A stretch of DNA of 64,000 nt. Source: Dolichospermum flos-aquae CCAP 1403/13F (GTDB taxonomy: Bacteria; Cyanobacteriota; Cyanobacteriia; Cyanobacteriales; Nostocaceae). Positions 1-64,000 of the stretch are shown in pieces. Position 1 is the stretch's first letter. The number at the start of each line of letters is the position of its first letter. The notes below the pieces were generated by a model that saw only the letters and a list, made by a program, of their open reading frames with translations, did no database searches and was not told the origin of the DNA. Location of the stretch: contig NZ_CP051206.1 of NCBI RefSeq assembly GCF_012516395.1, forward strand, positions 2,648,501 through 2,712,500, read 5' to 3'. Position numbers and translations under genes: made by a program.

Positions 1-629
1 TCTTGTTCAGCACGTTGATATTCCTGTTCAGCACGTTGATATTCTTGTTCAGCAACTTGATTAAGTTCCAAAGATGTGAGAAACTTTCTTCCGTCAGGAT
101 AATAAATTTCTAAATTATCAGGTGTAATTTGAAAACGTATTCCCAATCTTGGACTTACCCAACCATTAATATCTTCGACAACTGTAAAAGCATCTTCCGC
201 AAGTATAAATCCAGATAATTCTATAGTATCAGGATCATAAATATAATATTCTTCCACACCATAACGTTGATAAAAAAGCGATTTATTAATCATTTTGGGA
301 GTACGATTTCCCGGTGATAAAATTTCAAAAACCACTTGAGGAGGAATATTATTTTCTTTCCATTGTTGATAAGAACCTCTATCTACTTTTGGTCTACCAA
401 ACACCACCATAACATCAGGTGCTTGACAAGTTTTGACACTTCCCTCGATAGGATACCAAAGTAAATCTCCAGCAATAAATACATCATCTCGTGATGCAAA
501 TAATATTTCTAAATTTTCTTTAATTTTAACAATCCATTGATATTGTTTCGTATTATCTGCCATTGGTTGACCGTCGCTGTCAGGATAGATGATTTCTGGT
601 GCGCTTGCTGGTGCTAATTGCTGTACCAT
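1..629 (-). CDS. Uma2 family protein (DUF820, PD-(D/E)XK fold), C-terminus cut by window edge
   Basis: The frame stays open from the ATG at 627-629 to position 1, so the 3' end lies outside the window. The protein begins MVQQLAPASAPEIIYPDSDG and carries the Uma2 pattern: a PDVMVVFGRPK strand, then VVFEILSPGN, then a lysine-containing helix and YGVEEYYIYDPD. These resemble the D...E.K positions of the PD-(D/E)XK nuclease fold. The end visible here consists of EQEYQRA heptad repeats, a coiled-coil tail like that of the paralogue at 19571-20326. Uma2 proteins are abundant in cyanobacteria and their biological role is not settled. Family assignment is strong; function is inferred only from the fold. 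Confidence 0.85.
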   Translation of the reverse strand, partial: MVQQLAPASAPEIIYPDSDGQPMADNTKQYQWIVKIKENLEILFASRDDVFIAGDLLWYPIEGSVKTCQAPDVMVVFGRPKVDRGSYQQWKENNIPPQVVFEILSPGNRTPKMINKSLFYQRYGVEEYYIYDPDTIELSGFILAEDAFTVVEDINGWVSPRLGIRFQITPDNLEIYYPDGRKFLTSLELNQVAEQEYQRAEQEYQRAEQ

Positions 630-817
630 AGTGGATATCTCCAATAGGGATAGATTCCTATACTGCATTAATTATAATTGGTATCTGGTAAAAAAGAATG
701 TCTTGACATTTCAGGGAACGTCTCCACAAAAAAACGGTTATGTAATTTTCTTAAAATATCTAATAATTTTCACTTAATATATAAAATTAGAGTAAAAGAT
801 AAATCCAAACAGACTCC

Positions 818-3253
818 ATGCGTATTTCTCTAGACTGGTTAAAAGAACTCGTAGAAATCAAACTCACCCCCGAAGAACTGGCGGAAACCTTGACAATGGC
901 AGGGTTTGAAGTAGAAGATATAGAAGATCGTCGCACTTGGGCTAATGGCGTAGTTGTGGGGAAAGTGCTAGAACGTCAACCCCACCCCAACGCCGATAAA
1001 TTGAGCGTTTGTACCGTAGATATTGGGGCTGCTGAGACTGTAAATATCGTTTGCGGTGCTGGGAACGTCCGCGCAGATATCTATGTCCCCGTCGCCACCA
1101 CAGGAACTTATTTACCCAACATTGATTTAAAAATCAAACCCGCAAAACTGCGCGGTGTTCCCTCCAATGGGATGATATGCTCTTTAAAAGAACTCGGTTT
1201 ACCCACTGATATTGACGGTATTCATATCTTCCCCGCAGAAAATATGGTTGTGGGTAGTGACGTGCGTCCCCTGTTGGGTTTGGAAGATGTGATTTTAGAT
1301 GTCACTGCTACCGCTAACCGGGCTGACGCTTTATCTATGGTGGGTATTGCGAGAGAAGTAGCAGCTTTAACTGGGGGAAAATTATCAATTCCCCCAATTG
1401 CAGAAGTTGAAAATACCAAAACTGCAAAAAACCTAACTTTAAAAATTTCCGAAACCCAAGCTTGTCCTGCTTATATTGGGACTGTTGTTGAAAACATCAA
1501 AATCGCCCCTTCTCCTGAATGGTTACAACAACGTTTACGCGCTGCGGGAGTCAGACCAATTAATAATGTAGTTGATATCACAAACTACGTTTTATTAGAA
1601 AGAGGACAACCGCTTCACGCTTTCGACAAAGAGCGTTTACAATCTGTAGGTGAGGGGGAAAATTTAATTATTGGTGTCCGGTTTGCGGAAGTTGGAGAAA
1701 CTTTAACAACCTTAGATGGAAATATTCGTAATTTATCAACCCAAAATTTATTAATTACTGCTAATAATCAAGCGGTGGCTTTAGCAGGTGTTATGGGTGG
1801 TGCAGAAACAGAAGTTCATGAAGGTACACAAAGTTTAGTTTTAGAAGCGGCGTTATTTGATTCTGTGGCTATTCGGCGTTCTTCTCGCAGTGCGGGGTTA
1901 AGAAGTGAGGCTTCTGGTAGATACGAAAGGGGCGTAAATCGAGCAGAATTAGAAATAGCTTGCAACCGGGCTTTATCCTTGATTAGTGAATTAGCTGCGG
2001 GTGTGATTGTTCAGCAAGAAATTTCCGATTATCGTCCAGATATTTCTACTTGGTCACATTCTATTAACCTGCGTTTAGATAAAGTTAATGAAGTGTTAGG
2101 TCCCATTGAATTAGGACAAGAAACAGGAGAATTACAACCAGAAGATGTAGAAAAAATTCTCACAGCTTTAGGGTGTGAATTAGTCAAAATTGATGACCGG
2201 AATTGGACAGTTACCGTACCTCCCTATCGTTACCGCGACTTAGAACGGGAAATTGATTTAATTGAAGAAATTGCCCGGTTATATGGTTATGATAAGTTCT
2301 GTGATACTCTACCAGAAAAATCCGAAGCTGGTTATCTATCTTTAGAACAAGAGTTAATTCGCAGGTTACGCGCTTATCTCCGCGCTGAAGGTTTGACTGA
2401 ATTAATTCATTATTCTTTGGTGAAACCAGGTGAAGATAAACAGATCATTTTAAGTAACCCTTTGTTTGCTGAATATTCGGCTTTACGCACTGATTTGATT
2501 TCCGGTTTAATTTCCGCTTTCCAATACAATTTAGAGCAGGGAAATGGGGCGTTAAATGGTTTTGAAATCGGGCGCGTTTTCTGGCGTGAAGAAATCGGTT
2601 TACAAGAAGCAGAAATGCTGGCTGGAATTATCGGTGGTGATATAACTTCCGGTAAATGGTCAAGAGGTGGTAAGGAAGAAGCGATTACTTGGTTTGAGGC
2701 CAAAGGTATTTTAGAAAGTGTCTTTAAACAACTAAAATTAACTGTAGAATTTCAACCTGAAAACCGAGATTCTCGTTTACATCCTGGACGCACAGCTTCA
2801 TTGTGGTTAAAAGGTAATAGACTGGGAACATTTGGACAAATTCACCCTCAATTACGTCGAGAGAAAGATTTGCCAGAAGCCGTTTATGTGTTTCAATTGG
2901 ATTTGGATACCCTGTTGGATGCTTGGGATCATGATGATCTGTTAGTTCCCAAATTCAGTTCCTATTCTACCTATCCAGCTAGTGACAGAGATTTGGCATT
3001 TTTTGCTTCTGTGAAAGTGACAGTTTCCGAAATTGAAAAGGTCATTAATAAAGCTGGGAAAGGGTTATTAAACTCGGTGGAATTGTTTGATGAATATCGT
3101 GGTGAACACGTTCCCACAGGACAACGCAGTTTAGCTTTTCGGTTAGTATATCGTGCGAGCGATCGCACTCTCACTGAAACTGAAATTGAACCGGTTCATA
3201 ATCAGGTGCGGACAGCCTTAGTTGAAAAATTTGGTGTAAATTTGAGAAGTTAA
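818..3253 (+). CDS. pheT: Phenylalanyl-tRNA synthetase beta subunit
   Basis: 811 residues, the usual size for bacterial PheT. The enzyme (alpha2beta2 with PheS, cytoplasm) charges tRNA-Phe. Domains in order: an EMAP/tRNA-binding OB fold around 40-150 ([19 protein letters not shown]), the B3/B4 editing region around 210-400 (including [20 protein letters not shown] and [13 protein letters not shown]), B5 around 410-495, the catalytic-core-like region around 500-710, and a C-terminal FDX-ACB anticodon-binding domain from about 718. The start at 818 gives the canonical [12 protein letters not shown] opening. pheS is not in the window. A paired-hairpin repeat follows the stop and may terminate transcription. 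Confidence 0.98.
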
Positions 3254-3261
3254 TCCAAAAC

Positions 3262-3309
3262 AGTCGGTTTTAACCGACTTTTGCTATGAGACAGGGAATT
3301 TATTCCCTG
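3262..3309. repeat. Double hairpin repeat, likely pheT terminator
   Basis: Two perfect stem-loops lie 8 bases after pheT: AGTCGGTT-tt-AACCGACT followed by TTTT, then CAGGGAAT-tt-ATTCCCTG. The same two hairpins occur in opposite orientation at 48533-48580, so this is a dispersed element as well as a plausible terminator between the convergent pheT and urtE genes. Confidence 0.75.
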
Positions 3310-3331
3310 GCTTTATTCTTATCAATTATCA

Positions 3332-4030
3332 CTAAACCGTCAAAAACTTTTGAATCACATCTTGACTAAGTTCCTGAGTTAGACCGGAAGCAACAATCCC
3401 CCCTTTTTGCATAGCATAATAATAATCTGCTTGACGGACAAAATGCAAGTGTTGTTCTACCAATAAAACAGAAATCCCTGTAGTTTCAATAATCTGACGA
3501 ACTGCGGCTTCAATTTCCAAAATGATTGAGGGTTGAATACCTTCCGTCGGTTCATCTAATACGAGTAGTTGTGGTTTTCCCATTAAAGCACGAGCGATCG
3601 CTAATTGTTGCTGTTGTCCACCACTTAGATCTCCACCCATACGAGAAAGCATAGTTTTTAATACTGGAAATAAACTAAAAATTTCTGGGGGAATTTCTGG
3701 TTTTTTGACTGGTTTTTGTCTAGCTTCTAATCCCAAAAGCAGATTTTCTTTAACTGTTAATCGCGGGATAATTTCCCTTCCCTGACTCACATAACCAATC
3801 CCCATTTTCGCTCTTTCATAAGTTTGTTTACCATTAATTATCTCCCCAGCAAAATTAATAATTCCGCTGCTGGGTTTGAGTAAGCCAATAATTGTTTTTA
3901 GCATGGTTGTTTTTCCCACCCCATTGCGGCCAATTAAACATACCATCTGTCCTGATAATACAGTCAAATCTACATTTCTGAGAATATGACTTTCACCATA
4001 ATGAACGTTAAGATTAGAAATTTTTAGCAT
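3332..4030 (-). CDS. urtE: Urea ABC transporter ATP-binding protein UrtE
   Basis: 232-residue cytoplasmic ABC ATPase of the branched-chain-amino-acid/urea type (LivF-like). It has Walker A GRNGVGKTT near residue 35, signature LSGGQQQQLAIARAL near 135, Walker B LLVLDEPTEGIQPSII near 155 and the switch histidine in VEQHL. The EGIQPSII stretch and the company of urtA-D point to UrtE rather than LivF. With UrtD it would energise high-affinity urea import through UrtB/UrtC. It is separated from urtD by a porin gene and two non-coding stretches, so whether it is still co-transcribed with urtABCD is unclear. Confidence 0.93.
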   Translation of the reverse strand: MLKISNLNVHYGESHILRNVDLTVLSGQMVCLIGRNGVGKTTMLKTIIGLLKPSSGIINFAGEIINGKQTYERAKMGIGYVSQGREIIPRLTVKENLLLGLEARQKPVKKPEIPPEIFSLFPVLKTMLSRMGGDLSGGQQQQLAIARALMGKPQLLVLDEPTEGIQPSIILEIEAAVRQIIETTGISVLLVEQHLHFVRQADYYYAMQKGGIVASGLTQELSQDVIQKFLTV

Positions 4031-4106
4031 TATAAAATTAACCTGATTAACTATTTTAATTTTTCCTAACTTTACCCCACCCTCCCCCTCCCCTTGTCAA
4101 TAAACT

Positions 4107-4334
4107 TGTGTGTACACCGTAGTTTGAAAAGGGGGGCTAAACTTCTCAAAATCCCCCTTAGAAAGGGGGATTTAGGGGGATCGAATAGCGTTTAGCATCT
4201 TTATCTAGTACACAACGGCGTAAGTCAATCAACCATTAAAAATTTGACAAAAGCTTGTGTAATCTGCTTTTTAAATTTTTAATTTTTAATTTTTAATTCC
4301 GCACTGCGGTACTAGAGATGTGTGTACACCGTAG
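4107..4334. repeat. Segment bounded by 16-bp direct repeats, packed with smaller repeats
   Basis: The sequence TGTGTGTACACCGTAG occurs at 4107-4122 and again at 4319-4334. Between the copies are a hairpin at 4149-4173 (AAATCCCCCT/AGGGGGATTT arms, also found near 14860), a run of TTTTTAA heptamers at about 4270-4298, and AATTCCGCACTGCGGTACTAG at 4295-4315, which recurs at 58789 and 58889. I see no gene in this stretch between urtE and the porin. It looks like a hot spot where short repeats have accumulated. Confidence 0.6.
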
Positions 4335-4370
4335 GTCTTTAGACCGGAGAGTGTCAACTAATTGCTATGA

Positions 4371-5960
4371 TTAGAAACTGAAAGTAGTTCTCAAAGCACC
4401 AATTACTAAATTGCTACTGCGATCATCGTGATTTGGGGCTGTTAGCCAAATTACAGCGGGGGTAATGGTGATATTATCGCTGACCTTGTATTGATAAAAT
4501 CCCTCAACGTGATAGGAGGTATTTGGATCTTTCGTAACTCCAGTAACAGTAGAATTCGTGACCTTTGGTTCCATACCAAATACAATGCCAGCTAAGTTAC
4601 CTTTTTTACCCAAATCTGGTAAACCTAAAGTAACAGCATAGTTCCAAATTTCTGCTTTTCCTTTGGTACCAGTCAAAACTTGACTATTGGTATATCCAGC
4701 CCAACCACCTAAAATAAGTTGCTTCGTAATACCTAAAGATGCTTCCACACCGTAGGAATTACTGGAAAAGTTTGTACCAGGGGCAAGATTGGTAAATGTG
4801 GCGTTATTACTACCTGTAACCAGCGACTTGTTATAGGAATTGATGTAAGTTAAACCAAGGGAAATGCGATCGCTTGGTTTGACTGTTAATTGTGCTAAAC
4901 CGCCGTAGGGACCATCAAACAACCCATTTCCGGGAGTAGGGTTATTGTGTTGACTAGCTAAGTAACCTAAACTGAGAGTTAAATTTTTACCGAATTTTTG
5001 TTTTACACCTAGTCCTGCCCCACCCAATTGGGCATAGATGGGGTTTCTGGTTGCAAATGCGGACACAGCACCAGACCCACCATTCCCATCAAATAGATTC
5101 AATGTGCTGTCAAGGTCGAGAATTATACCATCATTGGCTATGATGTTGGCATAAGTGTTTTTACCAAGGGGGAATCCATAGGAAAGCGCACCTATGGAAA
5201 CATTGTTATTAGGTGTGCCACTGGCAAAGGACAATTTACCTTCTGGAGTATTAAGACCAAAACTGTTAATATTGTTGCTTTCTAGCCTGGTAAACAGTGT
5301 GTCTTTTCCAGTAAAACTGGTGACAAGCTCCAGTCTAGTTCTAGCGCCTAATGTCGTATTCTTGCTAGTAATGTTACTAGTACCAACTTTATCACCAGAA
5401 ACAACACCACTAACAACCGCAACAACCTGTCCTTGCAGTTTTGTGGTAGTTGAAAATTGATTGGCTTCTAAATCAGCAGTTCTGGCTTCTACAGTGTCTA
5501 CACGCCCTTTTAAGGTTGCTAGTTCTGCGGAAAAGTCATTTTGCAACTTTTGGATTGTTGCTAAATCTTGTTTTGTCGTTAAATCAGCGGTAGCAGTAGC
5601 AATTAATTCATTGACTCGATCTAAACAAGCATTCAAACCAGCCGCAAATTCGTATCGTGACAACGCCCGATTACCCCGAAAAGTCCCGTTAGGATAACCT
5701 GCAACACATCCATAGCGTTCTACCAATGATTGTAATGCCTGAAATGCCCAATCATTAGGTTGGACATCAGATAACTGAGACACGGAGGTAACTTGAGATA
5801 TTACCTTTTGTTGATTATTTATATTTAATTGTTGAGAATTAGTGTCAGTCTGGAGTTGATTATTTGCTGGTATTTCTTCAGCCAAGACTCCAGAACTTGT
5901 CCATAGTATAGCACTGATAACAGTCGAACTAGCAAGTAAATATGTTAAGAGCTTTTGCAT
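4371..5960 (-). CDS. Iron-uptake-type porin (SLH domain plus OprB-like beta-barrel)
   Basis: 529-residue outer-membrane protein. A signal peptide occupies about residues 1-27 (LLTYLLASSTVISAILW, cleavage near VLA-EE). One S-layer homology domain follows at about 60-120 (DVQPNDWAFQALQSLVERYGCVAGYPNG, RYEFAAGLNACLDR), then a short coiled coil (about 125-165) and a beta-barrel of the carbohydrate-selective OprB family ending in the aromatic signature RTTFSF, typical of beta-barrel assembly. In cyanobacteria this family forms the abundant envelope porins, some tied to iron or inorganic ion uptake. Its position between urtD and urtE invites a role in urea passage, but that is inference. A scar of a second porin lies just upstream. 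Confidence 0.92.
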   Translation of the reverse strand: MQKLLTYLLASSTVISAILWTSSGVLAEEIPANNQLQTDTNSQQLNINNQQKVISQVTSVSQLSDVQPNDWAFQALQSLVERYGCVAGYPNGTFRGNRALSRYEFAAGLNACLDRVNELIATATADLTTKQDLATIQKLQNDFSAELATLKGRVDTVEARTADLEANQFSTTTKLQGQVVAVVSGVVSGDKVGTSNITSKNTTLGARTRLELVTSFTGKDTLFTRLESNNINSFGLNTPEGKLSFASGTPNNNVSIGALSYGFPLGKNTYANIIANDGIILDLDSTLNLFDGNGGSGAVSAFATRNPIYAQLGGAGLGVKQKFGKNLTLSLGYLASQHNNPTPGNGLFDGPYGGLAQLTVKPSDRISLGLTYINSYNKSLVTGSNNATFTNLAPGTNFSSNSYGVEASLGITKQLILGGWAGYTNSQVLTGTKGKAEIWNYAVTLGLPDLGKKGNLAGIVFGMEPKVTNSTVTGVTKDPNTSYHVEGFYQYKVSDNITITPAVIWLTAPNHDDRSSNLVIGALRTTFSF

Positions 5961-6033
5961 TTTTCTTCACACCTGATTTTTTACGAATAATTGGAGCCAT
6001 TAAGAATAATTCTTAGCAACTCTAATTTGGAAG

Positions 6034-6075
6034 CTAGAAACTAAAAGTAGTTCTCAAAGCATCAATCACTAAATG
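6034..6075 (-). pseudogene. 3' scar of a second porin gene
   Basis: Read leftward, this segment encodes HLVIDALRTTFSF followed by TAG, nearly identical to the last residues (NLVIGALRTTFSF) of the intact porin at 4371-5960, and the DNA matches closely too. Homology stops abruptly upstream (6076 onward). It is the remaining end of a deleted tandem porin copy, or the mark of a recombination that placed the porin here. Confidence 0.8.
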
Positions 6076-6154
6076 CTATTATACCACTTAAATGGACTAA
6101 AGTTAGGGTTATTTTATCGCTAAAATGTAACTATTTTTGAAGTCAGTGATGCGT

Positions 6155-6928
6155 TTACAAAAGGGGATTAAGGGGGGTATGATTCTCTTCCTGTTTTCCT
6201 AAATATACTTCAATAACGCGGGGGTCATTTCTCACTTCCTCAAAATCACCTTCACACAATACTGAACCCTCATGTAATACTGTCACCTTCTTAGCAATTT
6301 GTCGCACAAATTCCATATCATGTTCAATGACTAAAATTGAATGACTTTCCGCTAATGTTGATAATAAATTACCGATATTATAGGTTTCTTCATCTGTTAA
6401 ACCAGCCACTGGTTCATCAACAAGTAATAAATCAGGAGATTGCGCTACTAACATTCCAATCTCCAAACGTTGCTTTTCTCCGTGGGATAATAAAGCCGCT
6501 GGAATATTTGCTTTTGCAGTTAAACCAATTGTTTCTAATAAGCCTTTCAGACTATTTCTTTCCGCAGAATTGATCGAACGAAACAAAGTTGAAAAGACAT
6601 TTTTCTGACGATTACTAGTAATTTCTAAATTCTCAAAAGGTGTTAAATTAAGATATATGCGTGGAGTTTGAAATTTGCGCCCAATTCCCAGCCGTGCAAT
6701 TTGATGTTCAGCTAAAGAACGTAAATTTTTACCCTTAAATAGGACTCTTCCTATGGTTGGTTGCACCTTACCTGTAATTACATCCAGAAAGGTAGTTTTT
6801 CCAGCCCCATTTGGACCAATTACTACGCGCAATTCACCAACATTCATACTAAAATTTAATTGGTTTAATGCTTTAAAACCGTCAAAACTAACGGTGACAT
6901 TTTCAGTTTCCAAGATTTTGGCGTTCAT
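6155..6928 (-). CDS. urtD: Urea ABC transporter ATP-binding protein UrtD
   Basis: 257-residue ABC ATPase, LivG-like. Walker A GPNGAGKTT is near residue 38, the signature is the degenerate LSHGEKQRLEIGMLV near 145 (typical of UrtD), Walker B is LLLVDEPVAGLTDEE near 166, and the switch region is VIEHDMEFV. It pairs with UrtE under the UrtBC channel. Its start codon lies inside the end of urtC (26-bp overlap), so translation is probably coupled. The last residues (HTPLNPLL) run into a common CCCCCTTAATCCCC-type repeat, so the C-terminus may have been altered by repeat insertion. Confidence 0.94.
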   Translation of the reverse strand: MNAKILETENVTVSFDGFKALNQLNFSMNVGELRVVIGPNGAGKTTFLDVITGKVQPTIGRVLFKGKNLRSLAEHQIARLGIGRKFQTPRIYLNLTPFENLEITSNRQKNVFSTLFRSINSAERNSLKGLLETIGLTAKANIPAALLSHGEKQRLEIGMLVAQSPDLLLVDEPVAGLTDEETYNIGNLLSTLAESHSILVIEHDMEFVRQIAKKVTVLHEGSVLCEGDFEEVRNDPRVIEVYLGKQEENHTPLNPLL

Positions 6929-8078
6929 GTTTCACCTCCATATCTTCTTCTAAACTAGGATAGGTATCAGAAGGTTTTAATTGCTGACGTTTCCCAAAAG
7001 GGATATTTTGTTTATTTAACCATCCCATGATGCCGTCAGGAAGCAAAATGACGATAGTTAATAATAGTATACCCTGAAAAAATAGCCATATTTCCGCGAA
7101 TTGTTCACTTAAAAAAGTCCGGGCATAATTAACTAATAAAGTGCCAATAACTGCCCCGATTAACGTCCCTCTTCCCCCCACAGCCACCCAAATCACCATT
7201 TCAATAGAAAAGCCAATATCCATGGATCTAGGGGATACAGAACCACTTTGAACGGTGTAAAATGCCCCAGCTATACCAGCAATTGCTCCCGAAACTGCAA
7301 ATACTAATACTTTAAAATCTGTGGGGTCATAGCCAGAAAATCTCACCCGACTTTCATCATCACGAATAGCTATTAATAATCGGCCAAAACGTCCACTAGT
7401 TAACCAGCGACAAATCCCATAAGTAGCCGCCAAAAATACCACCGTCAAGACATAAAAAACAAATTGAGTTTTGCTATCACTAACTATAGCACCACTGCCA
7501 TTAACTCCCCAAGATAAAGGCGGAAAAGTGGTAAAATCTATCAACCCATTTGTGCCATTAAAAAATTGTTGTTGTCCATTAAAAAAATTGAAAAATACAA
7601 TAATTGCAGCTTGAGTCAAAATCGAAAAATAAACCCCCTTAATGCGATTACGAAATACTAAATATCCTAGTAATCCTGCTAACAAACCCGGAATCATCAC
7701 CACAGCAGCCATAGACAGGGGAAAAGAAGAAAAAGGCTGCCAAAATCCAGGAAGTTCCATAACACCATAAAGAGCCATAAAATCCGGTAATTCCCCCGTG
7801 GGAACTTGCAATTTTAGGTACATAGCGATCGCATATCCACCCAAACCGAAGAAAATCCCATGTCCCAAACTCAATAAACCAGCGTAACCCCAAATTAAAT
7901 CAATTCCCAAAGCCACAATAGCCAGAGACAAAAATCGTCCCAATAAATTCAGACGAAAATCTGAAAGTAAAACCGGCATCATCAAAATCAAAATTAAAGC
8001 GATCGCACAAACTACCCCAACTTCAACTAATATTAAACTTCGCCCCTTTTTAATTTTCATCATTCCTAACTTATCCAT
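6903..8078 (-). CDS. urtC: Urea ABC transporter permease UrtC
   Basis: 391-residue inner-membrane permease of the LivM class with roughly ten hydrophobic segments. Family landmarks are GIDLIWGYAGLLSLGHGIFFGLGGYAIAMY near 60 and AVSGAIAGIAGAFYTVQSGSVSPRSMDIGFSIEMVIWVAVGGRG near 260-305. It forms the translocation channel with UrtB. The chosen start is MDKLGMMKIKK; the ATG six codons later is an alternative. A 10-bp unit (GCGTTTATCT) is repeated in the 51-bp gap before it. Confidence 0.95.
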   Translation of the reverse strand: MDKLGMMKIKKGRSLILVEVGVVCAIALILILMMPVLLSDFRLNLLGRFLSLAIVALGIDLIWGYAGLLSLGHGIFFGLGGYAIAMYLKLQVPTGELPDFMALYGVMELPGFWQPFSSFPLSMAAVVMIPGLLAGLLGYLVFRNRIKGVYFSILTQAAIIVFFNFFNGQQQFFNGTNGLIDFTTFPPLSWGVNGSGAIVSDSKTQFVFYVLTVVFLAATYGICRWLTSGRFGRLLIAIRDDESRVRFSGYDPTDFKVLVFAVSGAIAGIAGAFYTVQSGSVSPRSMDIGFSIEMVIWVAVGGRGTLIGAVIGTLLVNYARTFLSEQFAEIWLFFQGILLLTIVILLPDGIMGWLNKQNIPFGKRQQLKPSDTYPSLEEDMEVKHERQNLGN

Positions 8079-8129
8079 TTTCTAAAATCCGCGTTTATCT
8101 GCGTTTATCTGCGTTAAATTTCCCATAAT

Positions 8130-9290
8130 TTAAACATCAACATGACGACCCTTTTGGGGAAAAATTCCGCCCGGCTTCCACTGTAAAAACACAATGATTA
8201 ACGCAAAAACCATCACCTTAGCCATACTTGTAGTTGCAAAAAAACTAAATAAATCAGCCAAAGGCTTAACCGGACCCAACAACAAAGCCAAAGTTCCCGA
8301 ACCAATCAAATAATTAGTTGTCCCAATTCCCAAAGCCGCCAAAATCGTACCAGCTAAATTACCCACACCACCGACAACCACCACCATAAAGGTGTCAATA
8401 ATGTAATTTTGTCCAGTATTTGGTCCAACAGAACCGAGTAAACTAATTGCACATCCAGCCACACCAGCTAACCCTGAACCCAGCGCAAAAGTAATTGCAT
8501 CAACTTTTTGAGTGGGAATACCCAAACAAGCACTCATACTGCGATTTTGAGTAACAGCCCTAATTCTTAATCCCCAATGAGAACGTTGCAAAAATAGATA
8601 AATTCCTCCCACACAAATAATCGTCAAAACAATAATAAATAACCGGGCATAAGGTAATTGTACACCAGCTAAAGATACACCAGATTGTAACCAACTAGGG
8701 GCTGTAACATCCACATTTTGAGCGCCAAACCAAGGTAAAGTTACCGCTTGCTGATAGGTTTTACTCAATAAATTACAAATTGTAATTGTCAATCCTAGCG
8801 ACAAAAATAGTAAAACTCCCACAACCCAGTTACGAATTTTCTGGAAATTATTCCGAGAATTTAAAATCCATAAACCCCCAAAAAACAGAACAGAAAACAA
8901 AACCATCCCCATGACTAATAATAAATTGACACTGCGAACAAACTGTTGAAAAATTAAACTTACTCCCCAGGTTGCTAACAGAGTTTCTAAAGGTCGTCCA
9001 TAGAGATAACGAATTACACTTTTTTCCAGAATTAATCCCACACCAGCAGTGAAAACGAAAGCAATAATCAAAGCCAGAAATATATAAACTTCAAACCAAA
9101 CCCCACCCAATTGCTTACAAATGTTTTGCACCACAAAAGTTGTATAAGCACCAAACATAATTAGCTCACCATGAGCCATATTAATGACACCCATTAAGCC
9201 AAATATGATAGCTAATCCTAACGCAGCAATTAATAAAACAGCGCCAATACTAACACCATTAAATACAGCTTCCAAGAAACCTGTTAACAT
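8130..9290 (-). CDS. urtB: Urea ABC transporter permease UrtB
   Basis: 386-residue LivH-class permease. The N-terminus has ALGLAIIFGLMGVINMAHGELIMFGAYTTFV (residues about 20-50); the C-terminal half has ITFALGSGLAGVAGCAISLLGSVGPNTGQNYIIDTFMVVVVGGVGNLAGT. A hydrophobic insertion of about 80 residues near 115-195 is longer than in typical LivH. It sits between urtA and urtC in the expected operon order. Together with UrtC it forms the membrane pore for urea import. Confidence 0.95.
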   Translation of the reverse strand: MLTGFLEAVFNGVSIGAVLLIAALGLAIIFGLMGVINMAHGELIMFGAYTTFVVQNICKQLGGVWFEVYIFLALIIAFVFTAGVGLILEKSVIRYLYGRPLETLLATWGVSLIFQQFVRSVNLLLVMGMVLFSVLFFGGLWILNSRNNFQKIRNWVVGVLLFLSLGLTITICNLLSKTYQQAVTLPWFGAQNVDVTAPSWLQSGVSLAGVQLPYARLFIIVLTIICVGGIYLFLQRSHWGLRIRAVTQNRSMSACLGIPTQKVDAITFALGSGLAGVAGCAISLLGSVGPNTGQNYIIDTFMVVVVGGVGNLAGTILAALGIGTTNYLIGSGTLALLLGPVKPLADLFSFFATTSMAKVMVFALIIVFLQWKPGGIFPQKGRHVDV

Positions 9291-9441
9291 TTTATCCCTG
9301 CAATTATCAATTTATTCCTAATAGTCAGTTGTCAGTTGTTCTGTACCGGCGGTGAATTTTTGCGCCTTTGCGCCCAAGATAATTCATAATGCCATTGTCC
9401 AACCTCTATTTTGTTTTTATCACTGACAACTGACCACCAAA

Positions 9442-10758
9442 TTAACCCTTCTTGTATTTACCACCTTTTGCAGGATCTGACCAATCACAAGCAAATCCCT
9501 TGGTCTCTTTCACAAATTGATTCCAAGGAACTGGTTCAACTGGTGCGGGGGTAGCATAAACAATGTCAAATAGGCCATCCTGTCTGACTTGACCAATCCG
9601 CACAATTTTTGATATGTGATGATTGGCATTAACAGTCACTTTTCCTTCAGGTGCATCTATAGTTTGACCATAGGCCGCAGCCCGGACTTTCGCCAAGTCA
9701 GTTGTAGTTGCTTTTTCTACTGATTGCTTCCACAAATACACGGCGATATAGGCCGCTTCCATTGGGTCGTTTGTTACTCTATCTTCACCGTATTCTTTCT
9801 TAAAAGCCGCCACAAATTTCTTGTTCGCAGGTGTGTCTACTGTTTGAAAATAGTTCCAAGCAGCATAATGTCCTTTTAGATACTCCACCCCAATGGCTTT
9901 AACTTCCTCTTCCGCAATACTCACAGACATGGAAGGATACTTATCTGGTGTCAATCCCGCTCCTTTCAACTGTTTGAAGAAAGCAACATTACTATCACCA
10001 TTTAGCGTATTATAAATTACACCGCCCTTGGGTAAAACCTGCTTAATTTTCGTAATAATAGCTGTTACTTCCGTATTACCCAAAGGTAAGTAATCTTCCC
10101 CAACAGTTTTCCCACCTAAAGCCTCTAATTGAGCCTTAATAATGTTATTAGCAGTACGGGGGAAAACATAGTCAGAACCTACTAAAAAGAACTCTTTACC
10201 TTTATTCTTCAACAACCAATCAACAGAAGGTTCAATTTGTTGATTTGGGGCTGCACCAGTGTAAAAAATGTTTTTAGAACATTCTTGACCTTCATACTGC
10301 ACAGGATACCAGAGCATATGATCCTTGCTCTCGAAAACTGGCTTGACATTTTTACGACTAGCAGAAGTCCAACACCCGAAAACCACCGCTACTTGATCCT
10401 GGTCAATCAATTTGGTAGCTTTTTCTCTAAAGGTATCCCAATTAGAAGCGCCATCTTCAACAACTGCTTCAATTTGTTTACCTAAAACACCCCCAGCAGC
10501 GTTAATTTCCTTAATTGCTAATTTTTCCGCATCTACAACACTTTTCTCACTGATAGCCATTGTGCCACTGAGAGAATGTAAAATACCTACCTTGATGGTT
10601 TTACCAGTAGTACCAGCTACGGGAGATGTACTGGTGGATGCTGCTGGACTATTCGCAGTATTTGGAGAGTTATTAGCACAAGCTTTTAAAAAGATGCTAC
10701 TACCAATACCCGCTGCACCATAAAGCAGAAACTTGCGTCGGTTAAATTGCTTACCCAT
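9442..10758 (-). CDS. urtA: Urea ABC transporter substrate-binding lipoprotein UrtA
   Basis: 438 residues, type I periplasmic-binding fold. The N-terminus shows a twin-arginine-like motif ([12 protein letters not shown]) followed by a lipobox LKAC at about residues 24-27, so the protein is probably Tat-exported and lipid-anchored. [17 protein letters not shown] opens the mature domain and [17 protein letters not shown] is characteristic of UrtA. First gene of the leftward urt operon, with an NtcA-like site about 60 bases upstream. In Anabaena sp. PCC 7120 the urt genes are known to be NtcA-activated under nitrogen limitation. The 151-bp gap to urtB carries inverted copies of a CAGTTGTCAG-type repeat. 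Confidence 0.96.
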
Positions 10759-10787
10759 ATTTTTGATTAGTTATCTTTTAAACTGAT

Positions 10788-10830
10788 ATCTTAGTTCTAT
10801 ATTTAACCATTAAACTGTGATTTGTTATAC
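10788..10830 (-). promoter_or_regulatory. Putative NtcA-activated promoter of urtA
   Basis: On the minus strand GTATAACAAATCAC (10830-10817) fits GTA-N8-CAC, one base from the NtcA consensus GTAN8TAC. After 23 bases comes TAAGAT (10793-10788), a TAN3T -10 box, which is the classic NtcA class II spacing. The urtA ATG is at 10758. The rest of 10759-11134 is AT-rich with no gene seen; a CCTAAC/GTTAGG inverted pair lies near 10922-10973. Confidence 0.55.
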
Positions 10831-11134
10831 AAAATCGTAATTTATTTTAATAAAAATCTACCTCAAGATAGATGAAAAATATAATTTCTTTCTCATCGGG
10901 ACTGGTATAATAACAACACACCTAACCCCCTCCCTGTAAGCAATGAGCAAAATGAGCAAGTTAGGATCTACTTGATGTAAGTATAAGTATCTATATATAT
11001 TTTAGCATCATAATGAGTATTATTAAGTATACAGGGGTATTGGTGAAATTAAAAACTTGATCATCAATCTCTATCTTAAAAAACCTCATGTTGCTATATT
11101 CTATTAACAAATATCAATAATCAAATCAGAAATT

Positions 11135-11404
11135 ATGACAAAATACATCTTATGGGGAAGCTATTGTGAAGACGTTCTCAGTAAACGCGAACCCTATCGT
11201 CAAGAGCATTTAGCCGGATTAGCACAACAGAAAGAATCTGGAATTTTAATTACCATTGGTCCAACAAAAGATGTAACTCAAGTTTTTGCTATTTACGAAG
11301 CTGAAGACGAAAACACCGTTCGTCAACTAGTGGAATCAGATCCCTATTGGCAAAACGGCATTTGGACAGAGTATTTTGTTAAAGAATGGATTCAGGCTTT
11401 TTAG
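11135..11404 (+). CDS. YciI family protein
   Basis: 89 residues covering one YCII-related domain: an opening beta strand (KYILWGSYCEDV), R-x-x-H-L-x-x-L (RQEHLAGLAQQKESG), then GP and a strand with AIYEAEDENTVRQLVESDPYW, where the histidine and aspartate are the usual conserved polar residues of the family. These are small cytoplasmic proteins with a ferredoxin-like alpha/beta fold and mostly unknown substrates. It stands alone between the urt promoter region and a repeat hairpin. The start at 11135 is the only ATG that keeps the first strand. Confidence 0.85.
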   Translation: MTKYILWGSYCEDVLSKREPYRQEHLAGLAQQKESGILITIGPTKDVTQVFAIYEAEDENTVRQLVESDPYWQNGIWTEYFVKEWIQAF

Positions 11405-11459
11405 TCAATTGACACAATGTTTAACAAAGATAATTAATTCATAATTACCATACCCAGCT

Positions 11460-11517
11460 CCCCGACTTCTAACATCAATTTATAATTTGTAGACACAATA
11501 AATAAAAGAAGTCGGGG
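11460..11517. repeat. CCCCGACTTCT inverted repeat, possible terminator
   Basis: Arms CCCCGACTTCT (11460-11470) and AGAAGTCGGGG (11507-11517) bracket a 36-base AT-rich loop and are followed by ATTTT. Related hairpins occur at 16048, 54631 and 63037. The position between two convergent genes fits a terminator. Confidence 0.7.
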
Positions 11518-11547
11518 ATTTTATCGGCCTACCTGAATTATTATCAC

Positions 11548-11742
11548 TTAATTACCCTTGAGTGCCTTTTGAAAATTGCGACGATAGGATGGATTAGCTA
11601 AAAACAAAGCAGGCCATAGCAAAGCCAAACCAATCCGATTAGGTAAAGTTTGATTAAAATTAGTTCTACCAAATCCAGTCCAAAACTTCCAAACACCACC
11701 GAGATAAACCACGATTATTCCGAAAACAAGTAAATCAATCAT
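11548..11742 (-). CDS. Small conserved-looking membrane protein
   Basis: 64 residues from the ATG at 11742 (MIDLLVFGIIVVYLGGVWKF). That start is preferred because AAGGGAG sits about 9 bases upstream; an ATG at 11748 and a TTG at 11751 are too close to it. One N-terminal transmembrane segment (residues about 3-19) is followed by a second hydrophobic stretch (IGLALLWPALFLAN, about 38-51) and a basic tail. I do not recognise a function; the length and pattern resemble small thylakoid or plasma-membrane proteins of cyanobacteria. The 330-bp stretch 11743-12072 contains no gene that I can see, only AT-rich sequence with GAATTTT repeats. Confidence 0.7.
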   Translation of the reverse strand: MIDLLVFGIIVVYLGGVWKFWTGFGRTNFNQTLPNRIGLALLWPALFLANPSYRRNFQKALKGN

Positions 11743-12072
11743 GACCATCAACTCCCTTAATAACTGGCATAATTTTATGTAAAGAAACTTGATTGCTGAC
11801 TACAGGAAAGTTAAAACCTCTTTCATTACTTATCGGCACTGTCCTTACTGAATTCTAGTTTAAATTAGAATCACAGACTGCCACCATTCGTCCTATTACA
11901 TGATAGCCTAAATAAACTACCCATTCTCAATGCCTGAAAAGTTCATGCTGTATTAATTTTGAATTTTGAATTATTTAAAAGATATTTCTTAGGGAAGTTC
12001 CTTAGATCTCAATATCTGTATGAGACTAAAGGAAGAAAAACATTATACTTTTAGCCAAGCTTAGGAGAATTT

Positions 12073-14601
12073 ATGCGTGCAGTCTTAATGGCAGGTGGTT
12101 CAGGAACGCGGTTACGTCCTTTGACTTGCGATTTACCCAAACCAATGGTGCCTATTTTAAATCGTCCCATTGCTGAACATATTATCAACCTCCTGAAACG
12201 ACACCAGATTTATGAAGTAATTGCTACATTACATTATTTACCAGATGTTCTCCGTGATTACTTTCAAGATGGTGGTGATTTTGGTGTACAAATGACCTAT
12301 GCTATCGAAGAAGACCAACCATTAGGAACAGCAGGTTGTGTAAAAAATATTGCTGAACTATTAGATGAAACCTTTTTAGTCATTAGCGGTGATAGTATCA
12401 CAGATTTTGATTTGAGTGCGGCCATTGAATTTCATCAACAAAAACAATCAAAAGCTACTTTAATTTTAACCCGTGTGCCTAACCCCATTGAATTTGGTGT
12501 GGTAATTACTGACACCGAAGGACGCATTAACCGATTTTTAGAAAAACCTTCTACTAGCGAAATTTTTTCTGATACCGTCAACACTGGAACTTATATTTTA
12601 GAACCAGAAGTTTTAGACTATTTACCAGAAAATATTGAATGCGACTTTTCTAAAGATTTATTTCCCCTATTACTAGCCAAAAACGAGCCAATTTATGGTT
12701 ATATTGCCGAGGGTTACTGGTGCGATGTGGGTCACTTGGATGCCTACCGACAAGCTCAGTATGATGGCTTAGAAAGAAAGGTAAAATTAGAAGTGGCTTA
12801 TCCAGAAATTGCTCCCGGTTTATGGGTAGGAGCAAATACTTATATTGATCCTACAGCCAAAATTGAAACCCCAGCCATAATTGGTAACAATTGCCGCATT
12901 GGCGCGAGAGTAAAAATTGAAGATGGGACAGTAATTGGTGATAATGTCACAATTGGTGCTGATGCTCATTTAAAGCGACCAATTATTTGGAATGGAGCAA
13001 TTATTGGTGATGAAGCCCAATTATCGGCTTGTGTAATTGCTCGTGGGACTCGTGTAGACAGACGCGCTCACGTATTAGAAGCGGCTGTAGTGGGTTCATT
13101 GTCTACTGTGGGAGAAGAAGCGCAAATCAGCCCTGGGGTGAGGGTGTGGCCGAGTAAAAAGATTGAGTCTGGGGCAATTTTAAATATTAATCTGATTTGG
13201 GGAAATACTGCCCAACGGAATTTATTTGGACAGCGCGGAGTCCAGGGTTTAGCCAATATTGATATTACCCCAGAGTTTGCGGTGAAGTTGGGCGCTGCCT
13301 ATGGTTCGACTTTGAAACCAGGTTCAGTGGTAACGGTTTCTCGTGACCAGCGCAATGTTTCCCGCATGGTGACACGTTCTTTAATTGCGGGTTTAATGTC
13401 TGTCGGTGTGGATGTCCAAAACCTTGATACTACAGCCATTCCCATCGCTCGGACTGTGATCCCCACAATGTCAGTAGCCGGGGGTATTCATGTGCGGGTT
13501 CACCCAGAACGTCGGGATTATATCTTGATTGAATTTATGGATATTAAGGGGATTAATATCTCTAAAGCCCAAGAAAAGAAAATTGAAGGGGCGTATTTTA
13601 AAGAAGATATGCGTCGTTCCCAAAGTCATGAAATTGGTGATGTCGTCTATTCTAGTCAATTAGTGGATTGCTATGGTAAGGCTTTTGAAAAATTATTGAA
13701 TGTGGATACTCTGCGGAACAGTCGGGCAAAGGTGGTCATTGACTATGTTTACGCTGTGTCTGGGGCAGTTCTACCGCAAATGTTAGATAAATTTGGGGCT
13801 GATGCGGTGGTGCTAAATGCTAGTTTGAATAAAACGGCCATTTCCAACGCTGATAGAGAATTACTGCTAACTCAATTAGGCCATGTTGTGGAAGCGGTAA
13901 ATGCTAATTTTGGTGTGCAGGTATCCGCTAATGGGGAACAACTCATATTAGTTGATGAATCGGGTTTTTCCATTCGGGGGGAAATGCTAACGGCGTTAAT
14001 GGTTGATATGATGTTAACTGCAAATCCCAGAAGTTCGGTGGTTGTGCCGGTTCATGCTTCCAGTGCGGTGGAATTGGTCGCCCATCGTCATGATGGTCAT
14101 GTGATTAGAACTAAAGCGAATCCGACGGCTTTAATGGAAGCTTGTCAGAAAAATCCCAATGTGGTTTTAGGTGGGAGTGGGGAAACTGGGTTTATTTTTC
14201 CCCAATTACATCCAGGCTTTGATTCGATGTTCTGCATTGCCAAGCTAATTGAAATGTTAACCATTCAAGAGCGATCGCTGGCAACCGTACGTTCTGAATT
14301 ACCTCGTGTGATTAATAGAAGTTACACAGTCCGCTGTCCTTGGACTGCTAAGGGGGCGTTAATGCGCTATTTGGTGGAAACCCACCCAGCGCAAAATTTG
14401 GAGTTAATTGACGGTGTGAAAATTCGTCAACCCTATGATGACAATTGGCTGTTGGTTTTACCTGATGCCAGTGAGCCGCTAGTCCATCTCTATGTTAACA
14501 GTAGCGATCGGGATTGGGTTGATGAAACTCTCAGAGATTATCGCGCCCGTGTCCAGCATTTTGTGGAACGTGAACAGGAAAATTACAGGTTGGATATGTA
14601 A
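12073..14601 (+). CDS. Mannose-1-phosphate guanylyltransferase-like / phosphomannomutase-like fusion protein
   Basis: 842 residues in three parts. Residues 1-235 form a nucleotidyltransferase (MAGGSGTRLRPLTCDLPKPMVP at 7-28, the NTP-binding signature). About 245-370 are left-handed beta-helix hexapeptide repeats (IGNNCRIGARVKIEDGTVIGDNVTIG). About 380-835 align with the alpha-D-phosphohexomutase superfamily. The mutase half lacks key motifs: the phosphoserine loop TxSHNP is replaced by VRVHPERRDY near 475, the DGDxDR metal loop by VDESGFSIRG near 630, and the RxSNTxP phosphate loop by RCPWTAKG near 755. The transferase half looks intact, so nucleotide-sugar synthesis for envelope polysaccharide is likely. 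RBS AGGAGA precedes the ATG by 6 bases. Confidence 0.9.
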   Translation: MRAVLMAGGSGTRLRPLTCDLPKPMVPILNRPIAEHIINLLKRHQIYEVIATLHYLPDVLRDYFQDGGDFGVQMTYAIEEDQPLGTAGCVKNIAELLDETFLVISGDSITDFDLSAAIEFHQQKQSKATLILTRVPNPIEFGVVITDTEGRINRFLEKPSTSEIFSDTVNTGTYILEPEVLDYLPENIECDFSKDLFPLLLAKNEPIYGYIAEGYWCDVGHLDAYRQAQYDGLERKVKLEVAYPEIAPGLWVGANTYIDPTAKIETPAIIGNNCRIGARVKIEDGTVIGDNVTIGADAHLKRPIIWNGAIIGDEAQLSACVIARGTRVDRRAHVLEAAVVGSLSTVGEEAQISPGVRVWPSKKIESGAILNINLIWGNTAQRNLFGQRGVQGLANIDITPEFAVKLGAAYGSTLKPGSVVTVSRDQRNVSRMVTRSLIAGLMSVGVDVQNLDTTAIPIARTVIPTMSVAGGIHVRVHPERRDYILIEFMDIKGINISKAQEKKIEGAYFKEDMRRSQSHEIGDVVYSSQLVDCYGKAFEKLLNVDTLRNSRAKVVIDYVYAVSGAVLPQMLDKFGADAVVLNASLNKTAISNADRELLLTQLGHVVEAVNANFGVQVSANGEQLILVDESGFSIRGEMLTALMVDMMLTANPRSSVVVPVHASSAVELVAHRHDGHVIRTKANPTALMEACQKNPNVVLGGSGETGFIFPQLHPGFDSMFCIAKLIEMLTIQERSLATVRSELPRVINRSYTVRCPWTAKGALMRYLVETHPAQNLELIDGVKIRQPYDDNWLLVLPDASEPLVHLYVNSSDRDWVDETLRDYRARVQHFVEREQENYRLDM

Positions 14602-14643
14602 TTTTTGGGGTGGGGTTTCCCCACCTTTTATGATGTTTTTTCT

Positions 14644-14663
14644 CACGCAGAGACGCAGAGAGG
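14644..14663. repeat. CACGCAGAG dispersed repeat fragment
   Basis: CACGCAGAGACGCAGAGAGG belongs to the CACAGAGGCGCAGAGG family seen at 21687, 39719, 44831, 46102, 51511 and 63617. It lies in the non-coding stretch after the guanylyltransferase fusion gene; I see no gene between 14602 and 14791. Confidence 0.7.
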
Positions 14664-14791
14664 AATTAATAGTTTGGTTTAAGGATTTTGAAATCCATAT
14701 TGTTTTTGACGGTCTTCAAATCTATATTCACGGTTGTAGTTATCATCTGGATCATAGCCAATATCGCCAACAAAGCAGAAGGAAACAGCTA

Positions 14792-14955
14792 AGAGGGTGT
14801 TTGAAAAGTCCCTTATGGTGTATCGAATATTTTTAGATCCCCCTAAATCCCCCTTAAAAAGGGGGACTTTGACTCTAGTTCCCCCCTTGCTAAGGGGGGT
14901 TAGGGGGGATCTGTAAGTGCCTAAAATCACAACCTAAGACTTTTCAAACAACCTC
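14792..14955. mobile_element. MITE-like element, about 164 bp
   Basis: Terminal inverted repeats GAGGGTGTTTGAAAAGTC (14793-14810) and GACTTTTCAAACAACCTC (14938-14955) match at 17 of 18 positions. A TA dinucleotide flanks each end, which would fit IS630/mariner-type insertion. The interior holds two nested hairpins built from CCCCCTTAAAAAGGGGG and CCCCCCTTGCTAAGGGGGG. There is no transposase, so it would be moved in trans. Confidence 0.75.
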
Positions 14956-15103
14956 TAGTTAAAGGTTCTTTTTTCTAAGACAAATTTATCTCGTGGTGGC
15001 ATTTTATCAAAATCATTTTTAAACTTTTTCCATTCTCTTTGGTTATGTCTATCCATAAATATATCTAAATTCTGTAAGTGATTCAGCCATTCATCTTTAT
15101 TAA

Positions 15104-15176
15104 TGGAGAATAGGAGACTCGAACCCCTGACCTCTGCGGTGCGATCGCAGCACTCTACCAACTGAGCTAATTCCCC
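15104..15176 (-). tRNA. tRNA-Ala(CGC)
   Basis: The reverse strand folds as a 73-nt cloverleaf: acceptor GGGGAAT/ATTCTCC, D arm GCTC/GAGT with AGTTGGTA loop, anticodon stem CTGCG/CGCAG with loop ATCGCAC (anticodon CGC, reads GCG), 5-base variable loop, T arm with TTCGAGT, discriminator A. The G3-U70 wobble in the acceptor stem is the alanine identity element. The 3' CCA is not encoded. A HIP1 octamer GCGATCGC spans the anticodon stem-loop. Confidence 0.95.
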
Positions 15177-15221
15177 TTATTCGTGCTTATAAGTTAACAA
15201 CTCTCATAAACATATTATATT

Positions 15222-15950
15222 CTAACACTCAGGAACGACAGATTGCACATCTTTTTCTAAAAAAACTTCCTGTACTCGCTGTAAATCCAAATCAATCAGA
15301 TAATCAATCGTCCAATTAGCTTGACGGTGTAGCATCTGGAAAGGGTAAGTATTCGCTACTCCAACTACTTGCATTTGGGCGCGTTTAGCTGCTTGAATAC
15401 CTGTCCGAGTATTTTCAATCACTAAACACTCATCAGGTTCTAAGTTTAATTCTGGATATGTCTGATTTAGACGTTCAACCGCCAGCAAATAGCCTTCCGG
15501 GTTGGGTTTATCGCTGCTGATATCATCCCCCGACACAATTACAGGGAAGTATTCAGCTAATTTAGCAGATGTTAATACCATTTCAATTTCTAGGGATAAA
15601 GCATCACTGACTAACGCCATTTTGAGATGACGGGAACGAATCTGAAAAATTACATCTTCAATTCCCGAATACAAAGGCAATTTTTCCAGCTTCTCCAATT
15701 CCAACACATAAGCTTGAGCTTTGCGAGTGAGTAATTGAGCCATATAAGCTTCCGTCACCACCCTACCACGATTTTTCAGCAGGTTTTGCAGATAAGCGCG
15801 ATGACTTATCCCTAAAAAGTCTTCACGTTCTTTTACCCGTTGAGTTTGAAGATTTTCCTGTATAAGAATCTCATCTATCAGTTGGATATGGATTAATCCA
15901 TCTTTAATAATGACACCATTAAAATTAAATAAAACTGCCTTTAAACTCAT
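15222..15950 (-). CDS. HAD superfamily (beta-phosphoglucomutase-like) protein with altered active site
   Basis: 242 residues from the ATG at 15950 (MSLKAVLFNFNGVI); a TTG 18 bases further upstream is less likely. Fold and motifs match HAD subclass I: an alpha-helical cap (about 18-85), ALVSDAL at motif II, DKPNPEGYLLA with the motif III lysine, and VIENTRTGIQAAKRAQM at motif IV. However the motif I nucleophile and general acid, normally DxD, are asparagines (N9 and N11), and motif IV has EN where ED is usual. Those aspartates bind magnesium and take the phosphoryl group, so ordinary phosphatase or mutase activity is doubtful. The rest is intact, suggesting a binding or regulatory role, or unusual chemistry. 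Confidence 0.85.
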   Translation of the reverse strand: MSLKAVLFNFNGVIIKDGLIHIQLIDEILIQENLQTQRVKEREDFLGISHRAYLQNLLKNRGRVVTEAYMAQLLTRKAQAYVLELEKLEKLPLYSGIEDVIFQIRSRHLKMALVSDALSLEIEMVLTSAKLAEYFPVIVSGDDISSDKPNPEGYLLAVERLNQTYPELNLEPDECLVIENTRTGIQAAKRAQMQVVGVANTYPFQMLHRQANWTIDYLIDLDLQRVQEVFLEKDVQSVVPEC

Positions 15951-16047
15951 AGTGCAAACTGGAAACAATCCTCCAGATGATTATTTATTAGGGTAAATTA
16001 CCGGAATACATTTAAGATTAACCCATTTTTGAAAATATACAAGAGTC

Positions 16048-16080
16048 AGATCCCCGACTTCTTGAAGAAGTCGGGGATCT
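16048..16080. repeat. CCCCGACTTCTT perfect hairpin repeat
   Basis: AGATCCCCGACTTCTT-g-AAGAAGTCGGGGATCT is a 16-bp perfect stem with a one-base loop. It is a member of the family also at 11460, 54631 and 63037. It lies in the 373-bp stretch between the SLH gene and the HAD gene, where I see no gene. Confidence 0.8.
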
Positions 16081-16199
16081 TGTTGTCATAGCTTGACAGA
16101 GATATTCCACAACCTTGTAAAATTACCTGTACTTGTAATTATACCCAAAATAGACGCATCTTTAAATTCAACTTAACGTAAAACCCATAGCCTTGATTT

Positions 16200-16293
16200 G
16201 TAGGTTGGGTTGTGGAACGTGAACGTTCGCGGAGCAATTAGCATGAAACCCAACAAATGCGTTGGGTTGCGCTGTCGCTTAACCCAACAAAGC
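16200..16293. repeat. GTTGGGTT-rich repeat element
   Basis: GTAGGTTGGGTT begins the element; AAACCCAACA, GCGTTGGGTTGCG and TTAACCCAACAAAG follow, giving alternating inverted arms able to form two hairpins. Repeats of this GTTGGGTT type are common in filamentous cyanobacteria. It lies directly downstream of the SLH protein stop and could act as its terminator. Confidence 0.6.
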
Positions 16294-16323
16294 AGAAAAT
16301 TGACAAGATATTGTTTGTCCAAT

Positions 16324-17784
16324 TTATTTTGCAGGTAACTCTGCCACTTCTCCAGCGCTCACCATTGCCCGATACAATAAAGCAGAAACATCGGCTCTAG
16401 TGGCAACTTTTTTAGGATTTAGTAATTTTTTATTAGGATAATTAGTAATTACACCATTTTCTGTCAATGCGGCGATAAAATTACGATGTTCACTTCTAAT
16501 ACTAGAAGCATCACTATAAACTGAAAGAATATTTTCCGTTGAACCAGTAAATTTATAATTCAATCCTTTGGCTAAAGTTATTAAAACATCTAGACGACTC
16601 AGCTTTTGTGTGGGGTTAAAGTTTTTGCTGTTGAGAATAGTAAAAAAGCCCATTTCATAAGCTTCTCGAATGGCATCATAAGCCCAATATCGTTTAGGAA
16701 CATCTTTAAAATTAATTGCTTCTCGAACTTTACTTTTAATAAAGACTTTTTGCAAAAGGGCAGCTAATTCGGCACGAGTTACTGGTGCATTCGGACGAAA
16801 AGAATCATCAGGAAATCCGCCAATTACTTCCATTGCAGCCAATTCAGAAATATATTCCCTAGCCCAATAGTTTTTGGAGATATCAGAAAATGAGACTTGA
16901 ATACCTTTCGCTACACCTATTTTCCGATATTCACTTAATAATTTGCCCAGTTCAAAACTGGAGTTGTCCTGAATTGGAGTCAACTTTACCAAACTACCAG
17001 GATTAGCTGTTAAAGCTTTTGCTAAGTTAGAATCAAAGGCATTTATAGATTTACCTACTACAGCAAAATCACCTTCGCTAAAGGAAGTAGGATAAGCGCC
17101 AGTGGTGGTAACTTTAGCAAATCCTGCGGCTTGATATTGGACAATATTAATCTTTTCCGAACTACTCAGAAAAGTAACTTTTTGGTTATTAACTTCTGTG
17201 AAATAATCGTAGGCATTGGTATTATCAACAATGCTATCATTATTGACATCAAAACCATAAAAGGTGCGGACTACTTTGTTTTCTGTGGGATTAGCGGATA
17301 AAATCAAGTTAACCGCAGTATTTTCCGGCAAACAAACAAATTCACTGTAACCAATAAAGCGATTATTGGTATCATATAAACGGACAACAATGCGATCGCC
17401 TAATTTAAATCCTTTAACAAACTTAGCTTTTTGCTTAATCTTATATTTATAATCACCTAAAAACCTTTCTTGGCGATATTTATTGCCATATTTACTCTTA
17501 ATAGAAATCCGGGCAATTACTTCTTTGATTGTCCCCCCAGGTTGCCATATATAAAGCGTGAAAGCTGATTTCTTCTCTGGTGAAAAACTCGTATTAACGG
17601 GAATATCAATTGCTTCACCTTCAGATTGACCCACTAAAAGTTGCGTTTGTGGAGAATTACCTAATTTTGATGCAACTGGGGAAGAAAGTCTTGATACTGC
17701 TAATGCAGAAGATATTGGCGATAATGCGACAACAGAAACGGCTGTAACAACCAGTTTACTCCAACTTAAGTTAATGGGATTCAT
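16324..17784 (-). CDS. Secreted S-layer-homology (SLH) domain protein
   Basis: 486 residues. A signal peptide occupies about 1-29 (LVVTAVSVVALSPISSALA). About 60-290 form a region of beta-rich sequence I cannot assign, including FVKGFKLGDRIVVRLYDTNNRFIGYSEFVCLP. Three SLH domains close the protein: about 303-350 (FSDISKNYWAREYISELAAM), 365-410 (NFKDVPKRYWAYDAIREAYE) and 425-475 (SALLYRAM at its end). SLH triplets anchor proteins to the cell-wall polymer, so this is probably an envelope or outer-surface protein. The leader just before its ATG is shared with the diguanylate cyclase at 29938, hinting at common post-transcriptional control. Confidence 0.88.
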   Translation of the reverse strand: MNPINLSWSKLVVTAVSVVALSPISSALAVSRLSSPVASKLGNSPQTQLLVGQSEGEAIDIPVNTSFSPEKKSAFTLYIWQPGGTIKEVIARISIKSKYGNKYRQERFLGDYKYKIKQKAKFVKGFKLGDRIVVRLYDTNNRFIGYSEFVCLPENTAVNLILSANPTENKVVRTFYGFDVNNDSIVDNTNAYDYFTEVNNQKVTFLSSSEKINIVQYQAAGFAKVTTTGAYPTSFSEGDFAVVGKSINAFDSNLAKALTANPGSLVKLTPIQDNSSFELGKLLSEYRKIGVAKGIQVSFSDISKNYWAREYISELAAMEVIGGFPDDSFRPNAPVTRAELAALLQKVFIKSKVREAINFKDVPKRYWAYDAIREAYEMGFFTILNSKNFNPTQKLSRLDVLITLAKGLNYKFTGSTENILSVYSDASSIRSEHRNFIAALTENGVITNYPNKKLLNPKKVATRADVSALLYRAMVSAGEVAELPAK

Positions 17785-17794
17785 AAGGATATCC

Positions 17795-17832
17795 GGTAAG
17801 TGGGAAACGAGCGTGGCTTGGCTCCCTGAGAG
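17795..17832 (-). promoter_or_regulatory. Conserved 5' leader element shared with the diguanylate cyclase gene
   Basis: Read toward the SLH gene, this contains CTCTCAGGG, a short variable spacer, then CGCTCGTTTCCCACTTACC, ending 10 bases before the ATG. The same two blocks with the same 10-base spacing to ATG precede the gene at 29938. The rest of 17833-18470 is non-coding as far as I can see. It contains several potential stems (GCGGTTTTAACCGC at 17847; CTCCCTTTCGGGG near 17989) and may be a long structured 5' UTR or hold an ncRNA that I cannot name. Confidence 0.55.
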
Positions 17833-18470
17833 GAAAGCGACACGGGCGGTTTTAACCGCTTTGAATCTTTTTTCATTACCGCCTTGGAGTTAAGAAATTC
17901 GGGGTACTTTTGTGGTGTACTTTCAACGGGACAATTACCGATTCAAATTTCCCAACTCTGTACGCATAATGTGTTGCTCCGAAGAGCCTCCCTTTCGGGG
18001 TGATGTTAGCTTCGTCAATGTTTTAAGAGCTTTTTAGGCTTGCAACACTGTTTCAGTGACCTTGAAACTGTTTAATCACAAGCGACAGAGCAGGGAACTA
18101 GCTACGCATTCCAGGGTGTCGTGACTCAAAAAACGTAGTCAGTGAAGACTTAGACTGGTCAGTACAGCTTGCAATTTCTTACAAGCTCAGTCTCTTTAGG
18201 ACTGAGTTACTGACAGTATTTTATCTCACACCTGGCCAATGGACTAATATTCTCTAGATCAAAAATTTCGATGCTAGTGAACTGTACTGGTAACACAGGG
18301 CATTTTATATTACTTTTGTCAGATAGGGAAGAGGCAAGTGATAATTGACAATTGATAACTGATAATAATGGGTAGGGGTTTAGCTTTTGCTTTACCCCTA
18401 CCTATAGAATCAAACAATTAAGTCATTTTGACTATAATATAAATAAATAATAATTTAGGAATCTTCACAA

Positions 18471-19367
18471 ATGACAACTACAATCCAGGATTTGCAGACA
18501 TTAGAAAAACAGGTTTGGACTTGGCGAGATTACAAAATTCAATATACTGTGATGGGTACAGGTCAGCCTTTGGTGCTAATTCACGGTTTTGGCGCTTCTA
18601 TTGGTCACTGGCGCAAAAATATCCCGATTCTAGCTGCTGCTGGTTATCAGGTGTTTGCTTTAGATTTGCTGGGTTTTGGTGGTTCTGATAAAGCAACTAT
18701 AGATTATAGCATGGAAGTGTGGGCAGAATTATTAAAGGATTTTTGCCATGCACATATTCAAACACCAGCAATATTTATTGGTAATTCTATTGGCGCTCTT
18801 TTAAGTTTAATTGTTTTAACAGAATCTCCAGAAATTGCGGCTGGAGGCGTGTTAATTAACTCTGCTGGTGGTTTGAGTCACCGTCCCCATGAATTAAATC
18901 CAATTTTGCGAGTTGTAATGGCAACTTTTAACAAGTTGGTGGCTAACCCAGTGACAGGTAAATTCGTTTTTAACCGGATTCGGCAAAAATCACAAATTCG
19001 CCGGACTTTATATCAAGTATATAGCGATCGCACTGCGGTGACAGATGAACTTGTAGATTTACTTTATAACCCATCTTGTGACCCCGGAGCGCAACAAGTT
19101 TTTGCTTCTATTCTCACTGCACCTCCCGGTCCAGGTCCAGAGGAATTATTACCCAAGTTAGAATTTCCCTTATTAGTAATTTGGGGTGCAGAAGATCCTT
19201 GGACACCAATTACGGGAGCGAATATCTATGAAGCAGCGCGAGAAAATGGTCAAGATATTAAAGTTGTTCCTATTCCCGGCGCTGGTCATTGTCCCCATGA
19301 TGAAGTTCCAGATATTGTGAATAGTGAAATTATTGATTGGTTAGGACAGGTAATGGGTAATGGGTAA
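18471..19367 (+). CDS. Alpha/beta-fold hydrolase
   Basis: 298 residues. The canonical fold signatures are LVLIHGFGASIGHWRKN (oxyanion region HGFG at 38-41), nucleophile elbow GNSIGA with Ser106, Asp242 in WGAEDPWTP, and His273 in GAGHCPHDE, giving an intact catalytic triad. A helical lid lies between about 135 and 215. Similar proteins in cyanobacteria and plastids include pheophytinase- and haloalkane-dehalogenase-like enzymes; the substrate cannot be told from sequence. The C-terminus (MGNG stop) runs into a GGGTAAT tandem array, so the last residues may derive from the repeat. Confidence 0.9.
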   Translation: MTTTIQDLQTLEKQVWTWRDYKIQYTVMGTGQPLVLIHGFGASIGHWRKNIPILAAAGYQVFALDLLGFGGSDKATIDYSMEVWAELLKDFCHAHIQTPAIFIGNSIGALLSLIVLTESPEIAAGGVLINSAGGLSHRPHELNPILRVVMATFNKLVANPVTGKFVFNRIRQKSQIRRTLYQVYSDRTAVTDELVDLLYNPSCDPGAQQVFASILTAPPGPGPEELLPKLEFPLLVIWGAEDPWTPITGANIYEAARENGQDIKVVPIPGAGHCPHDEVPDIVNSEIIDWLGQVMGNG

Positions 19368-19404
19368 TGGGTAATGGGTAATGGGTAATTGGTAATTGGT
19401 AAAA
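19349..19404. repeat. GGGTAAT heptamer tandem array
   Basis: About five units of GGGTAAT are followed by TGGTAAT variants. The array starts inside the last codons of the hydrolase gene and supplies its stop codon. This is a length-variable type of microsatellite; the count may differ between strains. Confidence 0.85.
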
Positions 19405-19431
19405 GGTAAGGGTTTTACCTTTGCTATTACC

Positions 19432-19575
19432 TCATTTATCATTTTGATTAGGTATATCGAAAATTAGATCATTCTTGCGTGCATAAACATTGATATTAGT
19501 ATCACAAAACTTACAATTATAGTCTGTTTCATCTCCTCTCACATAGTTTAATTTATTACAAGCAGGACATTTAAT
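19432..19575 (-). pseudogene. Zinc-ribbon-like small ORF without a canonical start
   Basis: The frame encodes IKCPACNKLNYVRGDETDYN followed by CKFCDTNINVYARK and ends at TGA 19432-19434. The two CxxC pairs are spaced as in a small zinc ribbon. No ATG, GTG or TTG lies between the upstream in-frame TAA and the first CxxC; the only candidate is ATT at 19573-19575, overlapping the Uma2 stop codon. It is either a remnant that lost its start or a rare ATT-initiated, translation-coupled 47-aa protein. Confidence 0.5.
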
Positions 19576-20326
19576 CTGTGTATGATAATTGCTGAATACT
19601 TACTTCCTCAACTGATAAACTCAAAGCAGTGGCTATTTGTTCCACGCTCAAACCCATTTCTAATAATTTGGGTATGGCATTTTTTCTGGCTTGTTCTGCT
19701 TGTTCAGCCCGTTGTCTTTCTTGTTCAGCCCGTTGTCTTTCTTGTTCAGCCCGTTGAGCAATTTCCGCGTAAGTTAAAAATGGATTACCATTAGGATGAT
19801 AAAGCTGTAAAGTCTCCTCGCCCAACAGAAACCGAATTTTTAGCCGGGGACTAATAAAGTCTGTAATTTTGGTAATAATATCCAAACCATCTTCAGCCCT
19901 TAACCAACCTTGTAAATTATTTTTGTCAGGATCATAGATATAATATTCTTCTACACCATAACGGTCATAGAAAAGTAATTTTTTCTCCATTTCCGCTCTC
20001 GTATTACTAGGAGAAATAATTTCAAAGACGATTTGGGGAGGAATACCTGCTTCCTTCCATTGCATATAGGAAAGTCTATCGCCTTTTGGTCTACCCAATA
20101 CTACGAAAACATCAGGAGCATTAACGATGGTATTTTTGCCTTCAACTGGATACCAAAATAAATCTCCAGCGACAAATACATTGGGGTTATCAGCAAACAG
20201 CCAATCTAAATTTTGTTGAATTTCTACAAGAATGCGAAACTGAATCGTATTGTTTGCCACCGGTTGTCCGTCACAATCTGGGTAAATGACCTCTGGCTGG
20301 GCTGGTGCTGCGATTTGTGAAACCAT
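19571..20326 (-). CDS. Uma2 family protein with coiled-coil and HTH-like tail
   Basis: 251 residues, closely similar to the partial gene at 1-629. The Uma2 core spans about 1-185 (APDVFVVLGRPKGDRLSYMQWKE, IVFEIISPSNTRAEMEKKLLFYDRYGVEEYYIYDPD), with the PD...E.K pattern of restriction-like nucleases. The tail has three RAEQERQ heptads (about 190-215), then KLLEMGLSVEQIATALSLSVEEV, a helix-turn-helix-like end common in these cyanobacterial proteins. Biological role unknown. Its stop overlaps the zinc-ribbon remnant. Confidence 0.88.
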   Translation of the reverse strand: MVSQIAAPAQPEVIYPDCDGQPVANNTIQFRILVEIQQNLDWLFADNPNVFVAGDLFWYPVEGKNTIVNAPDVFVVLGRPKGDRLSYMQWKEAGIPPQIVFEIISPSNTRAEMEKKLLFYDRYGVEEYYIYDPDKNNLQGWLRAEDGLDIITKITDFISPRLKIRFLLGEETLQLYHPNGNPFLTYAEIAQRAEQERQRAEQERQRAEQAEQARKNAIPKLLEMGLSVEQIATALSLSVEEVSIQQLSYTD

Positions 20327-20491
20327 AACTCTATCCTCAGCAAGATTTTTTCTAATTATCTACCAAATCAAGGAAATATCAAGTGATATCCTGGGTAGGA
20401 AATTAAGATGATTGATACTTTACTATAACCTGAACAAAGATAGTATTATTAAGGATTGTTTCACTGTGTAACCTTTCCTTAGCCTGTCAAT

Positions 20492-23434
20492 ATGTCAGAA
20501 AATCTAGCTGCTTCTTTAAACGATGTGCTTCCAACCGCTCACAATAGCCAGAATACTATCCGCATTCGGGGCGCTAGGCAGCATAATCTGAAAAATATTG
20601 ATTTGGAATTACCCCGCGATCGCTTGATTGTCTTTACTGGCGTTTCTGGTTCGGGTAAGTCTTCTTTAGCCTTCGATACCATTTTCGCTGAAGGTCAACG
20701 CCGTTATGTCGAATCCCTCAGCGCCTATGCTCGACAATTTTTGGGACAGTTGGATAAACCCGACGTTGAAGCAATTGAAGGTTTAAGTCCGGCAATTTCC
20801 ATTGACCAAAAATCAACTTCCCATAATCCCCGTTCGACGGTGGGGACAGTCACGGAAATTTATGATTATCTGCGCTTGTTATATGGTCGCGCTGGTGAAC
20901 CCCATTGTCCCATGTGCGATCGCTCTATTGCCCCTCAGACCATTGACCAGATGTGCGATCGCATCATGGAACTTCCCGACCGTACCCGCTTCCAAATTCT
21001 AGCCCCTGTAGTCCGGGGGAAAAAGGGAACTCACCGTAAATTAATTTCTGGTTTAGCCGCCCAAGGATTTGTCCGCATTAGGGTAAATGGAGAGGTGCGA
21101 GAGCTATCAGATTCTATCGAGTTAGACAAAAATAACACACATACTATAGAACTGGTTATTGACAGATTAGTTAAAAAAGATGGTATTCAAGAGCGTTTGG
21201 TAGATTCTCTGGCAACTTGTCTTAAGCAATCTAACGGAATCGCCACAATTGAGGTATTAAAAGATACATTGGATAAGATAGCGCTGGAGCGGTCTGATAG
21301 TAAGTATATAGCAACTGAGGCAGAAAATCAAGGTATTTCAGAACAAGAATTACCCACAGAAATGGTATTTTCGGAAAACTTTGCTTGTCCCGAACATGGT
21401 GCGGTAATGGAAGAATTATCCCCCCGATTGTTTTCTTTTAATTCCCCTTATGGCGCTTGTCCCCATTGTCATGGGATTGGAACTTTAAGAAGATTTTCTC
21501 CGGAGTTGGTTGTCCCTAATCCAGATTCGCCCATGTATGCAGCGATCGCACCTTGGTCAGAAAAGGAAAACTCCTATTATTTAGAGTTGTTGTATGCTGT
21601 GGGGTTAAATTATGGCTTTGAGTTACAAACTCAATGGGGGAAGTTGACACCGGAACAGCAAAAAGTTGTCTTGTATGGGGAAGAGAAACGAACCACAGAG
21701 GCGCAGAGGTCGCAGAGTTTTAAGGGTGTAATTCCCATTTTACAAAGACAGTATGAAGGGGGAACGGAGTTAGTTAAACAGAAATTAGAAGAATATTTAA
21801 TTGACCAACCCTGCGAAGTTTGCGGTGGGAAAAGATTAAAACCGGAAGCCTTAGCTGTGAAGTTAGGACAATATGGAATTTTAGATTTTACCAGTGTTTC
21901 CATTCGAGAATGTCGGGAAAGAATCGAAAAATTAAAATTGAGTACTAGACAAACTCAAATAGCTGATTTAGTTCTCAGAGAAGTTAAAGCCAGATTACAA
22001 TTTTTATTAGATGTTGGCTTAGATTATCTCACCTTAGATCGTCCCGCTATGACATTATCAGGTGGAGAAGCCCAACGCATTCGATTAGCCACACAAATCG
22101 GTTCAGGACTAACAGGAGTTCTTTACGTTTTAGATGAACCAAGTATTGGGTTACATCAAAGAGATAACGGAAAATTACTCAAAACATTAACCAAATTACG
22201 CGACTTAGGAAATACCTTAATAGTTGTCGAACATGACGAAGAAACTATCCGCGCTGCTAACTATATAGTTGATATTGGTCCCGGTGCAGGAATTCATGGG
22301 GGAAATATTATTTCCGAAGGCAGTTTTGAGGATTTACTCAACGCAGAAGCATCTTTAACTGGTGCTTACCTATCAGGAAGAAGAGTGATCACTACCCCAG
22401 CTAAAAGACGAGAAGGAAATGGCCGCGCCTTAACTATTAGAAATGCCCATCGTAACAACTTACAAAATATAGATGTAGAAATTCCCTTGGGAAAACTTGT
22501 CTCCGTTACAGGTGTTTCTGGTTCAGGAAAATCTACCTTAATTAACGAATTACTTTATCCAGCCTTACAACATCATTTACTGAAAAAAGCTCCCGCACCC
22601 AAAGACATGGATGAAATCAAGGGTTTAAACTGCGTTGATAAAGCCATTGTCATTGACCAATCACCCATTGGGAGAACTCCCCGTTCTAACCCTGCAACTT
22701 ACACCGGAGTTTTCGATATTATTCGTGATGTTTTTTCCCAAACTGTTGAAGCTAAAACCAGAGGTTATAAACCTGGACAATTTTCTTTTAATGTTAAAGG
22801 TGGACGGTGTGAAGCTTGTAGTGGACAAGGTGTAAATGTCATCGAAATGAATTTTCTCCCTGACGTTTATGTGCAATGTGAAATTTGCAAAGGTGCGAGA
22901 TATAACCGGGAAACTCTCCAAGTTAAATATAAGGATAAATCAATTTCTGATGTTTTGAATATGACGGTTGAAGAAGCATTAGATTTCTGTCAAAATATTC
23001 CCAAAGCCCTAACTAGATTACAAACTTTATTTGATGTTGGTTTGGGTTATGTGCAGTTAGGACAACCAGCGACAACTTTATCTGGTGGAGAAGCCCAACG
23101 GGTGAAATTAGCCACGGAATTATCTCGACGCGCGACTGGGAAAACACTTTATTTAATAGATGAACCAACTACAGGTTTATCTTTTTATGATGTCCACAAA
23201 TTGTTGGACGTTTTACAAAGATTGGTAGATAAGGGAAATTCCATTTTAGTGATTGAACATAATTTAGATGTCATTCGTTGTTCTGATTGGGTGATAGATT
23301 TGGGACCTGAAGGTGGAGATAAGGGCGGAGAACTGATTGCTGCGGGAACGCCTGAAGATGTGGCAAAAAATCCTCGTTCTTATACTGGTCAATATTTACA
23401 GCAGGTGTTGGCGCAATATCCAGCAGTTATCTAA
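20492..23434 (+). CDS. uvrA: Excinuclease ABC subunit A
   Basis: 980 residues, slightly longer than usual UvrA. It is the damage-sensing ATPase of nucleotide excision repair; uvrB lies at 49487. There are two ABC modules: Walker A GVSGSGKSSLAFD near 50 and GVSGSGKSTLINE near 670, signatures LSGGEAQRIRLATQIG and LSGGEAQRVKLATELS, Walker B VLDEPSIGLHQRD and LIDEPTTGLSFYDVH. Zinc modules are CPMC near 143, the CPEHG...CPHCHG region, CEVCGGKR near 435 and CEACSGQG...CEICKG near 775-805. About ten residues near 399-409 (RTTEAQRSQS) come from an in-frame copy of a dispersed DNA repeat, placed just before the zinc-containing insertion. Confidence 0.97.
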   Translation: MSENLAASLNDVLPTAHNSQNTIRIRGARQHNLKNIDLELPRDRLIVFTGVSGSGKSSLAFDTIFAEGQRRYVESLSAYARQFLGQLDKPDVEAIEGLSPAISIDQKSTSHNPRSTVGTVTEIYDYLRLLYGRAGEPHCPMCDRSIAPQTIDQMCDRIMELPDRTRFQILAPVVRGKKGTHRKLISGLAAQGFVRIRVNGEVRELSDSIELDKNNTHTIELVIDRLVKKDGIQERLVDSLATCLKQSNGIATIEVLKDTLDKIALERSDSKYIATEAENQGISEQELPTEMVFSENFACPEHGAVMEELSPRLFSFNSPYGACPHCHGIGTLRRFSPELVVPNPDSPMYAAIAPWSEKENSYYLELLYAVGLNYGFELQTQWGKLTPEQQKVVLYGEEKRTTEAQRSQSFKGVIPILQRQYEGGTELVKQKLEEYLIDQPCEVCGGKRLKPEALAVKLGQYGILDFTSVSIRECRERIEKLKLSTRQTQIADLVLREVKARLQFLLDVGLDYLTLDRPAMTLSGGEAQRIRLATQIGSGLTGVLYVLDEPSIGLHQRDNGKLLKTLTKLRDLGNTLIVVEHDEETIRAANYIVDIGPGAGIHGGNIISEGSFEDLLNAEASLTGAYLSGRRVITTPAKRREGNGRALTIRNAHRNNLQNIDVEIPLGKLVSVTGVSGSGKSTLINELLYPALQHHLLKKAPAPKDMDEIKGLNCVDKAIVIDQSPIGRTPRSNPATYTGVFDIIRDVFSQTVEAKTRGYKPGQFSFNVKGGRCEACSGQGVNVIEMNFLPDVYVQCEICKGARYNRETLQVKYKDKSISDVLNMTVEEALDFCQNIPKALTRLQTLFDVGLGYVQLGQPATTLSGGEAQRVKLATELSRRATGKTLYLIDEPTTGLSFYDVHKLLDVLQRLVDKGNSILVIEHNLDVIRCSDWVIDLGPEGGDKGGELIAAGTPEDVAKNPRSYTGQYLQQVLAQYPAVI
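21687..21718. repeat. AACGAACCACAGAGG repeat inside uvrA
   Basis: AACGAACCACAGAGGCGCAG continues to 21718 and matches the intergenic copies at 39719 and 51512. Here it is in frame and is translated within UvrA. Confidence 0.85.
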
Positions 23435-23435
23435 A

Positions 23436-23525
23436 CTATGATTTTTTTGATTAATTTGATTTTTGTGATTAATTAATTATTTCAATCATCCCAATCATCT
23501 AAATCAGAAAAATCACAGTTTAGAC
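23436..23525. terminator. Possible bidirectional terminator between uvrA and the AarF/UbiB gene
   Basis: Imperfect inverted arms AACTATGATTTTTTTGATT and AATCAGAAAAATCACAGTTT bracket AT-rich DNA between the two convergent stop codons, with T-runs on both strands. Confidence 0.4.
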
Positions 23526-23526
23526 A

Positions 23527-25506
23527 TTATGCTAATAACTCTCGAATTATCCGAGTGACTGCTTTTTGAGTAACGCGAGTGGCAATTTGTTGACCTAAAA
23601 GTTGAACTCCTGGATTAACAATGATTTGGGCTAATTGAGGAGCAAATTTTGTGGCATCAAAGCCTTTAGTTCCTCGCAAAATCCCAGCAATGCGTTTAAT
23701 ATATTCTAAAGTTTGTTGTTGTTCAACACTTGCTGAAGGAATTTGATTGATTGCGGTGATTCCTACCCTTTCTCGCAGTACATAAGTCAAGTTATGCAAG
23801 GCATTTTTACTAACAGCATCTACACCGTTGAAAAATTCATCAACTAATCTGTCACGAATAAATGAACCTCGGTCAGAAGAGAGAAATTCTACTCCTTGAT
23901 TAACAACCAAATTAAGATCATATTCTTGGTTACTGCGGGCATTTTTTAATAAATTCTCCAACCGATTCCAGCGAAATTTACCATCTTTAAACAGTAATTC
24001 TTGTAATGATGTTCTTAACTCATTTGCCGGATCTGTTAAAAGCCGTTTAGCAACATAAGGATAGGCTTCACTGAGAACTTTAAAATCGGGATCTATATAA
24101 ATTGCAATCCCTTCCAAAGTCACAAGAGAACGAATAATTAAAGCGTAATAGGGAGGGACGCGGAAAGGATATTCATACATTAAAGCTGATAAATCATCGG
24201 TGATGCTTTTAATATTCAAATCCGCGACACTTGCACCTTCGGCATTAGCAAATACCTTTGCAAAAGCGGGAACGATGGGGGTAAGGTCTGTTTCTGGACT
24301 GAGGAATTCTAACTTTACATAGTCTTTTGCTAAACTATCAAATTCTCGATTGACAACGTGGACAATTGCCTCAATTAAACCATAACGTTGGGCTGGTTTA
24401 ACTTCGCTCATCATGCCAAAATCGAGATAAGCTAATTTACCATCCATAGTCGCTAACAAGTTACCTGGATGAGGGTCAGCATGAAAAAATCCATGTTCTA
24501 ATAATTGACGTAAAGAACACTGGACACCAACTTCAATTAAATACCGCGCATTGATTCCTAAAGCGGCAATTTTTTCGGGTTGAGTTAATTTAATGCCGTT
24601 AATCCATTCCATCGTTAAAACGCGACGGTTGGTGTATTCCCAGTAAATTTTGGGGACATAAATATCCTTCATGTGACCATATAATTCAAAAAAGCGTTCC
24701 GCATTTTCGCCTTCATGAATATAGTCCATTTCTTCAAAAATGCGATCGCCTAATTCATCTAAAATCCCCACTAAATCACTGCGGACTCGCTGGAAATTGT
24801 GCTGTATCCAACCAGCCAAATTCCGCAAAATATACAAATCTATAGTAATTCTTTCTCGTAAATCTGGGCGTTGTACCTTAATCGCTACTTCTTCGCCAGT
24901 TTTCAATCTTCCCTGATATACCTGTCCTAAAGAAGCCGCCGCAATCGGTTGTGAAGACAATTCTGCATAAATCTCTAATGGTGTTGCTCCCAATTCTTCC
25001 TCAATAAACTGGTAAGCTATTTCATTAGGAAAAGCTGGTAATTGATCTTGGAGTCTAGTTAATTCTTCCAGGTAAATTGGTGGGACTAAATCTGGTCTAG
25101 TGGATAAGGCCTGACCAATTTTAATGTAAGCTGGACCCAACTTTGTTAATAAATCTCTGAGTTGAACAGCCCGACGACGTTCATTTTTAACCAAAATTCC
25201 CCATTGCTTATCCCACCATAACCCCAAGACAAAGGACAGAATTGGTTTTAAAACCGTCAAAATCCGCCGGATAACTTGCAGGAATCGCCCACTATACTGT
25301 GCTTGTATTTCCACAGGATCATACAGCACCGACTCCGGTTCAGATCCCACCCGCACCCGATGTCTGGGCTGTGGAGAAGCTTCAGCCGATTTGATTGCTA
25401 CAGTCTGTGGATTTTGTTCTGCTACTACCTCAATTACGGACAATTCGCCTCCGCGACTGTCCTCCTGACTTGTTCGAGAACTAGAGGGAAGTGTCTTAAC
25501 CATCAT
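23527..25506 (-). CDS. AarF/ABC1/UbiB kinase-family protein
   Basis: 659 residues. The ABC1 kinase-like core runs from about 95 to 460: the KxGQ motif (KIGQALSTRPDLVP), an alanine-rich ATP loop AAASLGQVYQGRLKTGEEVAIKVQRP with the lysine, a catalytic-loop-like HADPHPGN and LDFGMM in place of DFG. The C-terminal region may be membrane-associated. In bacteria the family supports quinone biosynthesis; in cyanobacteria and plastids several paralogues act in tocopherol, quinone and photosynthesis maintenance. Which paralogue this is cannot be decided. The N-terminal 75 residues are variable. Convergent with uvrA. Confidence 0.92.
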   Translation of the reverse strand: MMVKTLPSSSRTSQEDSRGGELSVIEVVAEQNPQTVAIKSAEASPQPRHRVRVGSEPESVLYDPVEIQAQYSGRFLQVIRRILTVLKPILSFVLGLWWDKQWGILVKNERRRAVQLRDLLTKLGPAYIKIGQALSTRPDLVPPIYLEELTRLQDQLPAFPNEIAYQFIEEELGATPLEIYAELSSQPIAAASLGQVYQGRLKTGEEVAIKVQRPDLRERITIDLYILRNLAGWIQHNFQRVRSDLVGILDELGDRIFEEMDYIHEGENAERFFELYGHMKDIYVPKIYWEYTNRRVLTMEWINGIKLTQPEKIAALGINARYLIEVGVQCSLRQLLEHGFFHADPHPGNLLATMDGKLAYLDFGMMSEVKPAQRYGLIEAIVHVVNREFDSLAKDYVKLEFLSPETDLTPIVPAFAKVFANAEGASVADLNIKSITDDLSALMYEYPFRVPPYYALIIRSLVTLEGIAIYIDPDFKVLSEAYPYVAKRLLTDPANELRTSLQELLFKDGKFRWNRLENLLKNARSNQEYDLNLVVNQGVEFLSSDRGSFIRDRLVDEFFNGVDAVSKNALHNLTYVLRERVGITAINQIPSASVEQQQTLEYIKRIAGILRGTKGFDATKFAPQLAQIIVNPGVQLLGQQIATRVTQKAVTRIIRELLA

Positions 25507-25798
25507 GAAGAAGCCACCAGTTAGATCAACGTTGTTAAATATTGTAACAATATCTTGTCTTTTCGGGATATCTTCAAAAATTATAAATTAATGCTTTGAT
25601 ATTTTTTGTCAATAAACGCAGCATAGTATATTTAGGCGAAAAACAACATAACTAAATATATTTAAGGACGTTCAGGCAGAAACCAATAATCACTTTGTAA
25701 CCCACATTCCTATAATATTTTTGCTAAAAAGACTGACAACAACCAAGTAAAGTTGGATAGTTTGCTAGAATTACCTATTGATCTTGGGAGTCTTGTTA

Positions 25799-26725
25799 AT
25801 GACAACAATCTTAGAAGTAAATAGTACAAATTTACTATTACTGCAATTGTTACAGGTAGGAATGCCTACCCAAGCAGCCACTAGTCAAGTTGATTTAGTT
25901 CAAGGAGTAATCCAGGCATTTATTTTAGGGATTGTGCAAGGGATTACAGAGTTTTTACCCATTAGTAGTACAGCACATTTAATCATTGTGACCAAGGTAT
26001 TTGGTTGGAAAGAACTGGGTTCTAAAGATTTTGTTGATGCTATTCAATTTGGGAGTGTAATTGCAATTTTGTGGTATTTTTGGGCTGTTATTTCTAGTTT
26101 GGTGAAAGGTGCAATTACAGCTTTTAAAACTAAAGACTGGGAAAGCGAAGAATGGAAAATTGTTGTCGGGATTGCAGTCGGGACAATTCCCGCTTTAACT
26201 ATTGGGTTTTTGTTAAAAGATGTGATCCCAGAAAGTTCCTTAATTATTGCGATCATGTCAATTATTATGGCGATTTTGCTAGGGTTAGCTGAAAAAATTG
26301 GGAGTCGTAAACGGGGTTTTGCTACTTTGGAAATTCGAGATGGTATTTTAGTAGGATTGGGACAAACTTTAGCTTTAGTTCCGGGCGTTTCTCGTTCAGG
26401 TTCGACTTTAACTACTGGCTTATTTTTAGGATTAGAAAGAGAAGCAGCCGCGAAATTTTCATTTTTGTTAGGATTTCCCACTTTGACAATTGCGACTTTA
26501 TATAAAAGTCTGAAAATCTTCAAAATGTTTCAATCAGGTGAATTACCAGATAATATTGTGATTCTGTTAATTGTTGGCATCATTTCTACTTTTATTTTTT
26601 CCTATTTATCAATTGCTTTTTTAATCAAATACTTGCAAACTAAAAACACATTGGTTTTTGTTTGGTATAGGTTGGCTTTTGGTATTTCCATTTTATTAGC
26701 GATCGCTGCTGGTTGGCCAGGATAA
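25799..26725 (+). CDS. uppP: Undecaprenyl-diphosphatase (BacA/UppP)
   Basis: 308 residues from the ATG at 25799, which has GGGAG 9 bases upstream; a TTG at 25778 would add seven residues. An integral membrane enzyme with about eight segments that recycles undecaprenyl pyrophosphate for peptidoglycan and polysaccharide synthesis. Both signature regions are present: GIVQGITEFLPISSTAHLII (E and SS active-site region) and GLGQTLALVPGVSRSGST (RSGST phosphate loop). The 30-residue N-terminal extension is longer than in E. coli, a common feature of cyanobacterial homologues. The upstream gap 25507-25798 is AT-rich with no gene seen. Confidence 0.95.
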   Translation: MTTILEVNSTNLLLLQLLQVGMPTQAATSQVDLVQGVIQAFILGIVQGITEFLPISSTAHLIIVTKVFGWKELGSKDFVDAIQFGSVIAILWYFWAVISSLVKGAITAFKTKDWESEEWKIVVGIAVGTIPALTIGFLLKDVIPESSLIIAIMSIIMAILLGLAEKIGSRKRGFATLEIRDGILVGLGQTLALVPGVSRSGSTLTTGLFLGLEREAAAKFSFLLGFPTLTIATLYKSLKIFKMFQSGELPDNIVILLIVGIISTFIFSYLSIAFLIKYLQTKNTLVFVWYRLAFGISILLAIAAGWPG

Positions 26726-26840
26726 CTCTGATAGAATATTTACACTAGGTGGGGATTGGGGATTGGATATTAAATTTTAGATTTTGGATCATGTTAAATT
26801 AACTTCTATCTAAAATTTTTATCCCCTAACAACTGACAAC

Positions 26841-27016
26841 TGTACGGGCGAAGCATTTGCAGAACTATTTTTGGCAATGACCGATAATTTATCTTCCAAA
26901 TGCTTCGCCCCTACTAACAACCGACAACTGTACGGGCGAAGCATTTGGAGAACTATTTTTGGCAATGACCGATAATTTATCTTCCAAATGCTTCGCCCCT
27001 ACTAACAACCGACAAC
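26841..27016. repeat. Tandem duplication of an 88-bp palindromic element
   Basis: Two copies (26841-26928 and 26929-27016) differ at one base. Each begins GTACGGGCGAAGCATTTG and ends CCAAATGCTTCGCCC plus a CTACTAACAACCGACAAC tail, so each copy is itself an inverted repeat able to form a long hairpin. The rest of 26726-27029 contains AT-rich DNA and ACTGACAACT spacer repeats but no gene. Confidence 0.9.
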
Positions 27017-27029
27017 TGACAACTAACTC

Positions 27030-28355
27030 ATGACTACCATTCAACCTGCTAAAATTACCAAGGTGCTTGCTGACTCAATTGCGGAGGAAATTGGCTTTAC
27101 AGCCGGTGATGCGATTGTGGCCATTAATGGCACAAAACCTCGTGATTTAATTGATTATCAATTTTTGTGCGCTGATGAAATTCTGGAACTAGAAGTTTTA
27201 GATGCGACAGGGAAAACCCATCATGTCGAAATTGAAAAAGATTATGATGATGATTTAGGACTGGAATTTTCAACAGCTTTATTTGATGGTTTAATTCAGT
27301 GTAATAACCGTTGTCCCTTTTGCTTTATTGATCAACAACCACCGGGAAAACGGACTAGTTTATATTTAAAAGATGATGATTACCGATTAAGCTTTTTATA
27401 TGGTTCTTATCTAACTTTAACGAATTTAACCGCGAAAGAATGGCAAAGAATTGAACAAATGCGATTATCACCTCTGTATGTTTCCGTGCATTCTACAGAA
27501 CCAGATATAAGAATTAGACTTTTAAAAAATAATCGGGGTGGAGAAATATTATCACAAATTCGCTGGTTTCAAGAACGAAGATTACAAATTCATGCTCAAG
27601 TTGTTGTCTGTCCAGGTATAAATGATGGTGAACATTTAGAAAGGACATTACAAGATCTAACATCTTTTCATCCTGGAGAATTACCAACAGTAGCATCAAT
27701 AGCAGTTGTTCCCGTGGGTTTAACGCGATTTCGTCCCCAGGAAGATGAACTCATACCTGTAACTAAGGAAAAAGCACAAGAGGTAATTTCTCAAGTTAAA
27801 TTACTCTCTCAGAAATTTCGCAAAAAATATAATTCTAGTGTAGTGTGGTTAGCTGATGAATGGTTTTTAATTGCCGGGGAAGAATTACCTAGCGAAGCTG
27901 AATATGAAGAATATCCCCAAATTGATAATGGTGTGGGTTCAATTCGCTTATTTATTAAACAATTTACCCAAACTGCAACTGAATTATTACCACCGAAAAT
28001 TACCAACCAACGCAGATTAACTTGGGTTGTCGGTAATGCAGTGGAAATAGCATTTCAACCCCTGGTACAACAATTAAATACTGTAGAAGGGTTAGAAGTG
28101 AATATGCGGGCTTTATGTAGCGATTATTGGGGACAGAGTATCAGTGTTACTGGGTTATTAACGGGACATGATTTACTGTTAAATCTTCAAGGACAAGATT
28201 TAGGAGAAGGAATTTTATTACCTAGTGTCATGCTTAAACATGGGGAACTGGTATTTTTAGATGATATGACGGTTGCAGAAGTATCCCAACAATTAAATGT
28301 CAGTATTTTCCCTGTGGCGGGAGTTGAGGAATTAATCAATACTTGTCTTCAATAG
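27030..28355 (+). CDS. Cyanobacterial radical-SAM FeS protein (DUF512 family)
   Basis: 441 residues. An N-terminal PDZ-like module (about 8-60, LADSIAEEIGFTAGDAIVAINGTKP) precedes a radical-SAM cluster motif CNNRCPFC (Cx3Cx2C) near residue 91-98, then a partial radical-SAM barrel (VSVHSTEPDIRIRLLKN, GGEILSQI) and a C-terminal DUF512 domain. This matches the protein family annotated as putative FeS-containing cyanobacterial oxidoreductase (TIGR03279, from memory). The reaction is unknown. It stands alone, with a repeat cluster on its 5' side. Confidence 0.88.
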   Translation: MTTIQPAKITKVLADSIAEEIGFTAGDAIVAINGTKPRDLIDYQFLCADEILELEVLDATGKTHHVEIEKDYDDDLGLEFSTALFDGLIQCNNRCPFCFIDQQPPGKRTSLYLKDDDYRLSFLYGSYLTLTNLTAKEWQRIEQMRLSPLYVSVHSTEPDIRIRLLKNNRGGEILSQIRWFQERRLQIHAQVVVCPGINDGEHLERTLQDLTSFHPGELPTVASIAVVPVGLTRFRPQEDELIPVTKEKAQEVISQVKLLSQKFRKKYNSSVVWLADEWFLIAGEELPSEAEYEEYPQIDNGVGSIRLFIKQFTQTATELLPPKITNQRRLTWVVGNAVEIAFQPLVQQLNTVEGLEVNMRALCSDYWGQSISVTGLLTGHDLLLNLQGQDLGEGILLPSVMLKHGELVFLDDMTVAEVSQQLNVSIFPVAGVEELINTCLQ

Positions 28356-28542
28356 GATTGATGATTTACGTAGGTGAACACAATAAAACCAAACTGTGTA
28401 AAGAAACGTAAAATCGCTGAAAACTTCTTTATTCTTGTCTCTTGCCTATTGCCTCAAGCCTAGTGCTATAACGACAATTTTCAACGCCAACCTACTTACA
28501 AGAGTCTTTCCTATTCAACAACTAACAACTAACAACTGACTA

Positions 28543-29769
28543 ATGAGTACAAAAACAAAAATTTTAGTTATTGAAGATGAAAAATCAGTGCGGGAAAATC
28601 TAATAGATTTGCTAGAAGCTGAGAATTTTGAAGTTGTTGCTGCTGCTAATGGGAGAATAGGCTTAAATATGGCTATGTCAGAATATCCAGATTTAATTCT
28701 CTGTGATATGATGATGCCAGAATTAGACGGTTATGGCGTATTAACAGCATTGCGGCAAGAGCCATCAATATCAACTATTCCTTTCATTTTTTTAACTGCT
28801 AACTCGGCTAAATCTGATTTCCGTCAAGGGATGAATATGGGAGCAGATGATTACCTGACTAAGTCATTTACCAGGGCTGAATTATTGAGTGCTATCCTAA
28901 ATAAGTTGAAAAATTATGCAAATTTAAAGAAGAATTTATTGGCTAATATTAATAAATTAACACCAAGAATGCAGTTGGTTTTAAATAATTTAAAAATAGC
29001 AATAAGAGAGAAAAATTTTGCAGATTTTGAGCTTCATTATCAACCAATTACCGATATTAATACTGGCAAAATTACCGCCGCAGAAAGTCTATTACGGTGG
29101 ACAAATACGGAACTAGGAAGAGTATCACCACAGGAATTTATTCCTTTAGCAGAGACTAATGGATTAATTATTGATATTGGTAAATGGGTGTTAAATAGAG
29201 TTTGTCAGCAAATGCAAACTTGGCAAAATATTGGCATTTACAACTTAACCATAGCGGTTAATATCTCATCAATTGAATTTAATCAACCAGATTTAATTCC
29301 CCAAATTATCAATTTGATATCTAGCCATAATATTCAATCAAATTGTTTAGAGCTTGAACTAACAGAAAGAATGATTATGGAAGATGTGGATATGGCAAGA
29401 GTAGCTATGAATAAACTACGCTCTTTAGGGGTAAAGATTGCCCTGGATGATTTTGGTGTTAGTAATAATTCATTGCTTACTCTCAAGCAATTACCAATGG
29501 ATACACTCAAAATTGATCGTGATTTTATCCAAAATATTAATGATGATTACCGCAAAGCAGCAATTACAAAAAACTTGATTCAACTAGGACATGATTTGCA
29601 GCTAAAAATTATTGCTGAAGGGGTAGAAACTGAAGCAGAACTAGCATTTTTACGAGAAAATAACTGTGATGCTATTCAAGGCTTTATCTGTAGTCCACCA
29701 TTACCTGCATTAGAATTCCAGAAGCTCTTATTGACGAATAAATCTTTATTTATTTATCCTAATGGTTAG
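28543..29769 (+). CDS. Response regulator with EAL (c-di-GMP phosphodiesterase) output
   Basis: 408 residues. A REC domain at about 4-122 has the acidic pair EDE and phospho-acceptor Asp in LILCDMMMPE (near 54), T in FIFLTAN, and K in YLTKSF. A linker helix leads to an EAL domain from about 155: the EAL motif reads AESLLRW (Glu kept), followed by NISSIEF, ELELTERMIM, DDFGVSNNSL, TLKIDRDFI and IIAEGVETEAE. The metal-binding and catalytic acidic residues appear present, so c-di-GMP hydrolysis is likely. It is 168 bases from a GGDEF protein of opposite expected activity. No histidine kinase is adjacent. Confidence 0.92.
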   Translation: MSTKTKILVIEDEKSVRENLIDLLEAENFEVVAAANGRIGLNMAMSEYPDLILCDMMMPELDGYGVLTALRQEPSISTIPFIFLTANSAKSDFRQGMNMGADDYLTKSFTRAELLSAILNKLKNYANLKKNLLANINKLTPRMQLVLNNLKIAIREKNFADFELHYQPITDINTGKITAAESLLRWTNTELGRVSPQEFIPLAETNGLIIDIGKWVLNRVCQQMQTWQNIGIYNLTIAVNISSIEFNQPDLIPQIINLISSHNIQSNCLELELTERMIMEDVDMARVAMNKLRSLGVKIALDDFGVSNNSLLTLKQLPMDTLKIDRDFIQNINDDYRKAAITKNLIQLGHDLQLKIIAEGVETEAELAFLRENNCDAIQGFICSPPLPALEFQKLLLTNKSLFIYPNG

Positions 29770-29890
29770 AATAGATTTATCAAGAATTTAAAATGAATGA
29801 AACCGAAATTAAGATGGCATCCAATCTGAGTATAACTTCTTCCCATGCAGACGACAGCGTCTCGAAAGAGGAAATTGGTTAAGATTGGCA

Positions 29891-29927
29891 CTCTCAGGGC
29901 TAAAGACACGCTCGTTTCCCACTTACC
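29891..29927 (+). promoter_or_regulatory. Conserved 5' leader element shared with the SLH-protein gene
   Basis: CTCTCAGGG, a 7-9-base spacer, then CGCTCGTTTCCCACTTACC, ending 10 bases before the ATG at 29938, as at 17832-17795 before the SLH gene. Just upstream are two small hairpins, GACG-acag-CGTC and CTC-GAAA-GAG (near 29849-29871). The spacer differs by one base between the two copies, which would shift any peptide frame, so conservation is of DNA or RNA rather than protein. Confidence 0.55.
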
Positions 29928-29937
29928 GCGAGGTTTT

Positions 29938-32934
29938 ATGAATTCTCCCTCCCTTAATTGGTTCGCTAAAATATTCATCAAAGTCCCGCTAAAAACCTTG
30001 TTGATAGTGCCATTTGTTTTGCAAACCGTGGTGGTAGTAACACTGGTGGGTTATTTTTCCTACCGTAGTGGACAGGAGGCTGTGGAAAATCTAGCAGATC
30101 AATTAATGATAGAGGTAGGCGATCGCATTGAACAACATTTAGATAGTTATTTAGGCAAAGCCCAGGAAATCAACCGCACTAATGTAGATGCTTTCGAGTC
30201 AGGAGTCTTAGATTTAAATGATTTTAACGCCCTGGGAAAATATTTTTATCGTCAGGTGCGATCTTTCAATTTTGCCTATGTTAACTTTGGCACTAAAGAG
30301 GGAGGATTTATCGGTGCTGGTTATGGGCTGGGTAATAAATTGGACATTGCAGAAATTCCCATATCTGATCAAAGCAAAATCCGCTCCTACTCAGTAAATT
30401 ACCGGGGTAATCGGCTCAAGTTAGCAGCTACTCTCAAAAACCCGCAAACTAATAATGCTGCTTGGTATTTAGATGCAGTTAAAGCTGGTAAGCCGATTTG
30501 GAGTTCAATTTACACTTGGGGAGATTTACCTGATAACATCAGTATTTCCGCCAGCACTCCAGTTTATGACCAGCAGAAAGGATTATTAGGTGTACTTGGT
30601 ATTGATCTCGAACTTTCGCAAATTAGTAAATTTCTGAGAAACCTGGATTATGGAAAATCAGGTCATATTTTTATTATCGAGCGATCAGGGTTGATTGTTG
30701 CTAGTTCCCAAGGTGAATCTTCTGCCCCTACTGTCAATGGCAAAGCGACAAGATTACAAGCCCTGCATAGCCATGAACCTGTGATTCGTGACATAACTCA
30801 GGATTTAATCCAGCGGTTTGGCAATTTGCAAGCTATCTCCAAAACCCAACTTTTTCACCCGTCTTTGTCACAAAAACTCTTTGTGAGAGTGACACCATAC
30901 CGCGACGATTACGGCTTAGATTGGCTCGTGGTGACGGTGATTCCGAAATCGGAATTTATGGCAGAAATTCATGCTAATGCCCACAGAACCCTGATTCTTT
31001 GTAGTTTATCACTGCTAATTGCTGTGGGAACGGGTAGTTTCACTGCAAACTGGATAGCTAAACCAATTTTACGCTTGAGTCGAGCTAGTCAAGCTATGTC
31101 CAAAGGAGTATGGCAAGAGTCTTTATCTGAAGATATAACAATTGCAGAACTCAAGGTTTTAGCAACATCCTTTAACCAGATGTCCACTCAAGTCAAAAAA
31201 GCTTTTCAGGAATCAGAAACTAAATTTTCGACCATTTTTCATACTACTCCTGACCCTGTTTGGATTGCCACCTTAGCAGAAGGAAAATTTTTGAATGTTA
31301 ATGAAAGTTTTTGCCAATTTTGGGGAGATACACCAGAAAATATCCTTGGCAAAACCAGTGGGCAATTAGGATTGTGGAAGAATATAGAGAACTTACACCA
31401 CTTCAAAGAGAGACTAATTAATGAAGGCAGTATCCTCAATTTTAAACTGGTAATTTGTACTCAATCCCAGCAAACTAAAACCGTTCTCATCTCAGCTAAG
31501 GTGCAATACTTGGGTGAACAGGATTGTCTGATTGGTGTCATCAGAGATGTTAGCGATCTCTACGATGAACTTCGTTTACGCAAACAGACAGAAATCGCCT
31601 TGCACAAAAGTGAAGCTATGTTGTTAGAAGCCCAGCAGCTTGCTCACATTGGTAACTGGGACTATGATGTGATCACAGGTAAAATTACTTGGTCTACTCA
31701 GCTATTCCAGATTTTAGGACGTGACCAGACACTGGGTGAACCTACTTACGAAGAAATTCTCCGGCTTCACTATCCCCAAGATGCCGAACAGTTACACCAG
31801 GCAGTTGAGCGATCGCTCTCTACAGGAGAATCCTATCAATTGGAACTGAGGGTTGTCAAGGCAGATGGCTCTTTTCAGTATACAGAAGCTAGAGGCAAGG
31901 CCGAACTCAATGCCCAAAGACAAGTGATTCGGCTGTTTGGCACAACCCAAGACATTACTGAGCGCAGACAAATAGAAGATCAACTGCGAGCAAGTCAGCA
32001 TTTTATTGAACAGATTACAGAACTAACGCCAAACCTACTGTATATTTACGACCATATCGAACAGCGTAATGTTTACATAAATCGTTCTGTTGCCGAAACA
32101 TTGGGCTATTCTGCCACAGCGATTCAGTCCATGGGAGCTAACTTGTTTCCTATTATTTGTCATCCCGATGATCTATATCTGGTCTATCAGTCCATGCAAC
32201 AGCTTCATAGTCTGCAAGATCGTGAGTTCGTGGAAATAGAGTATCGCGTTAAGAATGCTCAAGGGCAATGGTGTTGGCTTTATAGTCGAGATATGGTGTT
32301 TTCTAGAACTGCGGATGGTAGGCTAAAGCAAACTTTAGGAACGTCCCAAGATATCAGCAAACGCAAAAAAGTAGAATTAGCCTTGCGAGAAGCAGAATAT
32401 AACCTCAGATTAGCAAATCAGGAACTGGAAAAACTAGTGAATATTGATGGGTTAACGCAAATTGCCAATCGTCGCTGTTTTGATCATCGTTTAGAGCAAG
32501 AATGGCAGCGACTATACCGAGAACAGGAATTTTTATCTTTATTGTTATTTGATGTTGATTATTTTAAACGCTATAATGATGCCTACGGTCATCTACTAGG
32601 GGATGAATGCTTGATTAAAATTGCTCAGTCTGTACAACAGGTTATATTCCGTCCGGCGGATTTATTGGCTCGCTATGGTGGGGAAGAATTTGTGGTTATT
32701 TTACCCAATACTGACATTGATGGGACGATGGTGATCGCTCAACGAATTCATACTGCAATTCAAGATTTAGCAATTCCTCATCAAGCCTCGAAAGTAAGTA
32801 ATATAGTTACTATTAGTATCGGCATTAGCAGTTTGATACCTACTTCCGAATTATCACCATCAAACCTGATTGAACAAGCTGATCAAGCACTCTATCGAGC
32901 TAAACAACAGGGACGCAATCAGTCTGTACTGTGA
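29938..32934 (+). CDS. Membrane-bound diguanylate cyclase: Cache-HAMP-PAS-PAS-PAS-GGDEF
   Basis: 998 residues from the ATG at 29938 (MNSPSLNWFAKIF). An ATG 93 bases upstream is open, but its extra residues are only the leader element. TM1 (about 18-42), an extracytoplasmic Cache-type sensor (about 50-335), TM2 (about 347-370), HAMP (to about 425), three PAS domains (about 430-550, 565-690, 695-820), then GGDEF (about 830-995). The active site reads GGEEF, competent for GTP to c-di-GMP conversion. An inhibitory I-site RPAD lies five residues before it, so product feedback is expected. Likely partner of the preceding REC-EAL protein. Confidence 0.93.
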   Translation: MNSPSLNWFAKIFIKVPLKTLLIVPFVLQTVVVVTLVGYFSYRSGQEAVENLADQLMIEVGDRIEQHLDSYLGKAQEINRTNVDAFESGVLDLNDFNALGKYFYRQVRSFNFAYVNFGTKEGGFIGAGYGLGNKLDIAEIPISDQSKIRSYSVNYRGNRLKLAATLKNPQTNNAAWYLDAVKAGKPIWSSIYTWGDLPDNISISASTPVYDQQKGLLGVLGIDLELSQISKFLRNLDYGKSGHIFIIERSGLIVASSQGESSAPTVNGKATRLQALHSHEPVIRDITQDLIQRFGNLQAISKTQLFHPSLSQKLFVRVTPYRDDYGLDWLVVTVIPKSEFMAEIHANAHRTLILCSLSLLIAVGTGSFTANWIAKPILRLSRASQAMSKGVWQESLSEDITIAELKVLATSFNQMSTQVKKAFQESETKFSTIFHTTPDPVWIATLAEGKFLNVNESFCQFWGDTPENILGKTSGQLGLWKNIENLHHFKERLINEGSILNFKLVICTQSQQTKTVLISAKVQYLGEQDCLIGVIRDVSDLYDELRLRKQTEIALHKSEAMLLEAQQLAHIGNWDYDVITGKITWSTQLFQILGRDQTLGEPTYEEILRLHYPQDAEQLHQAVERSLSTGESYQLELRVVKADGSFQYTEARGKAELNAQRQVIRLFGTTQDITERRQIEDQLRASQHFIEQITELTPNLLYIYDHIEQRNVYINRSVAETLGYSATAIQSMGANLFPIICHPDDLYLVYQSMQQLHSLQDREFVEIEYRVKNAQGQWCWLYSRDMVFSRTADGRLKQTLGTSQDISKRKKVELALREAEYNLRLANQELEKLVNIDGLTQIANRRCFDHRLEQEWQRLYREQEFLSLLLFDVDYFKRYNDAYGHLLGDECLIKIAQSVQQVIFRPADLLARYGGEEFVVILPNTDIDGTMVIAQRIHTAIQDLAIPHQASKVSNIVTISIGISSLIPTSELSPSNLIEQADQALYRAKQQGRNQSVL

Positions 32935-32988
32935 TTTTTGGGATTTTGATGATTTTGATGATTTTTTATTAATGACTCCTGATTCCTC

Positions 32989-33747
32989 CTAAAACCATCC
33001 TTCTTGTTCGAGGGTTTCGATTAATTGTAAACCGCGAGGATCTCCTACGCCTAGAAGTGAGGCTTTGGTATCTGCTCTCACTCCTAAATCTTTATCTTCG
33101 GCAAAAGCTTGGATTAATGCGTCTATAGCTGTGGCATAGACGACGTTAGATGGTAATTCTTTACAAAGCTGGCCAATTGTCCAAGCTGAGTTACTTCGCA
33201 CAGCGGCGATGGGGTCTGTAACTAAGGCTTCAATTAGGGCAGGAATTGCGCCGACGATGGCTTCATAACCTACTTCTGTCATCTGTGCTAGGGCGCTGGC
33301 TGCCCAGAGACGGACGGCGGGAATATCGGTTCTCAGGGCATTAGTGAGGGGTGCTAAGGAACGGCGATCGCGGCAATTACCCAAAGCCCAAACTACACCT
33401 TTACGAACATAACCATTAAAATCGCGGTTAAGTTGCATAATCAACGGTTCTACGGCTTCCTTGGCGGGGTTGCGACCAATACCGTAAGCTGCACTGACTC
33501 GCACTAGGGGACAATTATCTGTTAAAAGATGGATGAGATAAGGTGTTGCCCGTTCATCTTGAATATCACAAAAAGCACGCGCTGCTAACATCCGTTGTTG
33601 AGGCTGGGGATTTTCTAAAAGTACCAGCATTAATTCAGGATCAGGTTTTTCCACTTCTGATTCATCAGCAAGTGGTTCTATTTTATCTAAGGGGCTTCCT
33701 AGCTCCGCTTCGGTATCGAGTAGGCTGAGTTCGTATTCGTCGTACAT
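32989..33747 (-). CDS. HEAT-repeat protein (PBS-lyase-like repeats)
   Basis: 252 residues made mainly of about five E-Z/HEAT-like units from residue 40: ERATPYLIHLLTDNCPLVRVSAAYGIG, EAVEPLIMQLNRDFNGYVRKGVVWALG and DRRSLAPLTNALRTDIPAVR are the clearest. The repeats form an alpha solenoid. Relatives include phycobilin lyase subunits, but I see no lyase-specific feature and no phycobiliprotein genes nearby, so a scaffold role is all that can be said. The acidic N-terminus (about 1-40) is not repeat-like. Confidence 0.85.
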   Translation of the reverse strand: MYDEYELSLLDTEAELGSPLDKIEPLADESEVEKPDPELMLVLLENPQPQQRMLAARAFCDIQDERATPYLIHLLTDNCPLVRVSAAYGIGRNPAKEAVEPLIMQLNRDFNGYVRKGVVWALGNCRDRRSLAPLTNALRTDIPAVRLWAASALAQMTEVGYEAIVGAIPALIEALVTDPIAAVRSNSAWTIGQLCKELPSNVVYATAIDALIQAFAEDKDLGVRADTKASLLGVGDPRGLQLIETLEQEGWF

Positions 33748-33789
33748 AATTATTTCACTGTAACCCTATTCCCCGTTCCCTGTTCCCTG

Positions 33790-34359
33790 TTAAGAGTTCC
33801 CTAACTCAAGTGATTTTACCATCCAGAGGGATTGTTCTTGATAACCAAGTTGATGATAAAGATTTAATGCGGGTGTATTTGACTGAAATACTTGTAGTCC
33901 GATTTGGCGATCACCTTTTTGTGTAGCCCAATCTTCTATATAAGCCATCAATCCCTTACCAATGCCTCTGTGTCTATATTCTGGGATGACGTAGAGGAGA
34001 AAGATGTGCGGATGGCGATCGCCACTAACCTGATCTATCGCATTCCCCACCCATAAACAAGCTACGGGTGATTGGTAATTGGTAATTGGTGATTGGTGAA
34101 GAATTTCCTCCCCTACCTCCCCTACCTCCCCTACCTCCCCTACCTCCCCTACCTCCCCTACCTCTTCATAAACCCACCATACAGGGGTATCACGACAGAA
34201 GTATTGCTCAACTGTATGTGCCAAGTGGGAAAAATCTTGATCAGGGAATTGTTCTTGGTAACTCCTTTGCATAAACTTAACCAAGAGGGCTTTATCGAGA
34301 GTAGAACCTTGGCGAAAAGAATAGCCTGGAAGTAAATTCACAATAGACCTATTCCCCAA
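33790..34359 (-). CDS. GNAT family N-acetyltransferase with (EVG)n insertion
   Basis: 189 residues from TTG at 34359; GTG at 34341 (VNLLPGYSFRQGS) is an alternative and there is no ATG. The GNAT core is clear: motif A IFLLYVIPEYRHRGIGKGLMAYIEDWA with the R-x-x-G-x-G acetyl-CoA loop, and motif B ALNLYHQLGYQEQS. Between the first helices and strand 4 it carries EVG repeated six times plus HQSPITNYQSPV, encoded by a 9-bp minisatellite and an ATTGGTAATTGG repeat. This insertion sits in a loop position and may be tolerated. The start lies next to the stop of the small membrane protein upstream, so the two are probably co-transcribed. Confidence 0.8.
   Translation of the reverse strand: MGNRSIVNLLPGYSFRQGSTLDKALLVKFMQRSYQEQFPDQDFSHLAHTVEQYFCRDTPVWWVYEEVGEVGEVGEVGEVGEVGEEILHQSPITNYQSPVACLWVGNAIDQVSGDRHPHIFLLYVIPEYRHRGIGKGLMAYIEDWATQKGDRQIGLQVFQSNTPALNLYHQLGYQEQSLWMVKSLELGNS
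34111..34164. repeat. 9-bp minisatellite, six perfect copies, in a coding region
   Basis: CCCTACCTC repeated six times without error, encoding EVG units on the minus strand. The unit length is a multiple of three, so copy-number changes keep the acetyltransferase frame. Confidence 0.95.
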
Positions 34360-34497
34360 TTACTTAATTATTATCCCAATGGGGGCAGGGGCTGCCATAT
34401 CGGAGGGTAAAAAGATGCGGGCGCTGACTGCTACTAAGGCAAAGGTAAATATCAAGATTGCCAGGATTGGGGCGATGTATTGACGAAGAATAGCCAT
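34360..34497 (-). CDS. Small single-span membrane protein, 45 residues
   Basis: MAILRQYIAPILAILIFTFA opens the protein and ALVAVSARIFLPSDMAAPAPI follows closely, ending in GIIIK. One transmembrane helix (about 8-26) with a short proline/alanine-rich tail is the layout of small thylakoid or photosystem accessory subunits, but I cannot match it to a named Psb, Pet or Ndh subunit. The ATG at 34495-34497 is in a clear gap between genes, and the stop touches the start of the acetyltransferase gene. Confidence 0.7.
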   Translation of the reverse strand: MAILRQYIAPILAILIFTFALVAVSARIFLPSDMAAPAPIGIIIK

Positions 34498-34570
34498 GTT
34501 GTTGATTGTAAATAAATAGCAGAAGTTATTGAATTGATTCTAGCAATTATTTGGGTTTAGCAAAGCATTG

Positions 34571-34975
34571 CTATGATTGCTGATCCTGGTCTAATTCATT
34601 TAAGACTTTTTCACAGTACCAATTTTCGGGCATTCCCGGAACGTTTTGTTTGGCTTGTTCAATTAGTCTTTCCGCTGCCGCTACGTCCCCAGATAATCTA
34701 GCGATGAGGCGATTTTTGAGGTAGTTGCCGGTCACTTCTTCATCTGGTTGGTTGGGGATGGTGGGACTGATGACTTGCAGCGGTTCACGGCGCAGTTGCC
34801 AAAATAATACGTAATAAAGTGTCCCAAAAATTAGAATCAAGCTAATAGTTCCCAAGAGTGTGAGGAAATTAAAAGCCAGATTTTGTAAAACTAATTGTGA
34901 GAGGACATAGCCCAGTAATAGACCTGTGACTATCAGAACGAATGTACCGACAAGAATAACTACTTGTGTTCCCAT
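34571..34975 (-). CDS. Conserved-type membrane protein of unknown function
   Basis: 134 residues: two transmembrane segments (about 4-28 and 36-58), then a cytoplasmic part with NYLKNRLIARLSGDVAAAERLIEQAKQNVPGMPENWYCEKVLNELDQ, which looks like a helical hairpin. I do not recognise the function. It starts inside the 3' end of the AmpG-like gene (16-bp overlap), so translation is coupled and a role linked to that permease or the envelope is plausible. Confidence 0.75.
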   Translation of the reverse strand: MGTQVVILVGTFVLIVTGLLLGYVLSQLVLQNLAFNFLTLLGTISLILIFGTLYYVLFWQLRREPLQVISPTIPNQPDEEVTGNYLKNRLIARLSGDVAAAERLIEQAKQNVPGMPENWYCEKVLNELDQDQQS

Positions 34976-36489
34976 ATATCTTCTTCTTCTAGTCCTGGTC
35001 TAGTTGCTGCCAATACTTTGGGATTCCAAGGGGCAACAATAGGTAATAGTAGCAAACCAGGTAGCGCCGCCACAAGAGAAAGTAAGAAAAATGTCGGCCA
35101 ACCTGTGGCTTTTGCCCAACTTCCTGCGGGTGCGGAAAGTACGTCTCGACTAATGGCCATGAGGCTGGAGAATAACGCAAACTGGGTGGTTGTGAATCGG
35201 TGGTTACAGAGACGCATTAAAAAGGCGACTGTAGCGACTGTGACTAATCCAGCCGAGAAGTTTTCAATATTTACGGCTATGACTAACAGGGAATAATCTT
35301 TTTTATCAGCGATGCCTTCGGCGCGCGGAGCTATCGCTAGGGCATAATAACCTAAGTTACTCAATAATTGCAGCCCCCCAAATACCCACAAACTGCGATT
35401 TAAGTTAATTTTGGTCATGATCACACCCCCAGCTAATACGCCGACGGTGGTGGCAAGAAATCCCATTCCTGCTTGAATTGCGCCGATTTCGGTTTTGGTA
35501 AAGTCTATTTCTCTCAGAAATAAGTTGGCTGTGATGCCGACGAGGGAATCACCTAGTTTATAAAGTAATATAAAACCTAGTGTTAAACTCGCTTGTTTGA
35601 TACCAAAGCGGTGAAAAAATTCTTTGAAAGGTAGGAAAATAGCTGTTTGTAAGTTTTCAGGTGGACTATCTTCGCTAACTTCATTTAGGAGGGAGTTTGG
35701 TAATAATACGGATGTCGTTATCCAAGCCACTAATAATCCTGCTAATAACCAATAAAATACAGGTTGGGGAATGAAGCCGACAAAAACGCCAGCTATTAAC
35801 CCTGCTACTAGTAACGTGATCATGACTATAAAAATCACGTCTTTTCCAGAAATGGGGGCTTGTTGTGTTTTATTTTGTAGTTTGTGTTCTGCGGGCGACC
35901 ACAAAGTAGTAAATATACTTCCCGCCATAATCACTGCCATGAGCAAATATACTACATTCCAAGGTAGATAATCTGCTAACACTAAGGCGAGGGAACTGGT
36001 AATAAATAGGGCGATCCGGTAGCCTAATACCCACACAGATGCCCCTGGTTGCGCCTCTAGGGGGTTTAAAATGTCTGTCCGGTAGGCATCACCAGCGATG
36101 TCCTGAGTGGCACTGAGGAAGGTAATAATTAGGCAATTGATGGCGAGGATTTGTAATACTTGTTCACTTTGGGCTGGTTGTTGAAGGGCAAGGGCAGCGA
36201 TCGCTAATACTAACCCAATTTGGGTAATAATTAACCAACCTCTTCTCCCACCTAATAATGGTGGTGTAAATCTATCTAATAGCGGCGACCAGAGAAATTT
36301 TAAGGAATAAGGTAAACTTAATAAACCAAATAAGGTGATTTTGGCAATATCAACTTTGGCATCTTGCATCCATAGTTGTAGGGTTCTACTCGTGAGGAAT
36401 AGTGGTAAACCTGATGCAAAACCTAGTAATAATAAAGCACCCATTTTCTGGCTTTGGAAGGCCTGTCGGAGTGCTTGAATTTCTTTCAT
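34960..36489 (-). CDS. AmpG-like MFS permease (muropeptide transporter family)
   Basis: 509 residues with about 12-14 hydrophobic segments. The N-terminus (GALLLLGFASGLPLFLTSRTLQLWMQDAKVDIAKITLFGLLSLPYSLKFLWSPLLDR) is the AmpG signature, and SATQDIAGDAYRTDIL follows in the central region, as in AmpG homologues. AmpG imports anhydro-muropeptides for cell-wall recycling in Gram-negatives; substrate in cyanobacteria is unproven. A polar loop of about 30 residues near 250-290 separates the two halves. Only 15 bases separate it from dndE upstream, so it may be read through from the dnd operon although functionally unrelated. Confidence 0.87.
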   Translation of the reverse strand: MKEIQALRQAFQSQKMGALLLLGFASGLPLFLTSRTLQLWMQDAKVDIAKITLFGLLSLPYSLKFLWSPLLDRFTPPLLGGRRGWLIITQIGLVLAIAALALQQPAQSEQVLQILAINCLIITFLSATQDIAGDAYRTDILNPLEAQPGASVWVLGYRIALFITSSLALVLADYLPWNVVYLLMAVIMAGSIFTTLWSPAEHKLQNKTQQAPISGKDVIFIVMITLLVAGLIAGVFVGFIPQPVFYWLLAGLLVAWITTSVLLPNSLLNEVSEDSPPENLQTAIFLPFKEFFHRFGIKQASLTLGFILLYKLGDSLVGITANLFLREIDFTKTEIGAIQAGMGFLATTVGVLAGGVIMTKINLNRSLWVFGGLQLLSNLGYYALAIAPRAEGIADKKDYSLLVIAVNIENFSAGLVTVATVAFLMRLCNHRFTTTQFALFSSLMAISRDVLSAPAGSWAKATGWPTFFLLSLVAALPGLLLLPIVAPWNPKVLAATRPGLEEEDIWEHK

Positions 36490-36504
36490 ACAATAAGTGC
36501 AAAA

Positions 36505-36900
36505 TCAGGATTTTACTTTTTTTGTGGCCTGTTCAATTATATCTTCAATTTTCTTAATATTCTGATCTCCGGCTAAGTAACCAATACCTCGATGTAAATG
36601 TAAGCGAAATTGCGTAATCAGGGTTTCTCTATCTGTATCTAAGCCGTCGTTGTAGCATCTTTGTTTTAGTGCTAAAAGTAAAATATCGGACATTTCTCCC
36701 CCAAAAACCCGCCATGTCATTTCGACGTTGCTATCTTGGGGAATAGGTACGGGGGAAGGTGCAGCGGTTTCTGCTAGGGAACGACAAAACGCCCACCGAC
36801 ATAATATGTTCCATTGTTCGATTTTGGTGCTGCGTTTGAGTTTGAGGAGTTGTTCTTTGGCTGTTTGGGAGAGTTTGATTCTTTCTATTGGTGATTCCAT
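36505..36900 (-). CDS. dndE: DNA phosphorothioation protein DndE
   Basis: 131 residues, close to the usual DndE length of 110-130. Matching features are the N-terminal IERIKLSQTAKEQLLKLKRSTKIEQWNILCRWAFCRSLAE, then WRVFGGEMSDILLLALKQRC and the C-terminal HLHRGIGYL. DndE is reported to bind nicked DNA and acts with DndC and DndD in replacing a non-bridging phosphate oxygen by sulfur. It is the last dnd gene of the leftward operon, separated from dndD by an HNH gene and its small partner. Confidence 0.92.
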   Translation of the reverse strand: MESPIERIKLSQTAKEQLLKLKRSTKIEQWNILCRWAFCRSLAETAAPSPVPIPQDSNVEMTWRVFGGEMSDILLLALKQRCYNDGLDTDRETLITQFRLHLHRGIGYLAGDQNIKKIEDIIEQATKKVKS

Positions 36901-36942
36901 GATTTTGGTGATTAAGTTATTTGTGATGATGAGAAAATTTAT

Positions 36943-37386
36943 CTATTTTTGAATAGGATCTTCTGGAGGTGGATGACGATTAATAGCTTTATCAGCAGCA
37001 CGAATATTGATAATTCTTTCTCTATTTAAATCTAGTATTCCTATTGTTGCTTTTCCTGTAGGTGTCAAACCAATAATTATTAATCCATCTGTTGACCAGA
37101 TAAAATGTTCATTCCACAGGCTTTTTCTAGGGTTAAATAGTGCAACTTGATTACCAGAATCAGGATCTATTGCTGTGAGATTATTTGATTTTCTGCGGTT
37201 ACAATGAAAACAGGCCAGTGCTAAATTATCTATAGTATTTTTGCCATCTTTACTTAATGGAATTACATGATCTACTGTAAATAATACATATTGCCATTTT
37301 TCTGATGCGTGACAATATTCGCATAATTCTAATGCGCGTTGACGTACTTGCTGCTGAATTGAATCTGTTATTTTCCGACTTGACAC
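36943..37386 (-). CDS. HNH endonuclease inserted in the dnd operon
   Basis: 147 residues from GTG at 37386, 10 bases after the stop of the preceding small gene. The HNH motif is complete: CEYCH (about 22-26), VDHVIPLSKDGKNTIDNLALACFHCNRRKSN with His, Asn and the second zinc CxxC, followed by a C-terminal part (LFNPRKSLWNEHFIWSTDGLIIIGLTPTGKATI) shared by many cyanobacterial solo HNH proteins. It may be part of the Dnd restriction function or a selfish/homing-like gene carried with the small partner. I favour the second because this pair type also occurs apart from dnd genes (from memory). Confidence 0.88.
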   Translation of the reverse strand: MSSRKITDSIQQQVRQRALELCEYCHASEKWQYVLFTVDHVIPLSKDGKNTIDNLALACFHCNRRKSNNLTAIDPDSGNQVALFNPRKSLWNEHFIWSTDGLIIIGLTPTGKATIGILDLNRERIINIRAADKAINRHPPPEDPIQK

Positions 37387-37397
37387 TTTTATATATT

Positions 37398-37679
37398 TTA
37401 GTGGTTTTGATTGTGGGCTAGATTACGGACTATGCGATTTAGAAAACTCAGATAATCATCTATTTCTTCATAACTATCTAATTCTTGTTCTTCTTCTGGT
37501 GTGAGTTGAGAATTTTGTTGTTTAAAAAGTAATGTTTCAATGCGATTCTGGACATTACTAGAAGCACGAAAGATAGGTGTTCCTTCTTGTAACTCGATTG
37601 TGACAGCACCTTCTAAGGGTAAGGTAGCAGGTAAATTATGTAAAGTTGGTAGTAGAGGAATTGTCATATTTAAATCCAT
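37398..37679 (-). CDS. Small acidic partner of the HNH gene
   Basis: 93 residues. N-terminal beta-rich part (LPLEGAVTIELQEGTPIFRASSNVQNRIETLL) and a charged helical end (LTPEEEQELDSYEEIDDYLSFLNRIVRNLAH). It lies 11 bases before the HNH gene and 18 bases after dndD on the same strand. Strongly acidic composition near a nuclease suggests an inhibitor or specificity factor, but there is no direct evidence. I do not recognise a named family. Confidence 0.7.
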   Translation of the reverse strand: MDLNMTIPLLPTLHNLPATLPLEGAVTIELQEGTPIFRASSNVQNRIETLLFKQQNSQLTPEEEQELDSYEEIDDYLSFLNRIVRNLAHNQNH

Positions 37680-37697
37680 GAAATACTAAATAACATT

Positions 37698-39686
37698 TTA
37701 CCAAAAATAACCAGGTTTTATTGTGGTTTCTCTTTTGTTGGAGTTATATTGGAGTAGGTATTCGCGGGCTATGGCTTCGGTTTCTTGGAGGTTTTGATAT
37801 TCTTTTTTGCCGATTTCGGTGTCGGTGGAAAGGAGGATTACTTGATGGCTGGCTGAGGGAAAGTATCTTTCTACTAGGTTGTTGCGGTGGGAGGAGTCTA
37901 GTCTTCCTAATGGGGTGTCTATGGCGATAGGTAAGCGTCTTCCTGATACTTTGGCTAATCCCCACAAAAATGCGATCGCTAATAGTTGTTTTTCACCGGC
38001 GGAAAGCCGATGTTTGGGGACTTGTTTTCCGTTTAAATCATATAATGATAAGCCGAAGGTTTTACTGTCTATAGCTATGCGATGTACTAGGTCTGATTTA
38101 TGTAATAAATATAGAAAACAGTTTTTGACTTCTTCTTCTAATTTATTCAATTTTCTCAAAGTCAATCTTTCTCGAAATACTTTTAATGTTTGTTGAACTT
38201 TTAATGCAGAATCAATAATATGTTCACTATTTTGATATTTGATATTTTGTACAGTATATTCATTTAGTTCTTGTCTCAATTTTTTGGTTTCTGTATCTAA
38301 TTCTATCAGTTTTTGAGTCATTATTTCTGACTGAGATTTAATTTTATTAAATTCAGTTTGTGCTTCTTTTACTGCTTTCTGCAATTTCGTATATTCTTCC
38401 GGTGCAGCCGCAGTTTGTACTTGTCTTTCTAAGGTGAGAATTTCTTCTTCATAATTATTTAATTCATCTAATTGCTTTTGGGCGTTATTTTGAGAAACTT
38501 CTAAACGATAGGTTATATTGTCAAGTAAACTTAAACTTTCTTCATCTCCATTTAACCAATTATTTTCTGTTGATAAGTTATTAGTATATAAGTTATTGAT
38601 ATCTTCTGCTAAAAAAGATTGAATATTAGTAAGTTTATTATTTTCCAGATTTAATTGTTGTAGCCAATTTAGTAATCTTTCATCTCTAGCAATTAAGACA
38701 TCTTTCGCTAATTGGATTTGTTGAGTTTTCAGTTCCTTTTCTCCCTGTCTTTGCACTTGCGATAATAAAGGACTAATCAAAGCTAAAGGTAAAACATCAG
38801 CAGCTAATTCACATAAGGATTCACGGACGTTATTAGCAACTTTGATTTTTTCTTCTCTTTGTTGTTCTAACTGACTACGTTCAGCAGCAATTTTACCACC
38901 TTCATTCACAAATCTATCTAAAGCCTCTTCATGAACTTTTTCTAATTCTGTAACTTCAATATTTAGATTTGCGAGTTTTATCTGATTGTTTTCGTATTCT
39001 GCCTGTTTTTCCTGAAGTCGGGTTTCAATTTCTGCTAATTTTTCTAAATCTTTTGTATCTGCAAATTCTCGTTTTTTGCGATTTACTAATATCTCTAAAT
39101 CAATTGCCAATTTATCAGCTAATTCTAAACCCAAAAGTCCGTTAATAGCATCTACAACTATGGGCGGGGGTATTTCCTGTTCTGCAAGTTCTTTAACTTG
39201 TTCACCGTCAAACAGAAATAAATTAGAAATCCCTATAGGTAAAATATTTTCTATATATTCATCCCAAATATTTACTAATGAATCAATTGGCCATGTTTCA
39301 TCATCTCCTAATATTCCTAATTGGTCTTTTCCGTCTTTAGGATTTTTTTCCCAAGTCCGCACAACCCGATATTTTATAGGTCTATCTTCTTCGATATGTT
39401 CAAAAACTAATTCAATTCTGGTTTTTTCTATAGGGGTACTTTTACTATTTACACATTGGGTTAAAAAATCACTATAACTCAAATTTCCCCTGGTTGAACA
39501 TTGGGCGCGTTGTCCATATAATGCAAGGCGAATGGCATCCATAAGGGTGGTTTTTCCGCCGCCGTTCATTCCTCCTAATAAAATAATTGGACGGGCGTTA
39601 TCTTCGTCAATTTGGGGGTTGAGGTTGATGATTTGTTTACCAGCATAAGGACCGAAGTTTTGCAGGACTAATTCTAGGAAGATCAT
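37698..39686 (-). CDS. dndD: DNA phosphorothioation ATPase DndD
   Basis: 662 residues from the ATG at 39684-39686 (MIFLELVLQNFGPYAGK). An in-frame extension of 40 residues upstream from a TTG is translated repeat DNA (SLFLCVLCASVVR) and is not part of the gene. The SMC/Rad50-like layout is Walker A GGMNGGGKTT at 38-47, LFLFDGEQVKELAEQE near 160, a long coiled coil (about 200-540), an ABC signature KHRLSAGEKQLLAIAFLWGLA near 585 and Walker B LPIAIDTPLGRLDSSHR near 610. DndD supplies the ATP-dependent, DNA-acting part of the sulfur-insertion complex. It is separated from dndC by 210 bases of repeats. Confidence 0.94.
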   Translation of the reverse strand: MIFLELVLQNFGPYAGKQIINLNPQIDEDNARPIILLGGMNGGGKTTLMDAIRLALYGQRAQCSTRGNLSYSDFLTQCVNSKSTPIEKTRIELVFEHIEEDRPIKYRVVRTWEKNPKDGKDQLGILGDDETWPIDSLVNIWDEYIENILPIGISNLFLFDGEQVKELAEQEIPPPIVVDAINGLLGLELADKLAIDLEILVNRKKREFADTKDLEKLAEIETRLQEKQAEYENNQIKLANLNIEVTELEKVHEEALDRFVNEGGKIAAERSQLEQQREEKIKVANNVRESLCELAADVLPLALISPLLSQVQRQGEKELKTQQIQLAKDVLIARDERLLNWLQQLNLENNKLTNIQSFLAEDINNLYTNNLSTENNWLNGDEESLSLLDNITYRLEVSQNNAQKQLDELNNYEEEILTLERQVQTAAAPEEYTKLQKAVKEAQTEFNKIKSQSEIMTQKLIELDTETKKLRQELNEYTVQNIKYQNSEHIIDSALKVQQTLKVFRERLTLRKLNKLEEEVKNCFLYLLHKSDLVHRIAIDSKTFGLSLYDLNGKQVPKHRLSAGEKQLLAIAFLWGLAKVSGRRLPIAIDTPLGRLDSSHRNNLVERYFPSASHQVILLSTDTEIGKKEYQNLQETEAIAREYLLQYNSNKRETTIKPGYFW

Positions 39687-39715
39687 GGGTTTTTGGGTTG
39701 GGTATTCTAGTTTTT

Positions 39716-39768
39716 TTAAACGAACCACAGAGGCACAGAGGACACAGAGAAAGAGAGAAAGGAGATAT
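39716..39768. repeat. AACGAACCACAGAGG dispersed repeat
   Basis: AACGAACCACAGAGGCACAG continues with GACACAGAGAAAGAGAGAAA and GGAGATA. It is almost identical to 51512-51559. Its proximity to dndD creates the false N-terminal extension of that frame. Confidence 0.85.
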
Positions 39769-39772
39769 TTAT

Positions 39773-39881
39773 CTCGTTCCCTGTCTCTGACAGGGAATGC
39801 TGTCAAGAGGCTCTGCCTCGGTTATAATGAGTTGAGGTAGAACCTCAAGATTGGCATTCCCAGCCAGAGGCTAGGAACGAG
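39773..39881. mobile_element. MITE-like palindromic element between dndC and dndD
   Basis: Ends CTCGTTCC (39773) and GGAACGAG (39881), with inner arms GGGAATGC (39793-39800) and GCATTCCC (39854-39861), giving roughly 28-bp imperfect terminal inverted repeats around a short centre. No coding capacity. Confidence 0.6.
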
Positions 39882-39896
39882 GGTGGGGAGGATATT

Positions 39897-41522
39897 CTAT
39901 TGGTCTAGGCTATCATCTGGGTTCTTCTGTGCATATTTGAAGTTAGCCCAAGTTTGTGGTTTACTCTCTTGTTTTTCGGCGGTATCTCCTAAACTTAATT
40001 GTTTGAATTTTTCCCGAATTGTCGCAACATCACCTTCTAATGCTGCTTGTCGTAAATCCCGTTTTAAATGGGCATTTGCGATCGCTTTTTCTGGTGAACG
40101 GGAACTTGTATCAAAGCATTTTTCTAGGCTTTCGTAGATACCCACACGGCGAGTTTTTTTCTTAAATTGTCTTTCTGTATCTAATAGTCTGGCCATTAAT
40201 TCTAGGTGCATTCCGTCACCTTCACAGATTTCTTCTAATACTCCCCATTCATCACTACCAAGTATGCTTTGATCTGCACCAGGACGAGGATCTTTAAATA
40301 CTTCTCCTGTGACTTCTTCGTATATGCGGGGGACACTATCATCAAATTCGTGTTTTTCTTCTAACCATATTCGGCGAATTTCACTCAATTCTGCTTGAGA
40401 AATAAGGGTAATATCGCGCATATTTTCGGGCGCATTTTCACGCATTTCTTTTTGCGCTGTTAATAATTTTCTTAACCAATATTCTCGCCAATATTTTGTA
40501 TATGGACCATGTATAGGTTCAATAGATGCTTCACCATTTACATTACGTTCAAATAATTGAACTTCTCCCCAGATACGACGGAAATCTCTTTTTTCGCGGT
40601 CACGGTCAACATCTAATTCAGCACGAAAATCAACTAATGGTTGTAACCATTCTTTTTCTTCATCATTTTGAATCATTGCTTGCATAGATTTATCACTGTT
40701 AACCAATGTGCAAACCCAGCAACCGAAGCGAGAACTTCCACAACTAGGAGTAGAAGTATCAACAACTAAAGGACATTCATTATCTGCTGTTGCACCTCTA
40801 TACATAGTAAATAAATCTTTATTGCTATATCCCCAAGGGTTTGAAAACTGCATTAAATATAGCCAAACTTCATCAGTTCGCCAATCTTCAATAGGTGTGT
40901 AAAGTAGAGAATTTATCAAATTAGGATGAGGACAAAGACGCTCTCTGACTCGACCTGCTTCACGTTTCATCATTATCAAACCGCGAGTTATGCTTTCAGT
41001 TTTGCGAGTTCCTAAAATAACTATTGTTTCACCATTAGCTCTCACAACGTCACGAATAAAAAGATTAGAAGGCTCAATTTTTAGCCGTCCGGTACACCAG
41101 CGGAATTTATTGCGCGGTGCTGGGTAGCCTTTACCAATTAAACCTGCCCAATATGTTTGTTTAGTTTCTGGTTGCAGCAAATGAGGTTGTATTGGCATTT
41201 TTTGCTCTTCAGCCGCTACTTCCATTTGTTTTAATGAGCTTTTTACCCAAGCAGAAACATAGGGATTTTCTACACCTGTATCTGTCGTAATTACATGAAT
41301 TGGTTTAGTTCTTTTTTCCGCTGGAAGTCCAGAAATTGCATTCCAAATAAGCTGTAAAGTAGCAGTGCTGTCTTTTCCACCTGAATAGCCTACTACCCAA
41401 GGTATCTCATCTAAACAATACAATTCTTGAATTTCTGTCGTCAAAGCTTGGATATACTCCACTAACTCTGGTACAGTACGATTCGGCTGATTTTTATTTT
41501 CTGGCTGTTGTGTTGTAGTCAT
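39897..41522 (-). CDS. dndC: DNA phosphorothioation sulfurtransferase DndC
   Basis: 541 residues, PAPS-reductase/ATP-pyrophosphatase fold. The PP-loop SGGKDST is at 47-53 (VVGYSGGKDSTATLQLIW). Iron-sulfur cysteines are likely among CTGRLKIEPSNLFIRD, the DNECPLVVDTSTPSCGSSRFGCWVC segment (about 245-272) and neighbours. DndC activates the target and transfers sulfur with DndD/DndE; the sulfur donor is usually DndA or the housekeeping IscS. No dndA is present, so IscS or another cysteine desulfurase must serve. First gene of the leftward dnd operon, divergent from dndB. Confidence 0.96.
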   Translation of the reverse strand: MTTTQQPENKNQPNRTVPELVEYIQALTTEIQELYCLDEIPWVVGYSGGKDSTATLQLIWNAISGLPAEKRTKPIHVITTDTGVENPYVSAWVKSSLKQMEVAAEEQKMPIQPHLLQPETKQTYWAGLIGKGYPAPRNKFRWCTGRLKIEPSNLFIRDVVRANGETIVILGTRKTESITRGLIMMKREAGRVRERLCPHPNLINSLLYTPIEDWRTDEVWLYLMQFSNPWGYSNKDLFTMYRGATADNECPLVVDTSTPSCGSSRFGCWVCTLVNSDKSMQAMIQNDEEKEWLQPLVDFRAELDVDRDREKRDFRRIWGEVQLFERNVNGEASIEPIHGPYTKYWREYWLRKLLTAQKEMRENAPENMRDITLISQAELSEIRRIWLEEKHEFDDSVPRIYEEVTGEVFKDPRPGADQSILGSDEWGVLEEICEGDGMHLELMARLLDTERQFKKKTRRVGIYESLEKCFDTSSRSPEKAIANAHLKRDLRQAALEGDVATIREKFKQLSLGDTAEKQESKPQTWANFKYAQKNPDDSLDQ

Positions 41523-41702
41523 TTTTCCTTACCTGTGGATACATGAACATAGAATCAATACTTCCCTTTGGGGGCATGAAATCATCTAGTATATAAATAA
41601 ATCTAAGCTATGCGTGCAGCATATTTTTAAAAATCGCATCCCTAGTATCCATCTTTTTGGACAATAAAGCAAGATTTAGTCACCAAGTTTTCAAAAATTA
41701 AC
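41523..41702. promoter_or_regulatory. Divergent dndC/dndB promoter region
   Basis: 180-bp AT-rich intergenic stretch between two divergent starts. Inverted hexamers GGATAC (41535-41540) and GTATCC (41646-41651) and the palindrome-like TGCGTGCAGCA near 41611 are candidate operator parts. DndB is known in other bacteria to repress the dnd operon by binding its promoter, so autoregulation here is plausible. No -35/-10 pair is convincing. Confidence 0.35.
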
Positions 41703-43301
41703 ATGAATGATAATACAGATACACTCAATAATCAACTCGCTAACGAGTATTTAGAACGGGAAAATCAGGATAAACAGGTATTAGCTTTACTGCTAGACAG
41801 GTTTTTAGAGAAAAAAGACCAAATTCTTGTCCAAAAAACAGAAATGGGTGGTACGGAGGCTTATGTAGGTTCTGTGACATTGGAATGGTTCGCGGGACGG
41901 GTACATTTTGCGTCTGGTTTACCCCTGCTGCAAAAAAAGTACAACCCAGAGACAGAGAATATTGAAATTGACGCTGATAGTATTGATGACATTCAACAAC
42001 GTCCTGTTGATTGGTCGCGTCAAGCACCGTTAGTACAGTATTTAGCAGCGAGGAAAAATCATAAATTTCCGGCTGTGTTGGTGGTAATTAATCAACCTTG
42101 GGTAGATAACCCCAAAGCAGCGGAGTGGGATAGTCAAGGACGGGCTAAAAAAGCGACGACTGATTTTATACCTTTAGATAAAGATGGTAAAGTCGGTTTA
42201 CTGAATATTTCTGAAGACAATGTGACAATTTATGCTTTAGATGGTCAGCATAGATTAATGGGTGTCCAAGGTTTAATGGAGTTAATTAAATCAGGTAAAC
42301 TGCAACGTTATAAAAAGGATAAAACTGCTGATGATAGTTTTATTACCTTATCTGATTTGATTGAGAAATATCAAGTAGAACCTGCTTATTTACAAAGTTT
42401 ATCTAAAGAAAAAATTGGCATTGAATTTATTTGTGCGGTGAATACCGGGGAAACTCATACAGAAGCAAAACGACGGGTAAGATCCATTTTTGTTCATGTA
42501 AATTTAATGGCTGCACCTTTAACTAAAGGTCAGTTAGCACAATTAAATGAAGATGATGGTTTTGCTATTGTAGCGCGAAAAATTGCCGTTACACATCCAC
42601 TTTTAGAACAAAAACCCAATCGCAATCCCCGTGTTAATTGGAATAGTGCCACAGTAGCCGCTAATTCTACGGTTTTGACGACCTTGCAAGCCTTACAAGA
42701 TATGTCTGAAAGGTATTTGGGGCAAAAGTTCCCCCACTGGAAACCTTTGGAAAAAGGGTTAATTCCCATGCGTCCAGAAAATGAAGAAATTCAGGAAGGA
42801 ATTGCCGATTTTAGATTACTTTTTGATAATTTAGCGAATCTTCCCAGTTATAAAATATTGGAACACGAAGATACAACTGTTTTGCGGCGCTTCCATTTTG
42901 AAAAAGACGGAGGTGAGGGAAATATGTTATTTCGTCCAGTTTCTCAAGTTGCTTTAGCGCAAGCTTTGGGAACTTTGGTATTTAAAAAAGATTTTCCTTT
43001 GACGGATATTTTTAAGAAGTTGGAGAAATTTGACCGTCAAGGGGGTTTTAGTAGTATGGAATATCCTCAATCTATATGGTATGGGGTTTTATATGACCCC
43101 AATAAAAAGCGGGTACAGGTAGTAGGAAAAGATTTAGCTGTGAAGTTATTCATTTATATGTTGGGAGGAATGACTGAAAAAATGGAAGTTACGGCTTTAC
43201 GTAAAGCTTTAGCTAATGCTAGGACAATGGAAGAACAAACTATAGGTTTTGATGGAAAATTGGTAAAACCGCAAGATGTAGGACTTCCGATTATTTTATA
43301 A
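41703..43301 (+). CDS. dndB: DGQHR-domain protein, DndB-like regulator
   Basis: 532 residues with the diagnostic DGQHR motif at 180-184 (IYALDGQHRLMGVQG), preceded by VGSVTLEWFAGRVHFASGLPL and followed by FVHVNLMAAPLTKGQLAQLNEDD. DndB proteins regulate the dnd cluster; typical ones are around 360 residues, so this one is longer, mainly by a C-terminal part of about 150 residues (LFRPVSQVALAQALGTLVF onward). It is divergent from dndC. The gene symbol is by family and context; the DGQHR family also includes proteins outside Dnd loci. Confidence 0.85.
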   Translation: MNDNTDTLNNQLANEYLERENQDKQVLALLLDRFLEKKDQILVQKTEMGGTEAYVGSVTLEWFAGRVHFASGLPLLQKKYNPETENIEIDADSIDDIQQRPVDWSRQAPLVQYLAARKNHKFPAVLVVINQPWVDNPKAAEWDSQGRAKKATTDFIPLDKDGKVGLLNISEDNVTIYALDGQHRLMGVQGLMELIKSGKLQRYKKDKTADDSFITLSDLIEKYQVEPAYLQSLSKEKIGIEFICAVNTGETHTEAKRRVRSIFVHVNLMAAPLTKGQLAQLNEDDGFAIVARKIAVTHPLLEQKPNRNPRVNWNSATVAANSTVLTTLQALQDMSERYLGQKFPHWKPLEKGLIPMRPENEEIQEGIADFRLLFDNLANLPSYKILEHEDTTVLRRFHFEKDGGEGNMLFRPVSQVALAQALGTLVFKKDFPLTDIFKKLEKFDRQGGFSSMEYPQSIWYGVLYDPNKKRVQVVGKDLAVKLFIYMLGGMTEKMEVTALRKALANARTMEEQTIGFDGKLVKPQDVGLPIIL

Positions 43302-43311
43302 TAATAGCTAA

Positions 43312-44250
43312 TTATGGCTGAAATATATGATGACGATGCCATTGTAAAGCTTCAATATCTGGAAAATATTTCTCCACTTTCGGTAATATGAGTATTTCCC
43401 CATGAAATTCTGTTATTGTTCTAGCATGGGGAGATACTTCTTCTAATTCTTTACTAACGATTATTTTGTATTTATCATCAACGGCAAACCAACCCCTATC
43501 AAAAGCCCAATGATGATTTTTACAAAGTGCTATTCCGTTATGTATTCTACTGTCATAAAAAGCAGAAAATGGCTTTATATGTGCGCCGTCAACAATATTT
43601 TGATTACCAGTTTTAGTAACTTTCAACCCACAAAAAGCGCATTGACAATCATATACAGAAACAACCGCTTTTCTAAAGAAAGCATTTCTAATTAGTGTTT
43701 TTTTTAAACTCCATTTAGGGTTGTTAGGTAAATTTTCAATATCATCTAGCTTTTCTACTTCTGGATAATCTTGAAAAGTTTGATTAATTTGTAAAAATTC
43801 TTCAATTTCATCTTCATTATCCGAGAAAAAAGCGGCTACAAGTGCATCAATTAATTCTTTTCGAGAAGATTCATCTTGTAAATAGTTAAATAATTCACTG
43901 TCTAAATATGCGTATTCAACAGCCTGTTTTAATTGGTTAGTTGTTTTTGGTTGTAAATTATTAAAACCTGCTTTAATTTCTACGTGCCAAAATCTCTCAC
44001 TTTGCAGATGAAAAAATGGATAGTGTAAACCCCCTTTATAAGATTGTGAGCCAATAACATTCCAATATTTATTAAAAGCTTGAATTAATTCATCTGAGAC
44101 AAAAATTTGATTATTGGTAATAACTCCTCTCATAATCAAATCAATTACGGTTAAAAGTAATATTGGTTTATATTGAGCATTACCACGTTTTCGGCTACTA
44201 CTTACTTTTAACTTAGAAAACTTTTCACAATAAAAACGAAGACTATTCAT
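43312..44250 (-). CDS. HNH endonuclease with apparent N-terminal sulfur-binding domain
   Basis: 312 residues. The C-terminal half is an HNH_2-type nuclease: CQCAFCG at 202-208, DGAHIKPFS at 221-229, Asn238 and His246/247, with Cys243 completing a zinc site. The N-terminal half (about 20-170) has AQYKPILLLTVIDLI and LHYPFFHLQSERFWHV, resembling the (H/Y)KPLLLL and YPFW-L-W pattern of the DNA sulfur-binding domain of ScoMcrA-type enzymes, including a Tyr-Pro pair (77-78) like the one in the sulfur pocket. This architecture belongs to type IV enzymes that cut phosphorothioated DNA. Convergent with dndB (10-bp gap). Domain identity is from memory of the motif pattern. Confidence 0.75.
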   Translation of the reverse strand: MNSLRFYCEKFSKLKVSSSRKRGNAQYKPILLLTVIDLIMRGVITNNQIFVSDELIQAFNKYWNVIGSQSYKGGLHYPFFHLQSERFWHVEIKAGFNNLQPKTTNQLKQAVEYAYLDSELFNYLQDESSRKELIDALVAAFFSDNEDEIEEFLQINQTFQDYPEVEKLDDIENLPNNPKWSLKKTLIRNAFFRKAVVSVYDCQCAFCGLKVTKTGNQNIVDGAHIKPFSAFYDSRIHNGIALCKNHHWAFDRGWFAVDDKYKIIVSKELEEVSPHARTITEFHGEILILPKVEKYFPDIEALQWHRHHIFQP

Positions 44251-44285
44251 ATCTCACTACTTTATAAAAACGCGAACAAAATGGA

Positions 44286-44759
44286 TTATTTTAAAAATCT
44301 AGTTAAATTAAATTCTCCTTCTATATTATTTTCTTGATAATCTATTGCTTTTCTTAAAATCAATAGAAATTGTATTTCATAATCAACAACTCCGCGCAAT
44401 TCACTTTGTAATATTTCTAATCCCCCATTAGCATACTCTTCAAATACTTGAGTCCGTTTATCCTCATATACATCTTCTCTAGAAGCAAGTATTTGGATAT
44501 CACTTGTCTCAACAATTCCTAATAATTTGATAATTTTGTCATAACCCAGTGAAGCAAAATTTTCTTGTGGAATTGGAGAAGGCTCTCTTTTTGTAGTATC
44601 TCCCAGAGGAACACTTTTTTTATACTTTACTCCTAATGCTGCCGCAAATATCATCACCTCCACATAAGTTTGGAAAAGTCCCGGTGTTTCCTTAGACGCT
44701 AGTAACGACTTCACCAACTCAGCCTTATCCTGAGCAATTTTGATTCTATTTGCAGCCAT
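44286..44759 (-). CDS. Dnd-associated protein 4 homologue
   Basis: 157 residues from the ATG at 44759 (MAANRIKIAQDKAELVKSLL); an ATG 36 bases upstream gives a less typical start. FQTYVEVMIFAAALGVKYKKSVPLG and ILQSELRGVVDYEIQFLLILRKAIDYQ match what I recall of the family annotated as dnd system-associated protein 4 (TIGR04062). No catalytic motif is visible; it is largely helical. It lies 35 bases upstream of the sulfur-binding HNH gene on the same strand, suggesting a shared restriction-side role. Assignment from memory, moderately sure. Confidence 0.7.
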   Translation of the reverse strand: MAANRIKIAQDKAELVKSLLASKETPGLFQTYVEVMIFAAALGVKYKKSVPLGDTTKREPSPIPQENFASLGYDKIIKLLGIVETSDIQILASREDVYEDKRTQVFEEYANGGLEILQSELRGVVDYEIQFLLILRKAIDYQENNIEGEFNLTRFLK

Positions 44760-44830
44760 AATTATAAAATATACACCCTTAACATCATAAACCAAACCTA
44801 ACTTACTAATACCATACTCTCACACTCCTC

Positions 44831-44858
44831 TTTGCGCCTCTGCGCCTCTGCGTGAGAA
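44831..44858. repeat. GCGCCTCTGCG dispersed repeat
   Basis: CTTTGCGCCTCTGCGCCTCT and GCGTGAG form the complementary orientation of the CACGCAGAGGCGCAGAGG family. It lies between the Dnd-associated gene and a Uma2 gene. Confidence 0.75.
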
Positions 44859-44863
44859 AAAAA

Positions 44864-45424
44864 TCAAAAAACATCCTCATAAACCAAAGAAAGAGGAAAC
44901 GTAAAATCAACACTAACTAAATGTACATTATCACCCTCAACAAAAGGATGTAACTCCCATAAACCCCTATCATTTAGGCGAAAACAATCCAAACCGATTT
45001 TATCAGCACTAATTAAAACATATTCCTGCAAAGTTTGAATCCGTCTATATAGCTGAAACTTACCCCCCCTATCATAAGCCTCCGTACTCGGAGAAAGCAC
45101 CTCAACAATTAAACTAGGAAATTGAATAAACTTAATCGCTTTTTTATCTTTAGGGTGACAACTAACAACAACATCAGGATAAGTAAACGGACCTGTGTCA
45201 GACACACCTACTTTTGCATCAGCAATATTAACACGACACTTACTACCTTTTAAATGATTTTTTAACCCAGAAGCTAAATTAAAAGCAACATCATTATGGG
45301 GAATAGTTCCCCCAGTCATAGCAAAAACTTCACCATTGATATATTCATATTTAATATCTTGCTGTTCCTCCCACTCCAAATACTCCAGAGGACTCATATA
45401 ACTTTTCTCAAAATTAGCAACCAT
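44864..45424 (-). CDS. Uma2 family protein
   Basis: 186 residues. Uma2 landmarks: MSPLEYLEWEEQQDIKYEYINGEVFAMTGGT, PYPDVVV-like TYPDVVVSC, LIVEVLSPSTEAYDRGGKFQLYRRI and LQEYVLIS, giving the D, E and K of the PD-(D/E)XK core. It is preceded on the same strand by another Uma2 gene (33-bp gap) inside the Dnd-associated block. Whether these two are functional parts of the defence block or later insertions is unknown; they are flanked by repeat copies on both sides (44831 and 46102), which favours insertion. Confidence 0.88.
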   Translation of the reverse strand: MVANFEKSYMSPLEYLEWEEQQDIKYEYINGEVFAMTGGTIPHNDVAFNLASGLKNHLKGSKCRVNIADAKVGVSDTGPFTYPDVVVSCHPKDKKAIKFIQFPSLIVEVLSPSTEAYDRGGKFQLYRRIQTLQEYVLISADKIGLDCFRLNDRGLWELHPFVEGDNVHLVSVDFTFPLSLVYEDVF

Positions 45425-45456
45425 GACATTTACCTCCTGATTTTGTGTAAAACAAA

Positions 45457-46095
45457 TTAACTAAAAATTTGCAACAACCAGCGATTAACTTCACCATCAT
45501 CTTGAGTTAAACTGCGTTGAATAGCTTCTTGAATAGTAGATATTTGCAAACCTGGTAAAACCTTTGATTCCTCAATTCTCCTACTTCCACCATCAATAAT
45601 TTCAAAAGCAATAATATCATTATTATTAGCATTCATTACCCAATATTCTTTCACCCCCAACCGTTCATAGAGTAATCGCTTAAAACCCAAATCATCATTA
45701 ATAGAAGAAACAGCAACTTCCACAACTAAAGTCGGTGCTGCTAACTCATTAATATTGACAGGAGAATTATTCAAAGGTGGAAATGTTACCTTATCCCCAA
45801 TATAAAAAGCTAAATCAGGTTGACATTCTGCTTCACTTATTCTGCGAAAACTGGTATTTACCCAACCTTTAATCTTAATATTTTTCAATGTCGCATAAAA
45901 ATTCACAACATTTGCAACAACATTATTATTGTTTCCATGAATTGAACCAACAGGTAAAATTTCTACCCTCATGTAATTTTGATAAAAATAAAATCGTCCT
46001 TGCTGATAATCAGAATGTTCAGCAACTTCCATAAACTCATCCCAACTCACACTTACCCACGTATCCGTCACCAAACCTAAAGAACTAATAACCAT
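45457..46095 (-). CDS. Uma2 family protein
   Basis: 212 residues. VSWDEFMEVAEHSDYQQGRFYFYQNYMRVEILP opens the domain; AECQPDLAFYIGDKV, LVVEVAVSSINDDLGFKRLLYERLGVKEYWVMNANNN carries the acidic and lysine positions. It belongs to a different Uma2 subgroup from its neighbour. C-terminal residues (EAIQRSLTQDDGEVNRWLLQIF) resemble the usual helical end. Same strand as its neighbours; function unknown. Confidence 0.88.
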   Translation of the reverse strand: MVISSLGLVTDTWVSVSWDEFMEVAEHSDYQQGRFYFYQNYMRVEILPVGSIHGNNNNVVANVVNFYATLKNIKIKGWVNTSFRRISEAECQPDLAFYIGDKVTFPPLNNSPVNINELAAPTLVVEVAVSSINDDLGFKRLLYERLGVKEYWVMNANNNDIIAFEIIDGGSRRIEESKVLPGLQISTIQEAIQRSLTQDDGEVNRWLLQIFS

Positions 46096-46101
46096 TTCCT
46101 T

Positions 46102-46136
46102 CTTCCTCTGCGTCCTCTGCGTCTCTGTGGTTCGTT
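46102..46136. repeat. CTCTGCGTCCTCTGCGTCTC dispersed repeat
   Basis: The minus-strand reading is AACGAACCACAGAGACGCAG plus AGGACGCAGAGG, the same family as 21687, 39719 and 51512. It separates the Uma2 pair from the SMC-like ATPase. Confidence 0.8.
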
Positions 46137-46142
46137 ACTCTT

Positions 46143-48212
46143 CTACCGTTCAACCTCAACAATTTCCGTATATTCAAAACCATTCAAACTCTGACGCACC
46201 AAAGCATATCTTTCCCTCCCCAACTCAATAAAATCCTGTTCACAATTAGGCTTAGAAGAATAATAAACCAAAACATATTCCTTCCCAACCTTATCAGCAA
46301 TTTCCTCCTCAACCTCCACCCGCCATTGCGTCTTAGTCACCAACACAACCAACTGATTTGCTAACTTAGGAATAGTTCGCGCAATGTGACGACGAGAATT
46401 AACATCTAAACTCCCAAAAGGAGAATCCATAACAATCGGAAAAGTGCTACTCTCAGGAAGCATGATCATTTTCCGCTTCTCACTCCAGTCGCGCACCTTA
46501 TCAATAATACTAGCGATAAAAGATAAACTGAGAACTTGATTTTCTCCCGTAGAAGCTGCAACTGGTGCTTCAATTCCCGTCGTATTTTCCACCAAACTCA
46601 ACTCATACTTTTCGCTAATTTTGGGAACATAAGGAGTAAAAGAAATATCTGAGAAAATTTCCTGTACTCGCTGTTCCAATTGGAGACGAAACTGATTTTC
46701 TTGACGGTTTTTAACTTCCGATAATCTGTCGATTGCATCTTGAGTAGCATTAATGCGACGCTGTGCTAAAGATTGTTTTTCCTCATTTTGTTTTTGCTTA
46801 GATATTTGTTTTATCAAAGCATCAATAGCTGTTTTTAGATGAGAAACTTCCTGTTGATTTGCACCTTGTTCTCGATTTAAGTCATCAATTTTAGCTTCAA
46901 TTTCATCAAGACGTTTTTGTAAACTACTAATTTCCTCATTGGGATCTTTTCGGAGTTGTTCTTGAATAGTTGCTAATTCCAATTCAACTTGATTAAGATT
47001 TTCTCGTAACTGTTGAATTCGTACTTGTTCCCTGTCCGCTTCTTCCCAAAAAGCAACTGCTTGTTTATCAATTTCATCAACTTGCGCGCTCATTCTAATT
47101 GCGGTTTCTTCTACAGTCGAAGAACCAGATTTTCTCATTAAATTCTTGACATGAAAATGGGTGTGAGTTCCTTCCCTTAAATCTGCACCACAAATACAAC
47201 GTCCAGTATTGAGTAAATCATTGATAAATTCCCGCGAAATTCCCGCAGTTAATTCACCTTTTTGTTTTAAATCTGTAAATATTTCCCGAAACTTAGCGGT
47301 AGTTTCCGATAACAGAACAGTATAACCCCGTGCGGAAATAACCTTTTTCAAATTCTCCCGTGTTTTTTTCAACTCTTCCCGCAAACTATCTTTTTGAGAT
47401 TCTAAACTTTGCTTTCTTTCCTGTAATTCTTTAACAGCAGTCAATTCTCGTAACTTATTACTAACTTCCTTTTTAAAAATTTGCTGACATTCCAACTCTT
47501 GATTTATTTCCGTTTGACGTTTATTAATATTGTCAATTTCCAGTTCTTGCTTTCCTTGCTGATTCAACAACTGTTTAGTTTCCGCGTCACCAATATGTTT
47601 TAACTCAGTTTCTAAACTCTTTTTAGCATCTTTCAAGTGTTTAATCGAAAGTTCAATAACTTCCACACCCAAAAAAGTTCTAATGGCTTCAGAAATTTCC
47701 GCTTTATTATCAGAACGGACAATTTCTTCAATCCGTTCACCGTCAAAGAAAAAATATTGATGTAAACTTGCTGGTAAAATCTGAGTAATAATTTCCTCAG
47801 CTTGTTGAAGAGGAAAATACCATTTTCCATCATCTCCAGCAACTTGAATTTTTAACTGAGTTTTCCCAGCTTCGATTACATCACTTTCATTTTTATAAAC
47901 CCGACAACCACGAGTAGCGCGATAACGATTACCTTCATGTTCCCAACCAACTTCCACCCAACATTCCACAGGTTGACTAGGTTGAGATTCTGAAATTGCG
48001 CGTTTATTTACTAACTGTTCCGTTGACGCAAAAGCCGCACTAAATTTTTCATATAAAACCCAAGTAAACGCATTCAAAATACTAGTTTTACCTGCACCAT
48101 TACTACCATAAATCATCGTAGTATTGCGAACATCTCCACCAGCCAAAGTTATCTCTGGAGTTTTCCCATAAAAAGAACGAAAATTACATAATTTAATCGA
48201 AGTTAGCTTCAT
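46143..48212 (-). CDS. SMC/DndD-like ATPase of the second Dnd-associated block
   Basis: 689 residues, distinct from the dndD at 37698-39686. Walker A GSNGAGKTS is at 36-44, ASTEQLVNKR follows, YFFFDGERIEEIV near 155, coiled-coil arms (about 200-520) that meet near a CICGADL apex (CxC, about 333) where Rad50/DndD proteins have a hook, an ABC signature ASTGENQVLSLSF near 563 and Walker B FPIVMDSPFGSLDVNSR near 608. The family's FDGE and SMC layout make it a paralogue of DndD. Its start ATG overlaps the stop of the 57-aa gene (ATGA), indicating tight coupling. A role as DNA sensor or motor for the nuclease part is inference. Confidence 0.85.
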   Translation of the reverse strand: MKLTSIKLCNFRSFYGKTPEITLAGGDVRNTTMIYGSNGAGKTSILNAFTWVLYEKFSAAFASTEQLVNKRAISESQPSQPVECWVEVGWEHEGNRYRATRGCRVYKNESDVIEAGKTQLKIQVAGDDGKWYFPLQQAEEIITQILPASLHQYFFFDGERIEEIVRSDNKAEISEAIRTFLGVEVIELSIKHLKDAKKSLETELKHIGDAETKQLLNQQGKQELEIDNINKRQTEINQELECQQIFKKEVSNKLRELTAVKELQERKQSLESQKDSLREELKKTRENLKKVISARGYTVLLSETTAKFREIFTDLKQKGELTAGISREFINDLLNTGRCICGADLREGTHTHFHVKNLMRKSGSSTVEETAIRMSAQVDEIDKQAVAFWEEADREQVRIQQLRENLNQVELELATIQEQLRKDPNEEISSLQKRLDEIEAKIDDLNREQGANQQEVSHLKTAIDALIKQISKQKQNEEKQSLAQRRINATQDAIDRLSEVKNRQENQFRLQLEQRVQEIFSDISFTPYVPKISEKYELSLVENTTGIEAPVAASTGENQVLSLSFIASIIDKVRDWSEKRKMIMLPESSTFPIVMDSPFGSLDVNSRRHIARTIPKLANQLVVLVTKTQWRVEVEEEIADKVGKEYVLVYYSSKPNCEQDFIELGRERYALVRQSLNGFEYTEIVEVER

Positions 48213-48382
48213 TGCACCGCTTCCTTCACAATAGTGAGAATATCATCATTAATATGACCCTTACTCTTTCTATCTAACCGACTTTTCTCCAATCTCCATA
48301 CCTTCTCAATAATTTGCTTCACTTCCGGTGGTGCGCTGGTAATTGGTTCTTGAACATCTTCAATATTGGCTTCTGGTATCAT
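48209..48382 (-). CDS. 57-residue protein coupled to the SMC-like ATPase
   Basis: MIPEANIEDVQEPITSAPPE begins the protein, followed by VKQIIEKVWRLEKSRLDRKS and KGHINDDILTIVKEAVQ. The stop overlaps the ATPase start (ATGA). Acidic and disordered N-terminus, charged helical C-terminus, no known motif. Four-base overlap and shared strand suggest a stable partner of the ATPase. Confidence 0.75.
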   Translation of the reverse strand: MIPEANIEDVQEPITSAPPEVKQIIEKVWRLEKSRLDRKSKGHINDDILTIVKEAVQ

Positions 48383-48532
48383 TTCAAAACAGCAATAGAT
48401 TTATTTTCTATTTTAACCAGTTCTGATACTATTTTTATCTATCTGCTCTTATCCCATTGCACTTGATATAATCGGTATACACAACCAGCCTTTAGCATAT
48501 TACAAATTTTAACGCAGTCAGAAGCCAGAAGC

Positions 48533-48580
48533 CAGGGAATAAATTCCCTGTCTAATAGCTCAAGTCGGTTAAAACCGACT
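48533..48580. repeat. Inverted copy of the pheT-downstream double hairpin
   Basis: CAGGGAAT-aa-ATTCCCTG and AGTCGGTT-aa-AACCGACT, the reverse complement of 3262-3309 with a slightly different linker. Besides this, 48383-48673 holds no gene that I can see. Confidence 0.85.
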
Positions 48581-48673
48581 ATTATAGGGGTATGCACTTG
48601 GATTAGATACACAGTTGCTGTATCAAATTCAAGTTAAAATCAAAATCGTACCCTAGCTTTAGGAAAACTAACC

Positions 48674-49237
48674 ATGACAGTTACTATTGCTAAATGGAGT
48701 TTAGACGACTATCATCGTATGATTGAAATTGGCCTTTTAGCTGGTCGTCAAGTTGAACTACTAAATGGAGAAATTATCAACACGGCACCGGAAAGACCAG
48801 AACACGCGCAAATTAATACTGACTCTGGTGAATATTTGCGGGAATTACTCGGTTCAAAAGCACTGGTAAGAGATGCAAAACCTATTACAATTCCTAATAG
48901 CAATTCGGAACCAGAACCAGATTTAGCAATAGTTGAACCACTGCGGGCTATTTATCGCAGTCATCATCCTTATCCTGAAAATATATTTTGGTTAATCGAA
49001 TATTCTAAAACTACTTTAAGTAAAGATTTAGAGATAAAACGCAAAACCTATGCTGCTGCATTAATTAATGAGTATTGGGTAGTAGACTTAAAAAATCAAC
49101 AATTAAAAGTGTTTAGAGAACCAATAAATGGTAATTATTCTAGAGAATTAACCTTTACTTGCGGTGAAATATCTCCATTAGCATTTCCAGAAATTAAAAT
49201 TTCTATTCAACGATTACTACAAGGATTTTCACAATAA
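48674..49237 (+). CDS. Uma2 family protein
   Basis: 187 residues. LDDYHRMIEIGLLAGRQVELLNGEIINTAPERPEHA is the common N-terminal pattern; EPEPDLAIVEP, FWLIEYSKTTLSKDLEIKRKTYAAALINEYWVVDLKNQQL supplies the D, E and K positions. It is unlinked from the Dnd block by orientation and a repeat at 48533. Function unknown. Confidence 0.88.
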   Translation: MTVTIAKWSLDDYHRMIEIGLLAGRQVELLNGEIINTAPERPEHAQINTDSGEYLRELLGSKALVRDAKPITIPNSNSEPEPDLAIVEPLRAIYRSHHPYPENIFWLIEYSKTTLSKDLEIKRKTYAAALINEYWVVDLKNQQLKVFREPINGNYSRELTFTCGEISPLAFPEIKISIQRLLQGFSQ

Positions 49238-49380
49238 ATCAATTGGGTGCGGCTTTTTTGAGCCGGCAAAAATAAATTCAGGCTTTGGGGGTTGACTTGC
49301 CGCGCTAGGGGTGATATTCTGATAATGGGAATGCGTGCCTCAATAAAAATTTTATCACCACTCCATTATATTAATATAGC

Positions 49381-49396
49381 ACATCGCCGGCGATGT
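49381..49396. promoter_or_regulatory. 16-bp perfect palindrome upstream of uvrB
   Basis: ACATCGCCGGCGATGT, about 90 bases before the uvrB ATG. It is GC-rich in an AT-rich setting and could be an operator; it does not resemble the cyanobacterial LexA box. A GGCTTTTTTGAGCCGGC arm lies near 49250. Confidence 0.4.
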
Positions 49397-49486
49397 TGCA
49401 AGCCAAACCCCGAAAAAAAAATTTCGCGCCAAACGTAAAACTGAGAAATTGTGTAGAATTGCTAGGTGTAACGTTCAAGCCAGATA

Positions 49487-51481
49487 ATGGATTTTAATCT
49501 CCAAGCACCTTTTGTCCCCACCGGTGATCAACCACAAGCGATCGCACAACTTTCTGCTAGTATTCAAACAGGAAATCATTATCAAACATTACTGGGTGCG
49601 ACAGGAACCGGTAAAACATTTTCCATAGCCGCAGTCATTGAAAAAGTCGGTAGACCTACCTTAGTATTAGCCCATAATAAGACATTAGCCGCCCAGTTGT
49701 GTAACGAACTGCGGGAGTTTTTTCCTCATAATGCAGTTGAGTATTTTGTCAGTTATTACGATTACTATCAACCCGAAGCATATCTACCCGTTACTGATAC
49801 TTATATAGAAAAAACATCAGCGATTAATGAAGAAATAGATATGTTACGACATTCCGCCACCCGTTCCTTATTTGAACGCAAAGATGTGATTGTTGTGGCT
49901 TCAATTAGTTGTATTTACGGTTTAGGAATGCCGGCGGAATACCTGAAAGCCGCAATTCGATTACAATTGGGAATGGAAATTGATCCGCGTCAAGTTTTAC
50001 GGGATTTAACAGCAGTTCAATATACTCGCAATGACATCGAAATGGGGAGAGGAAAATTTCGAGTTCGGGGTGATGTTTTAGAAATTTCTCCTGCTTATGA
50101 AGATAGAATTATTAGAGTGGAATTTTTTGGTGATGAAATTGATGCAATTAGATATGTAGATCCTGTTAGTGGCGAAATTCTCCACAGTTTAGAAGCAGTA
50201 AATATCTACCCTGCGCGTCACTTTGTTACTCCTAAAGAAAGAGTAGAAATAGCTTGTGAAGATATAGCCACCGAATTAAAACAGCAACAATTAACATTAG
50301 AATCAATGGGCAAATTAGTGGAAGCACAACGCATTGATCAACGCACCCGTTATGATTTGGAAATGTTAAGAGAAGTGGGATATTGTAACGGTGTAGAAAA
50401 TTATTCTCGCCATTTAGCCGGAAGACAAGCGGGAGAACCACCAGAATGTTTAATTGATTATTTTCCCAAAGATTGGTTATTAGTGATAGATGAATCTCAT
50501 GTTACTGTTCCCCAAATTCGCGGAATGTATAATGGAGATCAAGCGAGAAAAAAAGTATTAATAGATCATGGTTTTCGACTTCCTAGTGCGGCGGATAATC
50601 GTCCTTTGCAAGCGGAAGAATTTTGGCAAAAAGTCAATCAATGTATTTTCGTTTCTGCAACTCCAGGAAATTGGGAATTGGAAATTTCGGAAGAGAATAT
50701 TATTGAACAAGTAATTAGACCGACGGGAGTAATTGACCCAGAAATATTTGTGCGTCCCACGGAAGGACAAATTGATGATTTATTAGGAGAAATAAAAGAT
50801 CGAGTTGACCGTCAAGAAAGAACGTTAATTACTACATTAACTAAACGCATGGCGGAAGATTTGACGGAATATTTAGCAGAGAGGGGAATTAAAATCAGAT
50901 ATTTGCATTCAGAAATTAATTCCATTCAACGCATTGAGATATTACAAGATTTGCGAAATGGGATTTTTGATGTGTTAGTCGGTGTCAATTTATTGCGAGA
51001 AGGTTTAGATTTACCAGAAGTTTCTTTAGTCGCAATTATGGACGCAGATAAAGAAGGTTTCTTGCGGACTGAACGTTCTTTAATTCAAACTATCGGCCGC
51101 GCGGCGCGTCACATTAGAGGAAAAGCAATTTTATATGCTGATAAATTAACAGGGAGTATGATTAAAGCCATTGATGAAACTGATAGAAGAAGAGGAATTC
51201 AAACGGCTTATAATAAACTGCATGGAATTACACCGCAACCGATTATTAAAAAACAAACTAATTCAATTTTATCATTTTTAGATGCTTCTCGGCGATTAAA
51301 TGCCACTGATTTAAAAATGGTTGATGAACATCTAGATGAATTATCCTTGGAAGATATTCCAGAGTTAATTACGTTGTTGGAAAAACAGATGAAGGAAGCA
51401 GCGAAGAAGATGGAATTTGAAGAAGCTGGAAAATTGCGCGATCGCATTAAGCATCTTCGAGATAAAATGTTGGGACGTTAA
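49487..51481 (+). CDS. uvrB: Excinuclease ABC subunit B
   Basis: 664 residues, normal length. Helicase motifs: [16 protein letters not shown] near 38-53 (Walker A), the beta-hairpin [12 protein letters not shown] near 92-103, DESHVTVPQ (motif II), SATPGNWE, and [15 protein letters not shown] (motif VI). The C-terminal UVR domain is present ([24 protein letters not shown], about 625-655). UvrB accepts damage handed over by UvrA (gene at 20492) and loads UvrC. A palindrome precedes the gene. Confidence 0.98.
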
Positions 51482-51510
51482 TATATAGCATTTATGTACA
51501 AGATTTTTTT

Positions 51511-51559
51511 TAACGAACCACAGAGGCACAGAGAACACAGAGAAAGAGAGAAAGGAGAT
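51511..51559. repeat. AACGAACCACAGAGG dispersed repeat
   Basis: AACGAACCACAGAGGCACAG continues to AAGAGAGAAAGGAGATG, nearly identical to 39719-39766. It lies between uvrB and arfB. Confidence 0.85.
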
Positions 51560-51613
51560 GTTTGTATTTTATTAGGATTGCTATATATTATCATCACAGT
51601 AATAGCATCGTGA

Positions 51614-52027
51614 TTATTCTGTAATTTTTCCTCTAGTTAACTTAATTTGTCCGCGCTTATTTTTACTATCAAGACGTTTTCTTTGAGAATTGCGACTTGG
51701 TTTAGTTCGTTTACGTTTTCGAGGTAAAACAGACACACTTTTAATCAGTTCCTGAAGTCGTCTTAAAGCTTCCTCCTTATTCTGTTCTTGACTGCGGTAT
51801 TCCTGCGCTTTAATCACCACAACTCCCTCAATAGTAATGCGGTTATCCTTCAGCTTCAAAAGCCGTTCCTTATAGATTTCTGGTAACGAAGAAGCCCCAA
51901 TATCAAAGCGCAAATGAATAGCAGTAGCCACCTTATTAACATTTTGACCACCTGCACCCTGAGAACGAATTGCACTAATTTCAATATCGCTATCAGGAAT
52001 AATTACTGTCTGGGAAATTTCTATCAT
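51614..52027 (-). CDS. arfB: Peptidyl-tRNA hydrolase ArfB (ribosome rescue factor)
   Basis: 137 residues, as in ArfB/YaeJ. The GGQ motif (SQGAGGQNVNK near 28-34) hydrolyses peptidyl-tRNA on stalled ribosomes, and the lysine/arginine-rich C-terminus (PRKRKRTKPSRNSQRKRLDSKNKRG) is the tail that enters the empty mRNA channel. Length and tail exclude release factors RF1/RF2. Confidence 0.95.
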   Translation of the reverse strand: MIEISQTVIIPDSDIEISAIRSQGAGGQNVNKVATAIHLRFDIGASSLPEIYKERLLKLKDNRITIEGVVVIKAQEYRSQEQNKEEALRRLQELIKSVSVLPRKRKRTKPSRNSQRKRLDSKNKRGQIKLTRGKITE

Positions 52028-52146
52028 TTATATGCAGTAATTCATATCTATAATACTAGATCCTAATATACAGCAATTTTCATATAACTGTAAACAATTA
52101 TCAGCTATCAACAGTAACAACAAAAAAGAGGAAGTTTTTACTTCCT

Positions 52147-52281
52147 CCTAGTAGTCTGTCAATCCAAAAATGACGGGTAAAGGCAAGCAGGGGGAGAAGA
52201 GGGGCAGGGGGAGTAGGGGAGGGAAAAACAGAAGTTTTTTCCGATTATTACCAGTCAAAATAAATTTGACAGACCACTAGG
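52147..52281. mobile_element. MITE-like element, about 135 bp
   Basis: Terminal inverted repeats CCTAGTAGTCTGTCAA and TTGACAGACCACTAGG match at 15 of 16 positions. The interior is G-rich (CAGGGGGAGAAGAGGGGCAG) and non-coding. It lies between arfB and the peptide genes; nothing else is seen in 52028-52331. Confidence 0.7.
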
Positions 52282-52331
52282 TAAGCTTTAAAAAGGGTGT
52301 AAGGAAGAAAAAAATAACCACTAAAAATTAT

Positions 52332-52583
52332 TCACAATACTAAATAAACAGCACTTCTGGCAAGATCAAGAGTAAAAATCTTATTATCGTAGAAACTAAA
52401 TGGACCACGATATGCTGTTTCCAGGGTATTTATACCATCATAAACAGTGGTTAAAGCAACATCACGTCCACCCAAGAAAGGTAAAGGTAAAATACCAGTA
52501 CCTAAAATTTGCTGTATTTGCTCTGAATTTAAGTCATCCAAAAATGTCTTTTCCTGTAAGTCAGAAATTATGATTGTAGCCAT
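52332..52583 (-). CDS. Small exported-peptide precursor candidate, copy 2
   Basis: 83 residues. The N-terminus (IIISDLQEKTFLDDLNSEQIQQILGTG) has the amphipathic L..L...QI..I pattern ending in glycine that C39 peptidases recognise; cleavage would follow the GTG near residue 30 or the GG near 39. The rest, VALTTVYDGINTLETAYRG and SFYDNKIFTLDLAR, is shared with the gene at 52658. No cysteines are present, so disulfide or lanthionine bridges are excluded. It is downstream of, and same strand as, an HlyD/C39 exporter. A bacteriocin or signalling peptide is likely but unproven. Confidence 0.7.
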   Translation of the reverse strand: MATIIISDLQEKTFLDDLNSEQIQQILGTGILPLPFLGGRDVALTTVYDGINTLETAYRGPFSFYDNKIFTLDLARSAVYLVL

Positions 52584-52657
52584 GATCTTATTTCCTCATC
52601 AAACAGTGAATAGTTCTGGTAAACGTGACAAAATTGCCCTTGAATCTGCTAAAACAA

Positions 52658-52927
52658 TTACCGATTTACCCAAGCATTAACTGTCCGAGCGTAATCTATC
52701 GTATTAAATTTATTATCATGAAAACTACCGGCTCCTTCATAAGTTGTTGAAATGGTATTTATACCATCATAAACGGTGGTTATAAAAACATTAGGACTTA
52801 GCCCTAAATTGGGATACCCCCCCCAAAAACCTCCCCCTAATAAAATACCTAATTTTGATATTTTTAAATCATCAATAAAGGTCACTAAATGACTAGGATA
52901 CAAGTCATTAATTACTATTTTCTCCAT
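52658..52927 (-). CDS. Small exported-peptide precursor candidate, copy 1
   Basis: 89 residues, start ATG at 52927 with AGGA upstream. The leader-like part (IVINDLYPSHLVTFIDDLKISKLGILLGG) ends in a double glycine, followed by GFWGGYPN and the shared core VFITTVYDGINTISTTYEG, SFHDNKFNTIDYAR. It shares the TTVYDGINT...Y.G..SF.DNK..T.D.AR pattern with its paralogue 74 bases downstream. No cysteine. Probable substrate of the C39 exporter encoded just upstream. I do not recognise a named family. Confidence 0.7.
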   Translation of the reverse strand: MEKIVINDLYPSHLVTFIDDLKISKLGILLGGGFWGGYPNLGLSPNVFITTVYDGINTISTTYEGAGSFHDNKFNTIDYARTVNAWVNR

Positions 52928-53024
52928 TATCGTATCCTCAAAATCCTTAATTCATTTAACTACTTAATTCTGACATTTTTCTTTTAGGAATAATCAAAAA
53001 GTTGCATATTAACGTCTATTAAAA

Positions 53025-53051
53025 AAGACATAATTTATTGAATTATGTCTT
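53025..53051 (-). terminator. Rho-independent terminator after the HlyD gene
   Basis: On the minus strand AAGACATAAT and ATTATGTCTT pair in a 10-bp stem, followed by a T-run (complement of the A-run at 53021-53026). It lies 17 bases past the HlyD stop and before the peptide genes, so the peptides need their own promoter. Confidence 0.75.
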
Positions 53052-53067
53052 CAGGATAATACCTGAT

Positions 53068-54606
53068 TTAAAGCTCTAAACCATTTTTCTGTAACTTCTT
53101 AAATGGATCTAAAATAAAGTCAATAACTCGACGTTGACGAATGATTACTTCGGCACTTGCTGTTTGTCCAGGGGTAAGAGGAATCTGTTTATTACCAACT
53201 TGAATATAAGGATTTTCTAAAGCGATATCTAATTCATAAGTTTCTATTCGGTTAGAACTATTTTCTTGAATTTTAGAGTTAGGTGAAATCCAACTAATCT
53301 GTCCTGATACAATTCCATATTCTTGGAAAGGATAAGCATCAAATTTAATTTTTACTGGCATTCCTACCTTGACAAAACCACTATGTTGACTGGGCATACG
53401 GGCTTTCAAAATCAAAGCGGTATTTTCGGGAGCAATTTGAGCAATCATTTGTCCTAATTGTACCACAGAACCAGGTTTTTTAATAGGTAATTCAAAAATT
53501 ATTCCATCAATAGGAGAGCGGACAATTCGCTGTTTTAGTTGTAAATTTAAGGACGCAAGCTGTCCTTTTGTTTGCATCATTTCTGATTGAATAGAAATTA
53601 TTTGATTTTGGATGTCTTTAAACTGTTCCTGACTTTTTAATAAAACTAATTCTCCTCCTTGCATAGAACTTTTATAACTATTTTCTTCTTCTTGTAAACG
53701 TAGTTTTGCCTGTTCAATATCTGAGCGAACTTGATTCATTAGTGACTGATAACGGCTGACTTCTTCTTTTAGCCGTAACTGTGCTGTTTGCAGATTAAAT
53801 TTTGCTTCTTCTTGTGAACGTTGACTTTCTTCGGCAATTTTTTCCAATTCTACTACTTTAGTTTGAGAAATTATTCCTTGCTTTAACAATAGCCGATAAC
53901 GTTCAACTTCAGCAACATCTCGACGTAACCGACTTGTAGCTAATCTATAGTTAGTTTGAGTAGATCGTATATTCTGTTTCACCTGATCAATTTGGGCTAA
54001 TTTCTCCAAATCTTGGAAATTATAGGCACTTTTTTTAGTCTCAAATGTTTGTTGGGCTTGATTAAGTTGAGCAAGTTTTTCTAATGATTGAGATTGATTT
54101 TGCTGACGTTGAATATTAATTGCCATGAAGACTTGATTCTTCAGTATTTCCAGTTGAGATTGTCGATTTTTTAACCCATCTAATTTATCTTTTATTTGCT
54201 GTATTTCTGTTTGTAAAACATCAGATTGCATTTCTACTAATACCTGTCCAGTTTTAACGATTGCACCTTCTTTAACATTAACAGCAACTACACTACCAGT
54301 TACCGCACTATCTAATTTTTGTGTTGCCCCTTTGGGTTCTATTCTGCCACTAGCACTTCCTGTTTCATCAACTTTAGTTAACATTGCCCAAGGTAAAATA
54401 ATTGCGGCAAAACTGACTAATAAATACAACATGGAACGAGTCCATACTTTTGGTAAAGCATCTAATAATTCTTCTGTACCATAAAACCAATCTTGGGCTT
54501 TATTTAATGTCTGAGTCTGAGGTTGATTTTGGATAAAAGCAGTAGATTCAGTTTGATTCTGCGGCTTTATGGTAGTTGTTGGTTGTGTGTAAACTGACTG
54601 TGGCAT
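53068..54606 (-). CDS. HlyD-family membrane fusion protein of the peptide exporter
   Basis: 512 residues. A Q/T-rich cytoplasmic N-terminus (1-50), one transmembrane segment (about 58-76), a biotinyl-lipoyl half-motif (SGRIEPKGATQKLDSAVTGSVVAVNVKEGAIVKTGQVLVEM, about 83-125), long coiled coil (about 130-350), the second lipoyl half (KQRIVRSPIDGIIFELPIKKPGSVVQLGQMIAQIAP) and a beta-barrel end. It bridges the ABC exporter to an outer-membrane TolC-like channel. The gene follows the exporter after 70 bases containing a hairpin repeat. Confidence 0.93.
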   Translation of the reverse strand: MPQSVYTQPTTTIKPQNQTESTAFIQNQPQTQTLNKAQDWFYGTEELLDALPKVWTRSMLYLLVSFAAIILPWAMLTKVDETGSASGRIEPKGATQKLDSAVTGSVVAVNVKEGAIVKTGQVLVEMQSDVLQTEIQQIKDKLDGLKNRQSQLEILKNQVFMAINIQRQQNQSQSLEKLAQLNQAQQTFETKKSAYNFQDLEKLAQIDQVKQNIRSTQTNYRLATSRLRRDVAEVERYRLLLKQGIISQTKVVELEKIAEESQRSQEEAKFNLQTAQLRLKEEVSRYQSLMNQVRSDIEQAKLRLQEEENSYKSSMQGGELVLLKSQEQFKDIQNQIISIQSEMMQTKGQLASLNLQLKQRIVRSPIDGIIFELPIKKPGSVVQLGQMIAQIAPENTALILKARMPSQHSGFVKVGMPVKIKFDAYPFQEYGIVSGQISWISPNSKIQENSSNRIETYELDIALENPYIQVGNKQIPLTPGQTASAEVIIRQRRVIDFILDPFKKLQKNGLEL

Positions 54607-54630
54607 AAATAATTTTAGAATTCTGGTTAT

Positions 54631-54663
54631 AGATCCCCAACTTCTTCAATAAGTCGGGGATCT
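54631..54663. repeat. CCCCAACTTCTTC hairpin repeat
   Basis: AGATCCCCAACTTCTTCAAT continues into AAGTCGGGGATCT; a slightly degenerate member of the family at 11460, 16048 and 63037, lying between exporter and HlyD genes. Confidence 0.8.
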
Positions 54664-54676
54664 GGTTATTAAACAA

Positions 54677-57397
54677 TTAATTTGTTTGTGCTAATTGTTG
54701 TTGGTTGAGATAGAAATAATGTCCTTTTTTGGTAATTAATTCTTCATGTGTACCGCTTTCTACTAAAACACCACGATCTAAAACTAAAATTAGATCAGCA
54801 TGACGAACTGTAGAAAGACGGTGAGCAATAATTACACTTGTACGTCCTTGCAGAATTTTTTTGAGGTTGTTCTGAATAATCCGTTCAGATTCAGCATCAA
54901 GGTGACTTGTAGCTTCATCTAATATTAAAAGTCGCGGATTTCCCAGTAAAGCCCGGGCAATTGCTAACCGTTGACGTTGACCTCCAGATAACATTCCGCC
55001 TCCTTCACCAATTTGGGTTTCATAACCCATTGGCATCCTTTTGATAAACTCATCTGCACCTGCAAGTTGGGCAGCTTCCACAATCTCTTCTAAAGAGGCT
55101 TCTGGATGGGCAATTGTGATATTTTCCCGAATTGTTCCGCCAAATAAAAAGGTATCTTGATCAACAACTCCTATTTGCGATCGCAAAGAATGTAAGGAAA
55201 TACTAGTAACATCTTGATTGTCAATTAAAACTCTTCCATCTGTCGCTAGATATAAACCCAAAATTAACTTAGAAAGTGTTGTTTTTCCAGAACCACTGCG
55301 CCCAACAACTGCTACAGTTTGCTCAGGTAAAATTTCAAAACTGAGATTTTCTAAAATATTAATCTCACTTTCGGGATGATAGCGAAAGGTAACATTATGA
55401 AAACGGATTCTCCCGATTAATCTCGGTAAAAATTGTCGAGGGTTATGTTCTAAATCTTCCTCTAGTTGTGCTTCCAGTACATCATTAATTCGTTCTGTAG
55501 CGACAATTACCTCTTGTAACTGATTCCACAAAATAATTAATCGTTGGAAAGGCTGAATAATATTACCCAGTAACATATTAAAAGCAACTAACTGACCAAT
55601 AGTAAGTTGATTTTGAATGACTAACCAAGCGCCAAACCAGAGCAACCCTGTACTTGCTAAAGATTGAATAGTAGAGCTAATTAATTGCAGTTGATTACTA
55701 ATTACTTGACCACTAAAGTTCTTTTTGATTAAATTGTTTAGCAACTCTTCCCAATGCCAACGAACTGTTTGTTCAATAGCCATTGAGCGAATCGAAGAAA
55801 TTCCCGTCAAGCTTTGAATCAAATAACTATTTTCCAAAGTTCCTGCTGTGAATACCTCTCGACTAATCCGCCGCAAAAATGGTGTGGCAAAGAATGTTAA
55901 TAACACAAAGGGTGGCACAATTGCCAATGTCATTAATGCCATTGGTGGACTGTACCAAAACATTAATCCCACATAAACAAAAACTGTTAATAAATCCAAG
56001 CCAATAGATAGAGCTTCACCCGTCAGAAACCGTTGAATTTTTTGATTTTCCTGAACACGAGAGACAATATCTCCCACATAACGAGACTCAAAAAATGACA
56101 GAGGTAAGCCAAATGTATGCTTAATAAATCCCACCATTAAAGCCACACTAATGCGATTAGCGGTGTGATCTAGTAAATATTGTCTTAACCCATTAATGGC
56201 AACCCGAAACAACCCAAAAACTAACAATCCAAACCCGACAGTATTTAAGGTTAAGATGCTACCTTGAACAATGACTCTATCTAATAAAAGTTGAGTAAAT
56301 AAAGGTGTGATTAATCCAAATACCTGAATTAATACCGAAGCAATAAATACTTCTAAGAGAACCTGAAAATGCGGTTTAACTAAATCAAATAACTGCCAAA
56401 ATGGCGTGTTAGCTTCTTGCGTTTTTTTAAGTGAAGTTGTAGGCTGTAATAGTAAAGCGTAACCAGTCCAACCTGCAAGAAATTCCTTAATAGTAAGCTG
56501 ACGTTGTCCAATAGCGGGATCAGCAACAATTACCTGTTTTTTGGTAATTTCATAGACAACAATGTAATGTCTACCTTGCCAATGAGCGATCGCTGGTAAA
56601 GATTGTTGGGCAAATTTATCCAAACTGGCTTTCACCGGACGGGTAGCAAAACCAAGGCTTTCTGCTGCTGCACTCAAACTTCGCATGGATGCACCACTCC
56701 GGCTAACATTAGCCAGATCCCGCAGCCGATTGATACTCAGGTTTTTTCCCCAATAACGGCCAACCATAACTAAGCAAGCAGCACCACAATCAGCAGCACT
56801 TTGTTGTTCAAAAAATGGATAGCGTTTAGTAAATTTACGCCACCAATTACCAACAACTACCGTAGGAATAGGAAAGTATTGAGGGCGTTTTTTTACTTGT
56901 GTTGGTGCGGGAATTATTGGTTGAGGTAAATTGGCACTATTTACAGTTTTTGGGGCTTCAATCAGCGGAATTTCTGAAGAATTCGCAGTGTTAATTAGCT
57001 CTGCCTTATTCAGCAAAAGATGATAAACACTAGGAAACTCTCCCATTACCTTAGTTAATATTTCTTGGGGAAGATAGGCAACCTTTAAATTCATAGAAGC
57101 TCTAGCCAAATAACTGCTAAAATCTTGTTCTGGAAATAAAGTTAACTCCCCAAATGATGACCCTGAAGTGAGAGTATTAATTAAATTGTTCGAGCTATCA
57201 AGTAATCTCACCTTACCAGTCAGCACAACATAAATTCCCGGCTTTGCTGTTGTCGCTTGCCAAAATTGCTTTGCTACTGGTGGTTCAATAATTTCTAAAG
57301 CCTTGGTACAATCTATAACTGCTTGATCTGATAACCCATCACCCAAGACTTGCCTAATGTGTGTAACTAACTGTTCCTGAGAAAACGCTGATAGCAT
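54677..57397 (-). CDS. Peptidase-C39 ABC exporter with N-terminal cNMP-binding-like domain
   Basis: 906 residues. An N-terminal cyclic-nucleotide/Crp-type domain (about 30-130: KPGIYVVLTGKVRLL, GSSFGELTLFPE) precedes a C39 peptidase (about 193-315) with Cys204 in QQSAADCGAACL, His277 in GRHYIVVYE and Asp293 in VADPAIG, an intact triad. Six transmembrane segments (about 335-610) and an ABC domain follow: Walker A GRSGSGKTT near 700, signature LSGGQRQRLAIARAL, Walker B LLILDEATSHLD. It would cut glycine-type leaders and export peptides, with the two small genes at 52332 and 52658 as likely substrates. Layout resembles HetC-like exporters, but I do not claim orthology. Confidence 0.93.
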   Translation of the reverse strand: MLSAFSQEQLVTHIRQVLGDGLSDQAVIDCTKALEIIEPPVAKQFWQATTAKPGIYVVLTGKVRLLDSSNNLINTLTSGSSFGELTLFPEQDFSSYLARASMNLKVAYLPQEILTKVMGEFPSVYHLLLNKAELINTANSSEIPLIEAPKTVNSANLPQPIIPAPTQVKKRPQYFPIPTVVVGNWWRKFTKRYPFFEQQSAADCGAACLVMVGRYWGKNLSINRLRDLANVSRSGASMRSLSAAAESLGFATRPVKASLDKFAQQSLPAIAHWQGRHYIVVYEITKKQVIVADPAIGQRQLTIKEFLAGWTGYALLLQPTTSLKKTQEANTPFWQLFDLVKPHFQVLLEVFIASVLIQVFGLITPLFTQLLLDRVIVQGSILTLNTVGFGLLVFGLFRVAINGLRQYLLDHTANRISVALMVGFIKHTFGLPLSFFESRYVGDIVSRVQENQKIQRFLTGEALSIGLDLLTVFVYVGLMFWYSPPMALMTLAIVPPFVLLTFFATPFLRRISREVFTAGTLENSYLIQSLTGISSIRSMAIEQTVRWHWEELLNNLIKKNFSGQVISNQLQLISSTIQSLASTGLLWFGAWLVIQNQLTIGQLVAFNMLLGNIIQPFQRLIILWNQLQEVIVATERINDVLEAQLEEDLEHNPRQFLPRLIGRIRFHNVTFRYHPESEINILENLSFEILPEQTVAVVGRSGSGKTTLSKLILGLYLATDGRVLIDNQDVTSISLHSLRSQIGVVDQDTFLFGGTIRENITIAHPEASLEEIVEAAQLAGADEFIKRMPMGYETQIGEGGGMLSGGQRQRLAIARALLGNPRLLILDEATSHLDAESERIIQNNLKKILQGRTSVIIAHRLSTVRHADLILVLDRGVLVESGTHEELITKKGHYFYLNQQQLAQTN

Positions 57398-57418
57398 TTC
57401 CTAACCTCCAAAACACTA

Positions 57419-58060
57419 TTATTTATTGGTCTGCATGAGATTCAATGACCAATGAAAACTAGGTTCAGGCGGAGAATGCAAATCACTAATTTTAATTGCT
57501 AAATCCTGATTTTCAGTAGTTATCAATGGGGAACTTTTATGTTTAGTAGAAAGTCCCATTTGTTTAAGTAGGCGATTAATGTGGCGATCGCTAATTTGAA
57601 TTCCCAACTCTTTCGCTAAATGTTTACTCAACCATTGCGCCGTCCAATCACCAAAAGCATAGCCATATTCACGGGGACTAGAATTGACTAATTCCTTCAA
57701 TCTTTCAATATATTGATGATTAACAATCTTTGGTCTACCCAATGGGCGCTGATTCCATTTGTGAGCCATCCCCGCCTCAGCAGTACCTATCCAATACCTA
57801 GCCATCTCCTGAGAACAACCAATCATGTCACAAATATGAGTTTGCGATTTGCCCATATCTGCTAACAACATAATCTCAATTCGTCGCCGATATTCTGGTT
57901 GTGAATTGCTTTGTAAATTTTTTAGCAATGCCTTTCGCTGAAAAGGTGTTAAAAACTTACTTTCATAACCATCGTAAATATCAATAACCCGATTTTGATG
58001 AGAATAAGATGACATAATTCTTACCAGTTGCCTTCTACTTTCAAATTTGGGCAAATTCAT
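57419..58060 (-). CDS. HTH protein derived from an IS630-type transposase N-terminus
   Basis: 213 residues from ATG 58060; an ATG at 58015 (MSSYSHQNRVID) is equally possible. Two DNA-binding parts: an HTH (RRRIEIMLLADMGKSQTHICDMIGCSQEMARYWI, about 58-92) and a winged helix (WTAQWLSKHLAKELGIQISDRHINRLLKQMGLS, about 140-172), the arrangement in IS630-family transposase N-termini. The DDE catalytic domain is absent and there are no inverted repeats, so this looks like a domesticated regulator. It starts the exporter operon (22 bases before the exporter gene). Confidence 0.75.
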   Translation of the reverse strand: MNLPKFESRRQLVRIMSSYSHQNRVIDIYDGYESKFLTPFQRKALLKNLQSNSQPEYRRRIEIMLLADMGKSQTHICDMIGCSQEMARYWIGTAEAGMAHKWNQRPLGRPKIVNHQYIERLKELVNSSPREYGYAFGDWTAQWLSKHLAKELGIQISDRHINRLLKQMGLSTKHKSSPLITTENQDLAIKISDLHSPPEPSFHWSLNLMQTNK

Positions 58061-58947
58061 CTATTACATCTATTGCTAAAATCCCGATGCAAAAAATTTC
58101 ACAGATATGCAATATTTAATCTGTAGGCTATTTCCTGAATATTCATTTAATTCTCAACATCTATTTAACAGGCATAGCTGTTATGTCCCCCAATAAACAG
58201 CATTGTCTGGCAAAACACCTATAGATAAACTCCCAAGATTTAGCTTGCTAATGCCAAAAATCTACACAGGGAATGATATTACCCCTAATTGAGATATTAG
58301 GATATTAATAAACACTGGTATTTAAGTTAATTGATTAATTCATGCAGTTAGAACTAACTAACAATTACGGAACTCTTCAAAAATTGTAGCCTCACACTAA
58401 ATAAACTGAAGCAGGATGTAATCTATCTCTTACACTATCCTAAAAATAGAAAACTCTCATCAGCAAACTTTCTTAAATATGAAACTGTTTGTCTGATAGG
58501 GTAGCATTAGTCATTTGGTCTAGATAAAAAAGTGACAAAGCTTTAATTCTTATCTTTAAATTCTGCTACATCTTCTTCTAAAATTTATATAAAAAATAAA
58601 ATCTTCATCTAAACTTCATCATATCTTTACAGAAAATTTATATAAATTAAAAGCTGATAAAAATCAAGCCATTAATCAGTAATCCTTAACTATGAAATAA
58701 TTTGTGATATTCCTAGTACATCAAGGCAGCAATTAACCAACTATTAAAAATACCTGAAAAGCCTCCATACTCTGATTTTTGAATTTCTAATTCCGCCTTG
58801 CGGTAGTAGTAGAATCCGGTGTAAGTTAATGAACCATGCCAAATCTGTGACAAGCTTATGCTGTATTCATTCTAAATTCTAAATTCTAAATTCCGCCCTG
58901 CGGTACTAGCTTCACCTAAAAATTAATTCTTTTTATTTGTTGTTCCC
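58061..58947. other. Long non-coding stretch between HTH gene and AEC permease
   Basis: 887 bases with no gene that I can support. It holds two copies of AATTCCGC(C/T)(T/C)TGCGGTA(C/G)TAG (58789-58809 and 58889-58909), the second preceded by three TTCTAAA heptamers; both belong to the family at 4295-4315. Divergent promoters for the exporter operon and the permease must lie here. Confidence 0.7.
58789..58909. repeat. Pair of AATTCCGCCYTGCGGTA repeats
   Basis: Copies at 58789-58809 and 58889-58909 are small hairpins (CCGC..GCGG), each next to A/T heptamer tracts, matching 4295-4315. Confidence 0.75.
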
Positions 58948-59913
58948 ATGATTGAAACCCTATTTCATGCCTACACACCTCTATTTATCTGGGTAGGCTT
59001 AGGACTTGTATTATCTCGCGTGACTGTAGATAATTTTCTCAAGTGGTTAGGTCAAGGACTTTATTGGGTGGGTGTTCCTTTACAACTTTTAGTATTAGCG
59101 CGGCATACAAATACATCTGCGGGAGGATTTATACCGGGAACAGCGATCGCAATTTTGCTTCTGAGTTTAGTTTTAGCATTGTTAGCTTGGTGGGGTTGGC
59201 AATGGTACATAACTACTCAACGTGCAGTCAACCTGGAAACTGTAGATGTGCCAGAATCAGTAATTAAAGCTAGTTTAGGTAGTTTTATTCTAGCAACAAT
59301 CTTAGGCAATACTGGTTTTGTCGGACTTACTCTTATACAAGTGCTAACCAGTTCTGAAAATACTGGTTCAGCAGTATTATTTAGCGTCACTAATAATGTA
59401 GTCGGTACTTATGGGATGGCGATTTTAATTGCTAGTTATTTTGGTCAGAGAAAAACCGAAAACTATTGGTGGATACAGGTAAGAGATATAGTTACAGTCC
59501 CCAGTTTATGGACATTTTTTATTGGTTTAAATACCCAGTTTATCGAATTACCAGCAGCAGTTGAGTCAGCTTTAGATCAAGCTGTTTGGGTAGTTATTGC
59601 CTTAGCTTTGTTACTGGTTGGTTTGCGACTAGGAAAAATGAGATCATGGGGAAGTTTAGCGATCGCTGCCATTGCCAGTGCTATAAAAGTATTTATTATC
59701 CCCATGCTAGTAGGATTAGGTGCAACCTATTTCGGTGTCATAGGAGAACAGCGTTTAGTGCTAGTCATCATGTCTGGAACACCCACAGGGCTTTCTGTAC
59801 TGATTTTGGCAGAAGTTTATGATTTAGATCGGGATTTATTATCTAGTAGCATTGCTTTAACTTTTATCGGTTTATTTTTAGCCCTCCCTCTGTGGTTAGT
59901 TTTGTTTAGCTAA
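58948..59913 (+). CDS. AEC-family (auxin efflux carrier type) permease
   Basis: 321 residues with about ten transmembrane segments. Family-typical features: a polar break in the middle (GNTGFVGLTLIQVL and VTNNVVGTYGMAILIASYFG) and the C-terminal repeat LVIMSGTPTGLSVLILAEVYDLDRDLLSSSIALTF. AEC proteins export organic acids or small metabolites in bacteria; the substrate is unknown. It is flanked by long non-coding stretches and is not in an operon. Confidence 0.88.
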   Translation: MIETLFHAYTPLFIWVGLGLVLSRVTVDNFLKWLGQGLYWVGVPLQLLVLARHTNTSAGGFIPGTAIAILLLSLVLALLAWWGWQWYITTQRAVNLETVDVPESVIKASLGSFILATILGNTGFVGLTLIQVLTSSENTGSAVLFSVTNNVVGTYGMAILIASYFGQRKTENYWWIQVRDIVTVPSLWTFFIGLNTQFIELPAAVESALDQAVWVVIALALLLVGLRLGKMRSWGSLAIAAIASAIKVFIIPMLVGLGATYFGVIGEQRLVLVIMSGTPTGLSVLILAEVYDLDRDLLSSSIALTFIGLFLALPLWLVLFS

Positions 59914-60502
59914 ACTTATATATTTCACCAAATGAATGAATCAACAATACATGGAAAAAAGAAGCTGTAATAATTATACAGCCTCTAAATTTTGTTATCC
60001 CAATTGCCAGTTGAGATCACAGAAATAATTTGCAAGTCAGAAAATGATTTCACCATAACTTTTCTCTTTCCTAATCTACCTTTGTAACTAAAGTTAGCCA
60101 AACCTTAATCACAGAAAATTTAGTAATAGAAGTTGTATAGCCATCTCAATGTGATTAGGGCAATCCACCACCCCAATCGAAAACTACTCAGACTTCCATA
60201 GGAAAAAAGAACCACCGTTAGTTATGGCTCATCATTCTTAATGAAGAATTTATTTAATTAATCAGAACTGAATGCCAAAACAATCAGTCCCTATCTTTCA
60301 TGTGCAGACGCAAACAGTTTTTTGGGAAAAATGCAACTAGTCTGCCATCAATCTTTGTTTAGGTTGCTATTTCTAATTTATAGGATGTTATCAGTGTACA
60401 TTTGCCATTCTGGCAGATTTTGACAACGAAGTCAGTAATTGCAGTTACTCACATTTTCTATCAACTGATCTGAGTAACAAGCAATTACGAGATGATCAGC
60501 AA
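59914..60502. other. Non-coding stretch downstream of the HetP-family gene
   Basis: 589 bases, no gene seen. It contains the strong hairpin at 60435-60488 and the motif AAGAACCACCGTTAGTTATG near 60206, related to one near 62251. Confidence 0.6.
60435..60488 (-). terminator. Long hairpin downstream of the HetP-family gene
   Basis: GTAATTGC-a-GTTACTCA pairs with TGAGTAAC-aa-GCAATTAC around a 20-base loop, 15 bases after the gene on the minus strand. The T-run expected of an intrinsic terminator is missing, so it may stabilise the mRNA end instead. Confidence 0.5.
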
Positions 60503-60886
60503 CTATGCCGACTTTTTTTCTCTACTATTGGCGCGTGCTTCAACATGATGCTTGCCTCCCACTTCCATATAGGCTATATCCTTAATCTTACTTAAACAGT
60601 TAGATGCCAGATTGCCCTCGGATCTTTTCTCTGTGGTGGGTTTAGCAATTTTGAGAGTTTCATTATTTTGGGGATTGGAGCGACTCATGCGAGCATTTTC
60701 CTTGAGAATGCGGTTATAAGTCCGATAAGGGATATAGTGCATGGGATTATAGCCCACGAATCGTAACATTAAAACACAAGCCCAAGAATACTTCCCTGCC
60801 AAAATCGCTTCGACGACTTGGTCTAACTGTTCAGGATGGATTTTTGGTTCTAAGTTGTTACCACTGCCAGCAATATCTTGATTCAT
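60503..60886 (-). CDS. HetP-family protein (heterocyst commitment)
   Basis: 127 residues. The conserved HetP core is at about 22-64: [41 protein letters not shown]. The rest is charged and variable. In Anabaena sp. PCC 7120 HetP and its homologues control commitment to heterocyst formation, downstream of HetR. Whether this is HetP itself or a homologue cannot be told: hetC is not adjacent (a related C39 exporter is about 3 kb away, on the same strand beyond an intervening permease). A 2.2-kb non-coding region lies upstream, fitting a gene with complex regulation. Confidence 0.9.
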
Positions 60887-63036
60887 AATCTTAGTTATCT
60901 TTGAATTGAGTAAATTAGTCCAGTTGGGAGCAAATGCGATGGTCTTCAGCCAAATTGCTGTTGCGGGAACAACCGGAACCTATAGGTAATCAATTGGTGG
61001 CAGATGTTGAGAAAAGTAACAACTTTCGATAAAAGTCCGGTACTTGCGAATATTGATACCTGACGGGAATGGGAATCAGAAAACTGGATCTCTACGATTA
61101 CCCATTTAACTAAGCTAAAACGCGCATTTGACCTGATGATTTTTTCCATAACCTGACCTGTGATTGAAAACCTGACTATTTTTAATCAAGTCTGTGTACT
61201 GCTGTGCCTTGCCGTGTATACCCTGATTTTCTGGGCAGTCTTACAGTTTTCATTTAGTAATATCTATAGATCACAGAAATAATATGTATTAATTGTGTCT
61301 GGACTGTAGATTTATACTTACCAATGAATCAAAGGTAAAAATTTACCTTTTCTGTGGTTTCTACCTGGAGGAATTGAGTTTGGCGTAGCTTTTCGTAGAT
61401 GCAATTATGTCCTCTTGAAATTTCCAAGTGGAAATTTTCTGCTTCTCCCTAGTTACTGCTGTATAACTTCTTACCATTAATTGTGGTGCTTTTGCTGCAA
61501 AAGCTCACAATTACTGAATGGAATCAGGAAAACCATTGATTTCTCAATTTCAAAAGCCACATTTTTATTTATACTATTTTTTGTCGCTAATGTCATCTGC
61601 CAAGGTGGCAAGATTTAAGTTAAATTTACTGAACTTATCTAGATATTTACTTATGTCTTGTGCAAGTTTGATTTTTGTCCCCAGTTGGCAAAAAATGAGG
61701 GGTGTTACCCCCCACTTTAATCTCCAGGGCAGATGTTATCATCGTTATACAAAGCAAAAAAACTACGAATCACCTTTGTCTATGCTCCGTAGCATATAGA
61801 TAGTCGTCGCAACTATAGCTCAAAAACAAATGAACTTTAATTACCACAAATTTAATTTTTATATAATAATTACTTTAATGAGAATCATTGCTTTGTAGGC
61901 ACTCTAAAGCTTTAAGTCCTAAAATTCTGACGACAATAAAAATAAATATTAATTACAAAATAATTCCATAATTAACAGTATTGTTTATCGTTAATACTCT
62001 GGGTTTCGATATTAATCTAAATTACCAATATGTTTGCTTTTATATAAAAAAATACCTGTAGCTATATCTGGACAGCAAAAACTGGATCACCATGAACCTT
62101 TCACTATTATCTTATTTGTTTAGTAAAAGCTATTTGTTTATTAGGGAAAATTAGCATTTAATTAAATAACTAGGTTGGTAATTATATGTATGCAATTTAT
62201 TAATATAAGTAAGATTACAGTAATATTCATTAAACTGATTCGGTAAGAAGAACCATCATTATTTATGGTCAATTGCCGCAGATTATTCTTGTCAAAGCCG
62301 ATACTTAGGTAGAAAATAAAGATCAAGTCCGTATGGCTAAGTAATTCTTAACAAATCAAATTTGCTCAAATTTCCGGGTCTCAAACGCTACTATTCAGCT
62401 TTGAGAGCGAATTATTAACTGAGATTTTCTCAATAACTTGCCCAGAAATTTATCCGGTAGTTGCTTGACAGATCAGAATGAGGAGGTTATAGTGTAACTC
62501 CCAAGCTGTTTAAGTTTTTAAACAAGTTGGGCAATTTTCACAAGCAGTTCGCTAGATCGAAATTTTGACTCTATTACAACTAGCTGGGAACTTATCAGCT
62601 AAATTAGGAGTCGTAAACACTAAGTGCATTTGAACCTGACTAACCTGACATCATAGATTGATAAAGCTCCTGCTGTCCTTGCTTTATTCAACTATCCTGC
62701 ATCTACTCATATTACTAAATTTAAGGTCTACTGAAAAACTCTCATCTTTTCCCAACTAGATTCGAGGATTTTTTGGGTGATTAATCGCAATCTTTTTATG
62801 TCCCATAACCCTAAATGAAGTGGGGGAATTGGTAGTTATTTTGTTGTAACTTAGCTAAAAAAGTTACTTTTGCCGATCACCGTTTAAAAGTGTTGTTTTA
62901 TAACAAGCCTCTGCAAAATCTAATTACTGATGATTGATAGAGGTATCTTTGAAAGCATTGGTTTTCAGATTTAAATTCCTCAACTCTTAACCATTACTGA
63001 TTTTTTCGCCCAATTCCGGAAATAACCGGAAAATAA
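60887..63036. other. 2.15-kb region without a supportable gene, upstream of hetP family gene
   Basis: Both strands were read. Short frames exist (for example 60946-61149 minus and 61518-61799 plus) but lack recognisable domains and good starts. Hairpins are visible: AAATTTCC-aagt-GGAAATTT near 61418 and TGCTTTTG-ctg-CAAAAGCT near 61485. AT-rich throughout. Candidate content is a long regulatory region or ncRNA genes that I cannot name. Confidence 0.6.
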
Positions 63037-63067
63037 AGATCCCCGACTTCTCAAAGAAGTCGGGGAT
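63037..63067. repeat. CCCCGACTTCT hairpin repeat, likely terminator of the GH116 gene
   Basis: AGATCCCCGACTTCT-caa-AGAAGTCGGGGAT, same family as 16048; it lies 16 bases after the GH116 stop. Confidence 0.8.
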
Positions 63068-63083
63068 GTGAAAAGTATTAAAT

Positions 63084-64000
63084 TTAACGAACTAGCAAAT
63101 AGATTCCCCAAATAGCCATAGCGCGGAGATAGGTACTAGCGCGGAAAGTGCCATTAGCGGTGATTGCTTCCGGGGTGCGAAATTGCAAACCATTGTCGTA
63201 AATTTGCCTCACCACAGCCTCAGTTAACCGCATTGCCTCATTTTTCATGTTCATTTGCACCAGGAAAGCTGCTAGACCAAAATTGATTCCCGTCCAAACT
63301 TCCAAAGGATGAGTAGAATTGGGATTTTCGGGTAAACCATTGGGAAGAACACCATTAGCAGCGCCAAATTCACCATTTTGAAACTTGAGAAAACAGGAAT
63401 CATATACTTTTGTTAAGGCAGACAAAGCGCGATCGCTGGGAACAATATCTGGTAAACTCAATAAACGAGCGTAGAATTGCCCACACAATTGGTCAGCCAT
63501 AACTACATCAGAACCACTGTCACTATCCAAACGGTAATACTCACCATTCCAAAGCTTCTCCTGATAAATTGGCTTCGATTGACTTAACCAACCTTGATAA
63601 ATAGACCCTTGCACCTCCACCTCTGCGTCCTCTGCGCCTCTGCGGTTCGTTAAAATCTTAGAAATAGCAATAGCAGCTTCCAAAGCAGCTAACCACAAAC
63701 CACCACAATAAGCACTCACACCTTGTAAACGCCAATCATCAAAAGTTTGGTCAGGAGCGCCAGAATTTTCTGGTATACTGTCACCATCGAGATCAAAAGT
63801 TTTCACATAATCGAGAGTTTGGACAATAGCATCCCAACAATCTGCTAAAAACTGAAGATCATTTGCACCGGTAAACAGAAAATCTCGATATACCTGCAAG
63901 ACAAAATCACAACCTAAATCTTTCCACAGATTGCAATCTTGATAACTAGTATAATTGGTTTTTTCCCAAACGTGTTCATTGGGTGCGCCTAAATCGTGGG
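63084..64000 (-). CDS. GH116 family glycosidase (bacterial GBA2-like), C-terminal part, 5' end outside window
   Basis: The frame is open to the window end: residues HDLGAPNEHVWEKTNYTSYQ are encoded upstream of the first internal TTG, so the true start lies beyond 64000. About 305 residues are visible. DLDGDSIPENSGAPDQTFDDW carries the catalytic acid region of GH116 (PDQT(Y/F)D), and GTNYTxYQD/HDLGAP-type and LPLEVWTG-like (HPLEVWTGINFGLAAFLVQ) motifs fit the alpha6/alpha6 barrel. Substrates are beta-glucosides or glucosylceramides in known members. In frame near 63617-63652 it carries a dispersed DNA repeat, translated TNRRGAEDAEVEVQG. Confidence 0.85.
   Translation of the reverse strand, partial: HDLGAPNEHVWEKTNYTSYQDCNLWKDLGCDFVLQVYRDFLFTGANDLQFLADCWDAIVQTLDYVKTFDLDGDSIPENSGAPDQTFDDWRLQGVSAYCGGLWLAALEAAIAISKILTNRRGAEDAEVEVQGSIYQGWLSQSKPIYQEKLWNGEYYRLDSDSGSDVVMADQLCGQFYARLLSLPDIVPSDRALSALTKVYDSCFLKFQNGEFGAANGVLPNGLPENPNSTHPLEVWTGINFGLAAFLVQMNMKNEAMRLTEAVVRQIYDNGLQFRTPEAITANGTFRASTYLRAMAIWGIYLLVR
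63617..63652. repeat. Dispersed repeat inside the GH116 gene
   Basis: CCTCTGCGTCCTCTGCGCCT and CTGCGGTTCGTTAA: the AACGAA(C)CGCAGAGGCGCAGAGG family in complementary orientation, in frame within coding sequence. Confidence 0.85.

Follow-up and report, generated by a model that had tools for sequence, protein, structure and literature searches.

A sulfur-binding HNH nuclease encoded within cyanobacterial dnd loci as a candidate partner of DNA phosphorothioation

Introduction

Nucleases that join a DNA sulfur-binding domain (SBD) to an HNH domain cleave DNA near phosphorothioate (PT) sites (PMC7461809), and co-expression of ScoMcrA with the dnd modification genes is reported to cause cell death (PMC3009677). 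According to Lutz et al. (2020), less than 3.6% of predicted PT-dependent enzymes lie near dnd, and the two are described as "rarely coupled" (PMC7461809). The coupling of such a nuclease to dnd is nevertheless not new as such, since Rakesh et al. (2024) already described wHTH(SBD)+SAD(SRA)+HNH proteins in dnd loci (698 taxa), with a suggested part in restriction or suicide (PMC10853773); the word "cyanobacteria" does not occur in the main text of that paper.

Other described systems read PT and attack DNA that lacks it, as reported for SspE (PMC9646914) and DndI (PMC11662687). The archaeal Pbe system is described as requiring PT in trans and as harmless without dnd; cleavage of viral DNA was not seen according to the same account (PMC6459918). 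For cyanobacteria, Jian et al. (2021) report no PT restriction systems and regard dnd as probably having served first as an antioxidant (PMC8569181). In a non-exhaustive search of freely accessible literature, we found no account of an SBD-HNH nuclease in cyanobacterial dnd loci.

The dnd locus of Dolichospermum flos-aquae and its SBD-HNH protein

The DNA analyzed here is a stretch of 64,000 nucleotides from Dolichospermum flos-aquae CCAP 1403/13F (NZ_CP051206.1, positions 2,648,501 to 2,712,500), referred to as the window, and coordinates are those of the window unless a contig or locus is named. A gene on the minus strand (43312..44250) encodes a protein of 312 aa, for which the original prediction had claimed an N-terminal SBD, an intact C-terminal HNH domain and a place beside DNA sulfur-modification genes. 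All three claims hold. Both a profile and a fold match place an SBD at residues 2-144, and an HNH fold occupies residues 185-312, with H224, N238 and H247 present together with Cys204, Cys207 and Cys243. Between them lies a low-confidence linker (approximately residues 163-184), and about 40 residues separate the two alignments. By Pfam, HNH_2 is the sole match in the window protein and is present in 48/48 family members, the Pfam SBD model matches no family member, and the window chain carries no NTPase domain (including DUF262). No SRA/SAD domain was found between SBD and HNH in the 48 members, among the Pfam families listed (25 of 29). The protein misses the cut-off of NCBIfam NF045808 (PT-DNA-binding restriction endonuclease; 122 bits against 180), as do five relatives (102-151 bits). 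From its sequence the gene product is predicted to be a PT reader-nuclease composed of an SBD, a linker and an HNH domain, without SRA.

By alignment, the putative sulfur cavity of the window SBD comprises Y27, K28, Y77, P78 and H81, and includes the basic residue or Q and the YP or LP pair that were looked for. The corresponding cavities are reported as H116, R117, Y164, P165 and A168 in ScoMcrA (PMC6224610) and as Y31, Q32, Y78, P79 and A82 in SprMcrA (PMC7470945). Y27 matches Y31 of SprMcrA, Y77 and P78 match Y164 and P165 of ScoMcrA, and K28 and H81 match SBDHga. Each of these letters is present in some SBD solved with PT-DNA; the full combination was not seen in any solved SBD compared. 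Profile match, fold match and cavity alignment together rule out a mere chance resemblance to an SBD. Among 76 intact rows (the window protein and 75 named relatives), position 78 is P in 74 and position 28 is K in 65 and Q in 11, while position 27 is Y in 42, H in 20 and N in 14, and position 77 is Y in 50, L in 18, Q in five, I in two and a gap in one. The HNH residues are kept nearly throughout (H224 in 75/76; N238, H247 and the three cysteines in 76/76).

The modification core of the locus lies on the same strand, with DndC (39897..41522; TIGR03183, 695.6 bits against a cut-off of 290.4), DndD (37698..39806; TIGR03185, 716.8 against 245.85) and DndE (36505..36900; TIGR03184, 136.4 against 71.85; Pfam DndE, E 5.6e-45) all above their NCBIfam cut-offs. 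A DndB/DGQHR protein with the DGQHR motif is encoded on the plus strand (41703..43301), convergent with the SBD-HNH gene and 10 bp from it (Pfam PF14072, 43.7 bits against 29.1; TIGR03187, 197 against 58.85); its listed NCBIfam matches do not include the DndB equivalog TIGR03233. The best genome match to a dedicated DndA reaches 437 bits against a cut-off of 480, and the genome holds several further cysteine desulfurase-like matches; IscS is reported to be able to stand in for DndA (PMC11662687). Judged by these genes, the host seems to be a PT maker that modifies its own DNA.

On the other side of the SBD-HNH gene, 35 bp upstream and also on the minus strand, lies the gene for dnd-associated protein 4 (A4; 44286..44795, or 44286-44759 from an ATG start; TIGR04062). 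Its profile gave no match among PDB sequences, and its relationship was found by fold instead: the fold is DndE-like, making A4 the probable counterpart of PbeD. Farther along the minus strand, a CxC-type ABC ATPase (46143..48212) carries a GRCICG motif and scores under the DndD cut-off; PADLOC assigns it to PbeC (E 0), an assignment to be read with the caveat that a PbeC model matches DndD too. Two accessory ORFs of the same gene run and strand (44864-45424 and 45457-46095), which we take to be Uma2-like, differ in presence among loci. Two further minus-strand genes lie between dndD and dndE, in an interval (36943-37679) whose content only few relatives share. One encodes a stand-alone second HNH protein (36943..37386; Pfam HNH, E 2.3e-16) belonging to a cluster of four ORFs across the compared loci, the other a 93-aa protein (37398..37679) without a Pfam, NCBIfam or PADLOC match and with homologues in two other loci.

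The window protein resembles PT-dependent SBD-HNH enzymes (SprMcrA, EcoWI and kin) in SBD fold, cavity residues, HNH domain, domain order and lack of SRA, and differs from them in lying inside the dnd operon of a predicted PT maker and under the NF045808 cut-off. ScoMcrA-type wHTH-SRA-HNH enzymes have an SRA/SAD domain that is absent here. With the proteins of Rakesh et al. it shares an SBD-HNH nuclease in a dnd neighbourhood, but it has no SRA and is paired with the DndE-like A4. The locus also resembles PbeABCD (Xiong et al. 2019), a PT-requiring system described with dnd, a CxC ATPase (PbeC), the DndE-like PbeD (152 aa) and a PbeA-like TIGR04095 helicase. Unlike the locus, that account names no SBD protein among the four Pbe proteins, and in D. 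flos-aquae the TIGR04095 helicase gene is not in the cluster but about 700 kb from it (C1:1985776). SspE is likewise a PT reader fused to an HNH nuclease and encoded with a PT writer; it is described as having its own DGQQR NTPase domain, whereas here separate genes encode the ATPases and DndB, the protein with the DGQHR motif. DndI, which we liken by its description only, is a PT-sensing nickase coupled to DndBCDE, with its own ATPase activity and co-transcription with dndFGH.

Distribution in cyanobacterial genomes

Across 388 cyanobacterial genomes, protein matches were obtained in 105, and 24 of these with fewer than 60 SBD residues covered were dropped. An SBD match was thus retained in 81 genomes and dndC was found in 77, with both present in 33 (Fisher p 6e-7). 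In 27 of these 33 the two genes lie within 6.4 kb of each other, always on the same strand, a linkage with a chance of about 1e-64 under random placement in 5 Mb. The observation of an SBD-type nuclease beside dnd genes is confirmed and extends well beyond the window, and the original prediction withstands both checks that could have refuted it, namely the search for an SBD by profile and fold and the survey for co-occurrence with dnd. Of the 27 linked genomes, 22 have both genes intact (at least 290 aa for SBD-HNH and at least 480 aa for DndC), and one of the two is shortened or broken in the remaining five; an SBD-HNH ORF of at least 290 aa is present in 24.

The association is not obligatory in either direction, as an SBD match is lacking in 44 of the 77 dndC genomes and 48 genomes carry SBD genes without a dndC match. 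At eight same-genus loci, SBD-HNH was present in four and missing from the same slot in four; three of the latter genomes have no SBD match at all and the fourth (G205) has an unlinked copy. Four loci without SBD-HNH (L080, L089, L090, L091) carry a second, short DndB of 391-412 aa between A4 and DndB. That SBD-HNH and the second short DndB exclude each other in this slot was considered and rejected: several Nostocales fit, whereas the layout with SBD-HNH before dndC does not.

A search for SspD covered 49 genomes (the 48 SBD genomes without dndC, and G000), and all seven positives (G012, G024, G137, G149, G307, G342, G359) were among the 48. In these genomes an Ssp writer and a PT reader may occur together, and a few SBD genomes without dndC may make PT via Ssp.

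Locus architecture, phylogeny and selection

A contig scan confirmed 250 relatives, the best 80 of which were analyzed. These were ranked by similarity to a query from a dnd-linked gene, and linked genes rank first for that reason. All of these best 80 have a dndC, A4 or CxC match within 10-kb flanks. The fetched stretch contains dndC in 76 of them, in every case on the strand of SBD-HNH and with a product at least 59% identical to the window DndC. Of the four exceptions, three (L097, L123, L128) reach a contig end within about 1.4 kb; the fourth is L167, which has the same row as G137 and whose genome gave no dndC match. Two layouts were distinguished: dndB or other genes separate SBD-HNH from dndC in 43 loci, and SBD-HNH stands immediately upstream of dndC in 33, with a median gap of 30 bp by match boundaries. 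Neighbour labels were taken from single-linkage clusters and rechecked with single reference proteins, which among the best 80 loci gave dndC in 76, dndB in 62, dndD in 58, A4 in 57, dndE in 48, CxC in 46 and the helicase in 38 fetched stretches. DndB or short DndB was a nearest labelled neighbour in 63/80 and A4 in 49/80. A scan of viral contigs yielded 66 stretches that fit a search pattern, with no relative among them.

Two further types of neighbour were observed. In other cyanobacteria, SBD-HNH is directly preceded upstream by a gene for an SBD alone (166-197 aa, without HNH), at L053:10662-11162, L063:642-1211, L069:8587-9117 and L070:9623-10216. In these four, the cavity lid position 77 is R or K and not Y, L or Q, so that the stand-alone SBD may read a non-sulfur feature or protect sites. 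With a loose filter, 21 genomes are found, one of which (G231) looks like a single broken gene. The second neighbour is an HTH protein of 73-82 aa and a possible regulator, encoded convergently with SBD-HNH, with ends overlapping by 4 bp, where Nostocales carry dndB (L047:6195-6416, L049:10403-10624, L051:9952-10173, L063:2164-2412, L069:10064-10294).

In the tree, one clade of 71 rows (support 100/100) is dnd-linked throughout, with dndC seen in 68 and the other three ending at contig ends, and the locus layout switched at least twice inside it. The other side of the tree holds 13 rows labelled "unlinked", a set that includes two Pseudanabaena-type genes nested in a linked group, and five linked Pseudanabaena-type rows. 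SBD-HNH is under purifying selection, with dN/dS of 0.07-0.35 in 15 pairs. The ORF is intact (at least 295 aa) in 75 of the best 80 relatives and shortened or broken in five (broken single copies include L100, L120, L137, L160 and L170), and SBD-HNH and DndC are both intact in 68. General decay of the gene is ruled out by these intact relatives, by the ORF lengths in the linked survey genomes and by the dN/dS values. Pairwise distances of SBD-HNH correlate with those of DndC (rho 0.70) and DndD (0.76) below the 0.94 found between DndC and DndD, indicating that SBD-HNH travels with the locus, less strictly than the core does.

Candidate restriction partners of cyanobacterial dnd

The original prediction had proposed that the nuclease could replace DndFGH. 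A search for DndF, the only component of DndFGH covered, gave no match in the D. flos-aquae genome (0/1) or in the 77 dndC genomes, and the model recovered its positive control (E. coli H240, 1/1). This part of the proposal agrees with the data. In contrast, a Pbe-type TIGR04095 helicase is present in 73/77 dndC genomes (67 above cut-off) and A4 in 68/77, compared with an SBD match in 33 and an SBD gene beside dndC in 27. The frequencies of helicase and A4 rule out SBD-HNH as the only or the general substitute for DndFGH. More likely, the general restriction partner of cyanobacterial dnd is a Pbe-type module, to which SBD-HNH adds an optional effector.

A4 is encoded directly upstream of the SBD gene on the same strand in 21 of the 68 A4-bearing dndC genomes. 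The same arrangement occurs in 11 of 15 A4-bearing genomes without a dndC match, which were found among 52 protein-matching genomes without dndC (48 of these 52 being the SBD genomes without dndC). In L066 (G333) and L063 (G099) the A4-SBD-HNH pair is on a different contig from dndC, accompanied in L066 by CxC and helicase genes, which points to a module separable from dndCDE.

Discussion

A PT cutter encoded by a PT maker should be a paradox, as the original prediction rightly expected. Type IV enzymes are taken to be excluded from dnd hosts, and this is not so here, where dndC, dndD and dndE share the locus and 27 surveyed genomes show the linkage. Since SBD-HNH enzymes cut near PT and ScoMcrA kills dnd+ cells, the two can persist together in one operon only if the nuclease is under a switch or if its sequence motif and that of the host do not match. 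A switch is favoured by the gene's position within the modification operon, by purifying selection and by the precedents of SspE, DndI and Pbe; the varying cavity residues and the context preference of SBDs favour a mismatch. Because many related species keep both genes side by side, it is probable that the enzyme works under control, as a defence partner of sulfur marking and not as a poison to it.

The reading we tentatively favour, at somewhat less than even odds, is that the enzyme works like SspE and DndI, as a gated PT reader-nuclease built into the operon of a Dnd and Pbe-type defence. SBD-HNH would be the effector of a combined system of Dnd (BCDE) and Pbe-type components (CxC ATPase, DndE-like A4, TIGR04095 helicase), in which the PT marks of the host would serve as a licence and not as the target. 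The SBD would dock on self PT sites, the HNH domain would be restrained or redirected by an NTPase encoded alongside (the CxC ATPase with A4, or DndB), and cutting would then be directed at unmodified incoming DNA, much as SspE and DndI couple PT sensing to the nicking of non-PT DNA. Gating by A4 or by the CxC ATPase, which the original prediction had suggested, would be plausible. Observed directly are the two domains with their residues, a linkage to dnd and to A4 that is stable and co-directional, and purifying selection; the licence role of the host marks is inferred beyond these. Against it, SBD-HNH has no NTPase domain of its own, unlike SspE, and it is optional, being without a match in 44/77 dndC genomes. 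One of the two genes is broken or shortened in five linked genomes, as is the SBD-HNH gene in five of the 80 relatives. Moreover, the distances of SBD-HNH track DndC less closely than DndC tracks DndD, and for the 11 genomes with A4-SBD and no dndC match a plain type IV role would suffice. Nor is any SBD-HNH enzyme so far characterised known to us to spare PT-DNA: ScoMcrA is lethal together with dnd, and SBD-HNH enzymes cut near PT sites.

The strongest competitor, which we consider unlikely without dismissing it, is an insulated type IV enzyme whose SBD reads PT only in contexts that the host Dnd leaves unmodified, so that foreign PT-DNA (rival dnd systems, PT-marked plasmids or phages) is destroyed and self is spared, the linkage reflecting clustering of defence genes. 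Sequence preferences have been reported for SBDs (PMC7470945), insulation is among the explanations proposed for rare dnd-PTDR neighbours (PMC7461809), cavity positions 27 and 77 vary within the family, and sister genes exist in the 48 genomes without a dndC match and account for much of the tree's other side. The 71-row clade, however, is dnd-linked throughout, and in the 33 loci of the second layout the gene closely precedes dndC on its strand, where an enzyme against foreign PT would have no evident reason to sit in a modification operon; the mismatch would also have to outlast every change of Dnd specificity.

Less probable again is a gated suicide effector that cuts the PT-marked chromosome of its own cell only upon infection, sensed by CxC-A4 or DndB, and thereby kills the infected cell. 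The lethality of ScoMcrA in dnd+ cells (PMC3009677) and the suicide role that Rakesh et al. suggest for some dnd-locus nucleases (PMC10853773) are compatible with it, as are the genes of possible regulators (A4, DndB, HTH c6) that flank SBD-HNH. Yet no universal antitoxin-like partner emerges, DndB or short DndB being a nearest labelled neighbour at 63/80 loci and A4 at 49/80.

It is improbable that the reader has been lost and the SBD is an ordinary DNA-binding domain of a PT-independent nuclease. The missed NF045808 cut-off and the L, Q or I at position 77 and N at position 27 in parts of the family could be taken that way, but the cavity proline is almost invariant, position 28 is K or Q in 76/76 intact rows, and SBDHga, which by alignment also has L at the position equivalent to 77, was solved bound to PT-DNA. 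Chance hitchhiking of a functionally unconnected neighbour in a defence island, to which the gene's absence from the slot in four of eight same-genus genomes might point, is strongly contradicted by adjacency in 27/33 genomes with both genes, by the shared strand in 27/27 linked genomes and 76/76 named relatives, and by a gene that moved at least twice inside the dnd locus and never out of it.

Returning to the gated reader-nuclease, a more specific version is a "split SspE", in which the PT licence would be read by a separate SBD-HNH protein and the nuclease switched by neighbouring NTPases (CxC with A4, or DndB); we regard this version as rather doubtful, though worth stating for what it would entail. 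If it is true, it would supply Pbe-type systems with a nuclease that reads PT, which is not known from archaeal PbeABCD, and a domain pair that destroys PT-DNA elsewhere would have been turned into a self-sparing restriction arm.

These findings bear on two published statements. SBD-HNH nucleases are described as unable to coexist with dnd, from the case of ScoMcrA, and as only rarely coupled to it, whereas within this cyanobacterial clade of 71 rows linkage to dnd is the rule, and how a PT maker keeps a PT cutter becomes a directly testable question. Furthermore, the helicase, CxC/A4 and SBD-HNH genes argue against PT restriction being absent from cyanobacteria, and the presence of the TIGR04095 helicase in 73 and of an SBD gene in 33 of the 77 cyanobacterial dndC genomes bears on the view that dnd probably served there first as an antioxidant system.
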